Assembly: GCA_002706765.1 (NCBI GenBank)
Contig: PAJV01000028.1
Location: 62,001 to 126,000, forward strand
Direction of reading: 5' to 3'
Source: Gimesia sp.
GTDB taxonomy: Bacteria > Planctomycetota > Planctomycetia > Planctomycetales > Planctomycetaceae
DNA length: 64,000 bases
A program made the position numbers and the translations under genes. Below the pieces are notes generated by a model. It ran no database searches. It was not told the origin of the DNA and saw only the letters and a program-made list of their open reading frames with translations. This document shows positions 1 through 64,000 of this stretch, piece after piece. Position 1 is the stretch's first letter. Each line of letters begins with the position of its first letter.

Positions 1-1
1 T

Positions 2-934
2 GTGAAAATCCCAGCGACCGAAATTCAGGGTGACAATCCGGGCACCAGCTTCGACCAGTCGTCGTGCCATGAGGAAGTGCTCCAGGTTTCTTGGGGCACC
101 ATCACCGAAGTTTTTCGGATCCCCTTTTCCATAGCGTTCGCGGACGGCAGGATCTTCCTGCGAGAGGTCGAGCGCGTTGACCAGTCGATTGGAAGTCAGG
201 ATGTTGAACACCTGCTGATTCATATCGTCCATGCCCTGCATGGAACCGCTGGCGTCGGCTTCGCGTTTGAACTGATCAAAGGAGGCCAGCAGTTGTTTGC
301 GGTCGTTCAAGCGTGATTCGTCGATGCCGTTCAGAACCATGTTCTTGCGTGATGGGCCGGAAGGACGAAACGCGGAATTGCTGACTCCCAGAAAACCGGG
401 TAACCCGGGCGAGCCATAGGGGGGATGTCCCGTGTCAGGCGACAGACCGACGAACGGCGGGACAGCGGGATTGGCAGGCCCCTGAAGTTTTGAAACGACC
501 GAACCAATCGAAGGCCAGCCACCGGCCGGCTGATTGCGGGTGGTACGACCCGTGTAACAGATGAAGGAATCGTGGGCTCCATTGGGGGAGCCATGCACCG
601 AACGCAGGGGAATGATTTTATCGGCGATATTCCCCAGGCGTGGCAGGTGTTCGCAAATCTGGAATCCGGGCACCCGTGTTTCGATCGGTCGGAACTCGCC
701 TCGAATTTCTGCCGGGGCATCCATTTTCAGGTCATACATGTCCTGGTGCGAGGGGGCACCGCACATGTAAATCATGATGACTGCTTTTTGGCGTTTGCTG
801 CTGCCTGACTGAGACTCTGCCTGGAGTAACTGAGGCAGGCTCATGCCACCTAAACCCAGTGCGCCAATTTTCAGGATTTCCCGTCGTGAAACACGATCAC
901 AGAGCTTAGTCTCTGGTCCCCAGATTGACAGCAT
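2..934 (-). CDS. DUF1501 family secreted protein, C-terminus cut by window edge
   Basis: The reverse strand is open from an ATG at 934 to the window edge, giving 311 residues without a stop. The N-terminus carries a Tat-type signal (SRREILKIGALGLGG) and then the DUF1501 hallmarks: a stretch reading MIYMCGAPSHQDMYDLK, a conserved Arg/Val-rich core with GSPNGAHDSF, and FGRWDFH at the cut end. DUF1501 proteins are sulfatase-like proteins that are very numerous in planctomycetes and are usually paired with a cytochrome-like DUF1549/DUF1553 partner; none is visible on this side of the edge. The biochemical role is unknown. A paralogue lies at 52982-54418. The family assignment is firm; the function is not. 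Confidence 0.9.
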   Translation of the reverse strand, partial: MLSIWGPETKLCDRVSRREILKIGALGLGGMSLPQLLQAESQSGSSKRQKAVIMIYMCGAPSHQDMYDLKMDAPAEIRGEFRPIETRVPGFQICEHLPRLGNIADKIIPLRSVHGSPNGAHDSFICYTGRTTRNQPAGGWPSIGSVVSKLQGPANPAVPPFVGLSPDTGHPPYGSPGLPGFLGVSNSAFRPSGPSRKNMVLNGIDESRLNDRKQLLASFDQFKREADASGSMQGMDDMNQQVFNILTSNRLVNALDLSQEDPAVRERYGKGDPKNFGDGAPRNLEHFLMARRLVEAGARIVTLNFGRWDFH

Positions 935-1439
935 CGAAATTCCTTTCTCAAGGACAGGCAGGAGTATAGTGGAGCAATTGTGGTGAGCTAATTTGGTGTG
1001 GATCAATGATCAAGGAACATTGATGTGTTCAATTGTAGCACTTCCAGCCGGGGAATTCCAAGCCCAAATCCAGAAAGTGAGACTCTGAAACGAGAAATTC
1101 GTTCGTAGCAGATTCTTCATATTTTATCGACTCTCAAGGGGAATTCAGTGGTGGGCAACTGGATCACGCCGCAAAGAGCGGATTGCTGAAATGGTTTCTT
1201 CAGTCGTTAAAGTCAGGTATTTTCGCCCGTATTGACATTGAGAAATTAAGTTGAGATCAAGACTTTCGATGGCGCAAAATTTCAAGAATTCTGCTGAGAA
1301 CTCCAGAAATAATTTGAAATTTTGAACAGGGTTGCGAAAATAGCATCCAGGGCAAAGAAAATACCATGGTTTAAGTTCAGGAAATAGAAAGCGTTTATTT
1401 ACAGAGAGATTCTGACTGTCATTGATCGGGAGATCGAAA
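935..1439. other. Intergenic region between divergent genes
   Basis: About 500 bases between the DUF1501 gene (leftward) and the cfa-like gene (rightward). It must hold both promoters. I see no RNA gene, repeat or terminator in it. A 112-codon reverse-strand reading frame here has no family likeness and is taken as noise. Confidence 0.5.
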
Positions 1440-2804
1440 GTGAATCCAACCAGGTCTGACTCAACATCCCAATATGCCCCCACAGAAAAATCATCCGATG
1501 ACCAGCCTGCGAGCTTGAAAGGCCAGGCAGTGCTGCCTGAGCTTTCCGCCAGCTCGGTTCTGCCTCCACCTCAATCGGGGGCAACTGCCTTTGACCGCTG
1601 GCTGATGCGGACCATGCTGAAGCAGGCGGGGAATCCGGAAATCGAGGTTGTTTTATGGGATCAGTCGGTGATCAGCACTTCCCCTGTCCCTCCCCGGTCG
1701 CGTGCCGTGATTCACAATCGCAGTACACTCTATAAGATGCTGATCGATCCCAGCCTGTATTTTGGAGATGGCTATTCTCAAGGGCAGATCGATGTGGAAG
1801 GGGGACTGGTTACTTTCAATGAAGCCATTGATCAATGCACGCATGTCGTTGATACCAAGCATTTTTATCGAGACGGATTGCGAAGCGGCCTGACATGGTT
1901 GAAACGGAATACGATTGATGCCGCCCGCAGCAATATCCATCATCATTACGATATCGGGAATGCTTTTTATCAGCTCTGGCTGGATGAGCAACTGGCTTAT
2001 ACCTGTGCTTACTTTGCGGATCCAAAGATGTCTCTGGAAGAAGCACAAATCGCCAAAATGGATCATGTCTGTCGCAAGGTCGGTCTCAAAGCCGGTGATA
2101 CTGTCGTTGAGGCAGGCTGTGGCTGGGGGGCCCTGGCGATACACATGGCGAAGTATTACGGCGTCAAGGTCAGGGCATTTAATATCTCCAAAGAACAGCT
2201 GGCTTACGCGCGTGATCGAGCGCAGCAGGAAGGTCTGTCGCAGCAGGTGGAGTTTGTGGAAGACGACTGGCGAAATATTACCGGTACCTGCGATGCGTTC
2301 GTCTCTGTGGGTATGCTGGAACATGTCGGCCTGAAAAACTATCGGCGGCTGGGAGAAGTGATTTCCGGCTGTCTAAGTCCACAGGGCCGTGGTCTGATTC
2401 ATTCCATCGGCTGTAATTCGCCGCGCACACTGGACAGTTGGACGACACGCCGCATTTTTCCGGGTGCCCATGTGCCCAGCTTAAGTGAAATGATGCAGAT
2501 CTTTGAACCCCAGAAATTCTCAGTCTTGGATGTGGAAAATATTCGACTGCATTATGCGATGACACTGGAACACTGGCTGCAGCGGTATGAGCAGAATCTT
2601 GATCAGGTCAGAGAGATGTTTGACGAAAACTTTATCCGCACCTGGCGTCTGTATCTGTCTGCTTCCATTGCCGCGTTCCGTTCGGGGTCTCTGCAACTCT
2701 TTCAAGTCGTCTTTACAAACGGCAACAATAATGAAATCCCCTGGACTCGTGCAGGACTGTACGCGCAGGAACGGGGAGAGTCCAGGATTGGTGAGCAGAC
2801 GTAA
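1440..2804 (+). CDS. cfa: Cyclopropane-fatty-acyl-phospholipid synthase family methyltransferase
   Basis: A SAM-dependent methyltransferase of the CFA/mycolic acid synthase family, 454 residues. It transfers a methyl group to the double bond of an unsaturated acyl chain in membrane phospholipid. Visible signs are the SAM motif VVEAGCGWGALAIHMA at about residues 221-236, the family stretch YDIGNAFYQLWLD just before it, and the downstream VSVGMLEHVG. The N-terminal 110 residues match the extra domain of bacterial Cfa. I chose GTG 1440 because GGGAG at 1428-1432 lies 7 bases upstream; a TTG at 1422 is the alternative. The next gene starts inside its stop codon, so the two are co-translated. The product may be a cyclopropane, methyl-branched or methylene fatty acid; sequence alone does not decide. 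Confidence 0.85.
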   Translation: MNPTRSDSTSQYAPTEKSSDDQPASLKGQAVLPELSASSVLPPPQSGATAFDRWLMRTMLKQAGNPEIEVVLWDQSVISTSPVPPRSRAVIHNRSTLYKMLIDPSLYFGDGYSQGQIDVEGGLVTFNEAIDQCTHVVDTKHFYRDGLRSGLTWLKRNTIDAARSNIHHHYDIGNAFYQLWLDEQLAYTCAYFADPKMSLEEAQIAKMDHVCRKVGLKAGDTVVEAGCGWGALAIHMAKYYGVKVRAFNISKEQLAYARDRAQQEGLSQQVEFVEDDWRNITGTCDAFVSVGMLEHVGLKNYRRLGEVISGCLSPQGRGLIHSIGCNSPRTLDSWTTRRIFPGAHVPSLSEMMQIFEPQKFSVLDVENIRLHYAMTLEHWLQRYEQNLDQVREMFDENFIRTWRLYLSASIAAFRSGSLQLFQVVFTNGNNNEIPWTRAGLYAQERGESRIGEQT

Positions 2805-3931
2805 TGTTATCTGATGGCTGCGATATTCTGATTGTGGGGGGAGGGCCGGCCGGTTCGTCCTGCGCCTGGGGCTTACGTGATTCAGGACTGGATGTTCTGA
2901 TTCTCGATCAGGCCACATTTCCACGAGATAAAGTATGTGCCGGCTGGATTACGCCGGCAGTCGCTGAACTGCTGGACCTGGATTTAGCCGAATATCAAAA
3001 ATCACATGTCCTGCAACCGATTACCCGCTTTCGGACCGGGATCATCGGTGGGGCTGCTGTGCAAACTGAATATGCGCAGACTGTCAGCTATGGCATTCGG
3101 CGTTGTGAATTCGATGCTTATCTGTTGAATCGTTGTGGAGCGCGAACTCGACTGGGTGAGAAATTCAGTTCTCTGGAACGAATTGAAAACGGCTGGCTGG
3201 TCAATGGCTGTCTGCAGGCGAAAGTCATCATCGGCGCGGGAGGCCATTTTTGTCCGGTGGCCCGCTGGTTGAACCCGGAAAAACGCGCCGAACATTCCGT
3301 CGTACTGGCACAGGAAACCGAATTTTCTCTCACTCCGGAACAGGCAAAGAACTGCTGTGTGCAACCTGAACGTCCAGAACTTTATTTCAGTCCCGATTTA
3401 CGTGGTTATGGCTGGTGCTTTTTAAAAGATGGTTTTTTGAATGTTGGCATTGGACGCGAGGGAGAGAAAAATCTGTCCTCTGTCCGGGATGAGTTCGTGC
3501 AGTTTCTGGATTATGAAGGACGGATTCCCCGGGAGATCCTGGAGAAATTCAAGGGGCACGCCTATCGACTGTATGGCCTGGCGAAACGCACGATTATGGA
3601 TGACGGTATTTTACTGATTGGTGATGCGGCTGGCCTGGCTTCGCCTCAGAGTGGAGAGGGAATTCGGCCTGCGATTGAGTCTGGCCTGATGGCGGCAGAT
3701 GTTTTGCAGAGATGGCAGAAAGGCTATGACAAAGCGCAGCTGCAGGAGTATCAGCAGAAAATTCTGGATCGCTTTGGTCCCTGGCCTGACAAGCCTGCGG
3801 AGAGCATCGTCCCTGCTCCCCTTCGCCAGTTTCTGGGCAGGCATTTGATGTCCACACACTGGTTTACAAGAAATATTCTGCTGGGGCGCTGGTTTTTACA
3901 ACAGCATTTGCCACCCCTTGTAAGAAATTGA
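2804..3931 (+). CDS. Geranylgeranyl-reductase-family FAD-dependent oxidoreductase
   Basis: A 375-residue flavoprotein. The FAD Rossmann motif GGGPAGSSCAWGLRDSG is at residues 10-26, the family motif PRDKVCAGWITP follows at about 42-53, and the second FAD motif LLIGDAAGLASPQSGEG lies near 269-285. The middle motif GYGWCFLKDGFLNVGIG is also typical of geranylgeranyl reductases (GGR/ChlP/DGGR), which saturate C=C bonds of isoprenoid or lipid chains. The ATG overlaps the stop of the upstream methyltransferase by one base (TAATG), so the two proteins are probably made in equal amounts and act on the same lipid. Substrate is inferred only: it could reduce a methylene or olefin left by the methyltransferase, or an unrelated polyprenyl chain. 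Confidence 0.8.
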   Translation: MLSDGCDILIVGGGPAGSSCAWGLRDSGLDVLILDQATFPRDKVCAGWITPAVAELLDLDLAEYQKSHVLQPITRFRTGIIGGAAVQTEYAQTVSYGIRRCEFDAYLLNRCGARTRLGEKFSSLERIENGWLVNGCLQAKVIIGAGGHFCPVARWLNPEKRAEHSVVLAQETEFSLTPEQAKNCCVQPERPELYFSPDLRGYGWCFLKDGFLNVGIGREGEKNLSSVRDEFVQFLDYEGRIPREILEKFKGHAYRLYGLAKRTIMDDGILLIGDAAGLASPQSGEGIRPAIESGLMAADVLQRWQKGYDKAQLQEYQQKILDRFGPWPDKPAESIVPAPLRQFLGRHLMSTHWFTRNILLGRWFLQQHLPPLVRN

Positions 3932-3972
3932 AATCAGTATCACTCTATTTCCCGGGGGTCGTCATCTGATTG

Positions 3973-5703
3973 TCAGCCCAGGCGAGACCATTTGAGTTCT
4001 ATCCCCTGCTTCGTGAGTGATGTCTGAAAATCCTGAAGCTTTTGAGGTGTGTTCCGGATCTGGCGAGGCGTTGTCTGGTTGGCTATTGCATGGGCGCAGA
4101 GTGCACCGGCGGCTTCACCAATGGACCACTCTACCGGGTGCAGCCGATAGCAGCCATTGGAGATATGTGTGGTGCCTATGTTTTTGCAGCCTGGAATCAG
4201 GTTCTCCACCCGTTCCGGAATCATGGCTCCCAGGGGAATCTGGAAGGGAACGCTTCCCATGTCAATGTAATTGTCTCCGCCGGAACTGGGATGCAGGTCG
4301 AGATGGTAGTAGCCGATTCCCACCGTATCGGAGAACGGCTTTGCCAGTAGCGGTTTATGATCTTTTCCCAGCACTTTGAGGCGTTCCGAGTGAGTCAGGT
4401 CCTGTTCTTTGATTGTGGTTTCAGCGCGGATGCGACGAGATTCCCGGATATAGGGATATTTGGCCAGTCCGTCAGCAGTGCCTGTAATGTCTTTGCGCAG
4501 TCGCAGTCCGGGCCAGCCCTGCCCGCCATCAGGACGCGGTGCGGTGGTCTGCAGCCAGTATAGCAGCGAAAGACTGAGCTGTTTGGCTGCTGTGATGTGC
4601 TTTTCCCGTTCTGCGGGAGAGACATCGGTGATGTTGCCCAGCATATAATCATTTTGGGGCCAGTTGATGACGGTAATATCACTGGCGTAAGATCCGGGCG
4701 TAAAATTATTGCGGTCAATCATCCGACGGTACAGCCAGAGATTCAGCGATCGGGTCTTCGGAGCGGGGGTCTCTTTTCCACAGGGAACAAAAGAGAGTGC
4801 CTTGGGCTCTAATGTTCGAGGAGAAGAATAAGCGAGTGAGAGAAGTTTTCCTGACCAGGCTGGTGTTAAAGGGGGAGTATGATCTTTCCAGAAGTCATAC
4901 ATTTCGGGACGTTCAATGGTATGATCCTCGCCTGCCAGATGATCAATCGCGAAGCAATGCGTAAATGACTGGATGTTGCGGGGATTTGCTTTCTCGGGAG
5001 CATGCGGCTCACCGGTTTCTGACCGGGATTCTGCACCAAGAACATACTCGGTTTTTGTTAACGGGAGTAAATCCCCTTCTTCGCTGGCATCGATGAAGTA
5101 CGATGCATGCAGGGTTACAGGATGTGCTGCCCCTTGAGTCTGACAGGTGACGGCAGTGATATTATCGCCTGAGACTTCAGCAGACAGTGGTTCTGTATTG
5201 AGTAAGAGCGTCAGTTGACCACTGCTGATGGCAGGAGCCAGCATTGACTGCAGAGCGGCAATCCCGACTTTCGGTTCATGGCAGATGCGGGACACAGAAC
5301 CATTGCCCGGATTCAGGTTGGCCGTGTTACGGGCTTTGCTGGTCAACGGATAGTATTGTTTGTAATAATCTCGAATGAGTGTCCGCAGTTTTGCATAAGA
5401 CTCGGTACGGCCAAACGACTCGATCCATTGATGTTCGTCCGGGGGAACCGCCTGTTGTGAGAGCTGGCCGCCAATCCAGTCAGTCGGTTCGGTCAGAATC
5501 ACACGTGCGCCATTGCGACAGGCTGCCAGTGCAGCAGCGCAGCCTCCCAGCCCAGCCCCGATAATAACAATGTCTGCTGCCTGCTCGTGAGGTTCCGCCG
5601 CAGCCCAGGAGCGTGATTCCAGGGCATGCAGAAAATCGAGGCTGAAGATTCCAGAGCCATAGATACCGCATTGCTGTAAAAAGCGTCGTCGTTGCATACT
5701 CAT
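3973..5703 (-). CDS. Exported FAD-dependent oxidoreductase (FAD_oxidored family)
   Basis: A 576-residue flavoprotein with a twin-arginine-like export signal (QRRRFLQQCGIYGSGIF) and then the dinucleotide motif DIVIIGAGLGGCAAALAA at about residues 44-61, followed by TEPTDWIGGQLS. The C-terminal motif RLHPVEWSIGEAAGALC is characteristic of Pfam FAD_oxidored (PF12831), common and functionally undefined in planctomycetes; members sit beside sugar-degrading enzymes. An initial TTG at 5712 is possible but ATG 5703 places the RRR motif well. It is convergent with the preceding flavoprotein, with only about 40 bases between stops and no clear terminator hairpin. Likely extracytoplasmic; substrate unknown. 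Confidence 0.8.
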   Translation of the reverse strand: MSMQRRRFLQQCGIYGSGIFSLDFLHALESRSWAAAEPHEQAADIVIIGAGLGGCAAALAACRNGARVILTEPTDWIGGQLSQQAVPPDEHQWIESFGRTESYAKLRTLIRDYYKQYYPLTSKARNTANLNPGNGSVSRICHEPKVGIAALQSMLAPAISSGQLTLLLNTEPLSAEVSGDNITAVTCQTQGAAHPVTLHASYFIDASEEGDLLPLTKTEYVLGAESRSETGEPHAPEKANPRNIQSFTHCFAIDHLAGEDHTIERPEMYDFWKDHTPPLTPAWSGKLLSLAYSSPRTLEPKALSFVPCGKETPAPKTRSLNLWLYRRMIDRNNFTPGSYASDITVINWPQNDYMLGNITDVSPAEREKHITAAKQLSLSLLYWLQTTAPRPDGGQGWPGLRLRKDITGTADGLAKYPYIRESRRIRAETTIKEQDLTHSERLKVLGKDHKPLLAKPFSDTVGIGYYHLDLHPSSGGDNYIDMGSVPFQIPLGAMIPERVENLIPGCKNIGTTHISNGCYRLHPVEWSIGEAAGALCAHAIANQTTPRQIRNTPQKLQDFQTSLTKQGIELKWSRLG

Positions 5704-5893
5704 GATGTTCAAAACTATGAAGAAAAATGATTGGGATCAGGAGGGCTTGAAAGAGGAACAAGGCTCTTAACTACTGCTGTTTCGTAATGATCTTAAGTAT
5801 ATCGTGGCGAACAGGACTGTTGGAAGTGTTAAATGCAGAGATGTGAATGTTCAAGCGAGGAAAATATTTGAAGATCAACGAACAGGTAACCCT

Positions 5894-7417
5894 ATGATCT
5901 ACGCCCAATGTCTACTCTGTGTTGTGTTGATGGTAGTGCCTCGCATGCTGGTCGCTGCTGAATATTTTCAGATCCAGGTCGTCGATAAAGAATCACGAAG
6001 AGGCATCCCGCTGGTTGAACTGGAGACAGTCAATCAGATCCTGCATGTCACTGACAGTAATGGGATCGCTGCGATCAATGAGCCCGGGCTGATGAATCAG
6101 GAAGTCTACTTTTTTGTTCGCAGTCATGGATATGAATATCCTGCAGACGGGTTTGGATATCAAGGGAAAAAGATCAAGGTCACATCGGGCGGGAAAACCG
6201 TCCTGGAAATGAAGCGGGTTAATCTTGCAGAACGATTGTACCGCATCACGGGGCAAGGCATTTATCGTGACAGTCTTCTGACGGATGTCGCAGTTCCTCT
6301 GACGCAGCCTGTCTTGAATGGTAAGGTCCTTGGCTCGGACAGTGTGGTAAATGCAAAATTTCATAATCGGGTGTACTGGTTCTGGGGGGATACGAACCGG
6401 CCCGGTTATCCGCTGGGGAATTTTTCTGTGCCAGGTGCTGTTTCCGATCTGCCCGATCAGGGAGGGTTGCCAGTTGAGCAAGGCATCAATCTGAATTATT
6501 TTCTGGATGAGAATGGCTTTGCTAAGAAAACCTGCGATATGCCGGGCCCGGGACCCACCTGGATTGATGGCCTGGTAACCTTACAGGATAAACAGGGAAG
6601 CGAACGACTGTTTGCAAAATACGTTAAGATTAAAGGACTGCTGACCACGTATGAACGGGGGCTGGTCGAATTCAACGAGAAACAGAAAGCATTTGAGAAG
6701 CGCGAGGTATTTGATTTCAATGCTCCGCTTTATCCCGAGGGGCATCCGGTGAAATATCGGATGGATGATCAGGACTATATCTTGTTCGGGCAGGCAGCCC
6801 CTCTGATTCGCGTTCCGGCGAATCCTGATGCTCTGGCGGATTTGAAACAGTATGAAACCTATTCCTATGTGAAACCGGATACAGCTGCAGCCGCTGACTG
6901 GACTGTGGATCGGGATGAGGGGGGAGCATTACGCTACCAATGGCGGAAGAATGTCTCGCCCTTAACCAGCGAGCTGGAGAAAAAACTGATCCAGCAGAAC
7001 AAACTTTCAGAACAGGAACGATACTTTCAGATGCGTGACATCGAAACAAACGAGAGAATTGAGATTCAGAACAGTTCTGTTGCCTGGAACGAATATCGAG
7101 GCAAATGGACGATGATCGGGCTACAGAAATATGGGACTTCCGTACTGGGCGAGATCTGGTATTCCGAAGCGGCAAGCCCGCTGGGACCATGGAAATGGGG
7201 GCGTAAAATTGTCACGCATGACAAGTACAGTTTTTATAATCCGAAACAGCATCCCCTGTTTGCCCGTGAGAAGGGGCGTCTGATTTACTTCGAAGGGACT
7301 TATACCGCTCTGTTTTCAGGGAACGAAGTCAAAACGCCTCGCTATGATTACAATCAGATCATGTATCAGCTGGATTTGTCTGATCCGCGACTGGCGGCAG
7401 AGTTGTTCGAGAAATGA
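5894..7417 (+). CDS. Secreted protein with Cna-type/carboxypeptidase-like domain and a beta-propeller-like (DUF4185-like) region
   Basis: 507 residues from ATG 5894, which puts a signal peptide (MIYAQCLLCVVLMVVPRM, cut near VAAEY) at the very start; the open frame extends 30 codons further upstream without a credible signal. Residues about 25-110 resemble a carboxypeptidase regulatory-like beta-sandwich (VVDKESRRGIPLVELET, then TDSNGIAAI). The rest has the feature FWGDTNRPGYPLGN, which resembles the WGDT motif seen in DUF4185 and other five-bladed propeller proteins related to glycosidases. A substrate cannot be named. No operon partner is visible; the next gene is convergent. Confidence 0.55.
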   Translation: MIYAQCLLCVVLMVVPRMLVAAEYFQIQVVDKESRRGIPLVELETVNQILHVTDSNGIAAINEPGLMNQEVYFFVRSHGYEYPADGFGYQGKKIKVTSGGKTVLEMKRVNLAERLYRITGQGIYRDSLLTDVAVPLTQPVLNGKVLGSDSVVNAKFHNRVYWFWGDTNRPGYPLGNFSVPGAVSDLPDQGGLPVEQGINLNYFLDENGFAKKTCDMPGPGPTWIDGLVTLQDKQGSERLFAKYVKIKGLLTTYERGLVEFNEKQKAFEKREVFDFNAPLYPEGHPVKYRMDDQDYILFGQAAPLIRVPANPDALADLKQYETYSYVKPDTAAAADWTVDRDEGGALRYQWRKNVSPLTSELEKKLIQQNKLSEQERYFQMRDIETNERIEIQNSSVAWNEYRGKWTMIGLQKYGTSVLGEIWYSEAASPLGPWKWGRKIVTHDKYSFYNPKQHPLFAREKGRLIYFEGTYTALFSGNEVKTPRYDYNQIMYQLDLSDPRLAAELFEK

Positions 7418-7430
7418 GAATACTGACGGG

Positions 7431-7477
7431 AAATAAAAAAAACACAGAGACGAAATCGGTAGCGCCGTCTCTGTGTT
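7431..7477 (-). terminator. Intrinsic terminator serving the leftward esterase gene
   Basis: A perfect 12-bp inverted repeat (7441-7452 with 7466-7477, arms AACACAGAGACG and CGTCTCTGTGTT). On the reverse strand it is followed by a run of T residues (A-tract at 7434-7442 on the plus strand). It follows the stop of the esterase gene and could also halt transcription from the convergent gene ending at 7417. Confidence 0.8.
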
Positions 7478-7499
7478 CATGTTGTGTTGAAGATTGAAT

Positions 7500-8414
7500 T
7501 CAGGAATCTTTATTCAAAAGTTTGTCCATCAGGAATTCATCGGAAGTCGCATATTTTTTCGATTTGGAGACGCCGGGGATTAAGAGATGACACTCGGTAC
7601 CGACTTGATCGGCTTTCTCTTTCATTTTGACGCCATAGACGGGGTGATGAATTCCATGGCCTGCGTTTTCAGAAGGCAGCTTCATGTTATTGTTGTAAGT
7701 CATCAAGAGTGGAGGATCATCGGCGGTCAGGTGATTGTAAGGTGAGAATTCCTTGTAAAGTGCTTCATGCTGTTTGTAGTTCTCCATTACTTCCTGCATA
7801 CTTTTTCCGCCGACCGATTTGTAGATCATCGCATGTTTGAGAACATTGGGACCGAGCCAGGGTTCGATTACTTTAGGGTCGATTGATGTCTGTCCGCCAG
7901 CGACTGCCGCAGAAGTCACCCGCGTGGATTCCCGCAGCACCGGATCCTTGGCTTTCGGGTCAGCCAGGTCATCGTGCAGTAACAGCCACATTGAGGTGCA
8001 GGCCCCGGCACTGCCGCCTGTTAACGCGATACGCTCTTTGTCAATATTCCATTCACCGGCTTTAGAACGGATGAACTGAATGGCACGGGCGGCATCATGT
8101 ACGGGAGCGGGTAGTGGCGCTTCGCCCGTTAACCGATAATTAATTGATGCAAAGGAGATTCCCTCTTCCAGAAAAGGCTGGATGTTGCGGACACGATCTT
8201 TGTCGCCGCCAATCCAGCCGCCGCCATGAATGTAAACCAAAAGCGGGCGGGGACCAGTGCCTTCTGCCTGCCAGAAATCCAGCTTGTTCATTTTGGAGGG
8301 ACCATAGGAAACTTCTGCCTGTGTCGGTGGCGGATTGCTGGGTTTGTCGGCTGCAAGAACAATAGAAGAAATTAAGGTGAACGTGATCATCAGAGGAAAC
8401 ATGGAACGCTGCAT
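7500..8414 (-). CDS. Secreted alpha/beta hydrolase (BD-FAE-like esterase)
   Basis: 304 residues with a signal peptide (MQRSMFPLMITFTLISSIVLAAD). The oxyanion-hole motif HGGGWIGGDK lies at about residues 63-72 and the nucleophile elbow GGSAGAC near 134-140, both typical of the esterase/lipase family with HGGGW. A histidine-rich stretch GHGIHHPVYG near residue 255 probably supplies the catalytic His. Where the acid normally sits, after PPLL, the text reads MTYNNNMK, so I do not see an obvious Asp; it may come from elsewhere. AAGGAT upstream of the ATG acts as ribosome-binding site. Likely removes acyl groups from polysaccharide or small esters outside the cytoplasm. Confidence 0.8.
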   Translation of the reverse strand: MQRSMFPLMITFTLISSIVLAADKPSNPPPTQAEVSYGPSKMNKLDFWQAEGTGPRPLLVYIHGGGWIGGDKDRVRNIQPFLEEGISFASINYRLTGEAPLPAPVHDAARAIQFIRSKAGEWNIDKERIALTGGSAGACTSMWLLLHDDLADPKAKDPVLRESTRVTSAAVAGGQTSIDPKVIEPWLGPNVLKHAMIYKSVGGKSMQEVMENYKQHEALYKEFSPYNHLTADDPPLLMTYNNNMKLPSENAGHGIHHPVYGVKMKEKADQVGTECHLLIPGVSKSKKYATSDEFLMDKLLNKDS

Positions 8415-8650
8415 TTAATCATATCCTTATTAAAACGGTGTCATGTCATAAATACAGGAATGGGATCCTGGCTGCTGACAAAGATCAGTCAGTGATCCCC
8501 AGATAGCAAGCTGCTGCAGTCAAGAGTAACCGGTAGCTGGTAATCTATTCTGAGGAGTTTAATTATCCGGATCAATGGATTATGCTGGGATCTGAACCAT
8601 TTCAGTAAAAATGATCACATTCAAAATAAATCTAAGTGGAGCCAATGGAA

Positions 8651-9799
8651 ATGAAACGCCTGAGTTATCTGGGACTGGTATATTGTTTTTCGATGGCTGT
8701 AATGCAGGGAACACTGGCAGAGACGAAATCAGGAGATACACAGCAACTCTGGAAGCAGATTGCCCCCTACTTCGAACCTGTTGATGAGTTTAAAGGTGAT
8801 CTGGGGGACTATAAATCGCCGTTAAAGTTTTACGATGGTCGTCCTGTGAAAACGAAGGAAGACTGGCAGGCACGCCGTCAGGAAATTCTGAAGACCTGGC
8901 ATCAGAAGATGGGAGAATGGCCTCCCGTCAATGAACACCCCAAGGTGGAGTACCTGAAACAGGAAGAACGCGGAGACATCACCCAGTACACCGTGCGTTT
9001 TGATATTGCTCCGGGGCATCCGAATACCGGTTATCTGTTAATACCCAGGGGGGCAAAACCGGATCACAGCAGGCCCGCCGTACTGGTGGTTTATTATGAA
9101 CCGGAGACAGGAGTCGGCTTGAAGGGGGAGAATCGGGACTTCGCACTGCAGTTGGCGAAGCGGGGATTCGTGACGTTGTCTGTTGGTCACGATTATTCCC
9201 TGTATTATCCCAATCGGGAACAGGCTGAGATTCAGCCGCTCTCGGCGCTGGCTTATGGTGCTGCGAATGCTTTTCATGTTCTTGCAAATCGTAAAGAAGT
9301 CGACCCAGACCGGATTGGGATTGTGGGACATTCTTATGGCGGGAAATGGGCGATGTTTGCTTCCTGTCTGTATGACAGGTTCGCGTGTGCCGCCTGGTCG
9401 GACGGTGGAATTGTGTTTGATGAAAGTCGCCCCAGTGTCAACTATTGGGAACCCTGGTACCTGGGATATGCAGGCCCCGAATTTCGTAAGCGGGGTTTGC
9501 CGACGAAAGAAAATCCTCGCACCGGTCTGTACAAAGAACTCATCAAAGAGGGACACGATCTGCATGAACTGCATGCTTTGATGGCCCCCCGCCCGTTTCT
9601 GGTATCAGGGGGGGCTGAAGACCAGCCAAAACAGTGGCGGGCTTTGAACCACACTATTGCCGTGAATCGCTTTCTGGGATATGAAAACCGCGTCGCCATG
9701 ACCAATCGCCCGGACCATGCCCCTAATCCACAGTCGAACGAACTGATGTACCAGTTCTTTGAGTACTGGCTCAAACAAAATCAGTTGAAATCGAAATAA
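8651..9799 (+). CDS. Secreted alpha/beta hydrolase of the dienelactone hydrolase/acetyl esterase type
   Basis: 382 residues from ATG 8651; GGAG at 8638-8641 lies 9 bases upstream, which favours this start over ATG 8645 or GTG 8636. A signal peptide (MKRLSYLGLVYCFSMAVMQG) precedes the mature chain. The nucleophile elbow GIVGHSYGGKWA sits near residues 223-234; the acid is probably in SGGAEDQPKQW and the His in RPDHAPNPQ near the C-terminus. That gives a complete Ser-Asp-His triad. The family includes xylan and glucuronoyl esterases; the substrate here is not defined. It reads divergently from the other esterase, with no shared operon. Confidence 0.75.
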   Translation: MKRLSYLGLVYCFSMAVMQGTLAETKSGDTQQLWKQIAPYFEPVDEFKGDLGDYKSPLKFYDGRPVKTKEDWQARRQEILKTWHQKMGEWPPVNEHPKVEYLKQEERGDITQYTVRFDIAPGHPNTGYLLIPRGAKPDHSRPAVLVVYYEPETGVGLKGENRDFALQLAKRGFVTLSVGHDYSLYYPNREQAEIQPLSALAYGAANAFHVLANRKEVDPDRIGIVGHSYGGKWAMFASCLYDRFACAAWSDGGIVFDESRPSVNYWEPWYLGYAGPEFRKRGLPTKENPRTGLYKELIKEGHDLHELHALMAPRPFLVSGGAEDQPKQWRALNHTIAVNRFLGYENRVAMTNRPDHAPNPQSNELMYQFFEYWLKQNQLKSK

Positions 9800-9986
9800 G
9801 GTGATTTATGGGGAGCTGCGTTTCAGGTATAATCCGTTCAATAAACAACTTTATGAATTTTCTTCAGAAGAGATAACTTTACTACCGAGTATCTATGCAG
9901 CAGCACTACAGAAAACTCTGAGATGGTCAGGGATGGCTGTCAATGGAACAGTAAATTTTCTCTGTTAAATCGGAAGTGAGACTCAC

Positions 9987-10544
9987 ATGACACAGCCCCC
10001 TATGCCTGCCATCAAAGACTTTAAACTGACTGGAATTATTCTGTGTGTCATCGGTGTGATTTCTCTGCTCGTCCCCCTGATCGCTGGTATCACAGTTGTT
10101 TACCTGATTGGTGCATTTTTACTGCTGGGGGGGATTTTGTATGTTTTGCAGGCCATGCAGATGGGTGATGCAGCCGGGAAAATCTTTCATGTGATTCTGG
10201 GAGCACTGATCATGATCGGCGGTCTCGGACTTTTATTCCATCCATTGTATGGACTGGAATTGCTGACCTTGATTATGGCGATCTTTTTTGTTTTTGAAGG
10301 AGTCTGGAAGATCATCATGGCACTGGGAATTCGTCCTGCTAACGGCTGGAGTCGAATTCTTTTCAGTGGATTGATCTCGTTACTCTTAGGGGGACTGATC
10401 TGGGGCCAGTGGCCGGTCTCAGGAATGTGGGCAGTGGGTACACTCGTGGGCGTCGATTTTCTGCTGACCGGATTTTTCCTGATCAGTCTCGCCAATCAGT
10501 CGACAGGTGGACCCTCGGGGCCTTCCGAAACAATCGATGTCTGA
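9987..10544 (+). CDS. HdeD/DUF308 family membrane protein
   Basis: 185 residues, almost all hydrophobic, forming about six membrane helices in short hairpins (for example GIILCVIGVISLLVPLIAGI and YLIGAFLLLGGILYVLQAM). The repeated pattern of Gly-rich helices with a LLFHPLYGLELL stretch is that of HdeD/DUF308 proteins, which in enterobacteria are linked to acid resistance; their molecular role is unclear. GAAGTGAG upstream of the ATG serves as ribosome-binding site. It appears monocistronic and converges on the lipoprotein gene to its right. Confidence 0.75.
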   Translation: MTQPPMPAIKDFKLTGIILCVIGVISLLVPLIAGITVVYLIGAFLLLGGILYVLQAMQMGDAAGKIFHVILGALIMIGGLGLLFHPLYGLELLTLIMAIFFVFEGVWKIIMALGIRPANGWSRILFSGLISLLLGGLIWGQWPVSGMWAVGTLVGVDFLLTGFFLISLANQSTGGPSGPSETIDV

Positions 10545-10610
10545 CACGAGACTGGTCAATGTTGTTGCCCGTTTCCGGCGCTGGAAATCGTAGCTTCTCA
10601 CCTTGCTCTG

Positions 10611-11822
10611 TTATGGCTTGGCAGGCAATTCCGGGAGTTCGGGAACGGCAGGTGGCACAACTGGTTTGAGCACTTTCCTGTCTGTTCTTTTTTTGTCAGT
10701 AGATTCGGTTTTGTCCTGTGCTGGAAAGTTCCTGCTTCCCAACTGGGCAGTGCGATCAGGTGACATCCGGTTGCGGTAGATTACCAGGCCATCAATGGCA
10801 TGATACAGGGCTGAGTAATCGACGGGTTCGTCTTTATTATTGATGATGTCATTGGCCAAAAGGGAAATTGCTTTCCGGACCCAGTCTTCATTCAGGCGGT
10901 CATCTGGAAGTGCCATCATCAGAAATTCCAGCGTATGTCCTGTTGTTTCCAGACGCTCCTGAAAATTCTCACTGGCACTTTTCTGAAAGAAATAATCATA
11001 AGAAAAAGAGCCGTCCAGGTTCTGCATGGCCTTGGCTTCTTCGATGTGTTTCTGGATTTTCTGATCTGCTTCCAGCCAGTAGCTTCGCAGGCGTTGCCCC
11101 GAATTCTGAAAAGTATTTCTGGCATAGGACAGAGCAAACAAAGCATGTGTTCCGCCGCAGGCCGATTCATTCGAAAGAGTGGCGTTCTGCATGTAAACCA
11201 GATCTTCCATGTGCCACTGTTCCCCTTTTTTGTCCTCCCAGACGGCATCGGGTCCAAGGTAATGCACCAGGCCCCATAGTGACCAGGTTACTTCTTCATT
11301 CTCCTGGATCTCTTTTTGAGCGTCAGCAACGATGTCGGCGACGGTAATGGGACCATCAGGGGTCATGAACTGATGGTCGAGCGGAACATCAGCCATAGCG
11401 AGGATCGCCAATGATTGATTTTTGTGTCCCTCAAAGGCATTTGATTTGGTATAGCGATGAGCGCGGCCGCCGAACTCGGTTTTCTGGAACCAGGGTTCAT
11501 TCTCAAAAGTAGGTCCGGCTGAAATCCATTCCAGCGCATTGACTACTTTGCCATCCTTTTTGATCTCGTAATCTTTACGAAAAGCCAGCATGCCATGATA
11601 GATCTCCCAGGGAGAGTGTTTCTCTGATGCCAGATAGTGCTGACGGGCCACCTCGATCGCCTGTTCCACTTTCTGCAGAAGTTCTTCAGGGGATTCCAGA
11701 TTTTCAGTTCCCGTGATTTCGGGAGCCGGACTGGCTGATCGTTCAGTATCGCTGCAACTGGAAAATAAAACACTGCTGGAGAATAGAAATACCAGTAGGG
11801 AAAGTCGGAAGGTAAAGTGCAT
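10611..11822 (-). CDS. Putative lipoprotein with alpha-toroid-like repeats, function unknown
   Basis: 403 residues if started at ATG 11822, which places a lipoprotein signal (LLVFLFSSSVLFSSC) at the N-terminus with the lipobox Cys near residue 23. Upstream ATG codons at 11864 and 11852 lack a ribosome-binding site. The body has helical segments with the pattern CGGTHALFALSYA and NLDGSFSYDYF, reminiscent of the double-helical toroid of terpene-cyclase-like folds, but no DxDD catalytic motif is seen. The C-terminus is Pro-rich (VVPPAVPELPELPAKP). Planctomycete genomes carry many such proteins without assigned function. Confidence 0.55.
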   Translation of the reverse strand: MHFTFRLSLLVFLFSSSVLFSSCSDTERSASPAPEITGTENLESPEELLQKVEQAIEVARQHYLASEKHSPWEIYHGMLAFRKDYEIKKDGKVVNALEWISAGPTFENEPWFQKTEFGGRAHRYTKSNAFEGHKNQSLAILAMADVPLDHQFMTPDGPITVADIVADAQKEIQENEEVTWSLWGLVHYLGPDAVWEDKKGEQWHMEDLVYMQNATLSNESACGGTHALFALSYARNTFQNSGQRLRSYWLEADQKIQKHIEEAKAMQNLDGSFSYDYFFQKSASENFQERLETTGHTLEFLMMALPDDRLNEDWVRKAISLLANDIINNKDEPVDYSALYHAIDGLVIYRNRMSPDRTAQLGSRNFPAQDKTESTDKKRTDRKVLKPVVPPAVPELPELPAKP

Positions 11823-12246
11823 GATTGTAAGGGTTCCAGGGGAAATTTGCATTTTAAGGGACATTGTGAGGCAGGCGTCGTTCCAAATGAGCCTCTAAGG
11901 CAGCTGTCTGCTGTGAATGTACCACGTAAAATAACAGAAGTAAATCATATATGTTGTGCAAAATGTCTATGTTGTTAAATGGGATCAGTCAAATCGTTAT
12001 TACGATCGTTTGCCTGTATCCCGGTATTATCGTGGTGATTCATAGACCGGTGGGAGCGATCAGAATCGATTGAGAGAAAAGTGATTAATCTGGTGTAAAA
12101 ACTCTTCTCACAGAATGCTGATCGCTATTCGCCGTCTTCCCTCCACCGTCGAAGCCAGAGTCAACACGGTAAATCATTTGAGACCGCATCAGCGAATGTG
12201 TTTCGGGCATATTCATTTCATGCTTTACTGGAGTAATACCAGTCAA
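11823..12246. other. Intergenic region left of the tRNA-linked island
   Basis: About 420 bases between the lipoprotein gene start and the left direct repeat. I see no convincing gene or RNA. A forward reading frame at 12115-12366 ends in the translation of a tRNA fragment and is not a gene. Confidence 0.5.
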
Positions 12247-12249
12247 CAT

Positions 12250-12293
12250 AAAAAAGAAACGCCTGAACCCTCACTACTGAGGATTCAGGCGTT
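12250..12293 (-). terminator. Terminator hairpin, left copy
   Basis: Arms AACGCCTGAA (12258-12267) and TTCAGGCGTT (12284-12293) pair perfectly; a nested CTCA/TGAG stem fills the loop. On the reverse strand it is followed by a T-run (A-tract 12250-12255). In the original, uninterrupted locus it would have ended the tRNA transcript. Confidence 0.75.
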
Positions 12294-12325
12294 GTTTAAC
12301 TTGATGTGTCTGCTTATGACACGAG

Positions 12326-12371
12326 TAGCGGTGGAGGGATTCGAACCCCCGACACGCGGATTATGATTCCG
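12326..12371 (-). pseudogene. 3' remnant of tRNA-Met (displaced by integration)
   Basis: 46 bases identical to the 3' part of the intact tRNA at 14314-14387, from the discriminator base through acceptor 3' arm, T arm, variable loop and anticodon up to the 5' anticodon stem. The D arm and 5' acceptor strand are absent, so it cannot be functional. It marks the far boundary of the island. Confidence 0.9.
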
Positions 12372-12762
12372 AATTCTGAAATGCCTAACCCGTTACTTAA
12401 TTAGGAGAAACAGCAAGGAGAAAATGGCCTTTACACTCCAGTTTACACAGGTGATTCGGAGCTACGATTGATAGTCGATTCGTGGATAAAATTACCCACT
12501 GAAGTACAGCAAATAATTTTACATTTAATTGGATACTTGCAAAGTCGTAATATCAAATGAGCGAGTTCCAAATTTTAATTAGGGTGTCTGGAGGACAGGA
12601 TCAACATTTGCTGTCATGTCGTTTCTCCATATAGAACTCCAGATGTGGACTTGTGTACTCGCTATCGATTGATAATGTACAAAAATGTTGATAGATTTAG
12701 ACAAATTTCAATTCTGTCAATCTAAAGTTTGTCAGCATTTAACACCTTGAAAGACATCACGA
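12372..12762. other. AT-rich non-coding left arm of the island
   Basis: About 390 bases, clearly richer in A and T than flanking chromosome. It begins immediately after the truncated tRNA. I find no open frame with a start and no recombinase motif. It presumably holds the promoter of the two-gene operon and may include the remains of attachment arm sites. Confidence 0.5.
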
Positions 12763-13320
12763 ATGGTCAAAGCTAATATTACTTTACCTAATGGTACTGA
12801 AATTACGATTGACGGAACACCCGATGAGGTTCAAGCTTTGCTTGGACAATATGGCCGCCCCGACTCTGGAGTAGCTACACCGAAGTCGAAGAACAAGAAA
12901 TCCGCCAAAAAAAAGTCAGCTGCTAAGTCTGGTTCATCCTCGGAGGTCGAGCATTCAAGTACCGTTGACATTCCGGAAATCGTCAACCTCGTCAAGAACT
13001 GCGACGAGGCGGAGGAGATTGAAACGCAGATTCTCGACCGGGCAAGCCAAGTTGATCGCGTTCTCCTAGCGTTATATATTGTCCACGAGTATCTCGACAA
13101 CAGCTATAAGTTGTCATCGGGGGATATTGCAAGTGTTACTCGCGATCTTGGTAATCCAGTTTCTTCACAAAACGCATCTAGGACGCTTACTGGTTCAGCG
13201 TCTAAGTACGTTATGGCCGATGGCGTCCGTAAAAAAGGATCGAAACTCGGCTATAAGCTGTCCCGGCGTGGTGTCACTTATATGAAAGGCGTGATAGGCG
13301 GCAAATCCGATGAAAAATAG
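12763..13320 (+). CDS. Island protein 1: beta-hairpin N-terminus, Lys-rich linker, winged-helix-like domain
   Basis: 185 residues, family not recognised. Residues 1-30 read ANITLPNGTEITIDGTPDEV, a short two-strand plus helix motif seen at the N-terminus of various small proteins. Residues about 40-60 are a basic linker (SKNKKSAKKKSAAK), and residues about 70-180 form a helical domain ending in LSRRGVTYM, which resembles a winged helix-turn-helix. The C-terminal module is alike in layout to the N-terminal part of the next protein. The next gene begins 11 bases before this stop, so the two are translationally coupled. The upstream ribosome-binding site is weak. A DNA-binding or sensor role is inferred from fold only. 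Confidence 0.6.
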   Translation: MVKANITLPNGTEITIDGTPDEVQALLGQYGRPDSGVATPKSKNKKSAKKKSAAKSGSSSEVEHSSTVDIPEIVNLVKNCDEAEEIETQILDRASQVDRVLLALYIVHEYLDNSYKLSSGDIASVTRDLGNPVSSQNASRTLTGSASKYVMADGVRKKGSKLGYKLSRRGVTYMKGVIGGKSDEK

Positions 13321-14038
13321 GTCTGAATTTTGTGCCGATCTCGCAGACTTAACTTTGACTCACATCGACCGGGCGGTTGCAGTACTCTGGTACTACAGGC
13401 AGTCGCAAGAATTTGAGGAGCGTGCAGCGTCTGACCTGGCTGCTGACTTGCACGAAGAAGGGTTTCCAAAACCGAATGTCACGCGGCTCCGTGAGGACCT
13501 CCGTAAAAGTCGGTATGTAGTGAAAGGGAAACGTACGGGCACGTTCCAACTCGACGTACGACATCTTGTAGCACTCGATGAGCAGTATCAAGATATGCTG
13601 GGACTTCGCCGCATTACTGTGACTGGTGCCGTACTTCCCGTTGAATCTGTCGCGGGCACGCGTGCATACTTAGAACAGATGGTATATCAAATCAACGGTG
13701 CCTATGAATCGGGGCTTTACGACGCGTCCGCAGTAATGTGTCGGCGATTAATGGAATCTCTGATTATCGAGGTGTATATAAGCAAAAAGCGGCAACATGA
13801 AATACAGAATAACGGTGTGTTCGTATTCCTAGATTCACTGGTCAAGTATATTTCAAACGACAAGAGCTTAACACTGGGCCGTAACACGCCGAAAACCATG
13901 GCTGAAGTTAAATCTGTAGGCGACACAGCCGCCCACGATCGCGTATATATCACTCGTCGAGAAGACATTGACGACTTAAAAGTACGCTACCGACGAATGA
14001 TCAGTGACCTGCTTACGGCAAGCGGAATACGTAAGTAA
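13310..14038 (+). CDS. Island protein 2: winged-helix-like N-terminus plus DUF4145/HEPN-like C-terminus
   Basis: 242 residues. Residues about 10-90 (HIDRAVAVLWYYRQSQEFEE, then NVTRLREDLRKSRYVVKG) look like a winged helix similar in layout to the C-terminal part of the upstream protein. Residues about 120-240 have the signature of DUF4145-like helical proteins: YESGLYDASAVMCRRLMESL, a following helix, and VGDTAAHDR. DUF4145 is distantly grouped with HEPN folds, some of which are RNases in toxin and defence systems; AAHDRVYITR is the nearest thing to an Rx4-6H-type motif but is not canonical. It overlaps the previous gene by 11 bases. Position inside a tRNA-bounded island suggests a mobile accessory, perhaps defensive, function. 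This is inference. Confidence 0.6.
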   Translation: MKNRSEFCADLADLTLTHIDRAVAVLWYYRQSQEFEERAASDLAADLHEEGFPKPNVTRLREDLRKSRYVVKGKRTGTFQLDVRHLVALDEQYQDMLGLRRITVTGAVLPVESVAGTRAYLEQMVYQINGAYESGLYDASAVMCRRLMESLIIEVYISKKRQHEIQNNGVFVFLDSLVKYISNDKSLTLGRNTPKTMAEVKSVGDTAAHDRVYITRREDIDDLKVRYRRMISDLLTASGIRK

Positions 14039-14233
14039 ACCACCCGGACGCTGCCGACAAATCTAAAAATTCATTCTAGGTACTGGCTGTGAGTTCCCCT
14101 TCGTCCCGCCGTCGCGTCAGCCTTCACCCTTGCCAGGTTGATACGACGGCGGAATGGAGGGGGACGGACCCTTTGTTTTGTCCCGAGCCGAAGCTTTTTG
14201 GTATCTCACGCTACCGAGACACAATTCAGGAGC
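14039..14233. other. Non-coding right arm of the island with an imperfect stem-loop
   Basis: Between the second island gene and the right repeat. It contains a 9-bp GC-rich inverted repeat (14106-14114 CCGCCGTCG with 14144-14152), extendable outward with gaps (TTCCCC against GGGGGA). No T-run follows directly, so it may be a structured RNA or a weak terminator of the island operon. Confidence 0.45.
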
Positions 14234-14359
14234 CATAAAAAAAGAAACGCCTGAACCCTCACTACTGAGGATTTAGGCGTTGTTTGTCTTGATGTGTCTT
14301 CCTATGACACAAGTAGCGGTGGAGGGATTCGAACCCCCGACACGCGGATTATGATTCCG
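14234..14359. repeat. Right direct repeat of the island (attR-like)
   Basis: Partner of 12247-12371. It includes the terminator and the 3' 46 bases of the intact tRNA gene. Because the island supplies the 3' half and terminator of the functional tRNA, integration left the tRNA intact. Confidence 0.9.
14237..14281 (-). terminator. Terminator of the tRNA-Met gene
   Basis: Arms at 14246-14255 and 14272-14281 (AACGCCTGAA with TTTAGGCGTT, one G-U pair) followed on the reverse strand by seven T residues. It lies about 30 bases past the tRNA 3' end. Confidence 0.75.
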
Positions 14360-14387
14360 CTGCTCTAACCGACTGAGCTACACCGCC
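14314..14387 (-). tRNA. tRNA-Met (anticodon CAT)
   Basis: A full cloverleaf of 74 bases on the reverse strand. Acceptor GGCGGTG pairs with CACCGCT, discriminator A; D arm GCTC...GAGC; anticodon stem GCGGA/TCCGC with loop ATCATAA; T arm GGGGG TTCGAAT CCCTC. CCA is not encoded. The anticodon sits at 14351-14353. The absence of an initiator-type 3G-C anticodon stem makes elongator Met the likely identity; a tRNA-Ile2 that is lysidine-modified at C34 is the alternative. It is the integration site of the 2-kb island to its left. Confidence 0.92.
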
Positions 14388-14679
14388 AGATTGGTTGACC
14401 TGTTGTCTTTGCCAGATGAGCTCATCCTACAAAAAAAACGTTTGCAGGAAAAGTCATTTCTCAGCGCTAACTTGCTTAGGTATCTCACTTTATAGGTGAA
14501 ATATGCCCCGAGAAGTCGAAAGCTTAACAAATTCCTGTTTGATCGCAAGTCAACCGCCGCTTTCATCCTGAAATGCCCCCGAATTTCGTTGATTGAGATG
14601 CCTGTTCCGTGGCGATATACTCGATTCCCGGTTTTCCATGGAAATCTGAAGGTCCTGTGAAGTGGGGGAATTAATCAAA
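14388..14679. other. Intergenic region between tRNA and sialidase gene
   Basis: About 290 bases holding the tRNA promoter (leftward) and the sialidase promoter (rightward). A reverse 62-codon frame here is not credible. No other feature seen. Confidence 0.5.
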
Positions 14680-15837
14680 ATGTTTTATCAGAATCGGCTC
14701 CTGATACTGTTCATCATCGTGTGTTTCATTCTCCCCTGTTATGCAGCCGAAAACTCCCACGAATCCCCTGCTCCTCTGGAGCCTGAGATTCGTACGACTG
14801 TTTTTGAGCGGGGGGAAGTCGGCTACCACTCATTCCGGATTCCTGCCTTGCTGAGCACTCCCCGGGGAACACTGCTCGCCTTTGCGGAAGGCCGCAAGCA
14901 TAATTTAAAAGACAGTGGCGACATCGATCTGGTTCTCAAAAGAAGTGAGGATCAGGGAAAAACCTGGTCAGACTTAGCTGTCATCTGGAACGATGCGGAA
15001 AACACCTGCGGCAACCCCTGTCCGGTGGTGGATCAGACTACGGGTCGCATCTGGTTACCTTTAACCTGGAATCACGGCAAGGATCATGCGAATCAGATCC
15101 GAGATCAATCAGGCCACGATACACGTCGCGTTTTTATGAGTTATTCCGATGATGACGGACTCACATGGAAGCGGCCTTATGAAGTGACTGAATCCACTAA
15201 GAAACCGGAATGGACCTGGTATGCGACTGGGCCCGGCAATGGAATCCAACTGACGCGGGGAAAATATAAAGGGCGGCTGGTGATCCCCTGTGATCATAAT
15301 GTAACACTCCAGGGAAGTGTCATCCGTCGGGCACATGCAATTTTTTCGGACGATCATGGCAAAAGCTGGAAGGTGAGTGAGCCGATCGGAGAAAAAACCA
15401 ATGAGTGTGCTGTCGTTGAACTGGCAGATGGCCGGTTATTAATGAATATGCGGAGCTACCACGGTAAAAACCGTCGAGCGATTGCCTTTTCCGAGGATGG
15501 GGGCGCGACCTGGTCTGATGTCACACTGGATCAGGCCCTGATCGAACCGGTCTGTCAGGCCAGCCTGATCCGAGCCCGGTTTCCTGCTGCAGAGAAACCG
15601 GGGCAGATACTGTTCAGCAATCCGGCCAGTCAAAAACGGGAAAAGATGGTCGTGCGGCTCAGTGAAGATGACGGCAGAACCTGGAAAACATCACGGCTGG
15701 TAACCGCCGGATCCGCCGCGTATTCCAGTCTCGTCGAAATCGGCAGCGGAGAAATCGGTCTGCTCTATGAGCGGGATGGATATCGGACCATAGAATATGT
15801 CGCCTTTCAACTCGCTGCTTTTCAGCCGGGGCCCTGA
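14680..15837 (+). CDS. Secreted exo-alpha-sialidase (BNR/Asp-box protein)
   Basis: 385 residues from ATG 14680, with GGGGGA at 14663-14668 as ribosome-binding site; GTG 14662 is an alternative. A signal peptide (LLILFIIVCFILPCYAAE) is followed by the sialidase FRIPAL motif near residue 55, an early Arg/Asp-containing region GTLLAFAEGRKH, and five Asp boxes (SEDQGKTW, SDDDGLTW, SDDHGKSW, SEDGGATW, SEDDGRTW). This is a six-bladed propeller neuraminidase (GH33), which would release sialic acid or related sugars from glycans outside the cell. It sits 40 bases upstream of pepT in the same direction, possibly an operon. Confidence 0.85.
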   Translation: MFYQNRLLILFIIVCFILPCYAAENSHESPAPLEPEIRTTVFERGEVGYHSFRIPALLSTPRGTLLAFAEGRKHNLKDSGDIDLVLKRSEDQGKTWSDLAVIWNDAENTCGNPCPVVDQTTGRIWLPLTWNHGKDHANQIRDQSGHDTRRVFMSYSDDDGLTWKRPYEVTESTKKPEWTWYATGPGNGIQLTRGKYKGRLVIPCDHNVTLQGSVIRRAHAIFSDDHGKSWKVSEPIGEKTNECAVVELADGRLLMNMRSYHGKNRRAIAFSEDGGATWSDVTLDQALIEPVCQASLIRARFPAAEKPGQILFSNPASQKREKMVVRLSEDDGRTWKTSRLVTAGSAAYSSLVEIGSGEIGLLYERDGYRTIEYVAFQLAAFQPGP

Positions 15838-15877
15838 GGAAATAATCAACTCATTTAAAATTGGAATATGAATACTT

Positions 15878-17110
15878 ATGGATACATTACTCGATCGTTT
15901 TTTGCGTTATGTCAAAATTGATACTCAGTCAGATGAGACCAGCCCGACGTTTCCCAGTACCAAAAAACAACTCGTTCTGAGTCGGATGCTGTTTGAAGAG
16001 TGTCAGCAGCTGGGGCTGGAAGACGTGACGATCAGTGAATACGGAATTGTGATGGCGACCATACCCTCTACTGTGGGGGCGGACGTTCCCGCAATCGGGT
16101 GGGTAGCACACGTTGATACATCTCCCGAATTTTCCGGGACAGGGGTCAAACCGATTGTGCACGAAAATTATGATGGGAAAGATCTGGTGCTGCCGGGAGA
16201 TCCGTCGCGCGTTTTGAGAGTGAGTGAAGAACCGCGTCTGAAACAGATGCAGGGGAAAACGGTGATTACCACGGATGGAACGACGCTCCTGGGAGCAGAT
16301 GACAAATCCGGGGTGGCCGTAATGATGTCTGCAGCGGCGCAACTGATGGGAGATTCCTCAATCAAGCATGGTCCAGTACGACTCTGTTTTACCTGCGATG
16401 AAGAAATCGGTCGCGGCATTGAAAAACTGGATCTGGATGCCTTTGGTGTCTGTTGTGCTTATACTCTGGATAGCGATGGCAGTGGCCGGATTGATTCCGA
16501 AACGTTTTCTGCAGACCAGGCAATGATTGTTGTCAAAGGGGTGAATACCCATCCTTCGGTCGGGAAAGGCGTGATGGTCAATGCCAATCGTATTTTGAGT
16601 GAGCTGATTGCTCAGTTGCCTACAGAAACATTAAGTCCGGAAACCACGGAAGGGCGAGAAGGCTTTATTCACCCCTACCATATTGAAGGAAGTGTTTCCG
16701 AAGCTTCTGCCCGGCTGATCTTACGCGATTTTGAAACAGAGAAACTGACGGAATACGCTGAGCTGCTGGAGTCGCTGGCCGAGCCTCTGCGTCAGAAAAA
16801 CCCCAAAGCGGAGATCACGATCAAAATCCACAAGCAGTATCGCAACATGCGAGATGGTTTACCGAAAGAACCGCGCGCTCTGGAAAAAGCGATCGAAGCG
16901 ACACGTGCCGCCGGGCTTGAGCCCAATCTGAATGTGATTCGAGGAGGAACGGATGGGAGTCTGCTGACGGAAAAGGGCTTACCTACCCCCAATCTTTCGA
17001 GTGGACAGCATAATCCTCATTCACCTCTGGAATGGACGACTGTGGAAGAAATGCAGCAGGCAGTAGATGTTCTCGTCCAGCTGGCAATTCTCTGGGGCAA
17101 AGAATCTTGA
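15878..17110 (+). CDS. pepT: Peptidase T (tripeptide aminopeptidase)
   Basis: 410 residues, the usual PepT length (M20B family, dizinc). The first zinc motif is HVDTSPEF at about residues 76-83, followed by the bridging DGTTLLGADDKSG near 130-142 and the catalytic Glu pair CDEEIGRG near 173-180. The dimerisation domain starts at about GVNTHPSVGKGV, and the last ligand lies in LSSGQHNPHSPLEW. It removes N-terminal residues from tripeptides in the cytoplasm. No signal peptide. It follows the sialidase gene by 40 bases. Confidence 0.92.
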   Translation: MDTLLDRFLRYVKIDTQSDETSPTFPSTKKQLVLSRMLFEECQQLGLEDVTISEYGIVMATIPSTVGADVPAIGWVAHVDTSPEFSGTGVKPIVHENYDGKDLVLPGDPSRVLRVSEEPRLKQMQGKTVITTDGTTLLGADDKSGVAVMMSAAAQLMGDSSIKHGPVRLCFTCDEEIGRGIEKLDLDAFGVCCAYTLDSDGSGRIDSETFSADQAMIVVKGVNTHPSVGKGVMVNANRILSELIAQLPTETLSPETTEGREGFIHPYHIEGSVSEASARLILRDFETEKLTEYAELLESLAEPLRQKNPKAEITIKIHKQYRNMRDGLPKEPRALEKAIEATRAAGLEPNLNVIRGGTDGSLLTEKGLPTPNLSSGQHNPHSPLEWTTVEEMQQAVDVLVQLAILWGKES

Positions 17111-17546
17111 GACTCCTACTGACGAGTTGAATGAATCTGAATCCTTCTCTTCAATTTTTCTGATGTGGTTCTCCCAGGTTCGGGTTATCCCGGTTAGCGG
17201 GACTGGCGAAGCTGGAGTAACACTCTGGTTCCCGCTGCGCATGATGGAATAACGAGTTAAGACTACTGGCCCCCCGCCGGCTGTGCTTCGCCTGTTCTGG
17301 TTTCCCCACGGTCATTTAAAAATGAATCGATTATGCAGGTCATAGTACATCTTCATGAAAACGATTGTTTGACCACCTGATTTTTGTGGCTTATGTTAAA
17401 CATATCGGCAAGATACTTGTTTAAATAAACGCTGTGCATACTTTGTGCAGCGCGAACCGGCGATCGTTTACCTGCCTGCTTTTGATGAGCCCTGCGTGTG
17501 GCGGCCTTCAGCAACAGGATAAAACGTCGGTTATAGAGGGGGAACC
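17111..17546. other. Intergenic region before the S41 protease gene
   Basis: About 435 bases. A short inverted repeat (AGCGGGA and TCCCGCT near 17198-17233) could be a hairpin terminator for pepT but lacks a T-run. Nothing else is recognised. Confidence 0.45.
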
Positions 17547-19217
17547 ATGTTTTCTACTACCAAGACGCGACTTCTTAAGAGATTACAATCGAGTCATTTG
17601 CGGGTTTGTTTACTGGTGATTCTGCTGGCAGCAGGTTTTAATTCCGCTGCCGCTGATCCGGGTGAACTTCCCATCGTCATTCCTGTCACTCAAACCCAGG
17701 CGATTGCCAAAGGGGAAGAGTTTGAACGAAATCGCCAATGGATTAAGGCGATTGAACATTATGAAGAGGCCTTGAAGGAGTGGCCTGAGAACGACAATAT
17801 CAAATATGGTTTGCGTCGTGCAAAAATTCACTTTGGTATCGACCGTCGTTACATGGACGACAGCTTTTCAAAGGTGCTTCTGACTCAATCTCGGAGAGAA
17901 GCATTAATTCTGCTCGATGAAATTCTGTCTAAAATTCAATCCCACTTCGTTGATCCGCTCAGTACAACTTCCTTCGTTGCACATGGTACGGAAAGTCTGT
18001 ATCTGGCACTGGCCAATGATAAGTTTATCAAGGTCCATTTGAAGGGAGTGCCCCCTGAGAAGATCCGTACGGTCCGTCGCATTCTGAGAGAAAATTACTG
18101 GAATAAATCTGTCTCCAGTCATCACGGTGCACATCAGCTGATTATCGAAGTCTGCACGTTGTCTTATCAGAATCTGGGACTGCGGGATACCGCTGTGATT
18201 TCCGAATACATGTTTGGTGGCTGTAATGCCCTGGATGATTACAGCAGCTTTCTGACTCCGGAACGTCTGGGGGATCTCTACGACAACATCGAAGGCGAGT
18301 TTGTTGGAATCGGGATCGAAATGAAAGCCGAAGTTGGTGAAGGTATGCTGCTGATCAATGTCCTGCCGGACAGTCCCGCGGAAGCGGCTGGAATTCTGTC
18401 AGGAGACCATATCGTCGGCATCGATCAGAAAGATTGCCGCAACATGACAACGGATCAGGCTGCGAATCTGTTGCGGGGAACTTCAGGCAGCCAGGTTGTG
18501 CTGGAACTGGAAAGCCCGGGCAGTAATCGGACGCGTACCGCACGTGTTACCCGAAAAGCAGTTCAAGTGAAAAGTTTCCCGATCGTTAAGATGCTGGATC
18601 AGGAAAATGGAATCGGCTATATCAAGATGACCGGTTTTCAGAAAACTTCTGCTGCAGAACTGGATGCGGCCCTGCAGAAACTTAACAGTGAAGGCATGCG
18701 GTCACTGATCTGGGATGTACGTGGAAATCCCGGGGGATTATTGTCCGCTGCTGTTGAAGTGCTGGACCGTTTTCTGGAAGAAGGAAAGCTGGTGTCTACC
18801 AAAGGTCGGGTTGCAGACCAGAACTGGAGTTATACTGCACATCGTCCCGGTACCTGGAAAATTCCACTGGTGCTACTGGTCGATGAAAACAGTGCCAGTG
18901 CCAGTGAAATTGTGGCAGGAGCATTAACCGATCATCGACGTGCAACAGTTGTGGGACGTAAAACCTATGGGAAATGGTCTGTACAGAGTATCTTCCCAAT
19001 CCGGGGTTCAACCGGCTTACGTCTGACGACTGCCAAATTCTATTCGCCTCAAGGTAACACTTATGGTAAGATTGGGATCAAACCGACGATCACGGTTGAA
19101 AAAGATGAACTGCAGACTGCCATGTATGGTGCCTCGAGAGAGCAGAAGCTCGCTGCAGATTCTGATATCAAACGTGGCTTACAAATCCTGCAAAGGCAAT
19201 ATGCTGTAACACCATGA
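17547..19217 (+). CDS. S41 family C-terminal processing protease with TPR-like N-terminus and PDZ domain
   Basis: 556 residues. After a signal peptide (LLVILLAAGFNSAAA) comes a TPR-like helix pair (EEFERNRQWIKAIEHYEEAL). The PDZ domain spans about residues 250-335 (GEFVGIGIEMKAEVGEG, LPDSPAEAAGILSGD). The peptidase domain carries the catalytic Ser in VDENSASASEIVAGAL near residue 450 and the general-base Lys in TYGKWSVQ near 474, as in CtpA/Prc. It should cleave periplasmic proteins from their C-termini. AGGGGGAACC upstream is a good ribosome-binding site. The next gene's ATG overlaps this stop by four bases (ATGA), so they are coupled. Confidence 0.88.
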   Translation: MFSTTKTRLLKRLQSSHLRVCLLVILLAAGFNSAAADPGELPIVIPVTQTQAIAKGEEFERNRQWIKAIEHYEEALKEWPENDNIKYGLRRAKIHFGIDRRYMDDSFSKVLLTQSRREALILLDEILSKIQSHFVDPLSTTSFVAHGTESLYLALANDKFIKVHLKGVPPEKIRTVRRILRENYWNKSVSSHHGAHQLIIEVCTLSYQNLGLRDTAVISEYMFGGCNALDDYSSFLTPERLGDLYDNIEGEFVGIGIEMKAEVGEGMLLINVLPDSPAEAAGILSGDHIVGIDQKDCRNMTTDQAANLLRGTSGSQVVLELESPGSNRTRTARVTRKAVQVKSFPIVKMLDQENGIGYIKMTGFQKTSAAELDAALQKLNSEGMRSLIWDVRGNPGGLLSAAVEVLDRFLEEGKLVSTKGRVADQNWSYTAHRPGTWKIPLVLLVDENSASASEIVAGALTDHRRATVVGRKTYGKWSVQSIFPIRGSTGLRLTTAKFYSPQGNTYGKIGIKPTITVEKDELQTAMYGASREQKLAADSDIKRGLQILQRQYAVTP

Positions 19218-20113
19218 TGGATGAACGTGCCGCCTGGCTCACACAGGGAAAAGGAACAACCCCCGCACTGCGGTGGTCATTCTCAACAGAAGCTCCTTTA
19301 CTTGCGCTGGATCTGGCACGGGAAACCGGAGAAATACTGGCCGCCGATATTTCGGGCGGCCTTTATTTATTGGATCGACAGGGACAGTTTCTGCATTTGA
19401 ACCGTGGCATCAAGGATGTGCAACTGGTCCACTGGAGTGATCGCGGGAAACTGGGGGCAGCGATCTATTCCGATAACAATATCTGCTGCTTTGACCGTGA
19501 TTTGAACGTCTTGTGGGCGATTTCTTTTTCGGTGGAATGCCTGGCCATCACCATGGATTCCTATGGAGATTATCTGGCAGTCAGCCTGGCCAGCGGAAAG
19601 ACAATTCTGATCGATTCGCAGAAGAAGAAAGTAGCCAGCTTCGAAACAGTACGTCCACTGAGCTACCTTGAATTTCAGGTCTCTGCACCAAGATTGATCG
19701 GGGCTGCGGAAAACGGGTTTCTCTGCTGTTACGATCTTGAGGGGAACTGTATCTGGACTGAAAAGCACTGGTCCAATTGTGGGGGAATTTCCCTGTCGGG
19801 AGATGGGCAGCGTTTGTACCTGGCGGGATTCAATTATGGAATATTAATGTTTGATCACGAGGGGGAATCAGCGGGGACTCTTGTTTTTGAAGGGACACCT
19901 AAAGTGCTCGCCTGTGATTTTGCGGGGAATCGGATCGTCGCTGCGACGATTGAACAGGAATTGTACTGGTTAAATCAGGAGGGGAAGCTGATCTGGGGAG
20001 GAATCATTCCCGATGAAACCATCGAGGTAGCCTGCGATCCGTTCGGCCAATGGTGTGTTTGTGGTCTGAAATCCGGACTCGTCCAATGCCTGGACTGGAG
20101 TGACTCAATTTAA
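19214..20113 (+). CDS. WD40/PQQ-like beta-propeller protein
   Basis: 299 residues without a signal peptide. Repeats of about 40 residues have the pattern of propeller blades, such as GEILAADISGGLYLLDRQG, LWAISFSVECLAITMDSYGD and GNCIWTEKHWSNCGGISLSG, each with a terminal hydrophobic-Asp strand. This resembles PQQ-like or WD40 propellers that bind partners rather than catalyse. Four-base overlap with the S41 protease gene implies coupled synthesis. It is probably cytoplasmic, so physical interaction with the exported protease is not assured. Confidence 0.65.
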   Translation: MMDERAAWLTQGKGTTPALRWSFSTEAPLLALDLARETGEILAADISGGLYLLDRQGQFLHLNRGIKDVQLVHWSDRGKLGAAIYSDNNICCFDRDLNVLWAISFSVECLAITMDSYGDYLAVSLASGKTILIDSQKKKVASFETVRPLSYLEFQVSAPRLIGAAENGFLCCYDLEGNCIWTEKHWSNCGGISLSGDGQRLYLAGFNYGILMFDHEGESAGTLVFEGTPKVLACDFAGNRIVAATIEQELYWLNQEGKLIWGGIIPDETIEVACDPFGQWCVCGLKSGLVQCLDWSDSI

Positions 20114-20351
20114 TCCGATTCCTGTCCGCGGGAGAGGTGCTGTTGTGATGTGCAGGCCCATTTTCTTACTGAGGAGGGGCGAAAAGAGGATGGTCTATTT
20201 TGACTCTCCCTTGCCAACAGCTTATCATATATGTTCTTCTGTCATTCGGGTTTAGGTGGTTCCAAATCAATTCTTAACAATTTCTGAAAGCGTTCGAGCT
20301 CAAGTAAGGCGTTTTTTGAATCAGTCGATTCAGACATTTCTGGGGCAGGCA

Positions 20352-23300
20352 ATGGCCAAGCGGAATGAAAATACTCCTGAGAAAAAAAAACGCTCCTCTG
20401 CGCGCGTACCCAGACTGGAATCACTGGGTAAATATCAAATCGAAAAGGAGATCGGTGCCGGGGGAATGGGAGCCGTTTTCCTGGCCCGCGATACCACCCT
20501 GAATCGTCTGGCAGCTTTAAAAATTCTTCCGCGTGATAAAGCCGAGAACCCTGTGCTGGTGAAACGGTTCAAAGCAGAAGGACAGGCGGCTGCTCATCTG
20601 CGGCATGAGAATATTGTTTCTGTCTATGATGCCGGCGAAGAAGACGGCTATCTTTACATCGCTCTGGAGTATGTGGAAGGCACCGATCTTCATAATCTGA
20701 TCAATAAACGAAACCGCATTCCTGTCCGTCGATCACTGGAAATTATTACGCAGGTGACTGAGGCTCTGGCTCATGCATATCAACAGGGAATTGTGCACCG
20801 TGACATCAAACCTGCCAATATTCTCATTCGTCTGGATGGCGTTGTAAAGCTGACCGACCTGGGACTGGCACGTTCGATTGACGACAATACTGAAACGAGC
20901 ATTACCCGCGCAGGGACAACTGTCGGCACCGTGGATTACATGGCGCCTGAGCAGGCCCGTGACAGTAAGGCAGCTGATATTCGCAGCGACATCTATTCAC
21001 TGGGTTGCACCTGGTATCATATGTTGACCGGCCGGGCTCCCTTTTCTGAAGGAAGCCTGACGAATAAACTCGCCGCGCATGCCACCACTCCTCCGCCCGA
21101 TCCGCGGGAGCTCAATGAGCGCGTGCCCGAAGGGATTGTCGCCATCATTCATCGGATGATGGCCAAGCCACAGGCAGATCGCTACCAGACGCCCGCTGAA
21201 CTTCTGGAAGACTTGAAGAATTCGAATCTGAAACGTTCGAATCTCGGAAACGATGTTCTGGAAGCCTTGGCGAACGATGAATCAGATGGAGAACAACCTG
21301 CTCTTAACTCAGATCAACTTCCGGCGGCAGGCAGCAGTGATTTCCAGATCAATCAGTTTATGCCCGATTACAATAGTTCGGCCGCTGATCATGAAGACGA
21401 ATTAGCTGAGGATAATAATCGGCTCAGTACCAGTTTCGACCTGCAGCAACTGGCGGGAGAAGTCGATTTCGAATCTGACGTGACAGTACCGGGACTGAAG
21501 CGACCTGAGAAATCGGCCAAACCATCAAAGAACAAAAATCAACCGGAACGCAGGCGATCCTCCGCGAAACGCCAGGAACCGCTTGAAGAGGATGGTTCCG
21601 TCATCTCTGACTCTGCCATGAAAACGCGACAGGCTGCGCGCCCTGCGAAACAAGAGTCATCCTCACCTTCGACACCACGTAAAGGAACCAGGCCTGTAAG
21701 CCGGGAGAACAAAACTTCAGAAAAGCCGGGAGCCCGCAAGAGCCACAGGACCACTGCGCGTCCCACGAGAAAATCATCGAAAACAACAACGGTGACTTCG
21801 GCGGATGAGCCAGCGGCAGGAAGTCAGATTGCCGTTGACTACAGGCAGATTGCCATGCTGGCAGGTGGGGTCATTCTTCTGATTCTACTGCTCTGGTGGG
21901 GAATCAACGCCTTGGTCAGCTCTGGAGACGGGCCACAACAGGGGCCGGCCACTAACCCTTTTGCTACAGCAGAGCAGAATCGGCAGGAGAATTTACAAAA
22001 TGAAGTGGATCAGCCGGCGAATGCAGCAGCAGTTGACCAGCCAGCTGAAGAGACTTCTCAATCAGAGATTGCTGTGACGGAAGTAAAGTCGGAAGCAGAT
22101 GCATCAAAACAGAAAACCGGGTCTGCAGAATCATGGAAAAACATGCCTGGCCGGGGACAGGAAAAAGAACACTTGCCTGAATGGGGGGCAGGATTTTCTG
22201 CACTTTCAGGACCAGATGCGGGAAAGCGGATCTCTCACTTACCGGTATTTAAAGTTGTTCGCGGGAACGCCGAGAGTGATGGTGTCTGGGGTAGCTTGGA
22301 TTCGGCTCTGAATGAGGTGAATTCCCGGGGCGCTGTCATTCGTCTGTATGGCCCGGGTCCCTTTTTGCTCAATTCCCATCGATTGCGTGATATTACACAG
22401 TTAATCATCATGGCGGATTCAGATCAGCAGCCGACCATTATGATGCAGGCAAAAAACAAAGATGCCAAACAGTCTGAAGTGAACCTGTTATCATTTTCAT
22501 CTGGCTTACTCCGTTTTCAGGGAGTACATCTGCTGTGCGATGTGTCGGGACTGTCAGGCTCCGGCGTTTGCAATGTCCTGAATTTAGATCAAAGTGATCT
22601 TACATTCCAGGATTGCTCTTTCACACTGGCCGGGACTACGGACAGAGTACTTCGACTGGTCAATTCTACGGGAGCGCCACGTACCACAACGGGACGCGCC
22701 GCAGGAGAGTCCCGTATCTTTCTGGAAAACTCCGTGATCATGGGGCAAAATCTGGAAGCGGTGCGTGTCGATCAGCTGTATGTGGATGTCCTGCTCTCGA
22801 ACTGCTTTCTCTCATCACGGGGGGCACCCTGCCTGGAATTCGGCAGCCTGGATAAGGCAATGAGCCCCGGGCTGGTTTTACAGGAACGAAAAATTCCGCG
22901 CACCGCTCGAATCTTTTCCAGTACCCTGCTCTCCGATCAGACCATCTTCGCATTAACAGGACCGCAGGAAGAAAAAAAATCGGGAAAGTCCGATCAGGAA
23001 ATTCTTGCCAGTGGTGAGACGGATCTGATCGTCATCAATTCCGTTTTGATTGGAAGTCGGAAAAATAAACAGGCAGCAATGCTGACTCTCCATGACTGGC
23101 CTCAGGATAAACTGCGAAATCAGAGTGCCAGTCGATTCGATGAGATCAATGTAAAACTGGAAAACGCACTCCTCTGGGGGTGGCCGTCTTATCTCCGCTC
23201 TACGGAACAGGGAGATCCCCAAAAAGTTTTTCAAATCGATTCGCATCGAACCTGGCAGCAGAGTTGGGGAAATCATGTCGCTGCTGACATGTTTCAATCA

Positions 23301-24707
23301 GAGTTGCCTGCCGAACTGGAAGAATTACTGACTCCCGCCTTTATTAAACCCTTACTGGATTTTTCAAAACAGAAAAATGTCTACGCCGTATCGGCGGACG
23401 GTGTCATTGCAGGTTGTGACCCTGCACGACTTGCCTCTTTGTCAGAGAGCCAGCAGAGACGGATCAAAGCCGTGCTCGAACAGCCTGACATTGATCAGGG
23501 CATACAGAGTCAGTTTGCCAAAGCAAAAACTGAAACATTCGATATGTCTAAAGGGAATCTCAGCGAATTTCTTAACAGTCCGGCAATATCCGGTCCCACG
23601 CGGGTGAATCTCAGCGGTCAGGGAATCTGTTACATGACCCCTGTGACCCTGGAGAATAAGCAGATCCAGCTGGTGTTTCAGAACGAAAGTGCAGAGAGCC
23701 CGCAGGTGGTCGAATTAAAATTACTCCCTTCTTCCGCAAAGACACGTTCCAAATCAGGAATCGAAGCTTTCTTCAGCTTAAAAAATTCAACACTGGAAGT
23801 TTCGGGGGGGGCGTTTCGAGTTTCCCCGGAGCGAAAAGGTGTTGTGCCTCGGCATTTTGTGTCATGCCAGAACAGTCGACTGGCTCTGGATCAATGTATC
23901 CTGGCAGCGCTGTTGCTGAACGATAATCGATTTCAGTCTGCAATCTCTATTGAGCCAGGTTCCAGTGAGAAATCAAATCAGATTCTGATCGATCACTCCT
24001 TCCTGACTGTCTCAGGTTCCATACTGCAATCTGCCTCCACGCAGCTGGAACTGGAAGTCCGAAACAGTCTGCTGCTCAGCCAGCAGGATATCTTTGCGCT
24101 CCCTGCTAAACCGGGGGATTCAGCAGGAATTCATGTGTCATTAAGACAAAGTACTTTTGCCCCGCAGGGTTCCGTTTTCGCAATCAGTGAGGAAACGGGA
24201 AACAGTAGTTCTGCTGGTCAGGCGGCTGTGCAGATCATCGCTGAAGAATCCCTGTTTCTGCCTGCCCCCAGCAGTTCCGCGACACGTTCGGATTTTTCAA
24301 AAACGGCCTCGTTAATTTCAGCTTCAAAGTCCTCAACACCTCGTCAGGGGATCGAGTGGTGGGGGAATTCGAACGGCTATATGGTGGAGCGATTTAATGT
24401 GATCGATCGGGCAGGCGGCAGTTCACCAGGGGCAGAAAAGGAATTCTCAGCAGAGATGGCAAGTCTTTTTGGTGAAGAAGCCGATCTGCACGAGTTGTCG
24501 AGTCGGGGGGGAGTGATCTTCCAGGAGCAGAAACTGCCTCCGTTGGTCAAGTTGCAGCCAACTCACTTTCAACTGTTGCCCACATGCAAAGCGGCTACCT
24601 GGTCTGACATGCAGCAACCCCTGGGCGCTGATCCCGTAGTATTACAGAAGATCATTGAAGGCAGACAGAATCAGGAAAAATCAGGCCGTATCAAGCGGGC
24701 ATTCTGA
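20352..24707 (+). CDS. Large membrane-anchored Ser/Thr protein kinase with right-handed parallel beta-helix-like C-terminus
   Basis: 1451 residues from ATG 20352 (GGGGCAGG just upstream); an in-frame GTG at 20256 would add 32 residues. The kinase domain covers about residues 24-300: glycine loop IGAGGMGAVFLARD, HRDIKPANIL near 148, DLGLARS, APEQ near 198. A disordered, Lys/Arg/Ser-rich linker follows. One membrane helix (MLAGGVILLILLLWWGINAL) lies near 502-521. The exposed C-terminal 900 residues contain short repeating strands with terms like LENSVIMGQNLEAVRVDQLY and VELKLLPSSAKTRS, suggesting a parallel beta-helix. Planctomycetes have many PknB-like kinases with such sensor domains; ligand unknown. 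Confidence 0.88.
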   Translation: MAKRNENTPEKKKRSSARVPRLESLGKYQIEKEIGAGGMGAVFLARDTTLNRLAALKILPRDKAENPVLVKRFKAEGQAAAHLRHENIVSVYDAGEEDGYLYIALEYVEGTDLHNLINKRNRIPVRRSLEIITQVTEALAHAYQQGIVHRDIKPANILIRLDGVVKLTDLGLARSIDDNTETSITRAGTTVGTVDYMAPEQARDSKAADIRSDIYSLGCTWYHMLTGRAPFSEGSLTNKLAAHATTPPPDPRELNERVPEGIVAIIHRMMAKPQADRYQTPAELLEDLKNSNLKRSNLGNDVLEALANDESDGEQPALNSDQLPAAGSSDFQINQFMPDYNSSAADHEDELAEDNNRLSTSFDLQQLAGEVDFESDVTVPGLKRPEKSAKPSKNKNQPERRRSSAKRQEPLEEDGSVISDSAMKTRQAARPAKQESSSPSTPRKGTRPVSRENKTSEKPGARKSHRTTARPTRKSSKTTTVTSADEPAAGSQIAVDYRQIAMLAGGVILLILLLWWGINALVSSGDGPQQGPATNPFATAEQNRQENLQNEVDQPANAAAVDQPAEETSQSEIAVTEVKSEADASKQKTGSAESWKNMPGRGQEKEHLPEWGAGFSALSGPDAGKRISHLPVFKVVRGNAESDGVWGSLDSALNEVNSRGAVIRLYGPGPFLLNSHRLRDITQLIIMADSDQQPTIMMQAKNKDAKQSEVNLLSFSSGLLRFQGVHLLCDVSGLSGSGVCNVLNLDQSDLTFQDCSFTLAGTTDRVLRLVNSTGAPRTTTGRAAGESRIFLENSVIMGQNLEAVRVDQLYVDVLLSNCFLSSRGAPCLEFGSLDKAMSPGLVLQERKIPRTARIFSSTLLSDQTIFALTGPQEEKKSGKSDQEILASGETDLIVINSVLIGSRKNKQAAMLTLHDWPQDKLRNQSASRFDEINVKLENALLWGWPSYLRSTEQGDPQKVFQIDSHRTWQQSWGNHVAADMFQSELPAELEELLTPAFIKPLLDFSKQKNVYAVSADGVIAGCDPARLASLSESQQRRIKAVLEQPDIDQGIQSQFAKAKTETFDMSKGNLSEFLNSPAISGPTRVNLSGQGICYMTPVTLENKQIQLVFQNESAESPQVVELKLLPSSAKTRSKSGIEAFFSLKNSTLEVSGGAFRVSPERKGVVPRHFVSCQNSRLALDQCILAALLLNDNRFQSAISIEPGSSEKSNQILIDHSFLTVSGSILQSASTQLELEVRNSLLLSQQDIFALPAKPGDSAGIHVSLRQSTFAPQGSVFAISEETGNSSSAGQAAVQIIAEESLFLPAPSSSATRSDFSKTASLISASKSSTPRQGIEWWGNSNGYMVERFNVIDRAGGSSPGAEKEFSAEMASLFGEEADLHELSSRGGVIFQEQKLPPLVKLQPTHFQLLPTCKAATWSDMQQPLGADPVVLQKIIEGRQNQEKSGRIKRAF

Positions 24708-24732
24708 GAGTGGCTAGACTGTGCCCCGTTTT

Positions 24733-24790
24733 ACTGTAGCGTCTCCAGGGGCATTCGGACCGCGTATAATAGATTGAGAGACGCTATAGT
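24733..24790. terminator. Inverted repeat between convergent kinase genes
   Basis: Arms 24733-24745 (ACTGTAGCGTCTC) and 24778-24790 (GAGACGCTATAGT) pair over 13 bp with one mismatch around a 32-base loop. It separates two convergent genes. No strong T-run is seen, so termination is only likely. Confidence 0.45.
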
Positions 24791-24822
24791 TATCTGTGAC
24801 GCGCTCTAGAATTCTCTTATGG

Positions 24823-26538
24823 TCAGCTGGCAGCAGGCGGGTGATCTTCATCCAGTCTCGGCACAGACAGCGTGAAGCGGGACCCTTTCCCTGGTTCGCT
24901 CTCAATGCTGATTTCTCCCCCATGTTCCCGGATAATTTTCTGGCTGACTGCCAGGCCGATGCCAGTTCCTCTGGCTCCCTTGGTGGATTCAAACAGATTG
25001 AATATTTTATTGATCTGATCCTGGGGAATGCCGGGGCCGTTGTCTGAGACCATGATCAGAATCTGGTCTGCTTTTTTCAGATAGGTGGTTTCGAGCAGTA
25101 CCATACCATTATCAGCCCCTTCTACGGCATCAATGGCATTGATCACAATATTTAATATCGCACGATGAATCCCTTCGTGATCATAAACGGATTCCGGCAG
25201 GTCTTCGGCTGGTTCGCATTTAAGCTGTACGCCACATTCCTCAGCACGTGCCTGCATTAATTCGAAAACATCATTGAGTGGGGTGTTGATCGAACCGGGT
25301 TCCAGGGCCGGTTTTCGCTCAGTACTGAAAGTGAGCATGTCCATGACCAGGTGATAGATCTTATTCTGATTCTTCTCAACAATGTTCCAGCCTTTGCGAA
25401 CCAGATCTTCTTCAGACTTGTTAAGTCCCATATCGATCAGATAGCTGCCGCCCCGAACTCCCTGTAGAATATTTTTGATGTGGTGGCTCAAGGTGGCGAT
25501 GGTCTGTCCCATGGCTGCAAAGCGTTCTGCCTTCAACATGGCATTCTGGAAGCGATAGTTTTCGATGGCCAGTGCAGACTGCCTGCCGATTGCCACCAGC
25601 AGACGTAGATGTTCTTCGCTGAATTTTTCGACGGCCCCATTTTTCAACAGCATTTCGGGATGTGAAGTGGTCGTGTCGACATAAATGACCCCCATCAGTT
25701 CATGCCGCCCCTGCATCGGGACACACATTGCCTCACGAATGCCTGCCTGCAGGATGCTGCGCCCCCCTTCAAATCTCTGGTCGCGTTGTGCATCGGAAGT
25801 ACGAACCCCTTGTTTTTTATTGAGCACATAATCCACGATACTGTGTGAAACCGGCATCCGGGTTCCCGACTTTTTCTCTTCGCGACTGCTGTAGATCTGC
25901 GGCAGGATTTCACCCGTATGAGGATCTGTGATCAGCATACAGCCCCGGTCTGCGCCCACGGTGTTGATCGTCAGGTCAAGAATACGTTTCAGGAGCTCTT
26001 CCTGGGAAATCGTCGGGCTGACGGATGCCTCGGCGACCCGATACAGAGCCTGCAGGTCGTTTTGAATTTCGTGCTGCTGTACAACACCGGAAACGTCGGC
26101 TGTGTCGAGCACGACGGAATCGAACCGGTGGTTGACCTCATGTGTGATGCTGGACTGGTTGGAATCCTCATTGCTGATGAGGTCAACCCGCTCTGCCATA
26201 TAGCGGGAATCTTCATCCAGTGACTGACTGGAGAAAAGCAGCAGGCTGCGACCAATCTGGATATGGTCGCCATTATTCAGTTTGGATGACTGAATCTGAG
26301 TCCCGTTGAGCATGGTCCCGTTTGAACTGTTCTGATCGGTAATGTAGTAGGAACCATTTTTAAAAGAGATCAGGGCATGCTGGCGCGAGGCTTCGGTGTC
26401 CAGGATGCGAATTTCATTACGGACTCCCCGCCCTACCCCGGCTGGATCAGTGCCAAGTTTAAAGCGAGTACCCAGATCGACGCCCTGGATTACCAGTAAC
26501 GTCGCCTTGGACACCTCATTTTCGATTAGCCTTTTCAT
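24823..26538 (-). CDS. FHA-GAF sensor histidine kinase
   Basis: 571 residues, cytoplasmic. Domain order: FHA (about 10-105, with RQHALISF and SSNGTMLNG), GAF (about 165-330, DRGCMLITD to AIGRQSALAIEN), HisKA-like region with the phospho-acceptor His in TIATLSHHIKNILQG near residue 350, and HATPase (about 430-560, N box NIVINAIDAVEG, G boxes SDNGPGIPQDQ and GTGIGLAVS). It should autophosphorylate, with the FHA possibly reading a phosphothreonine made by the neighbouring Ser/Thr kinase. It converges on that kinase. A cognate full response regulator is not adjacent; a degenerate receiver gene lies just upstream. Confidence 0.88.
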   Translation of the reverse strand: MKRLIENEVSKATLLVIQGVDLGTRFKLGTDPAGVGRGVRNEIRILDTEASRQHALISFKNGSYYITDQNSSNGTMLNGTQIQSSKLNNGDHIQIGRSLLLFSSQSLDEDSRYMAERVDLISNEDSNQSSITHEVNHRFDSVVLDTADVSGVVQQHEIQNDLQALYRVAEASVSPTISQEELLKRILDLTINTVGADRGCMLITDPHTGEILPQIYSSREEKKSGTRMPVSHSIVDYVLNKKQGVRTSDAQRDQRFEGGRSILQAGIREAMCVPMQGRHELMGVIYVDTTTSHPEMLLKNGAVEKFSEEHLRLLVAIGRQSALAIENYRFQNAMLKAERFAAMGQTIATLSHHIKNILQGVRGGSYLIDMGLNKSEEDLVRKGWNIVEKNQNKIYHLVMDMLTFSTERKPALEPGSINTPLNDVFELMQARAEECGVQLKCEPAEDLPESVYDHEGIHRAILNIVINAIDAVEGADNGMVLLETTYLKKADQILIMVSDNGPGIPQDQINKIFNLFESTKGARGTGIGLAVSQKIIREHGGEISIESEPGKGSRFTLSVPRLDEDHPPAAS

Positions 26539-26922
26539 TATATTGTTTCCCAGTCATAGACTGGATCCCCCCGCAGATGAGGGTTTCTCTGTCTGCTGAA
26601 ATCCGTTGAGCCTGCTGTAGCTGATAAACGGTTATACTGATAACGTTGCCGGTTTGCTCCTGAATTCATACGAAAAACATGGGGTTTGTCGTGAAATCTG
26701 AATGCAAGACGTGCAAATATTCAGGGAGATCAGCTTATAATCAGCTGCCATGTCCAGAACAACCGCAGGCAGGCTGAAGTTGGTCAACCCACCAGATGCA
26801 CTTGAGGCGATACAATTTACGTTCGATGCATCGACTCTGCATAGAATCATACCGCAGGCAGGAGTCCTGTTCAAATCCCATCTGTAGATTCAGAGTTGAT
26901 CCCGCTTAGAATTACCGTGGCA
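26539..26922. other. Intergenic region upstream of the histidine kinase gene
   Basis: About 380 bases, containing the promoter of the leftward histidine kinase gene and the 3' flank of the receiver-like gene. A reverse 80-codon frame is Cys-rich and without family resemblance and is rejected. No repeats or RNA seen. Confidence 0.45.
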
Positions 26923-27282
26923 TCACTCTGTAGAGGTGGACTGCTGCAGCAGACTTTCGATAGAGTCAATCAGTTCTGCATATTGAAAAGGCTGCATCAG
27001 GAAGCGGGTCGTCTGACCAGCGGTGGCACTTTTAGGTTTTCTGACTGAACCTATGACAACTTTGGGAACCTGGTTCCAGCCGGGCTGGGAAGCCTGGGAC
27101 TCGTTGAGATCATCATCATGGACGACGACAATATTGGGGATTTCGCTGGTGGAATTCAGGTCAGTTGCATTCCGTTGGCGCACCCGGTCGACACTGCATC
27201 CCCGGGGTTCCAGAATCGCTTTGAGAACTTCTTCTGTTTCATTTAAACCATCAAAAACGACAACACGCTGACCATTTACCAC
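26923..27282 (-). CDS. Degenerate receiver (CheY-like) protein
   Basis: 119 residues with the strand-helix alternation of a receiver domain: RVVVFDGLNETEEVLKAIL, PNIVVVHDDDLN, KVVIGSVRK, FLMQPFQYAELIDSIESLL. Compared with active receivers, the first acidic pair is reduced to one Asp, the phospho-acceptor position aligns with His in VVVHDD, and the final Lys of the KPF motif is Gln (MQPF). It therefore probably cannot be phosphorylated normally. It lies upstream of the histidine kinase gene in the same direction, with 384 bases between; a functional link is inferred. Confidence 0.6.
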   Translation of the reverse strand: MVNGQRVVVFDGLNETEEVLKAILEPRGCSVDRVRQRNATDLNSTSEIPNIVVVHDDDLNESQASQPGWNQVPKVVIGSVRKPKSATAGQTTRFLMQPFQYAELIDSIESLLQQSTSTE

Positions 27283-27471
27283 TGTTTGGGTTCCTTCCCA
27301 TGTGCACTGTGTCCTATGAAGACTTCAAGCAGAGAAATCCTCATTCCAGCAGACGGGAAAGATAGCTCGTTCTAATAGTTGTGTCAAAATCAGAAGCGGG
27401 AGCTGCATTTCAGTATTTTGAAATATGTAAACTTTACAATGCGATTGTCGGCAGCGGTCAACAAAACGGGC

Positions 27472-27858
27472 TTACCAGTTTCCAGGAGCGGAGAAATTCT
27501 GGTTATAGAATGGTTCCTGATTAATATAATTGTCGGTCCGTTTCAGGCTGTCCAACTGCAGCTGTTTGCGTTCGTTGCTCAGATCCTCGTCTGAAATGCG
27601 GTCTCTGATTTCAGCCAGTGGCGCAACGTACTTGGGCTGTTTTACCTTTACATCGGTCGGGTAAAAGACGCCGGGATCCTTGACTTTCGCTCCGGACGAA
27701 GCATCTGAAAGCGCCGCGTAGGCAGTTTCAGGATAAATTCGCTGGTGGTAAGTGCTGCTGAAACCAGCGGGCTGGTGATAATCGGGGATGGTGCGACAGC
27801 CAGTCTGTGTGCCGGCGAGGACAGCCAGAACGACAAAAAAGCAGCTGCGGTTTGACAT
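27472..27858 (-). CDS. Small putative lipoprotein, unknown function
   Basis: 128 residues. The N-terminus is a lipoprotein signal (CFFVVLAVLAGTQTGC) with Cys near residue 21. The mature part is polar with Tyr/Gln-rich segments (PDYHQPAGFSSTYHQRIYPE) and no recognised domain. GGGAG lies 8 bases before the ATG. It follows the sod terminator, so it has its own promoter or is read through. Confidence 0.7.
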   Translation of the reverse strand: MSNRSCFFVVLAVLAGTQTGCRTIPDYHQPAGFSSTYHQRIYPETAYAALSDASSGAKVKDPGVFYPTDVKVKQPKYVAPLAEIRDRISDEDLSNERKQLQLDSLKRTDNYINQEPFYNQNFSAPGNW

Positions 27859-27875
27859 AAAAGTAGCTCCCGATA

Positions 27876-27915
27876 TAAAAAGCGGCCTTCAAAACAGGAA
27901 GGCCGCTTTCTTTTT
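27876..27915 (-). terminator. Terminator of the superoxide dismutase gene
   Basis: A perfect 12-bp hairpin (27879-27890 AAAGCGGCCTTC with 27898-27909), seven-base loop, followed by T-runs in both directions (CTTTTT on the forward strand, TTTTTAT on the reverse). It lies about 65 bases past the sod stop and directly upstream of the lipoprotein gene. Confidence 0.85.
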
Positions 27916-27974
27916 ATCGGTAGTTAAACTGTTTTTTGTCGAATCAAAATTCAGTTAAAAGCACTTTCAGGAGC

Positions 27975-28586
27975 TTAACTTTTTGCTGCGGCATAGCGTT
28001 TGGCAACTTCATCCCAGTTAATGACATTGAAGAAAGCTGAGATATAGTCAGGACGCCGGTTCTGGTAGTTTAGGTAGTATGCGTGTTCCCAGACATCGAG
28101 GCCCAGAATCGGAGTGTGACCTTCTGAGAGTGGAGTGTCCTGGTTGGGCGTGCTTTCGACGACCAGTTTTCCGCCATCGACGGACAACCAGGCCCAGCCA
28201 CTTCCAAACCGGGTGGCAGCAGCATTGGAAAACTGTTCTTTGAAGGAATCCAGACTGCCAAAGGTGGAGTCGATGTCAGCAGCGAGGTCACCGCTGGGAG
28301 CACCGCCACCGTTGGGAGACATTACGGTCCAGAACAGGCTGTGGTTTGCATGTCCGCCACCATTATTACGGATTGCACCACGGATGTCTTCGGGAACAGC
28401 ACTCAGGTCACTCATCAGGTCCTCGATTGACTTGGCAGCCAGATCGCTATGGCCTTCCAGTGCAGCATTGGCTTTTGAAATATAAGCCTGGTGATGCTTG
28501 GTGTGATGAATTTCCATCGTCTTTGCATCGATGTGTGGTTCCAGCGCGTCGTAAGCATAAGGTAGATCGGGAAGCGAATAAGACAT
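27975..28586 (-). CDS. sodA: Superoxide dismutase (Fe/Mn family)
   Basis: 203 residues, normal family length. It converts superoxide to oxygen and hydrogen peroxide. The metal ligands fit His27 ([12 protein letters not shown]), the His in [10 protein letters not shown] near 81, Asp in [11 protein letters not shown] near 165 and the His four residues later. The signature DVWEHAYY is complete. [11 protein letters not shown] with NQDTPL leans to the manganese form, but iron cannot be excluded. AAAGGAGT before the ATG is a strong ribosome-binding site, and a strong terminator follows. The symbol is a convention only. Confidence 0.95.
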
Positions 28587-28979
28587 TCGAGTACTCCTTT
28601 AATTTTCGTGTAATTAGTCTAAGTTGTTGGTGACTTTACGTATATTGCCTGATGTGTCGAACTCATTGAAATGAGGACGGTCTAGAGTGCAACACATTTC
28701 ATCATGGCATCTCTCAGTCGATTATTGTCAGACCAGAAGGCCTGGGAGACGTACCAGTAAAAACGGGACACAGTCTAAGCCTGTGCAAATACGTCCTCTA
28801 TCCCCATTGTAGAAGATTAAACCATTCTCACAACCAACTGGCTAAGAACTTTTCACATAGTTGTCAGCCGGCCCTGCACTTCTGGCAGGTGGCATAGTTG
28901 ACCTTAGCAGGTTGGGGTCTACAATGAGACCGTGCTGTCAATTTCGATAGAAAACTCCTGATTTTCAAGGATCTGTGTT
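28587..28979. other. Intergenic region between divergent sod and glycosyltransferase genes
   Basis: About 390 bases carrying the sod promoter (leftward) and the glycosyltransferase promoter (rightward). No repeat, RNA or operator could be identified by eye. Confidence 0.45.
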
Positions 28980-29756
28980 ATGAACCGGAAAGCTCTGATC
29001 GCTTTGCCTGTTTTCAATGAAGAACGCCATGTGGTAGATGTGCTGACCGAAGTCAAAAAGTACGCAGAAGCGATTCTGGTTGTCAATGACGGTTCATCGG
29101 ATGGGACGGCTGAGATCCTGAAAGGTGTCGCTGGAATTACCGTCATCACCCATCCGGAAAACAAGGGATACGGAGCCGCCCTGAAGAGTGCCTTCGATTT
29201 CGCGATTGAACATCAGGATGAGTATGATGTGCTGGTGACGATTGACTGTGATGGCCAGCACGAACCCGGCTTGCTGCCTGGTCTGGTTCAGCAGATGCGC
29301 GATCACTTTGAAACCGACCCAATCGATATCCTTTCCGGGAGTCGCTACCTGAAAGCCTTTAATGGTGACAGCATTCCTCCGGAAGATCGTCGTCAGATCA
29401 ATGTCGCAGTGACCAATCGAATCAACGAGCAACTGGGTTTCCAGATTACAGATGCGTTTTGTGGATTGAAAGCCTATCGCGTTGAAGCCCTGTCCCTGTT
29501 TAATGTGACCGACCTGGGATATGCGATGCCTCTGCAACTCTGGGTGCAGGCAGCAGCACACGCGATGAAAATTGTCGAATTTGCCGTTCCGCTGGTTTAC
29601 CTGGAAGAGGAACGCAGTTTTGGTGGCTCACTCGATGATGCGATCAGGCGGAAAGCATATTACGATGAAGTTCTTGATCGAGAAATGCAGGCCGCAGGCA
29701 TGACCTGCTGTGCCTCAGAGAATTGTAACGATCGTACCGATTCTTTCAGTGAGTGA
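28980..29756 (+). CDS. Family 2 glycosyltransferase (dolichol-phosphate-mannosyltransferase-like)
   Basis: 258 residues. The N-terminal GT-A motif LIALPVFNEERHVVDVL is followed by ILVVNDGSSDGTAEIL and the metal-binding DCDGQHEP near residue 88, as in polyprenyl-phosphate glycosyltransferases. There is no C-terminal membrane segment. It would transfer a sugar from a nucleotide donor to a lipid or polysaccharide acceptor in the cytoplasm. AAGGAT lies upstream of the ATG. The last part holds a few Cys residues (MTCCASENC), which is unusual for the family. Confidence 0.85.
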   Translation: MNRKALIALPVFNEERHVVDVLTEVKKYAEAILVVNDGSSDGTAEILKGVAGITVITHPENKGYGAALKSAFDFAIEHQDEYDVLVTIDCDGQHEPGLLPGLVQQMRDHFETDPIDILSGSRYLKAFNGDSIPPEDRRQINVAVTNRINEQLGFQITDAFCGLKAYRVEALSLFNVTDLGYAMPLQLWVQAAAHAMKIVEFAVPLVYLEEERSFGGSLDDAIRRKAYYDEVLDREMQAAGMTCCASENCNDRTDSFSE

Positions 29757-30033
29757 ATCAGAAGACGCTGTTTGTAAGGGGGAAGTGGGACTGCATCAGC
29801 CACTTTCCACTTGAAATCAAATCAAAAGGACTCGACATTCAGTGAGAGACTAGTCAAACTAAAGCATATTCACCGGCCCTGCAGCTGTTTTGCGATTGCC
29901 TGCTAAAATCTGTCGGCTGCGTGATGACATGCGAAAACGAGTATCGAGTGAGCGCTTCCCTCCTTGAAAACCTGGTTGTATACCAGACATAACATGAACT
30001 TGTTTAAATTCAGCACTCCATTAAAGCATTGAA

Positions 30034-31758
30034 ATGTCTTCAGTGACTCCATTCCCCTGCCAGAATCCTGATTCCCGATTTGATTCCGGTACGAAACCGG
30101 TTCCGGAACCAGAATGGGTAAAACAGGATCTGCGGGTTCCCAAATACGATGATGTTGTGTTCGCCCGCCCGGATCTGTCCCAGATCATTGGTGATGCGGA
30201 AGCAAATCGTGACATGTTTCAAAGTTGTTCCCGGGACCGCAGTGGGAAAATCATTTCCAGCCTCCGCTCCTGGGCACGACGCGCCGTACTGGAGGAAGCA
30301 GCCCGCTATACTGCCGAGTTGACAGGATCGGCGGTGGAACTGCCGGCAGATCTGGATGAGCAATTACTGTTTATGACAGGTCACCAGCCGGCGCTGTATC
30401 ACCCTGGTGTCTGGATTAAAAATCTGCTGATCGGCAAAGCAGCGCAACAATCGGCAGGATTGAGTCTGAACCTGATCGTCGACAACGACCTGGTCAGTTC
30501 AACCGCCATTAAAATACCGCAGGGAACTCGCGATACCCCCTTTTTCTCCGAGATTTCCTTTGATGAAACGATCAAGAAAAAACCATGGGAAGAAACCACG
30601 ATTCAAAATGAAGAGTTGTTTCGCACCTTTTCGGCCCGAGTAGAAAAAGCACTCAATGTCTGGCCTGAGCTTCCCACTCCCCTGCTCTGTAATATCTGGC
30701 CTGCAGCGGTAGCGCACATGCAGAAATCTGATCGACTGGCGGATTGTCTGGCAGCAGCGCGACACGCCCAGGAACAGCGGTGGGGAATCGAAAATCTGGA
30801 GCTCCCCATCAGCCGCATGTGTCAGACCGGGCCGTTTTTATGGTTTGCCTGTCATCTTTTCAAGAATGCCAGGGCTTTTCGGTCGACGCATAACGAAGTG
30901 CTCAGCGAGTACCGCAAGGTCAATCGTGTGCGGAGTAAAACCCACCCGGTACCGGAACTGTCCGAATCAGACGGCTGGATTGAATCTCCTTTCTGGATCT
31001 GGCGCACGGGGGAGACACGTCGTCACCAGCTGTTCGTCAAACGGGAACAGGATCAGATTCAGCTCTCAAACGGAACGGATGTGATGACCACACTCCCCAT
31101 GGGAGAAAATTGTGATCTGTCCGCGGCGATTGAAGTTCTCAAACAGTTGCCCGACCAGGGAATTCTCCTGCGGACCCGCGCGTTGACGACCACTCTGTTT
31201 GCCCGGTTATTTATGGGAGATCTGTTCGTACATGGCATTGGTGGTGCCAAATATGATGAGATGACAGATCGGATCTTCAGCCGTTTCTTTCATCTGCCGC
31301 CACCTCGCTACCTGACTTTATCAGCCACCCGCTTCCTGCCGTTCTGCCAGCCATTCAATGTCCAGCACTGCGATGAGACTTGTCTGCAGCGGATTTTGCG
31401 GGATCTGGACTTTAACTCCGATCGGCACCTGTCACCGGAGCAAATCAGAGACGCAGCGACACTGGTAGAGCGAAAGCGGACTTTGATCCGGGCTCAGCAG
31501 ACTGCTGAAAAACACGATGATTCACTGGCCCGGAACGAGCGGCGCCGCCTGAATCGTCTGCGCTTTCGTGAACTTCGTGACCTGGATGCAGAACTGTCGC
31601 AGTTAACCCTGTCTCTGCGAGAAAAGATCAATGGTGATCTTGTGCAGGTACATCAGCAGATGCAGGCTAATGCGGTGATTCAAAGTCGTGAGATCTCGTT
31701 TGTGCTCTATCCGGAACAGACGCTCCGACAACTGCTCGAGAAACTTTCTTTCGCATAA
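30034..31758 (+). CDS. BshC-like protein (putative cysteine-adding enzyme of bacillithiol synthesis)
   Basis: 574 residues, close to BshC length. The region around residues 110-160 reads TGHQPALYHPGVWIKNLL and NLIVDNDLVSSTAIKIP, which resembles the conserved TGQQ and substrate-pocket parts of BshC, and a coiled-coil-like helix (RKRTLIRAQQTAEKHDDSL) near residues 470-510 fits the BshC insertion. BshC joins cysteine to glucosaminyl-malate. No bshA or bshB is in the window. It is monocistronic; the leftward fetB-like gene converges on it. Homology is weaker than for other assignments, so the function is provisional. Confidence 0.45.
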   Translation: MSSVTPFPCQNPDSRFDSGTKPVPEPEWVKQDLRVPKYDDVVFARPDLSQIIGDAEANRDMFQSCSRDRSGKIISSLRSWARRAVLEEAARYTAELTGSAVELPADLDEQLLFMTGHQPALYHPGVWIKNLLIGKAAQQSAGLSLNLIVDNDLVSSTAIKIPQGTRDTPFFSEISFDETIKKKPWEETTIQNEELFRTFSARVEKALNVWPELPTPLLCNIWPAAVAHMQKSDRLADCLAAARHAQEQRWGIENLELPISRMCQTGPFLWFACHLFKNARAFRSTHNEVLSEYRKVNRVRSKTHPVPELSESDGWIESPFWIWRTGETRRHQLFVKREQDQIQLSNGTDVMTTLPMGENCDLSAAIEVLKQLPDQGILLRTRALTTTLFARLFMGDLFVHGIGGAKYDEMTDRIFSRFFHLPPPRYLTLSATRFLPFCQPFNVQHCDETCLQRILRDLDFNSDRHLSPEQIRDAATLVERKRTLIRAQQTAEKHDDSLARNERRRLNRLRFRELRDLDAELSQLTLSLREKINGDLVQVHQQMQANAVIQSREISFVLYPEQTLRQLLEKLSFA

Positions 31759-31779
31759 AAAGGTCTGTTGTCACAGGCC
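31757..31779 (-). terminator. Terminator of the FetB-like permease gene
   Basis: A 7-bp stem (31762-31768 with 31773-31779, one G-U pair) followed on the reverse strand by TTTTT. It overlaps the stop region of the convergent bshC-like gene. Confidence 0.55.
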
Positions 31780-31789
31780 GTTTAGCAGC

Positions 31790-32587
31790 TTATTTATCGA
31801 CGCGTGTGATCCGTTCGAACAGAAACTGATGCCGCGAATTAAACAGCCGGCGATATCCCAGCAGAACAGAGATCACGGTTCCTAAAGCGGTTCCGGATGC
31901 AATCAGAAACATGACCACAATCTGATATTTCACTGATTCCAGCGGGCTGGCCCCTGCCAGAATCTGCCCGGTCATCAAGCCGGGTAATGATACCAGTCCG
32001 ACGACCATCATTGAATTGATAATCGGAGTCATTCCTGATCTGACTGCATTCTGTAGTGCCTCGCGGGCAGCCTCATTTCGAGTCGCTCCCAGGGAGAGCC
32101 GCAGTTCCACTTCCCCTTTGCGCATGACAAGTTCTTCACTCAATCGGTCCAGTCCCAGAGAAATTCCATTGAGGGTATTTCCCAGAATCATTCCCAGGAG
32201 AGGAATCAGATACTGTGCCGGGTTTTCTGACCAGCTGTGCGGGGGAATGATCACCGTCAATGCAAAACCACTTACCAGCCAGGAACTGACAAAGACAGCG
32301 ATGATGCTGTTGAGCCAGATACCCGGGAAGCGTCTTTGCGAACGTTGAACCGCAGTCAGGCTGGCGATCAGCGTCATGCTGAACATCAGCAACAGGATGA
32401 CGGGCCACCACGATAATTCAAAGATCCATTCCAGGATCATGCCAATGAGCAGGAGTTGGACGACGGTACGGATCGAAGCCAGCAGGAGTCGTTTTTCAAG
32501 ATTTAGACTCAACGAGAAAGAGATGAATCCATTAATCATCACCAGCAGTGTCGCCAGAAAGATATTCAGTGGAGTTAAGTCATACAT
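31790..32587 (-). CDS. fetB: FetB-like (UPF0014) ABC transporter permease
   Basis: 265 residues from ATG 32587, with CAGGAA 6-11 bases upstream; a longer frame to 32704 lacks a ribosome-binding site. Seven or so membrane helices are visible (IFLATLLVMINGFISFSLSL, TVVQLLLIGMILEWIFEL, AVFVSSWLVSGFALTVII). The cytoplasmic motif LSLGATRNEAAREALQNAVR and the following MMVVGLVSLPGLMTGQILAG are hallmarks of the YbbM/FetB family, which with FetA exports iron in E. coli. The ATPase partner is not adjacent; a FetA-like gene lies at 38104-38808, about 5.5 kb away and on the same strand. Confidence 0.88.
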   Translation of the reverse strand: MYDLTPLNIFLATLLVMINGFISFSLSLNLEKRLLLASIRTVVQLLLIGMILEWIFELSWWPVILLLMFSMTLIASLTAVQRSQRRFPGIWLNSIIAVFVSSWLVSGFALTVIIPPHSWSENPAQYLIPLLGMILGNTLNGISLGLDRLSEELVMRKGEVELRLSLGATRNEAAREALQNAVRSGMTPIINSMMVVGLVSLPGLMTGQILAGASPLESVKYQIVVMFLIASGTALGTVISVLLGYRRLFNSRHQFLFERITRVDK

Positions 32588-32894
32588 CGGGTCTTCCTGG
32601 CCGGACAGATTGGGAGTGAAAAGGACGGTACAGTTTGAAACTTTGTGAAATTGGATGGGAACCAGCTTCATAGATTGATCCGGAAACCTTAACACAATCT
32701 GCATTTACCGGCAATTTAAGCGGAATGCGAATTCTCAAGACCTTAACCTGGCATTCATCAGCAGCGAATAAAAACTTGATAAGATCCGCCGCAACAATGA
32801 ACGACGCACACAATAGAAAAGACCACAGTCAGAACTGTGACGGCCAGGAAGCGAACCGCCGAGATCGCGGAGTAATGTCATTAAGGAGGATGAT

Positions 32895-33782
32895 ATGATC
32901 GTGTCCCAGAATCAGCCCGCTGCAACAGTCTCTCGTAAGATTCGAACGATCTTTGTCAGCGATGTGCATCTGGGATGTATGCATTCGAGAGCAGAGGAAT
33001 TTCTGGAATTTCTGAATGCTCACCAACCTGAATCTCTCTATCTGGTCGGCGATCTGATTGATGGCTGGAAGTTGCGAAAAAAATGGCGCTGGCCCCAAAT
33101 ATATAATGAGATATTTGACCGGGTGGAAGAGCTCAGTCGCAAAGGCACCGAAGTTTTTTATACTCCTGGAAATCACGATAACTTCTTACGTGATTTCGGA
33201 AAGCGGTTTGGATTTGTCTCCCTTTCTGATGAATTCGTACATCTCACGGCCGACGGCCGACGCTTCCTGATAATCCACGGTGATCAGTTTGATAAATTTG
33301 AAACGGGGGCGCAATGGTTATCGGTACTGGCTTCATTTGCCTATGACGTTCTGCTGACCGCCAATACCCTGTTCAATCGTCTGATGAAACGACAGGGGCA
33401 GACCAGGTTTGCTCTTTCTTCTGCTGTGAAATCCCAGGTGAAGCACCTGATGCGGTTTATCAGTGATTATGAAAAGCAACTGGCTGATCATGCCCGACTG
33501 AAACGATGTGAGGGAATCATCTGTGGTCATATTCATGCTCCGAACATTCTCGATATTGACGGGATCAATTACTGCAATACCGGTGACTGGGTGGAACACT
33601 GCAGCGCCTTGATTGAATACAGTGACGGCGAACTGGAGATTATGTTTTTTGATCAGGAAATCGATCCTGTCCAGAAACCGGTTCCACAAGCACATCCGGA
33701 AAGAATCAGACCAAAAACGTTTGTGGAAGCGGAGGTGCCGGGAGTGCTGAGTCGCTTCTGGAAAAAAATGTCATCCTCTTGA
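32895..33782 (+). CDS. plcP: PlcP-like metallophosphoesterase (phospholipase C type), LpxH-related
   Basis: 295 residues of the calcineurin-like phosphoesterase family. Metal motifs are complete: DVHLG (residues about 20-24), GDLIDGW near 54, GNHDN near 96, HGDQFD near 129 and GHIHAP near 213. Similar sequences are often labelled UDP-2,3-diacylglucosamine hydrolase, but the next genes are btaA and btaB, which is the arrangement of PlcP, the enzyme that removes the head group of phospholipids so that diacylglycerol can be turned into betaine lipid under phosphate limitation. An AAGGAGG sits five bases before the ATG. A terminator hairpin separates it from btaA. Confidence 0.8.
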   Translation: MIVSQNQPAATVSRKIRTIFVSDVHLGCMHSRAEEFLEFLNAHQPESLYLVGDLIDGWKLRKKWRWPQIYNEIFDRVEELSRKGTEVFYTPGNHDNFLRDFGKRFGFVSLSDEFVHLTADGRRFLIIHGDQFDKFETGAQWLSVLASFAYDVLLTANTLFNRLMKRQGQTRFALSSAVKSQVKHLMRFISDYEKQLADHARLKRCEGIICGHIHAPNILDIDGINYCNTGDWVEHCSALIEYSDGELEIMFFDQEIDPVQKPVPQAHPERIRPKTFVEAEVPGVLSRFWKKMSSS

Positions 33783-33810
33783 ACTGATCCGTCGTTGATC
33801 AGTTTTTTTT
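33782..33810 (+). terminator. Intrinsic terminator or attenuator between plcP and btaA
   Basis: A perfect 8-bp stem AACTGATC/GATCAGTT (33782-33789 with 33797-33804) with a seven-base loop, running straight into eight T residues (33803-33810). It begins within the last base of the plcP stop and ends 20 bases before the btaA start. Read-through or an internal promoter is needed for btaAB expression. Confidence 0.8.
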
Positions 33811-33830
33811 ATGTTTATCGGAGATGGGTT

Positions 33831-35027
33831 ATGATTTCTGAACGAATCAGCAGCAAGAGTTTTCAAATCGTGCATCAGGGCAATCTGGTTTACAATACCT
33901 GCTGGGAGGATCCACGTCTCGATCGCGCAGCACTGGAACTGGGTCCGGATGATGAAGTTCTGGTGATTACTTCTGCCGGCTGTAATGCACTGGATTATTT
34001 ACTGGATGAGCCACGCCAGGTACATGCCGTAGATGTGAATCCCAAGCAGAATGCACTTCTGGAACTGAAGCTGGCAGCGATTCGCAACCTGGATTATGAG
34101 CCATTTTTTGATCTGTTTGGCCGGGGATACTCAAACGACTGGCAGAGACTCTACACACAGAATCTGCGTGCCGATTTATCTCTGACAGCGCAGAAGTACT
34201 GGGATCGGCATGGTCAGTTTTTTTCCGGTGAGGGAAAACGATCCAGCTTTTATTTTCGCGGTTCCTCCGGGCTGTTTGCCTGGTTCGTGAACTGTTATAT
34301 CGACCGTGTTGCCAGGATTCGTGATGATATCAATTCGCTGCTGGCGGCGCGCGACGTTACCGAACAGACTTCGATTTACCAGTCTCGCAATCTGAACGAA
34401 CTGCTCTGGACGAGGATGATTAAATGGTGGATGCGTCGGGATCTGACATTGTCCATGCTGGGAGTACCCCGCTCGCAGCGCACGCAGATTGATCAATGTT
34501 ATGCAGGCGGCATTGTGCAGTTTGTCATTGATCGCATCGAAACGGTTTTTACCAGTCGATCCCTGCAGGACAATTATTTCTGGCGCGTCTATCTCACGGG
34601 AAGTTATGACCATGACTGCTGTCCCGAATATCTGAAGCCAAATAATTTTGAACGACTCAAAGCAGGGCTCATCGATCGTCTGTCCGTCAATACCAATACG
34701 GTGGAAGGTTTTCTGCGACAGCATCCCGGTGCAATCTCACGTTTTGTTTTATTGGATCACATGGACTGGATGGCTGGCGCGCAACCTCAATTGTTACAAA
34801 ACGAGTGGCAGGCAATTCTCGACAAGGCGGCGGAGCGTACCAGGATCCTCTGGCGAAGTGCGGGGATGCAGGTGGATTTTGTCGATCCCCTGCAAGTCAG
34901 GTATCACGGACAACAGCGGGAAGTTGGCGCATTGCTGCAGTACCAGAATCAGCTCGCGTCAGAACTGCATGAGCAGGATCGGGTGAATACCTATGGCAGT
35001 TTTTATATCGCCGATCTACTGGTTTGA
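33831..35027 (+). CDS. btaA: S-adenosylmethionine:diacylglycerol 3-amino-3-carboxypropyltransferase (DUF3419)
   Basis: 398 residues from ATG 33831 (GGAGATGGGTT just upstream; an earlier in-frame ATG at 33795 overlaps the terminator). Sequence is typical of BtaA/DUF3419: LVYNTCWEDPRLDRAALEL near residues 17-35, then VLVITSAGCNALDYLLDEP and HAVDVNPKQNALLELK forming the SAM pocket, and VLLDHMDWMA near 312. It moves the aminocarboxypropyl group of SAM to diacylglycerol, the first step to the betaine lipid DGTS. The following btaB overlaps only if its first ATG is used. Confidence 0.9.
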   Translation: MISERISSKSFQIVHQGNLVYNTCWEDPRLDRAALELGPDDEVLVITSAGCNALDYLLDEPRQVHAVDVNPKQNALLELKLAAIRNLDYEPFFDLFGRGYSNDWQRLYTQNLRADLSLTAQKYWDRHGQFFSGEGKRSSFYFRGSSGLFAWFVNCYIDRVARIRDDINSLLAARDVTEQTSIYQSRNLNELLWTRMIKWWMRRDLTLSMLGVPRSQRTQIDQCYAGGIVQFVIDRIETVFTSRSLQDNYFWRVYLTGSYDHDCCPEYLKPNNFERLKAGLIDRLSVNTNTVEGFLRQHPGAISRFVLLDHMDWMAGAQPQLLQNEWQAILDKAAERTRILWRSAGMQVDFVDPLQVRYHGQQREVGALLQYQNQLASELHEQDRVNTYGSFYIADLLV

Positions 35028-35076
35028 CGCATTCCAACTCTTGGGACCAGAATCGCCTGCAGGAAACGAGCATGTT

Positions 35077-35820
35077 ATGAGCTATTTAAACACGCGTCTG
35101 AATGATGTCAAAACAGTCTGGCAGTTGCTGGTGTCCCGCATTGATGGTCAGACACATACCGAAAGACTCAATTCCTTCTACCAGGGACAGGCAGTCGGCT
35201 ACGATCAATTCCGGAAACGTCTGCTGCATGGTCGCTGTGAGTTGTTTGAAAGCCTGCCTGTTTCTGCAGGAGATATCTGGGTCGATCTGGGCACCGGGAC
35301 CGGCGAAAATGCCGAACTGTGGGGACAGCGTCTCCAGCAGTTTCAACGTGCCTATCTGGTCGATCTCTGTCAGCCTCTGCTGGATGTCTGTTCTCAACGA
35401 ATTTCAGATCGAGGCTGGCCGAATGTATCAGCAGTCTGTCATGATGCAACCAGCTTTACTCCGCCGGAATCACACGTGGATCTGGTCACTTTTTCTTATT
35501 CCCTGACCATGATTCCCGACTGGTTTCAGGCAGTGAACCACGCCTGGGATCTGCTACGGCCCGGGGGCATGCTGGGAATTGTTGACTTTTATGTCTCCCG
35601 GAAATATCCACCGCACAACCTGCAGTCGCATGGCTGGTTTCAACGAAATTTCTGGCCTGTCTGGTTTGCCGGTGACAATGTGTTTTTGAACTCTGATCAC
35701 CTGCCCTATCTGCTGGATCGCTTTGAGTTGATTTCGCTCAACGAATCCCAGGGGAGCCTGCCTTTTTTGCCTTTCCTGAAGGTACCCTTTTATTCGCTGA
35801 TTGCGAAAAAACCGCTCTAG
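35077..35820 (+). CDS. btaB: Betaine lipid N-methyltransferase
   Basis: 247 residues from ATG 35077; an earlier in-frame ATG at 34993 would overlap btaA by 35 bases and adds an unlikely N-terminus. The SAM motif WVDLGTGTGENAEL is near residue 68, and the later PGGMLGIVDFYVSRKYPP has the post-motif typical of ubiquinone-like methyltransferases. Placed after btaA, it should methylate diacylglyceryl-homoserine three times to give DGTS. It is the last gene of the plcP-btaA-btaB set; no terminator hairpin with T-run is obvious after it. Confidence 0.88.
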   Translation: MSYLNTRLNDVKTVWQLLVSRIDGQTHTERLNSFYQGQAVGYDQFRKRLLHGRCELFESLPVSAGDIWVDLGTGTGENAELWGQRLQQFQRAYLVDLCQPLLDVCSQRISDRGWPNVSAVCHDATSFTPPESHVDLVTFSYSLTMIPDWFQAVNHAWDLLRPGGMLGIVDFYVSRKYPPHNLQSHGWFQRNFWPVWFAGDNVFLNSDHLPYLLDRFELISLNESQGSLPFLPFLKVPFYSLIAKKPL

Positions 35821-35968
35821 CCAATTCAAGTGCCGGCAGTCCCGACACGAAAAGCCGCTTAATCTGAAATCCGATCCATTTCCTGCGCTCTGATCCTCAA
35901 CTCCAATCTGTTATGATCACTGGTCAGGATATGGTAAATGCATCAGTGAGATTTCGGAGAGCAGCAGG

Positions 35969-37519
35969 ATGTTGATCGAGGCACTTCAGAATGAATCGTT
36001 ATACGATCATCCCGTAGAATCATTCCAGTTACTGGAAACGCATATTTCCTGGGTCCTGTTGACCGGGCCTTATGCCTATAAACTGAAGAAGCCGGTTGAC
36101 CTGGGTTTTGTTGACTTTTCCACATTGGAACTGCGTGAAAAATACTGCCAGGAAGAGCTGCGCCTGAATCGCAGGCTGGCACCCGAATTGTACCGGAAGG
36201 TAATCCCGATCACCGGTTCTGAAGAAGCCCCTGAGTTTAACGGAACCGGGGAGGTCATCGACTATGCAGTTCAGATGGTCCAGTTCACCCAGGATCGGCT
36301 GTTGAGTGATGCCATCAGGAAGCAGGAATTAACGGCGGAACATATAGATCAGCTGTCGGAAGAAGTTGCTGAATTTCATGCAAAGATTGCCGTTGCTGGT
36401 GCTGATCTGGAATGGGGAACTCCCGAAAAGGTACTCGCTCCGGTGGAAGAGAATTTTCGGCATGTGAATGAACTGTTTTCGAATGCGGAAACAGTTCAGG
36501 AGATCCTGAACGTGATCCGATCTGAAAATGAACGTTGTTACCGGGAATCCTATGCTTTATTCAAGGAGCGAAAGTCCCGGGGATCTATCCGCGAATGCCA
36601 TGGGGACATGCATCTGGGGAATATGATTCTCAGTGATCGGGGAGTCACAATCTTTGACTGCCTGGAATTCAATGCCGGTTTACGCTGGACCGATGTAATG
36701 AGCGAAGTCGCCTTTGTCGTTATGGACCTGGAAGACCGGGGCCGATCCGATTTCGCCATGCAGTTCCTGAATCGTTATCTGGAACTGACCGGAGATTACG
36801 CAGGAGTGCCCCTGCTGCGGTTTTACCTGTCGTATCGGGCGATGGTTCGTGCGAAAGTCGCTGCCATCAGATTAAGCCAGCCGGACTTGTCAGATTCCGT
36901 AGTTGCGGAAGCACGCGAGGAATTCCAGTCGTATCTGGAACTCGCTAAAAATTATGTCTCGAGTACGAAACCCAGACTGTTGCTGACGCATGGAGTCTCG
37001 GGCAGTGGCAAGTCCTATGGGAGTCAACTCCTGCTGCAGGGGATGGCGGCGATTCGTATTCGTTCCGATGTCGAACGCAAACGTCTGCAGAACGAACAGC
37101 AGATCCCGGATGCTGAGCTGTATTCAACAGAAACAACCCGCCTGGTCTATGAAAGGCTGGCAGAACAGGCTCGAAAAATACTGGAATCGGGCTGGAATGT
37201 GATCGTTGATGCCACAACACTCAAAGTCTGGCAGCGTAAATTGTTTTACGAACTGGCGGAAAAACAGCAGGTGCCGTTTCAACTTGTGGTCTTCTCTGCA
37301 GATCGGGAAGTACTGGAATCCCGGATCAGGCAGCGGGAAAAAAGCGGGAATGATGCCTCTGATGCTACGACAGAAGTTCTGCAGCTGCAACTGGATGAAC
37401 TGGAACCGCTGGGTGAGAGTGAACTCAGGCAGTCAGTCGCCATTCCCGCCGATCAGGAATGGACGACTGAATTGCTGATTCAACTCCTGCAGGCTCCAGG
37501 TGAGAGCTCACAGCTCTGA
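35969..37519 (+). CDS. Bifunctional APH-like kinase and P-loop kinase (COG2187-COG0645 type)
   Basis: 516 residues, two domains. The N-terminal part (about 1-330) is of aminoglycoside phosphotransferase type, with the catalytic loop HGDMHLGNMIL near 212 and the metal-binding IFDCLEFN near 229. The C-terminal part (about 335-510) is a P-loop kinase with Walker A THGVSGSGKSYGSQ near 342 and a predicted LID of Arg-rich sequence (SRIRQREKSG). This fusion is widespread in bacteria without an assigned substrate. GGAG lies 9 bases before the ATG. It runs in the direction of btaB but 148 bases apart; a role in lipid metabolism is not shown. Confidence 0.8.
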   Translation: MLIEALQNESLYDHPVESFQLLETHISWVLLTGPYAYKLKKPVDLGFVDFSTLELREKYCQEELRLNRRLAPELYRKVIPITGSEEAPEFNGTGEVIDYAVQMVQFTQDRLLSDAIRKQELTAEHIDQLSEEVAEFHAKIAVAGADLEWGTPEKVLAPVEENFRHVNELFSNAETVQEILNVIRSENERCYRESYALFKERKSRGSIRECHGDMHLGNMILSDRGVTIFDCLEFNAGLRWTDVMSEVAFVVMDLEDRGRSDFAMQFLNRYLELTGDYAGVPLLRFYLSYRAMVRAKVAAIRLSQPDLSDSVVAEAREEFQSYLELAKNYVSSTKPRLLLTHGVSGSGKSYGSQLLLQGMAAIRIRSDVERKRLQNEQQIPDAELYSTETTRLVYERLAEQARKILESGWNVIVDATTLKVWQRKLFYELAEKQQVPFQLVVFSADREVLESRIRQREKSGNDASDATTEVLQLQLDELEPLGESELRQSVAIPADQEWTTELLIQLLQAPGESSQL

Positions 37520-37536
37520 GTGGATGTTCAATAACG

Positions 37537-37902
37537 TCAGGCAGGTTCCGCGATCCAGGTTCTTGCTAAAGCCAGATCGTCGATATTGAAATATTTGATT
37601 TTTGCTTTTGTGAATGGTTTACAGAACGTGGCCATTCCTTCTTCCCATTTGCTGTCACCCACAATCGCCAGACGTGCAATATCTTTAAAGTGTTTGATGT
37701 CAAATTTCGTGTCTTCCCAGAGCGCGCCCATCGTCCAACCATGGAAATCATCCAGAACAACCAGCATGTGTAAGGCACCATGCTGTTGAATTAATGTTTC
37801 AATGGTGGGGGTGAAGTTGTGGTAGTCTTCTTTGGCCAGTTTACCTGACAATTTTAATTCCACGTAGTTTCGATCTGCGTGGTGTAAAATTTCAATTGGC
37901 AT
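37537..37902 (-). CDS. SpoIIAA-like/STAS domain protein (DUF3478)
   Basis: 121 residues, the usual size for the PF11964 SpoIIAA-like family. The sequence runs VELKLSGKLAKEDYHNFTP, LVVLDDFHGWTMGALWED, then IARLAIVGDSKWEEGMATF, which matches the strand-helix pattern of a STAS/SEC14-like fold. The family is thought to bind small lipids or act as an anti-sigma regulator, but no specific function is known. CAGGAGA before the ATG serves as ribosome-binding site. It is convergent with the kinase gene, with 17 bases between stops. Confidence 0.8.
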   Translation of the reverse strand: MPIEILHHADRNYVELKLSGKLAKEDYHNFTPTIETLIQQHGALHMLVVLDDFHGWTMGALWEDTKFDIKHFKDIARLAIVGDSKWEEGMATFCKPFTKAKIKYFNIDDLALARTWIAEPA

Positions 37903-38103
37903 CGATTGTCTCCTGATTCATTGTGAGAGATTCTTTAGCAGGAATCATTCCGGTTTTCGTTTAATCACAGATCCGTTCCGATTGGAAAGATCTGTTCGCG
38001 TCTATTATAAGCCAGACATGAATTGAGCATAATTGATTATCGGTTCGTTTCCCAGCAGATTCACAAATTTTAAATGGATCTTTATCGAGAACATTAAGAG
38101 TTC

Positions 38104-38808
38104 TCACGATTCTGGAATCAGATGATTCGACACCTGGCCCGAGGGAAATCTCATGACTTTATCAGCCAGCCTCTGAGCCTGACTGCGATCATGTGTGATC
38201 CAGACAAACGCCGGGGATTCTTCTGAGGATTCGAGCCACTGTAAAATAATCGATTCGAACTGCTCGGTGGTTTCCGGATCGAGCCCGGACGTGGGTTCAT
38301 CCAGCAGCAGGACTTCGGGTGAGAGGATCAGCGCACGTAATAAAGCCACGATTTGTCCTTCTCCCCCGGACAGGGAGGATGACTTTTTTTTGAGAAATGA
38401 GTCGGGTCTGCCAAAGGATTCCAGGAAGCTTCGAATGGTTGCGGGATTGTGGTCTTTGTGTTGATTGACCTGAAACTGAAAGGCAAACTGCAGATTTGAT
38501 TCCACCGTACCTTCGATTAAAATCGGTCGTTGCTGAAGATAGATCACCCTGCTGCGATATTCGGGTATTTGTTTATCCCTGACTGGTTCATTATGAAACA
38601 GGATCGTGCCTTCCTGGATTTCATCCAGCATCGCCAGTGACCGCAGAAATACGGATTTCCCCGATCCCGTCGGGCCTGAAATGGCGATGCGGTCTCCCGG
38701 GTCAATGCGGAGTGACAGGTTTCGATTCAACCATTGGCCGTCTGAGGCCTGTCGTCCTGTCTGACGTGCTTCCAGCAGGCAGGGGGCAGATGTCTGTGTG
38801 TCTGGCAT
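38104..38808 (-). CDS. fetA: FetA-like ABC transporter ATP-binding protein
   Basis: 234 residues with the ATPase motifs: Walker A SGPTGSGKSVFLR near 44, Q loop YLQQRP near 92, signature SLSGGEGQIVALLRALIL near 145, Walker B VLLLDEPTSGLDP near 166 and H loop ITHDRSQ near 199. The short signature and lack of extra domains resemble YbbL/FetA. Its start overlaps the upstream PfkB stop by one base (TGATG), so they are coupled. The nearest FetB-like permease is at 31790-32587, on the same strand but about 5.5 kb away, with 6 genes between. Whether they work together is inference. Confidence 0.7.
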   Translation of the reverse strand: MPDTQTSAPCLLEARQTGRQASDGQWLNRNLSLRIDPGDRIAISGPTGSGKSVFLRSLAMLDEIQEGTILFHNEPVRDKQIPEYRSRVIYLQQRPILIEGTVESNLQFAFQFQVNQHKDHNPATIRSFLESFGRPDSFLKKKSSSLSGGEGQIVALLRALILSPEVLLLDEPTSGLDPETTEQFESIILQWLESSEESPAFVWITHDRSQAQRLADKVMRFPSGQVSNHLIPES

Positions 38809-39731
38809 CAGACAAGCTGCTCCATTTCGATCTGGTCGAAAAATGATTCCACGCTGGTTTTCGACAGTCGTGCGGGTAATAGTCTGGTCAGATTATCGGC
38901 TGCTGCCGCCATCCCCCAGCGAATGGCGTCAGGCACACTGCGCCCTTCATGAATACCACAGGCAATTCCTGCAGCCAGACTGTCACCACAGCCGATGGGG
39001 TTTACAGCATCCGCTTTCGCGGGGGTGAAACGAAAAACCTGTTCTTCCGAGGTCGCCCATAAAGCATCTTTGCCCTGTGAGATCACAACCCAGGTCGCCC
39101 CCCTCTGATTGATATCCTGCATCCCTTTGATCATCTGGTCGGTGCTGGCCAGGGAACGGGCCAGGGTATGCTCCAGTTCTTCCAGGTTCGGCTTCACCAG
39201 AAAAGGGTTCTGATTTAAAGCGGCCTCGAGTTCCGGTCCCCGCGCGTCGAGTATCACCGGGCAGCTGGTGTCTGACAGCAGATCATGATACAGGGTTGCA
39301 GGAGCGCCTGCCGGTAATGATCCGGTGAGTACAACGACATCCGCAGAAGCGACATGGGAGCGGAATTCCTCGGCGAACGCAGATACCTCGAGCGCGGAAA
39401 CAGAAGTCGCGTTTTCCACCAGTTCGGTTGTCTGCCCCGTTGATCGATCCAGCACGGTCGTACAGATTCGTGTCGGGTTCTGCTGCTCCAGGATACGACA
39501 GGGGACCTGCAGGTTCATAAGATCTGCTTCGATTAAATCTCTGGTATAACCGCCAGCCGAAAAAATCGTTTCACAGGGAATGCCCAGGTGACGGATCGCC
39601 ATTCCCACATTAATCACTTTTCCGGAGGCAGACCAGTGAGCAGATTGACAACGGTTGACTTCCCCGATCTGCAGAGAATCCACTTCCAGAATCTGCTGCC
39701 AGGCCGGGCTCAAGCCGGCTGAGATGATCAT
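38808..39731 (-). CDS. PfkB family sugar kinase (1-phosphofructokinase-like)
   Basis: 307 residues. The N-terminus MIISAGLSPAWQQILEVDSL resembles the LNPALD start of tagatose-6-phosphate and 1-phosphofructokinases. The first signature KVINVGMAIRHLG is near residue 38, and the second, NPIGCGDSLAAGIACGI near 248, holds the catalytic Asp in GCGDS (A loop GxGD). VEEL-type phosphate-binding residues KPNLEELEH lie near 168. It phosphorylates a sugar phosphate, substrate undetermined. AAAGGA before the ATG serves as ribosome-binding site. It lies between the SGNH hydrolase gene (46 bases upstream) and fetA (overlapping), so the three form an operon. Confidence 0.82.
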   Translation of the reverse strand: MIISAGLSPAWQQILEVDSLQIGEVNRCQSAHWSASGKVINVGMAIRHLGIPCETIFSAGGYTRDLIEADLMNLQVPCRILEQQNPTRICTTVLDRSTGQTTELVENATSVSALEVSAFAEEFRSHVASADVVVLTGSLPAGAPATLYHDLLSDTSCPVILDARGPELEAALNQNPFLVKPNLEELEHTLARSLASTDQMIKGMQDINQRGATWVVISQGKDALWATSEEQVFRFTPAKADAVNPIGCGDSLAAGIACGIHEGRSVPDAIRWGMAAAADNLTRLLPARLSKTSVESFFDQIEMEQLV

Positions 39732-39777
39732 GTCATAATTCCTTTCAAGAGCTCTGATGCGAGCGCAGACCAGACTG

Positions 39778-41070
39778 TCAGGGAACCAGTTCGCCCCGCA
39801 GCATGATCTTGCCGACCCGTATTCTTGTTCCCTGGTATTTGGCGGACTTCAATTCCTCGTCGGGATTTTTCAGGCGAAATGCAACGGAACTGCGGTCTGG
39901 TTGCTCAGCGTCGATTTCGACCGTCACTGTATGAATCTGCCCTGGATCCAGGCCCTCGGCCAGCCTTAATGTGGAGATGCGATGGTAAGTGCAGTAACTG
40001 TCAAAACGGGGGGTAAGCTTCTTGTGTGGTTTTCCATCTACCGTGATCTGAACCTGTCCGCCATCGGGGCCGACCAAATCATATAACGCAGCCTGGGAAC
40101 CACGAAAACGAAATGTGAGTTTGCTTCCCGGAGCATCTGCTTCCCAGATTTGACTCAAGCGTCCTCCGAATCGCTTCTGCAGAACATGATCTGCCGGAAG
40201 TTCCTTCCAGTTACCACTGAGCATGGATGCATCCAGGGGAATCATTTTCGCATCAGTCCAGTGTCCCTTCACAAAGGGCTGTTTGAGTTTGGAACTGTGG
40301 TTGACGGGCTGAGAAGTGGTTGCCATCTGTTTGATCGCTGATGCAATGACTTCCGTGTAGATCTCATGTCCCGCATCAAGTGGATGCACTCCATCTTTGG
40401 AAAACAGGACGATGCCTTCCGCCACCGGGGTGTCGGAAGTGAATTTGAGTTTGTCTTCCTGTTCCAGTTCTGCAATTTTCAATGCGACGTTAATGGAAGG
40501 AATTCCATAATGGTCGGCCAGCAGTTCCATGGCGGAAGCAGCGCGGGGGTTCTCGGCTTTACGTAGATCTTTCTCGTAATTCACTCGAAATGTATAGACA
40601 AAGCAGATGTCCGTTTGAGGGTTGGATTTCCAGATCTGTCGGACAATACCATCCATCGATTCCCAGATCGCTTCAGGCTGACGGCCACCATCATTCACCG
40701 CGAATTCAACGAATACCAGATCCGGGTGATGTTGCAGGACATCTTGCTCCAGGCGAAATGCTCCCAGATCACTCCCGGTACCACCAATGGCAGCATGGAT
40801 TTCATGAATCTTCGCGTTGGGAAACTCTGACTGCAGCCACTTGGTTGTTTTCACTCTCCAGCCATTCGCGGCTGTGATGGATCCTCCCAGATAAGCCACC
40901 CGGACTTCTTCGCCTGATTTCAACTTCTTAACCGTGTTACCGATTCCCTGTCGTGGTTTGATCAGTTCCGCCTGGACCGCATGATATTCAGGGGGATCGG
41001 CCTGAACCGACGCCAGGGAGAATATTGTCAGCAGGGTGAAAGCAATCAGTTTGGTGGTGATGGTGTTCAT
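39778..41070 (-). CDS. Secreted SGNH/GDSL hydrolase with C-terminal beta-sandwich
   Basis: 430 residues with a signal peptide ([17 protein letters not shown]). The GDSL-type block I is [10 protein letters not shown] near residue 60, the Gly block [14 protein letters not shown] near 95, the Asn block FVEFAVND near 121, and the catalytic [13 protein letters not shown] near 223 with Asp and His. The C-terminal 170 residues are beta-rich ([20 protein letters not shown]) and may bind carbohydrate. It likely removes acetyl groups from glycans outside the cell. GGAG lies before the ATG. It is first in the leftward set with pfkB and fetA. Confidence 0.82.
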
Positions 41071-41175
41071 GAAAATCTTCTCCGAGAGTGCGAACAGGAA
41101 GCTTCTATTTTAACGAACGGAGATTCAGATTGAAATGAGCCGAAGCGATCAAAATGAGGTTGAGAAGATCTGATT

Positions 41176-42345
41176 TCAAAGAAGCGATTCCAGAATTTGC
41201 GTCAGCTCCTCATCCGTGATTTCACGGGGGTTGCCGCTCATGCTGTTTCCCCGCGAACTTGTAACCAGCGCGGGAATTTGCGATGGATTCACACCGACAT
41301 CGGCAAGACGGCGCGGAATCTGGAGGCGGTCATTCAGTTGCTGGATTTCCTCAATCAGTAATTCAGCGGCCTGTATTTCGGAATGAGTCTGGTTCGGATA
41401 AAGGAACCTGTAGATCGTGGCATATTCCTGCTGTCGAACCGATAGATTTGCTTTCAACGTCGCGGGCAACATCATGGCACATGCCAGGCCGTGAGAGATC
41501 CTGCAGTGGATTCCTAATGCGGGAGCTACCCCATGAGCCATCCCCAGGCCGGAATTGGCTAAGGCAATCCCTGAGAGTAACGCGGCATGAGCCATTGCTT
41601 CACGACCGTTGCGGGAGTTTCCATTCTCGACCACTTCAGGCAATGCCGGGATCGCCAGCTTGAGCCCCTGCAGACAGAGTGCCTGTGGGATCGGCTGTGC
41701 CCGGCACGAGATATAACTTTCCAGTAACTGTGTAATGGCATCCATTCCCGTACGGGCGGTGATTTCCGGGGGAACCGAACAGGCGAGTTGAGGATCACAG
41801 AGCACGATGTCGGGTATCATCTGCTCGGCACGCAGGCTTTTTTTGAAAGGTGGCGCATAACTTGAGATGACGGCATTTTTAGTCGCTTCGCTGCCCGTTC
41901 CCGCCGTAGTGGGAATCGCCAGGAAAGGGAGCGGCGCTGCGGTTAACTTCAAGCCCCGTCCGACTCCCTCCAGGTAATCCACAACGGTTTCGCTTTCCTG
42001 ATTGGTGATCATTGCAGAGGTCGCCTTGGCCAGATCAATGCCGGAACCACCGCCGATTCCAATCAGAAAGTCCCCTGCACCGGCCTTTGAGTCTCTGAGC
42101 AGCTTTGTGGCCTGATCCACGTCTGCGACTTCGGGTTCATTGGAAATCGTGCGGATAAACTCACTTTTGATATCAGCCTGGGACAGCAGTTGGCGTAATT
42201 CGTCAATTACCCCGGATGCTTCCAGCGAGCGCGAACCACTGATGATGAAAGCCCGTGTCCCCAGCGCAGCCGCCAGTTTTCCGACTTCCTGAAAGCGTCC
42301 CCAGCCAAAGCAAATCTGTTGTGGTGCGAAAAAATTGTAATTCAT
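41176..42345 (-). CDS. Iron-containing alcohol dehydrogenase
   Basis: 389 residues from ATG 42345; GTG 42354 would add three. The nucleotide-binding GIGGGSGIDLAKATSAM near residue 97 and the metal-site stretch HAALLSGIALANSGLGMAHG, then HCRISHGLACAMMLP near 271-286, identify the group III alcohol dehydrogenase family. The metal ligands are Asp and three His in this area. It oxidises or reduces an alcohol with NAD(P); substrate unknown. It lies downstream of the gpx gene but a terminator separates them. Confidence 0.88.
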   Translation of the reverse strand: MNYNFFAPQQICFGWGRFQEVGKLAAALGTRAFIISGSRSLEASGVIDELRQLLSQADIKSEFIRTISNEPEVADVDQATKLLRDSKAGAGDFLIGIGGGSGIDLAKATSAMITNQESETVVDYLEGVGRGLKLTAAPLPFLAIPTTAGTGSEATKNAVISSYAPPFKKSLRAEQMIPDIVLCDPQLACSVPPEITARTGMDAITQLLESYISCRAQPIPQALCLQGLKLAIPALPEVVENGNSRNGREAMAHAALLSGIALANSGLGMAHGVAPALGIHCRISHGLACAMMLPATLKANLSVRQQEYATIYRFLYPNQTHSEIQAAELLIEEIQQLNDRLQIPRRLADVGVNPSQIPALVTSSRGNSMSGNPREITDEELTQILESLL

Positions 42346-42360
42346 AGCAGTCACTTAAAT

Positions 42361-42395
42361 AAAAAAAGGGACGCATCCCCCTGGGATGCATCCCC
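42361..42395 (-). terminator. Terminator of the glutathione peroxidase gene
   Basis: An 11-bp stem (42368-42378 with 42384-42394, one G-U pair) followed on the reverse strand by a T-run over the A-tract ending at 42367. It separates the peroxidase gene from the alcohol dehydrogenase gene. Confidence 0.8.
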
Positions 42396-42416
42396 GCTTG
42401 TAGAGATCGGATTTGA

Positions 42417-43001
42417 TTATTTCTTTTTCAGTTCTGTTTCAATTGCGGTCGTGACTTCTTCCGACTGCGGATTGACGCGGGTCCGGAAACGGGCAGCGAT
42501 TTCGCCATCGCGGCTGATCAGAAACTTTTCAAAGTTCCATTTGACAGGACCGGCTGTTTTGGAGTTCGTCTTTTTCGAGGTCAGGTACTGATAGAGCGCA
42601 TCGGCATCTTTGCCATTCACGTCAACCTTGCTGAACATGTCAAAAGTGACACCGTAATTCTTGCTGCAAAACTCGGAAATCTGCTCTGCAGAACCTGGTT
42701 CCTGTGCACCAAACTGATTGCAGGGAAAGCCCAGAACGACCAGTCCCTGATCCTTATATTTATCATGCAGGGCCTGCAGATCTTTGTATTGGGGAGTGGC
42801 TCCGCATTTACTGGCAGTGTTGACGATCAGCAGTACTTTGTCTTTGTATTTGCTCAGATCGACCTCTTTCCCTTCCAGCGTCTTCACTGTGTGATCCAAC
42901 ACGGGGGGAACAGATTTTTTATCGCTTTGCCCGGCAAGGCTCAGGGAACAGGTCAAAGCCAGCACGCCTGCCAGCATAGTCAGTGATTTGAGGTTTCTCA
43001 T
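42417..43001 (-). CDS. Secreted glutathione peroxidase family protein
   Basis: 194 residues from ATG 43001; GGAGAG precedes it. A signal peptide (LAGVLALTCSLSLAGQ) is followed by the peroxidase fold. The active-site motif is NTASKCGATPQYKDLQAL with a normal Cys in place of selenocysteine, then LGFPCNQFGAQEPG with the conserved Gln, and VKWNFEKFLISRDG near the C-terminus with the Trp-Asn pair. It reduces peroxides, probably with thioredoxin rather than glutathione, in the periplasm. Next to SOD and the BshC-like gene it fits an oxidative-stress set, although not linked in an operon. Confidence 0.9.
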   Translation of the reverse strand: MRNLKSLTMLAGVLALTCSLSLAGQSDKKSVPPVLDHTVKTLEGKEVDLSKYKDKVLLIVNTASKCGATPQYKDLQALHDKYKDQGLVVLGFPCNQFGAQEPGSAEQISEFCSKNYGVTFDMFSKVDVNGKDADALYQYLTSKKTNSKTAGPVKWNFEKFLISRDGEIAARFRTRVNPQSEEVTTAIETELKKK

Positions 43002-43240
43002 CGATCTCTCCAAGGTTAAGGATCCGGGCAAAATGCTCGGCCCGAAATAAGTAAAACGAACAGTGCTTTGAATCGCGTCTTGCGAGAACGTTTCGATCCC
43101 TCGACTATAAACAGTATTATAGTCAGATCTCAGATAAAAATAATACTATTTGTTCGTCGGAGAATCAATTGTCGGGAAGCATTTCGCGGAGGGAAGTTTA
43201 ACTGTTGTACCGGGCAGGAGAGACTGGCAGGCTGGAGAGA

Positions 43241-43696
43241 TCAGGAGAGCCGCCTGGCAAGGTTCGCTTTGTAGTAGAGTGAACGAAACAGTTCCGAGAC
43301 CGGAAAACCATCTGTGGTGGAGCCGACTTCGATTTCCTGGTCGCTGATCCAGCGGTTCCGCAGATCAGATTCGAGTAGCTTCCGGGCTGCCGAGTTGAGT
43401 TCCTGGAAATCAAACAGCTCGACAATATAATGTTCAGATGAATCTTCCAGCGTCGATTTTTCACTGAAAGCCAGGTGAGCCATGGGTTCCTGTGAAAGGA
43501 TAAAATCCTCAAAAGGCACCAGTTCGAATGACTTTTCCAGTTCTGAAATCAGGCAGTGCTGAAAAGTTTCGTAAGGTCGTTTCTTATCACCCGGCAACAT
43601 GAATTCCTGACGTTCGTAATTCCAGTGAGCCAACCAGTGCGTTTTCTGATCGACGGTTTTCTGCAGCAGGATAAATGAGCCTACAAAGTTCCCCAT
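43241..43696 (-). CDS. Degenerate Nudix-fold-like protein
   Basis: 151 residues. The segment MLPGDKKRPYETFQHCLISE continuing LEKSFEL resembles the Nudix box (GX5EX7REUXEEXGU), but the Arg and Glu catalytic residues read Ser-Glu-Leu-Glu-Lys, so metal binding is probably lost or reduced. The rest (HYIVELFDFQELN, WISDQEIEVGSTTDGFPVSE) fits the later strands of that fold. A binding rather than hydrolytic role is likely. No RBS is clear; GAAAGG lies 13 bases upstream. An intact Nudix gene lies about 1 kb to the right. Confidence 0.5.
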   Translation of the reverse strand: MGNFVGSFILLQKTVDQKTHWLAHWNYERQEFMLPGDKKRPYETFQHCLISELEKSFELVPFEDFILSQEPMAHLAFSEKSTLEDSSEHYIVELFDFQELNSAARKLLESDLRNRWISDQEIEVGSTTDGFPVSELFRSLYYKANLARRLS

Positions 43697-44111
43697 CGTC
43701 GATTTTGACCTTTCTCGATCATGAATGCTTGTCAGTGTTGGTTTTCAGTAACTAATGGCCCGACTGAATTTTACCATTGCTGTGGAGGGATTTGGTTTGG
43801 AATTCCTTGAAAAGCGGGACCTCCGCTCAGAAAACAGGCTGAAATCCCAGATTCCACGCTATTAGGGGAATCTTCGATTGACCGTATTCTGAGGGAAATT
43901 CAGATTTTACTATCTTTTTACGGTTTCCCATTGCATACGAAGTATCTTGTTTGTAGAATTACGCATAAGTACTCACGGATGTAAAATCGTTGTATTGTAG
44001 TACCTTTACCATCCCCATTTGACCCTACCCCAATTTGACCCGCCCAATGGCAGAACTGGATGAATCGTCACAATGGTTCTGATTCTGCCCCTGACCTTAA
44101 AGGCTCACCCT
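43697..44111. other. Intergenic region upstream of the FHA gene
   Basis: About 415 bases between divergent genes. Near the end there are two copies of ATTTGACCC (about 44018 and 44033). This may be a short operator-like repeat but is too small to be assigned. No RNA gene seen. Confidence 0.4.
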
Positions 44112-44456
44112 ATGAAAGTTCATCTTATCAGCGATCATCCTGATTTGCCGGACATTGAGATTGGTACCGAAGAACTGCCAGTCGTTCTGGGGAGAAGCAA
44201 CAGCTGCGAATTACGCATCCTGGATCCCATGCTCAGCAGACATCAATGCGAGTTGACATTCCATAATAATGCCGTTCGCGTTCGGGATCTTGAGTCGACC
44301 AATGGTACGATTGTGAATTCAGCCGTCGTGCATGAAGCCCCACTTTATCCAGGGGACATCCTCACCATTGGCATGGCGAATTATGTCGTCAGCTACTACG
44401 ACGGCGATGGACAGGAAAGTTTCGAAGAAAGCTATTTCTCCGAGAACTCAATTTAG
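44112..44456 (+). CDS. Stand-alone FHA domain protein
   Basis: 114 residues, essentially one FHA domain. Phosphopeptide-contact motifs are visible: GRSNSCELRILDPMLSRHQCE (Gly-Arg, and Ser-x-x-His), VRDLESTNGTIVN (Asn-Gly) and the last strand ILTIGMANYVVSYY. These bind phosphothreonine partners. AAGG lies before ATG 44112; an earlier ATG at 44073 adds an unlikely hydrophobic start. Partners may include the Ser/Thr kinase at 20352-24707, but it is far away and no direct evidence links them. Confidence 0.88.
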   Translation: MKVHLISDHPDLPDIEIGTEELPVVLGRSNSCELRILDPMLSRHQCELTFHNNAVRVRDLESTNGTIVNSAVVHEAPLYPGDILTIGMANYVVSYYDGDGQESFEESYFSENSI

Positions 44457-44686
44457 AGTGACTCACCTTTTACCATAGCCTCTCCCAATCTATTATACTC
44501 GGTTTAAATGGTTTTGGAGACGATACAGTAAAACTGGAGACTTTCCAGGTCCCGCTGTTTTGTACTGGTTGAGTACACTCTGACGATCTCCTGTGCGCTG
44601 AAGCGAAAGCTGTGAGATCCACAAATCGCATCCCTGTCCTGTGGGGGGGCGGTTAACTCCGATTTTCTTCTGGAAGCCTGGTTCTT

Positions 44687-45193
44687 ATGCAATCCGAAGA
44701 ACTGTTTGATGTCGTTGATGAGCAGGATCAGGTTCTTGAACAACTCCCCCGCTCTGTCGTCCATGCACGCAAACTGCTGCATCGGGCTGCGAATGTCTTC
44801 GTCTTCAATTCCAAAGGCGAATTACTGCTACAGTTCCGCTCTGCCACCAAAGACGAGTATCCCCACTGCTATACCTCATCTGCTTCCGGTCATTTGAGCG
44901 CCGGGGAGGATTATCTCGAATCAGCCCAGCGGGAAATGCAGGAGGAGATCGGCATCGATACCCGGCTGGAATGGCTCGAGAAATTCCCGGGAACTCCAGA
45001 CAATGCCTACGAGCATACCGTGCTGTTTCGGACATATTCTGATGGACCGTTTACCTTTGATCCTGTGGAAATTGAACGCGGGGAGTTTTTTGAACTCACC
45101 CGTATAGACCGGATGCTGGCAGAAGACGAAAAGCAGTTCACTCCCCCGTTTCGACAGCTCTTTCGCTGGTATCGCCAGAACTGTTCCGGCTGA
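44687..45193 (+). CDS. Nudix hydrolase (Idi/YfcD type)
   Basis: 168 residues with a complete Nudix box, [20 protein letters not shown] followed by IGI, at about residues 66-88, and the N-terminal [16 protein letters not shown] typical of isopentenyl-diphosphate-isomerase-like and YfcD-like Nudix proteins. It would hydrolyse a nucleoside or other diphosphate. The IDI-specific Cys and His positions are not clearly present, so isomerase activity is not supported. Ribosome-binding site TGGAAG is about 12 bases before the ATG. It converges with the membrane glycosyltransferase gene 22 bases away. Confidence 0.85.
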
Positions 45194-45214
45194 CATAACC
45201 GGAATCACTCCCCT

Positions 45215-46648
45215 TTACGGGGACTCTTCCATCCATTGACCGGCAATAAACAGCAGCGCGCCACCCGAAATCTGCAACAGGAATCGCAGGCTGGATCCAC
45301 CGATGTGTTCCTGCACTGGTGTGGGGGCAATCATGCCGGCGATAATCAATGCCGCGAGCGCTCCTGTCAGATTGAGCAACAGAAACAGCTGCTGAGGCTG
45401 GAGTGCTCTGGCAGGAAATGCAAACAGGGAAATCATCAATGCCCACCATTGCAATCCCCAGCTCCATGCCTCAAGGAACATGCACTGCAAAAGATGAGTC
45501 ACGGCCCACTGTAGTGCCGCGACTCCCTCTGACAGGTTCGTGATCTGCATTCTGCTGAAGTATGCCATTTCGGTTGTTGCCGGCAGATGCCTGCGATACA
45601 GCAACCAGGGAGCAATAAACAGCAGCGTTATCAAAGCGAACTTGCCGACAGAAAAAGCCAGGGTTAGCAGTCTGCCACGAAAATACAGCAGCCCAACGAT
45701 TGAAACGGCGATCAGGTCGATCAGGAAAAAGGCAATCCCTTCGTCTTTGGTAAAGACTGTCATCCCGGCGGACAATCCTGCGACGAGCGGCAGAGTTTTG
45801 AGAACCGCAGGATCGGGAGCAGATTTTTTCGATTCTGTGAGATAACTCCAGAGGTACAGCAGGGTGATCGTATGAAAGCAGGCGATGGGACCATCGGCCT
45901 GGCCCGATAAAAAGCCATATTCCCAGGGAATCATGCTAGGCACGGTCGCCAGCATCAGGGTAAACAGCCAGGCGCGCGCCGACTGTCGAGTGGTACGCTG
46001 TAATACACCTTGAAAACAGAGAAGCATTCCCAGGTATAAAAGCGGAAACATGATCTTAGACCAGCGGTCGTTGACTTCCCCCAGCAGCAGGTAAGAATGG
46101 GTCTCGTTGAGTGGAATTAATAACGGGTATTTCGGGTGATACTGCACAAAATCAGGATGCTGCAAGGCCTCGTTTTGCAGTGTTCCTTCCTGGAAAAGAA
46201 CAATCGCTTTGAGCCCGAATATGGCGCGTTCGTCCCAGAATCGCTGCGGAGTCATCAGTGACTGGATCACAGTGGACAAACACAGGAACAGCAGAATTCC
46301 CAGACAAAGTTTTTTGAAATCATCATCCGTGGCAGAAGCATCACTCGCATTGGCTACCGTTCGAGCGTTACGGAATTGCCGGATGAGAGTGACTGGACCG
46401 AGCAACAGCCCGCAGCACATCCACGACCAGGCAACGGTGGATGAATAACTTCCCCCGACCCAGCCCCAGAGGAAATAAAAGAAAGCTGTGGTGCCAAATC
46501 CGAACACCAGCCCGAGCCCCAGCAGCTCCGTCAGCGAGGTCTGTGTTTGAGTCGACCGCAGCAGGGAACTGAGCAGCACGTGGGCCGCAGCGAGCCCCAC
46601 GCCCCAGATTCCTGCAACAGACAGTAGAACCAGTAACAGGTCGGTCAA
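45215..46648 (-). CDS. Polytopic membrane protein, PMT/ArnT-like
   Basis: 477 residues with about ten membrane helices (LLLVLLSVAGIWGVGLAAAH, AFFYFLWGWV, LITLLFIAPWLLYR). Starts with TTG 46648, well supported by GGAGG 8 bases upstream; its start overlaps the stop of the upstream gene by four bases (TTGA). The segment QRFWDERAIFGLKAIVLF contains an Asp-Glu pair, the sort of catalytic pair seen in PMT/GT-C enzymes that use polyprenyl-phosphate sugars. It likely glycosylates a cell-surface molecule, substrate unknown. Members of such families are clustered here in both directions. Confidence 0.6.
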   Translation of the reverse strand: MTDLLLVLLSVAGIWGVGLAAAHVLLSSLLRSTQTQTSLTELLGLGLVFGFGTTAFFYFLWGWVGGSYSSTVAWSWMCCGLLLGPVTLIRQFRNARTVANASDASATDDDFKKLCLGILLFLCLSTVIQSLMTPQRFWDERAIFGLKAIVLFQEGTLQNEALQHPDFVQYHPKYPLLIPLNETHSYLLLGEVNDRWSKIMFPLLYLGMLLCFQGVLQRTTRQSARAWLFTLMLATVPSMIPWEYGFLSGQADGPIACFHTITLLYLWSYLTESKKSAPDPAVLKTLPLVAGLSAGMTVFTKDEGIAFFLIDLIAVSIVGLLYFRGRLLTLAFSVGKFALITLLFIAPWLLYRRHLPATTEMAYFSRMQITNLSEGVAALQWAVTHLLQCMFLEAWSWGLQWWALMISLFAFPARALQPQQLFLLLNLTGALAALIIAGMIAPTPVQEHIGGSSLRFLLQISGGALLFIAGQWMEESP

Positions 46649-47526
46649 GGAGTCGCCTCCTGATTCTGTCGGCCACCCTCGGCTTGCGATTCGGGTTGCT
46701 GATATTTTCTTAAACGGACATTAAAAGTCGGCTCATAATCAGGACCGTACTGACTTTGCATAAACTGGATCCAGTGCGGGTCTTCCTCAAGACGATCTTT
46801 CTCCAGATAGTCTCCCCCTTCAAAATATTCGAGAATATAGTCGGGAGCGATCTGCTCCAGATATTCAGAGTCGAGATCGGACAGACGATACGCTTTCAGC
46901 TGGCGTTGCTGGAATTCTTTCGGGATCACAAATTCGCTCTCCGGATGCAGCGGATGAAACAGTTTTCGTGGCAGCAGGTAATAAGATAAAAAAAACAGCT
47001 TCTGGTCACTTAATACCAGAATGCGGGCATCCTCTGCTGTGGCCTGTTTTACGAAGCGAATTACATCCCGGTTGGAATCGCTGATGTTGGGCATCATCTC
47101 ACTGCCGGCCCGAAAATGGTACCAGGGCCAGTCTTCGATCCGGCGGTTAACACCTTTGGCAAAATGGACCAGTCCCAGAATGAACCAGCTGATTAACAGA
47201 AACCGAAGCAGGCTCGTTCGTCCCGCATGCTGCAGCGATGTCAAGCGTTTCAACGTTTGCCAGCTGTGATCGGCGAGAACGACAACCCGCTGGTAATAGA
47301 AGAATCCCGTGATCGTCAGAAGTGCAAACAGGGGAAGCAGAATTCGCAGTAGTACTGTTAATGCCTGCCCCTGTTCGTGGGCGGCAAACTGAGAGTATTG
47401 ATCCGGGTTGGCCCGTTTCATCATCCATGTCTGAAAATATTCCACTGGCATCAACCATGCATAAACCATGCCGGGAATCGAAATGAAAAGCAGCAGTATC
47501 AGAATCAAACGCACCAGACGGGACAT
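46645..47526 (-). CDS. Membrane protein of unknown function coupled to PMT-like gene
   Basis: 293 residues. The N-terminal segment (LVRLILILLLFISIPGMVYA) and a further helix pair around residues 60-75 and 108-125 (LFALLTITGFFYYQ, FLLISWFILGLVHFA) anchor it; the remaining 160 residues are soluble and carry DARILVLSDQKLFFLSYYLL and an Asp/Glu-rich region. It may be the partner of the following membrane protein, with which it overlaps by four bases. No characterised family could be named. Confidence 0.6.
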   Translation of the reverse strand: MSRLVRLILILLLFISIPGMVYAWLMPVEYFQTWMMKRANPDQYSQFAAHEQGQALTVLLRILLPLFALLTITGFFYYQRVVVLADHSWQTLKRLTSLQHAGRTSLLRFLLISWFILGLVHFAKGVNRRIEDWPWYHFRAGSEMMPNISDSNRDVIRFVKQATAEDARILVLSDQKLFFLSYYLLPRKLFHPLHPESEFVIPKEFQQRQLKAYRLSDLDSEYLEQIAPDYILEYFEGGDYLEKDRLEEDPHWIQFMQSQYGPDYEPTFNVRLRKYQQPESQAEGGRQNQEATP

Positions 47527-47770
47527 GCAGCAGTCTCTAGAGCAAGTACAATACCGGTTAGGGAGGGGACGTTGAACAGCAAATCCCGAGTCTATGGCTC
47601 ACGTCAATGAAAGTCAAGAAGCGAAGGAAGGCCACAAAAAACAGAGGACGAGCTGCGAGTGTCATGCTATAATACTCTCCTGGCTGGAATTTCCGCCACA
47701 GGAGTGATTATGGAGCTGGCTTATTCTACAGACGTCGGTTTTTGCATGGTTTCTCATTGAGTTTGTATTT

Positions 47771-49639
47771 GTGCGCACGCAAATCAGCAAAGAAACAGGT
47801 TTCAAAACGAGAGGCTGGCAGTTCCTGGTCTGGGGGACGCCTCTGCTTTTTGCCAGCATCATTCTCGCTCAAACGACCGCTTTTCAATCTTCAAAAAGCC
47901 CGACTTATGATGAAACCTATTTTCTGGGTTCCGCTTTAGCTACGGTTCATCAGGGATCTCTGAATGAACGGATCTGTGGCGCGGGGGTGGCCCCCGTACC
48001 GATTCTGCTGTACTGGTTGCCTGTCGCGTGGCGGGCAGGTGGCGAACCTCGTCAGGACGCCTGGCAGGGAGAAGTGACTGACCCTCCGTTAATCGAACAG
48101 GCCCGATTCTTGAACTCGCTCCTGGTGGGTATTCCGACGATGCTGCTGATTTACTGCTGGCTCTTCCTGCGTCGAGGTTTTGCCGCTGGATTTCTGGGGG
48201 CAGCTTTAATAACGTTTTCACCGACAATGATAGCTCACTTCTCTCTGGCTACCACGGATGCCTGCTTCACATTGACTTCATTAATTGCTTTGGGAACGTT
48301 AACCCGCTATGCGAAAGAGCCCACTCTCCGAAATCTCTGCTGTCTGTCGCTTGCCGTTTCGTTGGCAATTTCCACAAAGTACTCAGGCATATTCCTGCTG
48401 CCCTGTACGCTGATTGTAATAACTCTGACTGTCTTCCTGCATCCGGAGTCTACCAGTGTGCCGAACATCTGGTCTCTGTCGAAACCGATACTCCGGAAAT
48501 GTATCCTCTTTCTGGTCATGCTGATCCCTTTCACCTGGGCCTTTCATCTATTCTGCTTCACGGGGCCGTTGAAAACCGTTTCCTATGAAGAAACGCCCGA
48601 CGAGTCCGCCTGGGTACGTCTACTGGGGCGAGGGCCTGTCGCCCGGCAGGTGATGGAAATCTCACATCATACATTGAAACGCCCTGCTCCATTTGCCGGC
48701 ATCCTGTTTCAGTTCCTGCATAATGCAGGAGGCCATGATGCTTACCTGATGGGAGCCGTTTCAGAACATGGCTGGTGGTATTATTTCCCTGTTGCCTGGA
48801 GCCTGAAGAGCACACCCGTCGAACTGCTCTACACACTGATCGCATTCTGCTTAGCCTGCTATCTGCTGATTGATTCCTGGAAAACAGTCCGACATCGTGC
48901 AGCAGACATTCCGCCGATAGATCAGAGTTCCGACAGACAAAGCGAGACTGGCGAACCGACCAGTCATGCCCCACTGATCTGGTTGCTGGCAGGGGGAATG
49001 CTGCTCGGAATGGCTTTGACCAGTCGACTGAACCTGGGGCAACGTTACCTGCTCACACTTTATCCACTCCTGTTTCTGTTTACGGTCGATCAGATCTGGC
49101 GCTGGTTTCACTTTCGTGCCTGGTTGCTTTACACTTTTGGCTCCCTCTGTATCTGCCTGCAGATTATCTCAATTACTTCCGTGCAGCCCAATTATCTGTC
49201 CTACTTCAATGACAGTATCGGCGGACCCGCTGCCGGAAGATTCTATCTGCTCGATTCCAATCTGGACTGGGGACAGGATCTGCCTGCTCTCAAGGCACGT
49301 CTGGATGAGCTTCCGCTGCAAGACCGAGAACGCTGTCTTCTGTATTATTTTGGAACCGGGAGTCCACAAGGCTATGGGATTTCGGCTTTCGATATGCGCC
49401 AGAAACTTCCTGAGAATGTAGATGAATGGAACTACCTGGCGTTATCCGCGAATTATCTTCAGGGCCTGTATACACAAGCCAGAGATCCGTTTGCCGGTTT
49501 TCGAAGCATCAAACCCGTGGGACAGGCCGGTTATTCGATTTATCTGTTTGACCTTTCAACTCCCCAGGCTCAAAAAGCGTTACAGCACGCGGTTGATGTT
49601 TTGCAGAAAATGCAGGAATCAAAAGAGAAGACCGAATGA
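47771..49639 (+). CDS. PMT-family (GT39/GT83-like) membrane glycosyltransferase
   Basis: 622 residues from GTG 47771 with about eleven membrane helices. The first extracytoplasmic loop carries the acidic motif SPTYDETYFLGSALATVHQG near residue 40, as the catalytic Asp-Glu of protein O-mannosyltransferases, and a second loop contains the motif FLNSLLVGIPTMLLIY and GFLGAALITFSPTMIAHFSLA typical of the family. It would transfer a sugar from a polyprenyl phosphate to protein or lipid outside the membrane. It reads divergently from the other two membrane genes, and the 244 bases between them hold both promoters. Confidence 0.75.
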   Translation: MRTQISKETGFKTRGWQFLVWGTPLLFASIILAQTTAFQSSKSPTYDETYFLGSALATVHQGSLNERICGAGVAPVPILLYWLPVAWRAGGEPRQDAWQGEVTDPPLIEQARFLNSLLVGIPTMLLIYCWLFLRRGFAAGFLGAALITFSPTMIAHFSLATTDACFTLTSLIALGTLTRYAKEPTLRNLCCLSLAVSLAISTKYSGIFLLPCTLIVITLTVFLHPESTSVPNIWSLSKPILRKCILFLVMLIPFTWAFHLFCFTGPLKTVSYEETPDESAWVRLLGRGPVARQVMEISHHTLKRPAPFAGILFQFLHNAGGHDAYLMGAVSEHGWWYYFPVAWSLKSTPVELLYTLIAFCLACYLLIDSWKTVRHRAADIPPIDQSSDRQSETGEPTSHAPLIWLLAGGMLLGMALTSRLNLGQRYLLTLYPLLFLFTVDQIWRWFHFRAWLLYTFGSLCICLQIISITSVQPNYLSYFNDSIGGPAAGRFYLLDSNLDWGQDLPALKARLDELPLQDRERCLLYYFGTGSPQGYGISAFDMRQKLPENVDEWNYLALSANYLQGLYTQARDPFAGFRSIKPVGQAGYSIYLFDLSTPQAQKALQHAVDVLQKMQESKEKTE

Positions 49640-49777
49640 CCTGCAGCAGATTTCAGATCTCCTGCCCCGCTTCAGGTATGGCGATGGCTGAAAACGCATG
49701 CTACAATGTCGGCTTCAAACGACGCGGTAGAATGTGGTCATCTCTTAATCAGACGTATCGACACGGAGACTGCTGTG

Positions 49778-52700
49778 ATGAAGCTGCGAATGGGGAGACG
49801 GGTATCCTGGGCGAGTGTGCTGATCCTGCTGATGTCGTCAGCAAGCTCTCTGTCAGCCAGGGAATTCGATTTCAACCGTGATGTGCGTCCCATTCTCTCA
49901 GATCTCTGCTTTCAATGTCATGGTCCCGATTCCTCTCAGCGGAAGGCCGACCTGCGACTTGATCTGCAGAGCGGTTTGCTGGGTACTGCAAAAATTCCAG
50001 GTGTCGTGATTCCCGGCAAAGCGGATGAGAGTGAACTGCTCTCCCGCCTGATTTCTGACGATCCCGATCTGCACATGCCTCCTGCCTCGTCGGAAAAACA
50101 GATTACCGCAGTCCAGATCGCCACCATTCAGCAGTGGATCAACCAGGGGGCACGCTGGCAGAAACACTGGGCTTTTATACCGCCAGTAAGACCTGCGATT
50201 CCCGCAGTCAAACAGCCAGACTGGGTGCAAAACCCGATTGATGCTTTCGTCCTGGCACGCCTGGAACAGGAAGAATTGGCTCCAGCACCTCCGGCAGATC
50301 GTGCTACTTTAATCCGTCGCCTGAGTCTCGACCTCACCGGATTACCACCGACGATCGCCGAACAGGATGCCTTTTTTCATGATCACACTTCGACCGCTTA
50401 TCAGACTCTGGTAGCGCGTTTATTGAAATCACCTCATTACGGCGAACGCATGGCGATGGAATGGCTGGATGCGGCCCGTTTTGCAGATACCAGTGGCTAT
50501 CAGACCGATGGCGAACGTCACATGTGGCGCTGGCGTGAATGGGTGATTGATGCTTTCAACAGCAACAAGCCATTTGATGAATTTACCATTGAGCAACTGG
50601 CCGGTGATTTACTTCCCCAACCGACCCTCAATCAGAAAATTGCCACCGGTTTCAATCGCAATCATCGTTCGAATTCGGAAGGCGGCATCATCTTTGAAGA
50701 ATATCTGCTGGAATATGCAGTCGACCGGGTAGAGACAACGGGAACAGTCTGGCTGGGTCTGACGGTCGGTTGTGCCCGCTGTCACGACCACAAATATGAT
50801 CCGATTTCACAGAAAGACTTTTACCAGCTGATCGCTTTTTTCAATAACATCCCCGAACGCGGTCGCGCGATCAAATACGGGAATGCCGTGCCCTTCGTCA
50901 AAGCACCGACACAAGAACAGCAACAGAAACTCTCCAGCATGGATCACGAAATTCAACAGCGGGAGCAATTCTTGAAAGCGGCTGAGCCCGAACTGAAACA
51001 GCTCCAGAAAGCCTGGGAACAGCAACACTCACCAGCCGATCTCAAATTATCGTTTCCTGAAAAACATCTGGCGTATCACATCCCCTTTGACGGCGAGGTC
51101 AGGCTTGAGGTTATCGGCAAACAGACTAAAGACTTTTATGCAGAGAAGACAAACGCTTCCAGCGATCTGATCAGCGAAGAGCAGTCCATTGATGCAAAAC
51201 TTCCGGAGTTCAAACCGGGAATCGCAGGCCAGGCCCTCTCCCTCAATGGTCGGCAGCAGTTGGCAACAAAGCAGAAACCGGTATTAAGTGATAAGGATCC
51301 TTTCTCACTGGTGTTCTGGGTTAAGCCCGCTCAACTCTCTGGCACGCTGCTGGCATCGCTGACCCCCGCTCAGGATGAAAGCGGCTTTCAAATCGCACTG
51401 GACCAGGGACAGTTGAAAATCAATATGGGACCTCGCTGGCTGGATGATGCGATTCGACTGCAGTCAACACGAAAACTGAATCTGAACAGCTGGTCGCAGA
51501 TCGTGTTGACCTACGCCGGCAATTCACAGGCAGAAGACTTTCAACTGTATGTCAACGGAACCCCCTGGGACCTCGAAGTGAAATTGAATATCCTGACGGG
51601 AGGATTTTCGTTTCCCTCTCCCCTTCACTTTGGTGCAGAACACGAAAATGACTTATTCCTGGGACTGCTGGACGACCTGAAAATCTATCGAACCCGCCAG
51701 TCACAGGAATGGGTGACGTTGAATTTCGTCAGGGAACCCCTGGAGCGGCTGCTCCAGATTCCTGCCGCTGATCGTTCCGCAGCAGAACGTCTGAAGATAC
51801 AGCGTTCCTTTCTGGCATTTCACTCACCGGAAATCTACCGTACGGCTTTTCTGGATTTGCAGACGCTCAAAGAAGATCGCGAGTCGTATTACCGCAGCCT
51901 TCCCACCAGCATGATCATGCAGGATCGAAAGCAGCCTCAGCCAACGTTCGTGCTCATGCGGGGAGAATATGACAAGCCCGGCGCACAGGTTTCTGCGAAT
52001 ATTCCCGCGAGCCTGGGAACACTCTCAGAGCAGCAACCACGCAATCGGCTTGGTTTGGCCCGCTGGCTTGTAGATCCACAAAATCCTTTAACCGCGCGCG
52101 TGATCGTCAACCGTTTCTGGCAGATGTATTTCGGAAATGGCCTTGTAAAAACAACCGAAGACTTCGGTTCACAGGGATCGTGGCCCACGCATCCGGAACT
52201 GCTCGACTGGCTGGCGCTGGAATTTATTCATTCCGGCTGGGATGTCAAACACCTGCAAAAGTTGATCGTCACGTCTGCCACCTACCAACAGTCTTCACAT
52301 GTGACGTCGGAAAAATTAAAGGCAGACCCGGAAAACCAGCTGCTGGCCCATGCGTCGCGGCTCCGTCTGCCAGCCGAACTGATTCGCGATCAGGCTTTAT
52401 TTACCTCCGGTCTGTTAAATGCAGAAATCGGTGGCCCCTCAGTGAAACCCTATCAGCCTGCCGGCGTCTGGAAAGAAATCGCCAGTCAGCTTTATCAACC
52501 GGATACCGGCGAAGACCTGTACCGCCGCAGCATGTACACGTTCTGGAAACGTACCGTCCCACCACCGGCGATGGCAACATTCGATGCCCCTTCACGCGAA
52601 ACCTGTATCGTCAAGCGGTCGCGGACCAACACACCTTTACAGGCGCTGGCCCTGCTGAATGATGTGACCTATGTCGAAGCGGCCCGTAAGCTTGCCGAAC

Positions 52701-52978
52701 GGATGCTCGAGTACCACGAACAGTCTCCGGCTGCAAGAATCCAATACGCCATGCGACTGGTCCTGGCCCGCGATGCGAATGAACGTGAATTACCAGTTTT
52801 AGTCAACGCGATGGAACGCAGTCACAGTCGCTTCCAGAAAGACACCCAGGCGGCGCAGCAGTTGCTCTCCGTCGGAGAGTCACAACCGAATCAGCAATAC
52901 GATGCCGCAGAACTTGCTGCCTGTACCATCGTCGCCAGTCTGATTCTCAATCTGGATGAAACGATCAACCGGGAATAA
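49778..52978 (+). CDS. Secreted PSCyt1/DUF1549/LamG/DUF1553 cytochrome-like protein
   Basis: 1066 residues from ATG 49778 with GGAG about 10 bases upstream, after a signal peptide (LILLMSSASSLSA). Domain order: PSCyt1 heme domain with CFQCH near residue 46, DUF1549 (about 150-360, RATLIRRLSLDLTGLPPT and ERMAMEWLDAARFADTSGY), a LamG-like insert (about 430-660, SLVFWVKPAQLSG), and DUF1553 (about 740-1060, NPLTARVIVNRFWQMYFGNG and TNTPLQALALLNDVTY). These giant proteins are characteristic of planctomycetes and are probably part of electron-transfer or polysaccharide degradation, but this is unproven. Three bases after it starts a DUF1501 gene, the usual operon partner. Confidence 0.92.
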   Translation: MKLRMGRRVSWASVLILLMSSASSLSAREFDFNRDVRPILSDLCFQCHGPDSSQRKADLRLDLQSGLLGTAKIPGVVIPGKADESELLSRLISDDPDLHMPPASSEKQITAVQIATIQQWINQGARWQKHWAFIPPVRPAIPAVKQPDWVQNPIDAFVLARLEQEELAPAPPADRATLIRRLSLDLTGLPPTIAEQDAFFHDHTSTAYQTLVARLLKSPHYGERMAMEWLDAARFADTSGYQTDGERHMWRWREWVIDAFNSNKPFDEFTIEQLAGDLLPQPTLNQKIATGFNRNHRSNSEGGIIFEEYLLEYAVDRVETTGTVWLGLTVGCARCHDHKYDPISQKDFYQLIAFFNNIPERGRAIKYGNAVPFVKAPTQEQQQKLSSMDHEIQQREQFLKAAEPELKQLQKAWEQQHSPADLKLSFPEKHLAYHIPFDGEVRLEVIGKQTKDFYAEKTNASSDLISEEQSIDAKLPEFKPGIAGQALSLNGRQQLATKQKPVLSDKDPFSLVFWVKPAQLSGTLLASLTPAQDESGFQIALDQGQLKINMGPRWLDDAIRLQSTRKLNLNSWSQIVLTYAGNSQAEDFQLYVNGTPWDLEVKLNILTGGFSFPSPLHFGAEHENDLFLGLLDDLKIYRTRQSQEWVTLNFVREPLERLLQIPAADRSAAERLKIQRSFLAFHSPEIYRTAFLDLQTLKEDRESYYRSLPTSMIMQDRKQPQPTFVLMRGEYDKPGAQVSANIPASLGTLSEQQPRNRLGLARWLVDPQNPLTARVIVNRFWQMYFGNGLVKTTEDFGSQGSWPTHPELLDWLALEFIHSGWDVKHLQKLIVTSATYQQSSHVTSEKLKADPENQLLAHASRLRLPAELIRDQALFTSGLLNAEIGGPSVKPYQPAGVWKEIASQLYQPDTGEDLYRRSMYTFWKRTVPPPAMATFDAPSRETCIVKRSRTNTPLQALALLNDVTYVEAARKLAERMLEYHEQSPAARIQYAMRLVLARDANERELPVLVNAMERSHSRFQKDTQAAQQLLSVGESQPNQQYDAAELAACTIVASLILNLDETINRE

Positions 52979-52981
52979 CTC

Positions 52982-54418
52982 ATGCTGAATTTCACAGACG
53001 AACTTGCCTTGACTCATAATCGGCGTGCGTTTCTTCGTCGAAACACAGCCGGTATTGGAATGGCGGCTCTTGCCTCACTGTTGCAGGAGTCTCAAGCTGT
53101 AGAAAAAAACGCTACGCCAGTCAGTGGTCTGCATTTTCCGGCTAAAGCCAGACGGGTAATCTATCTCAGTCAGTCCGGTGCTCCCTCACAGCTGGATCTG
53201 TTCGACTATAAACCAGGACTCAAAAAGTTTCATAAAACAGAACTCCCCGACTCCATCCGCCGCGGACAGCGACTGACTGGTATGACGTCGGGTCAGAAAA
53301 GTTTTCCCATCGCTGCCTCAATGTACCGGTTCGCTCAGCACGGTCACAGCGGCACATGGGTGAGCGAACTCCTGCCACAGACTGCGAAGATCGCCGATGA
53401 GCTCTGCGTTGTCAAATCCATGTATACCGAAGCCATCAACCACGATCCTGCAATCACGTTTCTTCAGACCGGCAGTATCCAGGCGGGTCGGCCCAGTATG
53501 GGATCGTGGATCTCTTATGGACTGGGAAGTGAAAACAGGGATCTGCCCACGTTCGTGGCGCTCACTTCGGGGGACGGAGGTCAGCCACTCTACGACCGTC
53601 TCTGGGGGAGCGGCTTTCTGCCGACACGACATCAGGGAGTCAAGTTCCGCCGCTCCAGCGATCCGGTTCTCTTCCTCGCCAATCCACCCGGCATCGATCA
53701 GCAGGCCCGACGCGAAATGCTTGACGATCTGGGTGAACTCAATCGGCTTTCCCTGGAGCAGAAAGGCGATCCTGAAATCGCGACCCGCATCGCGCAATAC
53801 GAACTCGCATTTCGCATGCAGACTTCGATCCCCGAACTGGCAGATCTGTCGCAAGAGACCCCCGCGACCTTTGAATTGTACGGCGAACAGGCAAAACAAC
53901 CGGGCACCTATGCCGCCAACTGTCTGTTGGCCCGGCGTCTGGCAGAGCGTGGCGTCCGCTTCATTCAACTGTATCATCGAGGCTGGGACCATCATCTCAA
54001 CCTGCCCACAAAAATCAGGCAACTGACGGGCGAGACCGATCAGGCGACGGCCGCCCTGATTCTCGATCTGAAACAGCGGGGCATGCTGGAAGACACACTC
54101 GTCGTCTGGGCCGGTGAGTTTGGTCGCACCGTTTACTGCCAGGGAACGTTGACGGCAACCAATTACGGACGTGATCATCATCCGCGTTGCTTCACCGTCT
54201 GGGCAGCGGGCGGCGGAATGAAACCGGGAATGACGTTCGGTCAGACCGACGACTTCAGTTATAACATCACCGAAACCCCCCTGCCCGTCCACGATCTGAA
54301 TGCCACAATCCTGCACTGCCTGGGCATCGATCATAAAAAGCTCACCTACAAATTCCAGGGACGTGACTACCGTCTGACGGACGTACATGGAAATGTCGTG
54401 CAGGAATTGTTGAGCTAG
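52982..54418 (+). CDS. DUF1501 family secreted protein
   Basis: 478 residues. The Tat-type signal reads NRRAFLRRNTAGIGMAALAS. The DUF1501 core shows SQSGAPSQLDLFDYKPG near residue 60, then GTWVSELLPQTAKIADELCV, and DDTLVVWAGEFGRT-like sequence (LEDTLVVWAGEFGRTVYCQG) near 369 with the metal-type GRDHHPRCF after it. These resemble sulfatase-fold residues. The gene begins three bases after the DUF1549/DUF1553 gene, so they form an operon and probably work together at the cell surface. A partial paralogue lies at 2-934. Confidence 0.92.
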   Translation: MLNFTDELALTHNRRAFLRRNTAGIGMAALASLLQESQAVEKNATPVSGLHFPAKARRVIYLSQSGAPSQLDLFDYKPGLKKFHKTELPDSIRRGQRLTGMTSGQKSFPIAASMYRFAQHGHSGTWVSELLPQTAKIADELCVVKSMYTEAINHDPAITFLQTGSIQAGRPSMGSWISYGLGSENRDLPTFVALTSGDGGQPLYDRLWGSGFLPTRHQGVKFRRSSDPVLFLANPPGIDQQARREMLDDLGELNRLSLEQKGDPEIATRIAQYELAFRMQTSIPELADLSQETPATFELYGEQAKQPGTYAANCLLARRLAERGVRFIQLYHRGWDHHLNLPTKIRQLTGETDQATAALILDLKQRGMLEDTLVVWAGEFGRTVYCQGTLTATNYGRDHHPRCFTVWAAGGGMKPGMTFGQTDDFSYNITETPLPVHDLNATILHCLGIDHKKLTYKFQGRDYRLTDVHGNVVQELLS

Positions 54419-54528
54419 AAACCTTCGAGGAATTATTATATCGTTCCCCTGAGCCAGTCTGATCGAACCGCAGTCCGCTGAAATTGAATCGGAAAATCTG
54501 GTTTTGAATTTCGCTGGACAATGCCTCT

Positions 54529-54777
54529 ATGAAATCGCGTTACCCGTTTCTGACTTCATTGGTGGTGGTAACCATTCTGTTTGGCTCATTCGCCGGGCAC
54601 GGCAGTTATGCCTGGGTCTACTCGCACGCTGATCAATATCCCACCCCGGCAGAGCTTGCAAAGCAACTCGCCTGGGCGCAGCGGATACATGATATTTCCC
54701 AATGGTGTCTCTATAGTGGCTTCATAGCCCTGGCGCTTGTGATCCTTGCTGACAAATGTTCGCGAAAAGATCGCTGA
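54529..54777 (+). CDS. Small membrane protein, unknown
   Basis: 82 residues with two hydrophobic segments, YPFLTSLVVVTILFGSFAG and CLYSGFIALALVILADK, joined by a soluble stretch of about 30 residues. The family is not recognised, but the composition is coding-like. It begins about 110 bases after the DUF1501 gene and may be co-transcribed. Confidence 0.5.
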   Translation: MKSRYPFLTSLVVVTILFGSFAGHGSYAWVYSHADQYPTPAELAKQLAWAQRIHDISQWCLYSGFIALALVILADKCSRKDR

Positions 54778-54878
54778 CAATCAGGTCAGCAGGCTTGAGC
54801 ATTCCCGGCTCGCCCATTACAGTCAAGTCGCCGTCTCCAGAGAATTCTCTTTTCCGCTGTCAAACAGAACACAACGCC

Positions 54879-55202
54879 ATGGCTCCCACACCGATTGAAC
54901 TCAAAAAACTCGAAGGCGAAAACGCCCTGCTCATCGGCTGGGATGACGGCCAGCGTCGGCGGTACACTTACGGAGAACTCCGCAAAGCCTGCCCCTGCGT
55001 CACCTGTCGCAATGAGAAAAAACAGGCCGCCGCCGACCCGGTCAAACTCCCCATCCTCACCCCCCTCGAAGCGCAGCCCGTCAACGTCGATAAGATGAGC
55101 CTCGCCGGCAACTACGCCTACCGCATCACCTTCAGCGATGGCCACAACACCGGCCTGTTCACCTTCGATCACCTCCGCGAACTGGGTGAAATCATCGAGT
55201 AA
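54879..55202 (+). CDS. DUF971 family protein
   Basis: 107 residues. The sequence runs IGWDDGQRRRYTYGELRKAC then CVTCRNEKKQ, and ends in ITFSDGHNTGLFTFDHLREL, which is the DUF971 (GBBH-like N-terminal) pattern. This small domain is found alone or fused to gamma-butyrobetaine hydroxylase and in Fe-S cluster assembly contexts. No Fe-S gene is seen nearby. Start is ATG 54879; an earlier in-frame ATG at 54756 lies inside the small membrane gene. It converges on the ankyrin gene 11 bases away. Confidence 0.88.
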   Translation: MAPTPIELKKLEGENALLIGWDDGQRRRYTYGELRKACPCVTCRNEKKQAAADPVKLPILTPLEAQPVNVDKMSLAGNYAYRITFSDGHNTGLFTFDHLRELGEIIE

Positions 55203-55213
55203 TCCGACCCGTT

Positions 55214-56593
55214 TCACTGCAGCTTCCGCCAGGCGAACGTGGTTAAATCCAGTTCATATTCACTGTGATTGTCAGCCATATCAGGTTCTTGCTCTTCGTT
55301 GAAGATACTCAGTTTTCCCGCTTCGACTCGAATTACATTCTTCGTCGGCTCATAACGGGCACGATGATTTGAAATCCAGCCCGGCATCTCTCCTGAAGTT
55401 TTTACCGCTTCGATTTTCCACGAGTCCGTATTCAGCCGGTAAACGGGAGTGAAACCTGGCTTTCGCTGTTCCGAATACCCCATGCAGCCGATCAGATAAA
55501 TCGTGTCGTCAACCAGTGTCGCGGTATGAAAATCGGTCGGCGGGAAAACGTCTTTCGGATAACCCAGAATCTGAAAGCCCCCTTTGCCATCATAAATCAC
55601 GACATCATTATAAATATAAAAGTCCGGGTCGTAATAATCTTCATGCTCACCACCAACCTGCACATAGCGTCCATCCTTTAAAGGTGTGAGAGAAGAACCG
55701 AAACGATCAGCACACCACACAACTCCCGGCTTCTCAAATGCCGAATCATCCTGGAAATGCTCGCGTGCCTGGTAGGCGTTACAGCCGAGCTGGATCATGT
55801 CCGACCAGAACGGGTTATCCATCTGCTCCGGATTCGCCGTCCCATATCGCGGCGATTTATACTTGAGATACTCAGCAGGAGTTGCCTGGAAACCGGCTTT
55901 CTCGTCCAGCTTCATCAGCAGGCGTTTCATTTCGGGCGAAGCCAGGCTCAGATCATCGCCGGCTGCCAGGAACAACTTTAACACCTCCACACTGTAAACA
56001 CCGACAATCGCAGGCTCCACCGTCGGGTTCTGTCCCATTTCCTCCATCAGGGCTTTCGTCTCTTCGAACGACTCAAGCCACTCTTCCTCCGACATCTCTC
56101 CTTTAAGTTCTTCCGGCGTATTAATCTTGATGAAATCGAATATATCCTCACCAATGTCAATTTTCTTCAGTGGGTATTTGGGATGATAGCCCCGGTCCAC
56201 GCCCCGTGCCAGCAGTTCCTGCACACCCGCTGCAAAGTCCTCGCTCACTGCATAATCAAGGGCCGTCGCGTTATAATCGTCGGTCAGTTCAGGGTCCGCC
56301 CCCCGGGCCAGCAGTAACTGCATCTTCTCCAGATCTTTGGCTTTCAATGCAATCATTAAAGCGTTCATTCCATTTTCACCCGCTGCATTGACGTCAATCC
56401 CCGATTCTAATCCCTGCTGAAGTTCAGCCAGTGTCCCCGTTTTAACCACTTGGTGAAATCGCTTGATCTCCGGCTTCACTTCTCTTTTCGATTCCTGACG
56501 CACCTGTGCCTCCTCATTCGCTTTTCCACATCCCACCAGACAGAGCAGCAGGAACGACACCAACCAGATGATTCCTGTTCGTAGAAAAACCAT
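55214..56593 (-). CDS. Ankyrin-repeat lipoprotein with C-terminal kelch-like segment
   Basis: 459 residues from ATG 56593. Lipoprotein signal (IIWLVSFLLLCLVGC) with the lipid Cys near residue 22. Two or three ankyrin repeats follow (AAGENGMNALMIALKAKDLE and LLLARGADPELTDDYNATAL). The C-terminal half has kelch-like repeats (YLIGCMGYSEQRKPGF; DGRYVQVGGEHEDYYDPDF). Both are protein-binding modules. No enzyme motif is seen. Confidence 0.82.
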   Translation of the reverse strand: MVFLRTGIIWLVSFLLLCLVGCGKANEEAQVRQESKREVKPEIKRFHQVVKTGTLAELQQGLESGIDVNAAGENGMNALMIALKAKDLEKMQLLLARGADPELTDDYNATALDYAVSEDFAAGVQELLARGVDRGYHPKYPLKKIDIGEDIFDFIKINTPEELKGEMSEEEWLESFEETKALMEEMGQNPTVEPAIVGVYSVEVLKLFLAAGDDLSLASPEMKRLLMKLDEKAGFQATPAEYLKYKSPRYGTANPEQMDNPFWSDMIQLGCNAYQAREHFQDDSAFEKPGVVWCADRFGSSLTPLKDGRYVQVGGEHEDYYDPDFYIYNDVVIYDGKGGFQILGYPKDVFPPTDFHTATLVDDTIYLIGCMGYSEQRKPGFTPVYRLNTDSWKIEAVKTSGEMPGWISNHRARYEPTKNVIRVEAGKLSIFNEEQEPDMADNHSEYELDLTTFAWRKLQ

Positions 56594-57269
56594 GTGTAAG
56601 CACATCCTGAAAAGAGAAAACAGAAATACAGGCAGCCATGGAGGAAACAGAAAATGGTGATCGCCTCCTGCCTTCGTATCATATCAGAATTCCACGACGG
56701 GAAAATCGATTCAGCAAAATCATCGATTCACTGTCGAAAATCCACTGCCCAGAATTCCTCTTGACGCCTGCAGGGCGCTGGAGAAACTGCATCGCTAAGC
56801 GTCGCGCGCGTAGTCCGGTTTTACGAATACGACAGATCTGTTCCCCTGGAGAAATCGGCACTATGAAAGTCCCTTGTTTCAGGCAAATTTGCCGATGAAA
56901 CCCTGTGCGAGGGGCGAAGAATCGTCCTTTTCTGTACCAGTTTTCACGCAGTAACGCTCTGATACACACTGATTCTTCCGCACGCAGAGCCACTTCCGCG
57001 CCATTCTCGCGCCAGAGCGTCTTGACGCCGCGACGCCCTTCCCCATACTTCCTCTCAACCGATCTCTGGTGGAACATTTCCTGTTGCCTCCCCACGTCTG
57101 GAAATAAAAATGACCAGACCGATCTTACCCGATTTCACCCGCCTCAGCAGAGATGAATCTCACGCACATCTGCTCATTGAGCAGTGGGGAAACCTGCCTG
57201 CGAAATCTGTTAATGGCAAGAGACGATCGGCAATTTTGACTCCACCGCGACTCCCGGATGTGCTGTGAT
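56594..57269. other. Intergenic region with no convincing gene
   Basis: About 675 bases between two genes read leftward. A reverse-strand frame at 56679-57095 (138 codons) is Arg-rich, lacks a ribosome-binding site and resembles no family; it is rejected. Nothing else is recognised. The length is unusual for this window. Confidence 0.4.
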
Positions 57270-57719
57270 CTAGAATTTCAGCTCGAAATCAATGTTGGCA
57301 GGAGTCTCTGCTATTTCGGCTTTGACTTTGGAATTCTCTGCTTTGCTGTATTGGGGTGGGATGCCCTGCATCCAGTCCACATCGGCCAGCCCTTTACCCT
57401 CAGGGATTGGAGTACCATCTTTCTGAGTGATTTTAGAGAATGTGACCAGATACTTTCCCGGCTGAATTCCCGCCTGGTCAGTGCGGTGTAAAACTTGATA
57501 TTTACCCTGCTCATCGGTGACAGCATGCCCACCCGTGCCACTTGTTCCTGCTTCCGGAGTAAACGTGACTGCCACGCCTGGTGTTGGTTTCCCATTCACT
57601 GTGACGGTGCCGGTGACAGGCGTCAGTTTTTCAGAAAATTCAGGCGCTCCTCCAGAACAGCCAGTCATCAACAGAAAGATACAGCAGGGCACAATCATAG
57701 AATAGCCTGAAAATTTCAT
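57270..57719 (-). CDS. TTR-like/carboxypeptidase regulatory-like lipoprotein
   Basis: 149 residues. Lipoprotein signal (MIVPCCIFLLMTGC) with Cys near residue 21. The mature part is a Greek-key-like beta-sandwich: VTGTVTVNGKPTPGVAVTFT, GGHAVTDEQGKYQVLH, GIQPGKYLVTFSK. Such proteins commonly follow DUF1559 genes in planctomycetes, as here (57910-58902). A function beyond surface location is not known. Confidence 0.8.
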   Translation of the reverse strand: MKFSGYSMIVPCCIFLLMTGCSGGAPEFSEKLTPVTGTVTVNGKPTPGVAVTFTPEAGTSGTGGHAVTDEQGKYQVLHRTDQAGIQPGKYLVTFSKITQKDGTPIPEGKGLADVDWMQGIPPQYSKAENSKVKAEIAETPANIDFELKF

Positions 57720-57771
57720 GTATTATTATCCTGATATCTCAATGATTAATTGGTGACGTCATTTAGAAACG

Positions 57772-57807
57772 TGCGTCTGATATTCCCTCATGGAAATATC
57801 AGACGCA
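57772..57807. terminator. Hairpin between the DUF1559 and TTR-like genes
   Basis: A perfect 13-bp inverted repeat (57772-57784, TGCGTCTGATATT, with 57795-57807) around a ten-base loop. It lies downstream of the DUF1559 stop on the leftward transcript. The T-rich tail after it on that strand is short (GTTTCT), so it may act as a weak terminator or mRNA stabiliser setting the ratio of the two products. Confidence 0.5.
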
Positions 57808-57909
57808 AAAAGAACATTTGGGAGCACACCCCGTTTACCGGAGCATCTCCTGCACTGAACTATTCGGCTCTGAAGCCGCTGGAGACGATAGCGAAAACCT
57901 GCATCCAGG

Positions 57910-58902
57910 CTAGAATTCGCCCAGTACCTGACCGTCTGCAATATTGGCAAGATAAGTGCGGGTGGTCGTATCAATGTTTTCACTGAGGAAGCGGACTGCA
58001 CCGTCTCCCATCAGTACATGCATCCCACCAACATGACTGCTTCCCGGATCATTGTACTGGCCCAGACGTCCAAAAACTGCGGCACGTTGCCACGGAGGAG
58101 ACTGCCAGGAGCAACAGCGAAATTCGTTGATCCCCTGGGCCGATTTCAGATTGGTCCCCAGTCCGACATGGGATGCAGCCGCCCAGGTAAGCCCTTCACC
58201 ATCATCAAAATCCAGGGCGGTCTCACAGACCGCAACTGAATTACTGGTTCCATCAGTAATATCCCGGAATTTGCAGTTTGAATTCAAACCAAACATGGTA
58301 CGACTGGTTTGCGCTTCTGAACTCCAGAGATTGCAACCGCCTGTATCATGACCGATTGACACACTGAACCCATAGCTGGTTCTGGCAGATCCACTGGTTC
58401 CCGAACCATAGGATGTACTGGCATAAGGCAAAACACTGCCGCCAGCATCAGACGGGCAAAGCAAACCCGGTATGATATTCTCAGCCAGAGCAGCATTCCC
58501 GCTGGAGATCGCAGCGCCGGCTCCGCCACCGGCAAGAGTTCCTCCGATCGAATTAAACTCGCCGGAAGCAGCACTCAGATTCAACTGGTTATATAACGGT
58601 GCCTGATCCATGAGAGGCAGTAATTGGATGTATCCGGTATGGTTTGTCACCGTCGGTGCCGGGGTGCCCGGCATCGTACAACCGCCAGGATTTGCAGTGG
58701 CGTAAGGAAGAGTACTGTGCGATTCGTGATAGTTGTGTAACGCCACACCAATCTGTTTTAAGTTGTTTTTACAGGTACTGCGACGTGCTGCTTCACGTGC
58801 CTGCTGGACAGCGGGCAGTAATAAAGCGATGAGAATTGCGATGATCGCAATGACCACCAGTAATTCGATCAGGGTGAATCCACGGGATTTTTGATTTGTC
58901 AT
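57910..58902 (-). CDS. DUF1559 family protein with type IV prepilin-like N-terminus
   Basis: 330 residues from ATG 58902 (GAGAGG seven bases upstream; a longer frame from 58968 is less likely). The N-terminus has the prepilin cleavage and helix motif RGFTLIELLVVIAIIAILIA and then LLPAVQQAREAARRS, which is the DUF1559 (SBP_bac_10) hallmark. The C-terminal motif HVGGMHVLMGDGAVRFLSEN is equally diagnostic. These proteins are highly multiplied in planctomycetes and thought to be pseudopilin-like surface components. Together with the downstream TTR-like lipoprotein gene it forms a typical pair. Confidence 0.93.
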   Translation of the reverse strand: MTNQKSRGFTLIELLVVIAIIAILIALLLPAVQQAREAARRSTCKNNLKQIGVALHNYHESHSTLPYATANPGGCTMPGTPAPTVTNHTGYIQLLPLMDQAPLYNQLNLSAASGEFNSIGGTLAGGGAGAAISSGNAALAENIIPGLLCPSDAGGSVLPYASTSYGSGTSGSARTSYGFSVSIGHDTGGCNLWSSEAQTSRTMFGLNSNCKFRDITDGTSNSVAVCETALDFDDGEGLTWAAASHVGLGTNLKSAQGINEFRCCSWQSPPWQRAAVFGRLGQYNDPGSSHVGGMHVLMGDGAVRFLSENIDTTTRTYLANIADGQVLGEF

Positions 58903-59512
58903 CTGAGACCTCTCTATTGCTGTATAATCAGAAAATAAGAGCGCGAATCTCGTCAAGATCGCTTTCAATCAGGATTCCTGTTGGCGAGGTAAACACCGGA
59001 GTACGAACAGAAATCGGGAAACAATCTGACCCGCATGTAACCAGGCTTTTAAGAGGACTGATTTGCGAGAAAGAAACCAGGAATTACGTCGGGGAGTATC
59101 GGGAAGGCTTTTAAAACGAGGGATGGATTTTTTGGTTGGTGAGCGTGGGCACCATTATCTAAGGAAAGCTAACTAAAAGACACTGCAATATGTGACTTTT
59201 CTTGTAGATTCATCAAAGAAGTCTGATCGATATGGGAATCAGGCTGCCAGCGGGGGTTTCGAGATCTGCCAGTCCGAGGCTGTTCGGGCTTTGAACGATG
59301 TCAGCCGGCTGTCGAAGCTTCACGCGACCGTAAGGCAGCGGCCCTGTTTCAGTAATTGCTTTATAGGCCGTGTCCTGTTTCGTGGGCGCAATAAATTCAA
59401 TAATTCTCTGTACTTCCGTAGATCAGATCTTGAAATCCGATTTATAGATGGGTATTTATGAATCAAGTGTCGTTTTCGTGCACGGGCCTGTAATATACAC
59501 GGAGAAACACAG
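58903..59512. other. Intergenic region with possible gene remnant
   Basis: About 610 bases between divergent genes. On the reverse strand, from about 59418 to 59212, there is an open stretch of about 70 codons ending in a stop that has coding-like composition (for example RVKLRQPADIVQSPNSLGLA) but no start; a stop lies just before it. It might be the tail of a decayed gene. A forward 89-codon frame overlaps it. I do not call either as a gene. Confidence 0.4.
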
Positions 59513-60145
59513 ATGGCAGCGACCGGTTGGCTAAATTATTGTACGTATACTCATGATGTGGATTTCAGTCTGCAGCAGCTGCGTCAAACGGTGTTTGACC
59601 GCCGCGAGTTCAGGCTGCCCGGCGACCTGGTCGACGGGACCCCCGCCAGGCAGTCGAAGTCTGCGCCGCCGAGCAGTGATCTGCAGAAACTGCATCAGAT
59701 CAGCCGGGAACTGGACCAGGCACTCAAAGGCCTGGGCTTTGATGCGAGCGATTCCGAGAAGCAGACCCGCGATGTCGGCCGGCTGCTCGAACAGGTCGAC
59801 AAGAAAGGCTTCGTCTTCGCCGCCCGGGAAGACCTGGAGAGCAGCAGCCCACCCCCCGCCACGATCGATGAACTGCTGGCACAGTGCGCCGCAGCCGGCA
59901 CACATTCGATCCTCGACATCCAGCACATCTCCCCCACCCCGCAATGGGGCGCCGCGACTCCTCTCAGCGACGACCAGCTCCAGACCCTGTTCGGCACCAC
60001 CCGGCCCACCAGAGCCATGATCCAGTCAGCCGAACAGTCCGGCAAGCTGCACGAACTCTGCACACGCTGGCACGCCGTTTATCTGACTGTGTTTGAAGAA
60101 GGTCAGCCGGTGGAATATGTGTTTGCGGGTGTCAGCGGGGATTAG
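59513..60145 (+). CDS. Hypothetical protein, GC-rich
   Basis: 210 residues, family not recognised. No signal peptide or membrane segment. Residues about 55-110 are helical with heptads (LQKLHQISRELDQALKGLGF), the later part has HSILDIQHISPTPQWG and ends in a beta-rich YLTVFEEGQPVEYVFAG. GGAG lies nine bases before the ATG. Its body is clearly more GC-rich than the flanks. Codon use is strongly biased to C/G at third positions, so it is surely coding. Confidence 0.65.
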   Translation: MAATGWLNYCTYTHDVDFSLQQLRQTVFDRREFRLPGDLVDGTPARQSKSAPPSSDLQKLHQISRELDQALKGLGFDASDSEKQTRDVGRLLEQVDKKGFVFAAREDLESSSPPPATIDELLAQCAAAGTHSILDIQHISPTPQWGAATPLSDDQLQTLFGTTRPTRAMIQSAEQSGKLHELCTRWHAVYLTVFEEGQPVEYVFAGVSGD

Positions 60146-60198
60146 TACAATGAGAATAGAATCATCTGTTTTATTGCAACGAGTGCCGGGGTGTGGAC

Positions 60199-60744
60199 AT
60201 GAGTTCGGAAATCTCCTGCGTGACATCTATTCTCTGTCATCTCGAACAAAATGAGACCGCGCTCTGCTGTCACATTGGACGTGCCGATGTTTTTACGATC
60301 GCCGAGCAGCTCGTTCAGAAGCTGCGTGATTCAGGGCAGACTGCTGTCTTTGCCAATAGTTTTACCCCACGCCCGGTGTGGTGGAATCGTTTTATCCCGC
60401 AATCGTCTGTGGGCTGGTTTTCAGGTGCGGCAGGTTGTTCGCGAAAAACGGCAGCGGATATCATGGCTCAATTGCCTGTTCCGGTTCACAAACGCCTCAC
60501 TTACAATGCCGGAAACCCTCGCTGTTTTCTGGCTGTTGCGGCACTGGCTTATTCCAAACCTGATTATTTAATTTATACGACGTCAGGAATGGACCCATTG
60601 GGAAGAAATTCGCTACAAAGTTCGATCCATGAAATATGCGGAGGAAGTCGGGCTGTTCATATTATAAATGATACAGGCAATGGGAATTGTCCCACACAAT
60701 CACCGATGAAATGTGTGTTTTGTTCGGGTGATTGCTCTGAATAG
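60199..60744 (+). CDS. Degenerate ABC-ATPase-like protein, probably non-catalytic
   Basis: 181 residues from ATG 60199 with GGGG seven bases upstream. The C-terminal half resembles an ABC ATPase: NPRCFLAVAALAYSKPDYLI, then TTSGMDPLGRNSLQSSIHEI, which matches the order signature helix, Walker B strand, D loop (SGLDPLGR) and H-loop strand. However the Walker B Asp-Glu is replaced (LIYTT instead of LLDEPT), the LSGGQ signature reads NAGN, and no Walker A is found at the N-terminus. It therefore should not hydrolyse ATP. The C-terminus has Cys residues (CVFCSGDC). It may be a decayed ABC subunit kept for another job, or the likeness may be accidental. Confidence 0.5.
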   Translation: MSSEISCVTSILCHLEQNETALCCHIGRADVFTIAEQLVQKLRDSGQTAVFANSFTPRPVWWNRFIPQSSVGWFSGAAGCSRKTAADIMAQLPVPVHKRLTYNAGNPRCFLAVAALAYSKPDYLIYTTSGMDPLGRNSLQSSIHEICGGSRAVHIINDTGNGNCPTQSPMKCVFCSGDCSE

Positions 60745-60847
60745 TGTTTCTGCATCTGCGGTCGGAAATCCTCCTTCCTCTGGACTGTCGTTCAGAGAAG
60801 TTTTATGATGGGTAGAACCGCTCATTCATGAAATGGAGATCAGAATT

Positions 60848-61681
60848 ATGAAACGTTCCTGTACCCCGCTTTTGCTGGCAGTCTGTCTGCTTTGTGTAAC
60901 GCAATGCCCGTTCGTGCTGAACCAGACGACGGCTGCCCCTCCCGAAGAACGTCAGGCGGTAAGCAGTCAATCGGTTCCGGCACAATCCGTCAAACAGCAG
61001 GCAGCCACTATTCGGCAGCAAAAACCGAAAGCAACGCCGCAACAGGAAAAACAGATTCGCGCCTTGATCGAGCAGCTGGTGTTCGATGAGAGCATCGACC
61101 CCAAAAATAAGAAAGCCTTGGAAAAAGAGAGGGATCTCTGCTACGACGCCTATTCAAAGCTGTTCAAATACAAAGAACTGGCTTTCCCGGTGTTAATGGA
61201 ACATCTGGACGATGAACGTCCTTCCGTCTACTTTCGCAATCATTACCTCGAACATGCAGTAGGCGATGCCTGTTACTGGAATATGGTGTACCAGTTGCAG
61301 GACCGACCCAAAGATTATTCTCGATATGGCTATGCCCGCCAGGGCCGGGATGGGAAGTCGCACCCCAAGCCTGTCTGGGAGGGATCACCGTTTGCTGAAG
61401 CCGGCGGTCTGAAGAAATGGCTGATTGCAAATCAGAACCTCTCCTACACGGAGCAGCAGATTAAATGTCTGAACTGGATGCTCGCGGCAGAGAAAAAGAT
61501 TGGTGCCGCCGACGCGGAGAGTTACTTCGTGAATATTCTCCCCCTGGAGATCCAGATCCTCAAACGCCGCCAGCAACTGGGCCATGACGTCCAGGCGGAG
61601 CTGAAACGTCTACAGCAGATCAAAGCCGAAAAGCTGGTTAACCAGATCCCGGCTGAGTTGCTGCCGGAGAAGCAGAAGTAG
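60848..61681 (+). CDS. Secreted hypothetical protein
   Basis: 277 residues from ATG 60848, with GGAG nine bases upstream. Signal peptide PLLLAVCLLCVTQC followed by a Gln/Pro-rich linker. The rest is helical (TPQQEKQIRALIEQLV; CYDAYSKLFKYKELAFPVLM) and has some resemblance to HEAT-like repeats. Such proteins occur in related planctomycetes without assigned function. It is the last normal-GC gene before the AT-rich NLR-like locus. Confidence 0.65.
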   Translation: MKRSCTPLLLAVCLLCVTQCPFVLNQTTAAPPEERQAVSSQSVPAQSVKQQAATIRQQKPKATPQQEKQIRALIEQLVFDESIDPKNKKALEKERDLCYDAYSKLFKYKELAFPVLMEHLDDERPSVYFRNHYLEHAVGDACYWNMVYQLQDRPKDYSRYGYARQGRDGKSHPKPVWEGSPFAEAGGLKKWLIANQNLSYTEQQIKCLNWMLAAEKKIGAADAESYFVNILPLEIQILKRRQQLGHDVQAELKRLQQIKAEKLVNQIPAELLPEKQK

Positions 61682-61880
61682 TAGAGAAACCAAATACTTT
61701 TTGTGTTCTGAGAGGTAAGCCACCTAAGGTAAGGCATGATTCAGTAGCCGGTATTGATTGCTCATTCTGTTCTAGTGTAAGGATAATGGATCTCTTTTGT
61801 GTACAAAAGACCGGGTTGATGGTTTAATATTGATAAAACTTGTCTTCATCTCGTTTATTGTGTTCAGAGGCTCATTTTCA

Positions 61881-62354
61881 ATGACTGAAGCTAGCTCTAA
61901 TCTTATTCCGAGGAGTCTTTTTTATTCATACGCTCACGAAGATGAAGAACTGCGTATAGAGTTGAATAAACATCTTTCGTTACTGAGAAATCAGGGGATT
62001 ATCAGTGATTGGAATGATCGGATGATTCTTGGTGGTGAGGAATGGGAAGACGAAATCGATGAAAATCTGGAAAAAGCTGATATCATATTGCTGTTGATCA
62101 GTTCCAGCTTCAATGCTTCTGATTATTGTTATAAAAAAGAGATGGCTCGGGCTCTAGAACGGCACAAAGCCGGTGAAGCCGTTGTAATTCCGGTCATCTT
62201 AAGAGACTGTGATTGGCACTCCGCTCCTTATGGAAAGCTTCAAGCATTACCTAAAGATGGTAAGTCAGTTACAGGATCTAGTTGGCATAGTAAAGACGAA
62301 GCATTTACCGATGTTGCCACAGGTATTCGTGCTGTTGCTTCAAAAAAAAACTAA
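61881..62354 (+). CDS. TIR domain protein, N-terminal part of an NLR-like gene
   Basis: 157 residues from ATG 61881 (AGAGG 10 bases upstream); an upstream in-frame start at 61797 is possible but adds a doubtful hydrophobic stretch. The TIR fold is complete: RSLFYSYAHEDEELRIELNK at the first strand, IISDWNDRMILGGEEWEDE, then ADIILLLISSSFNASDYCYK and KEMARALERH with the putative catalytic Glu of NADase TIRs, and IPVILRDCDWHSAPYGKLQ. The frame ends at TAA 62352-62354 directly after a run of nine A. The NB-ARC part continues in the -1 frame without its own good start. Both halves are AT-rich, unlike the genes before. Confidence 0.85.
   Translation: MTEASSNLIPRSLFYSYAHEDEELRIELNKHLSLLRNQGIISDWNDRMILGGEEWEDEIDENLEKADIILLLISSSFNASDYCYKKEMARALERHKAGEAVVIPVILRDCDWHSAPYGKLQALPKDGKSVTGSSWHSKDEAFTDVATGIRAVASKKN
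62345..62351 (+). promoter_or_regulatory. Putative -1 ribosomal frameshift site A AAA AAC
   Basis: The TIR frame reads AAA AAA AAC TAA. The heptamer A AAA AAC (62345-62351) is a canonical X XXY YYZ slippery site in the right phase, followed immediately by the zero-frame stop. A -1 slip would continue CTA AAA AAT ATT GAA into the NB-ARC frame. The -1 frame is open from 62294, so the frames overlap by 61 bases. No strong downstream hairpin is seen. The alternative is a one-base deletion or sequencing error in the nine-A run. Confidence 0.5.
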
Positions 62355-64000
62355 AAAATATTGAAGCAAGAATCTTTGAAGTTCCCTTTAGAAAAAACGC
62401 CGCCTTCACAGGTCGAGAAGAAGAATTGAAAGATCTGCGTGAGCGACTTACTTCCAATAATAAAACAGCACTTACACAAGCCATACATGGATTAGGTGGA
62501 ATTGGGAAAACACAAATTGCGGTCGAATATGCATATCGTTATCAGGAAAAATATGATTATGTATTCTGGATTCAAATGGCCGATGATACCGATGAATCTA
62601 TCCCTCACTCCTCAACTGATCCGTCACTTACGATTCTGAATAGCTATGTTGGATATTGTAATAAGCTTCAAGTCTCATTTGATGAGAACGAAGTTGAAAC
62701 GGCAAAGCACGCATTTAAGAATTGGATGGGTCTAAATAAAAACTGGTTGATGATATTTGATAATGCGGACAAACCTGATTGTCTTGAATCTTTTTTGCCG
62801 GTTCAATTTCAGGGACATGTAATTCTGACTTCGAGAGCAAATTCATTTACGCGACTCGGGATTCTAGAATCGCTTGAGATAAAAAAACTCACCCTTGATC
62901 AGGCTAATGATTTTTTAATTAAGCGAGTCTCAAGGCAGCTAAATTCGACGGAAGAAAAATATGCTAGAGCACTGGCTATAGAAATAGATGGATTACCTTT
63001 GGCTTTGGAGCAGGCGGGAGCTTATATCCAAGAAACAGCAATCACATTTAAAAGATACTTGAAACTTTATAAAAATTTGAGAATAGAACTATTGGAAGAG
63101 CAGAAACCTGTCTTGGGTGGTTATGCGAAAACAGTACAAAAAACATGGTTACTAAATTTCCAGGCAGTAGAAGATGAGTTGCCAGCTGCAGTCGAAGTTC
63201 TACGTTTCTGCTCATATTTTGCACCAGACGCTATCCCCTACAATACAATAACAGCAGGAGCTAGTTTCTTAAATAATTCGATTCAAGAGGTTCTGGAACA
63301 AGCTATTGATCCAATTCTGGGAGTTGCAAAATTATTAAAACCACTTTCAAAATATTCACTTATCAATATTGAACCTGGAGAAGAAAGATTCAGCATTCAT
63401 CGAATTGTTCAAGAGGTTATGAAAACACAGGCAAATTCGATTGAGGAAGTGAAAGAATTAGAGGAGCAGGTTATTAATGTGGTTGAGTGCATTTATCCAT
63501 GGACTGACTATGATAACAGGTCAGTCGCATTTCAATTATTTTCCCACTGTTTGATTGCTGCTGAATATGTAAATAAAAATCTGATAGTTACAAGTCGAAG
63601 TACAAGTTTATTGGGAAAATTAGGACGGTATTTTTTTTATACAGGTGCATATAAATTAGCTGAACCGCTTTATCATCAAGCCTTATTGATTTCAAATTCA
63701 TTAGTTGAAAAAGACTTGGATAAAGATGAAGCAATTGATCAAGTAGTCGTTTCGCTAAATAATCTGGCTATGCTTTATAGAAGAACACAACAATATTTTG
63801 ATGCAGAGCCATTATTCATCCAAGCGATTGATATTGTTGAAAATCAAAACGTTCCTGAGAATGATTTGATGCTAGCAAGCCTTTACAACAATCTTGCTCT
63901 GCTATACAAGGTTTGGGATCATCAAGAAAAATACAATAGAATAGAACAATTGTATTTAAAGGCTCTTGTGATTATGCGCTCGCACGATGATCAGAGTAGA
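62351..64000 (+). CDS. NB-ARC and TPR part of the NLR-like gene, -1 frame, cut by window edge
   Basis: The frame starting CTA at 62351 stays open without a stop to the window end, 550 codons. It reads FTGREEELKDLRERL, the usual start of an NB-ARC region, then Walker A GLGGIGKTQIAVEYAY near codon 50, Walker B NWLMIFDNAD near 135, an ARC-type ILTSRANSFTRLG, and the GLPLALEQAGAY motif near 220. From about codon 440 there are kinesin-light-chain-type TPRs (SLNNLAMLYRRTQQYFDAEP, SLYNNLALLYKVWDHQEKYN). Only a TTG within the GREEE segment (62426) could start it independently, and that would delete conserved residues, so it belongs to the TIR frame. STAND ATPases of this kind are sensors in bacterial antiphage defence. 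Confidence 0.82.

Follow-up and report, generated by a model that had tools for sequence, protein, structure and literature searches.

How can a single immune receptor be produced from a locus whose effector and NTPase domains are not in the same reading frame? At the end of the window (the whole 64-kb stretch of DNA analysed here, from genome G000), an open reading frame for a TIR domain runs into a second one for an NB-ARC domain and TPRs, and a single polypeptide would need recoding. The features that bear on this question are:

61881..62354, + strand: TIR open reading frame, zero frame, 157 residues plus TAA; ThsB-type TIR, start ATG at 61881
62335..62343, + strand: 5' arm of a perfect inverted repeat (9 bp) around most of the A run
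62342..62350, + strand: run of nine A (A9) at the domain junction, with C at 62351; homologues have A10 (genome G001, locus L004) and A11 (genome G008, locus L026)
62345..62351, + strand: in-phase heptamer A_AAA_AAC, by TIR-frame codon reading
62351..64000 in the window, + strand: NB-ARC/TPR frame, −1 relative to the TIR, open to 64312
62352..62354, + strand: zero-frame stop TAA, directly 3' of the heptamer
62361..62369, + strand: 3' arm of the same 9-bp inverted repeat around the A run
62405..62425, + strand: FTGREEE, conserved, start of the NB-ARC core, with no in-frame ATG, GTG or TTG ahead of it

Frames and domains of the window gene

The sequence-only reading had placed the TIR and NB-ARC parts in different frames with a shift of exactly −1, and had found no independent start for the NB-ARC frame ahead of FTGREEE. 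Both statements proved true on re-reading the sequence. The NB-ARC frame is already open from 62294, i.e. it overlaps the TIR open reading frame, and a frame scan found no ATG, GTG or TTG in it upstream of FTGREEE, the earliest candidate start being a TTG at 62426, just past that motif. The extent first given for the gene (61881–64000) was too short: in the longer contig stretch L002 the NB-ARC/TPR frame continues beyond the window to a stop at 64313–64315, so that the gene runs on to 64315, with 654 codons from 62351 to the stop and none of them interrupted.

Profile searches matched the first part to TIR_2 (PF13676, E = 4e-15, 56.8 bits against a cut-off of 28) as well as to TIR, and the second to NB-ARC (PF00931, E = 6.6e-14, 52.2 bits against a cut-off of 23.5) at about 62417–63100; downstream of the latter are TPRs (TPR_12, E = 3.4e-28), the repeats of a C-terminal sensor. 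Five NB-ARC core motif strings are found in the gene. From these matches, the locus appears to be a TIR-NB-ARC-TPR immune receptor gene, that is, a bacterial NLR with a putative antiphage role. An AlphaFold2 model of the 157-residue TIR, in which strands and helices alternate (mean pLDDT 88.4, pTM 0.84), confidently predicts that the free TIR is a complete domain.

We consider it probable that this gene is read by recoding, to give both a free TIR and a TIR-NB-ARC-TPR receptor. Most ribosomes would stop at the TAA at 62352 and release the 157-residue TIR, while a minority would shift to −1 within the A run, by RNA-polymerase slippage (an altered A run in the mRNA), by ribosomal slippage on A_AAA_AAC, or by both, and would complete the receptor. 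Activated receptors might then oligomerise, and their tethered TIRs could nucleate assembly of the surplus free TIR, amplifying NAD-type signalling or killing, such that one gene would provide adaptor and sensor. The frame arrangement is there to be read; production of both proteins, the ratio between them and their function are what we infer. The probabilities that we attach to this reading and to its rivals below are not mutually exclusive.

The junction in the window and in related genes of the genus

TIR-frame codons at the window junction read TCA AAA AAA AAC TAA, so A_AAA_AAC is indeed in phase and followed at once by the zero-frame TAA, as had been claimed. The phase itself carries no weight here, because any run of at least nine A must contain an in-phase heptamer. 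There are two A9 runs in the window (at 20382 and 62342), and at least two occurred in 40 of 100 shuffles. Thus A9 by itself is unremarkable, and what is not explained by chance is its position at the domain junction together with the identical −1 split in two other species. The other run, at 20382–20390, lies in a stretch that by eye resembles the start of a protein-kinase-like gene.

The further claim, that this is a canonical ribosomal −1 site, has the in-phase heptamer and the −1 arrangement of relatives in its favour but is less secure. A_AAA_AAC is a weak, low-efficiency shift site in E. coli, according to the available portions of PMC4066793 and PMC5009743; no significant fold was found downstream of it in the window gene (z = +0.7, with the best linker fold at z = −1.07); and the A9 could slip in RNA polymerase. 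Given the A9 without a downstream stem, RNA-polymerase slippage is about as likely as a ribosomal −1 shift. Runs of at least about nine A, as in genes with transcriptional slippage, are present in G000 (A9), G001 (A10) and G008 (A11). The proposal of a shift at the junction, by which one gene would supply free TIR as well as the fusion, is supported by the recurrence of the −1 split at A10 and A11 and by the signals of distant NLR genes described below; the ribosomal route is one candidate mechanism for it.

The inverted repeat at the window junction folds only modestly as RNA (z = −1.6; 13 of 200 shuffles equally good). The G001 gene has a perfect 11-bp inverted repeat with the A run in its loop (L004, 1462–1491; z = −6.0), the inverted repeat of G008 lies upstream of the A run and not around it, and there is none around the A run of L005, a fused gene of genome G003. 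The repeats of G000 and G001 are neither a classical downstream nor a classical upstream stimulator.

Our genus sample comprised 17 genomes, one per species. NB-ARC relatives of the window clade occur in six of them, namely G000, G001, G003 (two), G004, G008 and G015; G008 also carries a more distant NB-ARC relative (L016). The TIR of the window type is found in five TIR-NB-ARC genes, three of which are split, all −1, and two fused. In G001 the junction has A10 and reads TCA AAA AAA AAA CGA CAG CTA AAG TAG, and in G008 it has A11 and reads GAA AAA AAA AAG TAA; both are −1 splits, like that of G000 (TCA A9 C TAA). Both paralogues of G003 are single-frame, and one of them, L005, has an in-frame A9. 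The genes of G004 and G015 have a different TIR type, fused in frame to NB-ARC. Comparison with homologues recovered the A run and the −1 split in two further species, and orthologues that were all single-frame, named beforehand as evidence against the idea, were not what the genus held (three of five genes split, two fused).

Phase variation is the main rival, although we think it unlikely: replication slippage would change the A run, cells would switch between free TIR and fused receptor, and the genomes at hand would have been caught off-phase. The junction run does change in length, as the fused paralogue L005 has an in-frame A9, and this rival accommodates well the A9, A10 and A11 of homologous genes and the perfect inverted repeats that flank the run in G000 and G001. 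It fits less well with three split genes that, despite differing run lengths, are all −1 and never +1 (three cases only), and with relatives that split at short A6–A7 or C4-type motifs, which are poor indel hotspots and most of which have stems. L005, too, could shed a free or nearly free TIR, since a −1 slip at its A9 would lead to a stop roughly five codons later.

An error of sequencing or assembly in the homopolymer would be a simpler explanation, homopolymers being error-prone and several of the relatives being metagenome assemblies. We regard it as very improbable: three genomes show the same −1 relation, and the A6G and C_CCT junctions of relatives show the same arrangement with RNA structure.

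Selection and tree analyses bear on whether the NB-ARC half is still maintained. Between G000 and G001, the TIR pair has dN 0.10 and dS 0.66 (pN/pS 0.22), and the NB pair has pN 0.26, pS 0.72 and a dS of about 2.4 (pN/pS 0.36); pN/pS is at most 0.40 in each of the five NB pairs with the window gene as a member. Both halves are constrained. Their unequal depth is a sign of either recombination at the junction or a window NB half that has evolved faster, and the difference in synonymous divergence (0.66 versus about 2.4) suggests the former. On the NB tree the branch of the window gene is 0.68 long, versus 0.16 in G001, and the GC content of its NB half is 0.36, versus 0.41–0.47; this is compatible with relaxed constraint or a different origin, and the difference in depth weighs to some extent against full constraint on the sensor of G000. 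The three split genes do not form one clade on the TIR or the NB tree; the deciding forks of the TIR tree have moderate support.

The long branch and low GC would also suit a decaying pseudogene, broken at its weakest point, as would the homologue in G008 (L026/L008), whose NB-ARC is broken by an insertion with transposase-like reading frames. Decay is nonetheless an improbable account of a gene with 654 open codons and intact core motifs, whose two halves have the low pN/pS ratios given above against G001, a one-contig genome that carries the same split. What counts against recoding in the window gene, in turn, is the missing downstream stem, the weak heptamer, the indel-prone A9–A11, the long NB branch with its low GC, and the insertion in G008.

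Ten Planctomycetota TIR loci lacking an in-frame NB-ARC were entered, of which seven were read and three were missed by the motif search; none of the seven had an NB-ARC in an overlapping frame, and two of the three that were missed, L128 and L130, are identical with the split genes of G001 and G008. A first scan of genome contigs with the window gene's own NB sequence gave no match, and a plasmid tblastn search gave 95 records, every one below 60% identity.

Shift motifs and stems at effector/NTPase junctions

Beyond the genus, we looked for NB-ARC relatives across 84,980 species, taking the best 80 of 364, and added selected cyanobacterial genomes and groups as well as the window's order (19 of 170 genomes matched); a sample of the cyanobacterial phylum had a match in only two of 386 genomes. 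The 116 distinct loci first obtained, five of which begin at a stretch edge, were classed by the length of open NB frame ahead of the domain: at least 100 codons in 82 ('fused') and less in 34. Among these 34, an N-terminal open reading frame of at least 80 codons ends inside the NB frame in 14 cases, always in −1, and 19 have none; the sole +1 overlap (L053) has its break within the TIR. A further 26 loci came later, eight from RNA-element searches and 18 from the order search, and the latter comprise one −1 split (L234), one −1 overlap with its own ATG (L238) and 16 fused genes. In total, 15 of 134 NB-ARC loci from Planctomycetota, Cyanobacteria and others are split, and all 15 are −1. This count leaves outside L053, L238, L229 (−1, with a UGA-type element) and duplicates of one locus, and includes L186, where a short +1 open reading frame is also present, L179, whose NB frame has an ATG, and L177, the weakest of the set, with C_CCT four codons from the stop and no good stem (z = +0.5). 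On our own grouping the 15 fall into some seven lineages, which means that the p values assume more independence than there is.

Could these simply be pairs of separate overlapping genes, in which coupled reinitiation at a non-canonical codon gives rise to NB-ARC? Gene overlaps of the ordinary kind (ATGA, TAATG) are mostly −1 too, and for that reason the uniform direction alone is weak evidence. We nevertheless give this explanation as little credence as sequencing error. In ten of the 15 split loci, the NB frame lacks ATG, GTG and TTG ahead of the core. A GTG is the sole candidate in L099 (9 nt ahead of the core) and in L118 (6 nt ahead), and L119, L179 and L186 have an ATG or TTG farther upstream. 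In the window gene, there is no G within the 18 bases ahead of the in-frame AUU that lies 3' of the TIR stop. Finally, the zero-frame stops of the split loci are enriched for shift motifs.

An in-phase A_AAA_AAN (seven loci) or C_CCT (eight loci) lies within four codons of the zero-frame stop in 15 of 15 splits versus 21 of 998 controls, and within one codon in 13 of 15 versus five of 998, the controls being ends of stop-to-stop open reading frames of at least 150 codons, some of them spurious, in the fetched loci and the window. While C_CCT was chosen after the junctions had been inspected, with L234 as its only fresh test, the predefined A_AAA_AAN alone occurs in seven of 15 splits versus five of 998 controls. 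Examples are GCA AAA AAG TTG TAG (L094 and L099), ATA AAA AAG TAA (L064), ACC CCT TAA (L049), AAC CCT TAA (L063) and CGC CCT CGC TAG (L118). In the available text of Sharma et al. (2014, PMC4066793), A_AAA_AAG ranks among the best E. coli shift heptamers, and C_CC.U is one of six tetramers that are shift-prone in E. coli with a pseudoknot.

The split junctions also tend to fold. The linker test took the best 45-nt fold over a fixed linker region in 14 split and 82 fused loci, omitting one edge locus, 17 other short loci and two UGA loci (z = −0.5 and −0.1). Median z was −3.1 in the split loci versus +0.33 in the fused ones (Mann–Whitney p = 2e-8), and z was below −2 in eight of 14 versus three of 82. 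The predicted stem starts about 10 nt or less after the motif in L234 and in the cyanobacterial split loci except L177. In L004 and L026, the best linker fold surrounds the A run or lies ahead of it, and is not downstream of it. Taken singly, the 80-nt folds of L119, L179, L185 and L186 are non-significant (z = −1.9 to −0.7), and a 10-bp stem common to L118, L119, L185 and L186 is paired in 97.5% of cells with one covarying pair, from too few sequences for significance. Intrinsic terminators were considered as a cause of the stems and rejected, no U tract being seen after them in the printed sequences except CTTT at L049 and L063.

L234 (188–1420), from the window's own family, encodes a caspase (PF00656) and a bacterial Death-like domain (PF20690) followed by NB-ARC in −1. 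Its junction reads TAC CCT CAA TAA and continues with a spacer and a stem (z = −1.7 and −2.35 over two stretches). As it was located after C_CCT had been noted, it is an independent check of the design of C_CCT, spacer and stem. L234 is, in domain content, an apoptosome-like gene.

Recoding signals at the same place in related genes suggest one gene built for both a free effector and a full sensor, and the arrangement is best read as selected recoding. Viral contigs yielded six relatives: the NB frame is open for 173–237 codons upstream in four, and for 14 codons, with no overlapping open reading frame of 80 codons, in L257 and L258.

Known systems and a second junction type

The closest precedent is dnaX, in which likewise one gene and one junction give a short and a long product. 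According to the available text of PMC3711429, E. coli dnaX has A_AAA_AAG with a hairpin and an SD-like stimulator, and dnaX of Thermus thermophilus has transcriptional slippage on nine A. Several of the cyanobacterial relatives resemble the former, and the window gene the latter. Unlike the genes described here, dnaX encodes a DNA polymerase subunit, and its shifted product is the short one, whereas here it would be the long one. Transposases of the IS1 and IS3 families, which use −1 frameshifting, share the A_AAA_AAN heptamers and the tetramers with stimulators (PMC4066793, available portions), but belong to mobile elements rather than receptors.

Among conflict systems, the STAND/EAD systems of Planctomycetes and Cyanobacteria are alike in combining a TIR or caspase effector with an EAD or Death-like domain and a STAND NTPase, and effector copies have been proposed to join the STAND core via homotypic EADs (available portions of PMC7159879 and PMC8195603). 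In those systems another gene supplies the second copy of the effector, whereas the free effector here would be a product of the same gene. Nucleation of free TIRs by receptor TIRs would fit the homotypic principle set out in these two sources, as far as their available text goes. The main texts of both contain none of the terms frameshift, readthrough, recoding, stop codon or slippery; that of PMC3711429 has no NB-ARC, TPR, TIR or ATPase, and that of PMC10885494 no NB-ARC, NTPase or TIR. Among the matches listed in searches of openly available main texts, no report of recoding in bacterial NLRs was seen. With Thoeris, the likeness is that the window TIR fits the PADLOC ThsB model (PDLC00420, E = 8.3e-63); unlike Thoeris, this TIR would, if recoded, be joined to NB-ARC and TPRs, and no ThsA-like gene was recognised by eye among the open reading frames listed downstream to the contig end.

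Not all junctions in the survey are of the −1 type. L096 and L178 have an in-frame UGA at the N-terminal/NB-ARC junction in place of a −1 split. A pattern drawn from this junction (at most three mismatches) occurs ten times, both loci included, in eight of 42 genomes of that family, and the reversed pattern does not occur in the same 42. All ten copies lie at an in-frame UGA between an N-terminal open reading frame (53–195 aa, stop-to-stop) and an NTPase frame with no stop before the fetched stretch ends (508–509 codons); two of the ten NTPases are NACHT-like, as read from a GEPGSGKT motif. The element consists of UGA, 8 nt, a 5-bp stem with a GRGGGGCA-type loop, and ACCCC, with a possible second helix. 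In the stem, six cells are changed on both sides (none of 500 shuffles had as many), while the number of doubly changed pairs, two, is not unusual (311 of 500 shuffles); pairing in the possible second helix holds for 85% of cells, with no covariation. With a covariance model, 14 copies were retrieved from 12 of the 42 genomes searched in the order, the ten seeds among them. Three of the four new copies are at in-frame UGA junctions, so that 13 of 14 fit; the exception, L229 (about 1501–1575, reverse strand), has an element one base shorter, UAG instead of UGA, and its NTPase in −1. The fitting loci are:

L209–L218, L227, L228, L230: cyanobacterial UGA-element loci, N-terminal effector or adaptor open reading frame followed by an NB-ARC- or NACHT-type NTPase

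An Rfam search at gathering thresholds of 20 loci, the ten seed loci included, gave no matches, and a search of 23 sources, among them the window and 14 of the 15 −1 loci, did not turn up the element (L234 was outside this search). Selenocysteine at the UGA is not supported: tRNA-Sec exceeded the Rfam cut-off of 47 bits in none of 11 genomes (best 44.7), which are of unstated completeness and leave out G818, and in five of 14 control genomes. In MLV gag-pol, a viral case of stop-codon readthrough, a pseudoknot lies 8 nt after the stop, and the cyanobacterial element is alike in its UGA, 8-nt spacer, 5-bp stem and possible second helix. Unlike the viral signal, the element sits in bacterial NLR genes, and the window gene does not use it (model R1 has no match in the window).

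Taking these junctions together, we lean, with somewhat less assurance than for the window gene itself, towards recoding at the effector/NTPase junction as a general trait of NLR-type receptors in bacteria, reached by convergence. On this proposal, −1 slippage on A_AAA_AAN or C_CCT aided by a stem, slippage on extended A runs, and UGA readthrough with its dedicated RNA element would all lead to surplus free effector (TIR, caspase-Death or EAD) and a little full receptor that shares the N-terminal domain and could nucleate the free copies. If both products are made, the effector-to-sensor ratio would be set by a genetic signal and not by two genes, in parallel with the adaptor–sensor pairs of animal inflammasomes and apoptosomes. 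Annotation pipelines would probably split such genes or call them pseudogenes, and part of the bacterial NLR repertoire may therefore be overlooked.

The two junction types are found with related N-terminal domains. Identity is 57% between the TIRs of L215 (UGA type) and L049 (−1 type), and 33% between the N-terminal domains of L211 (UGA type) and L064 (−1 type). Related effectors are thus found in one arrangement but with different recoding signals.
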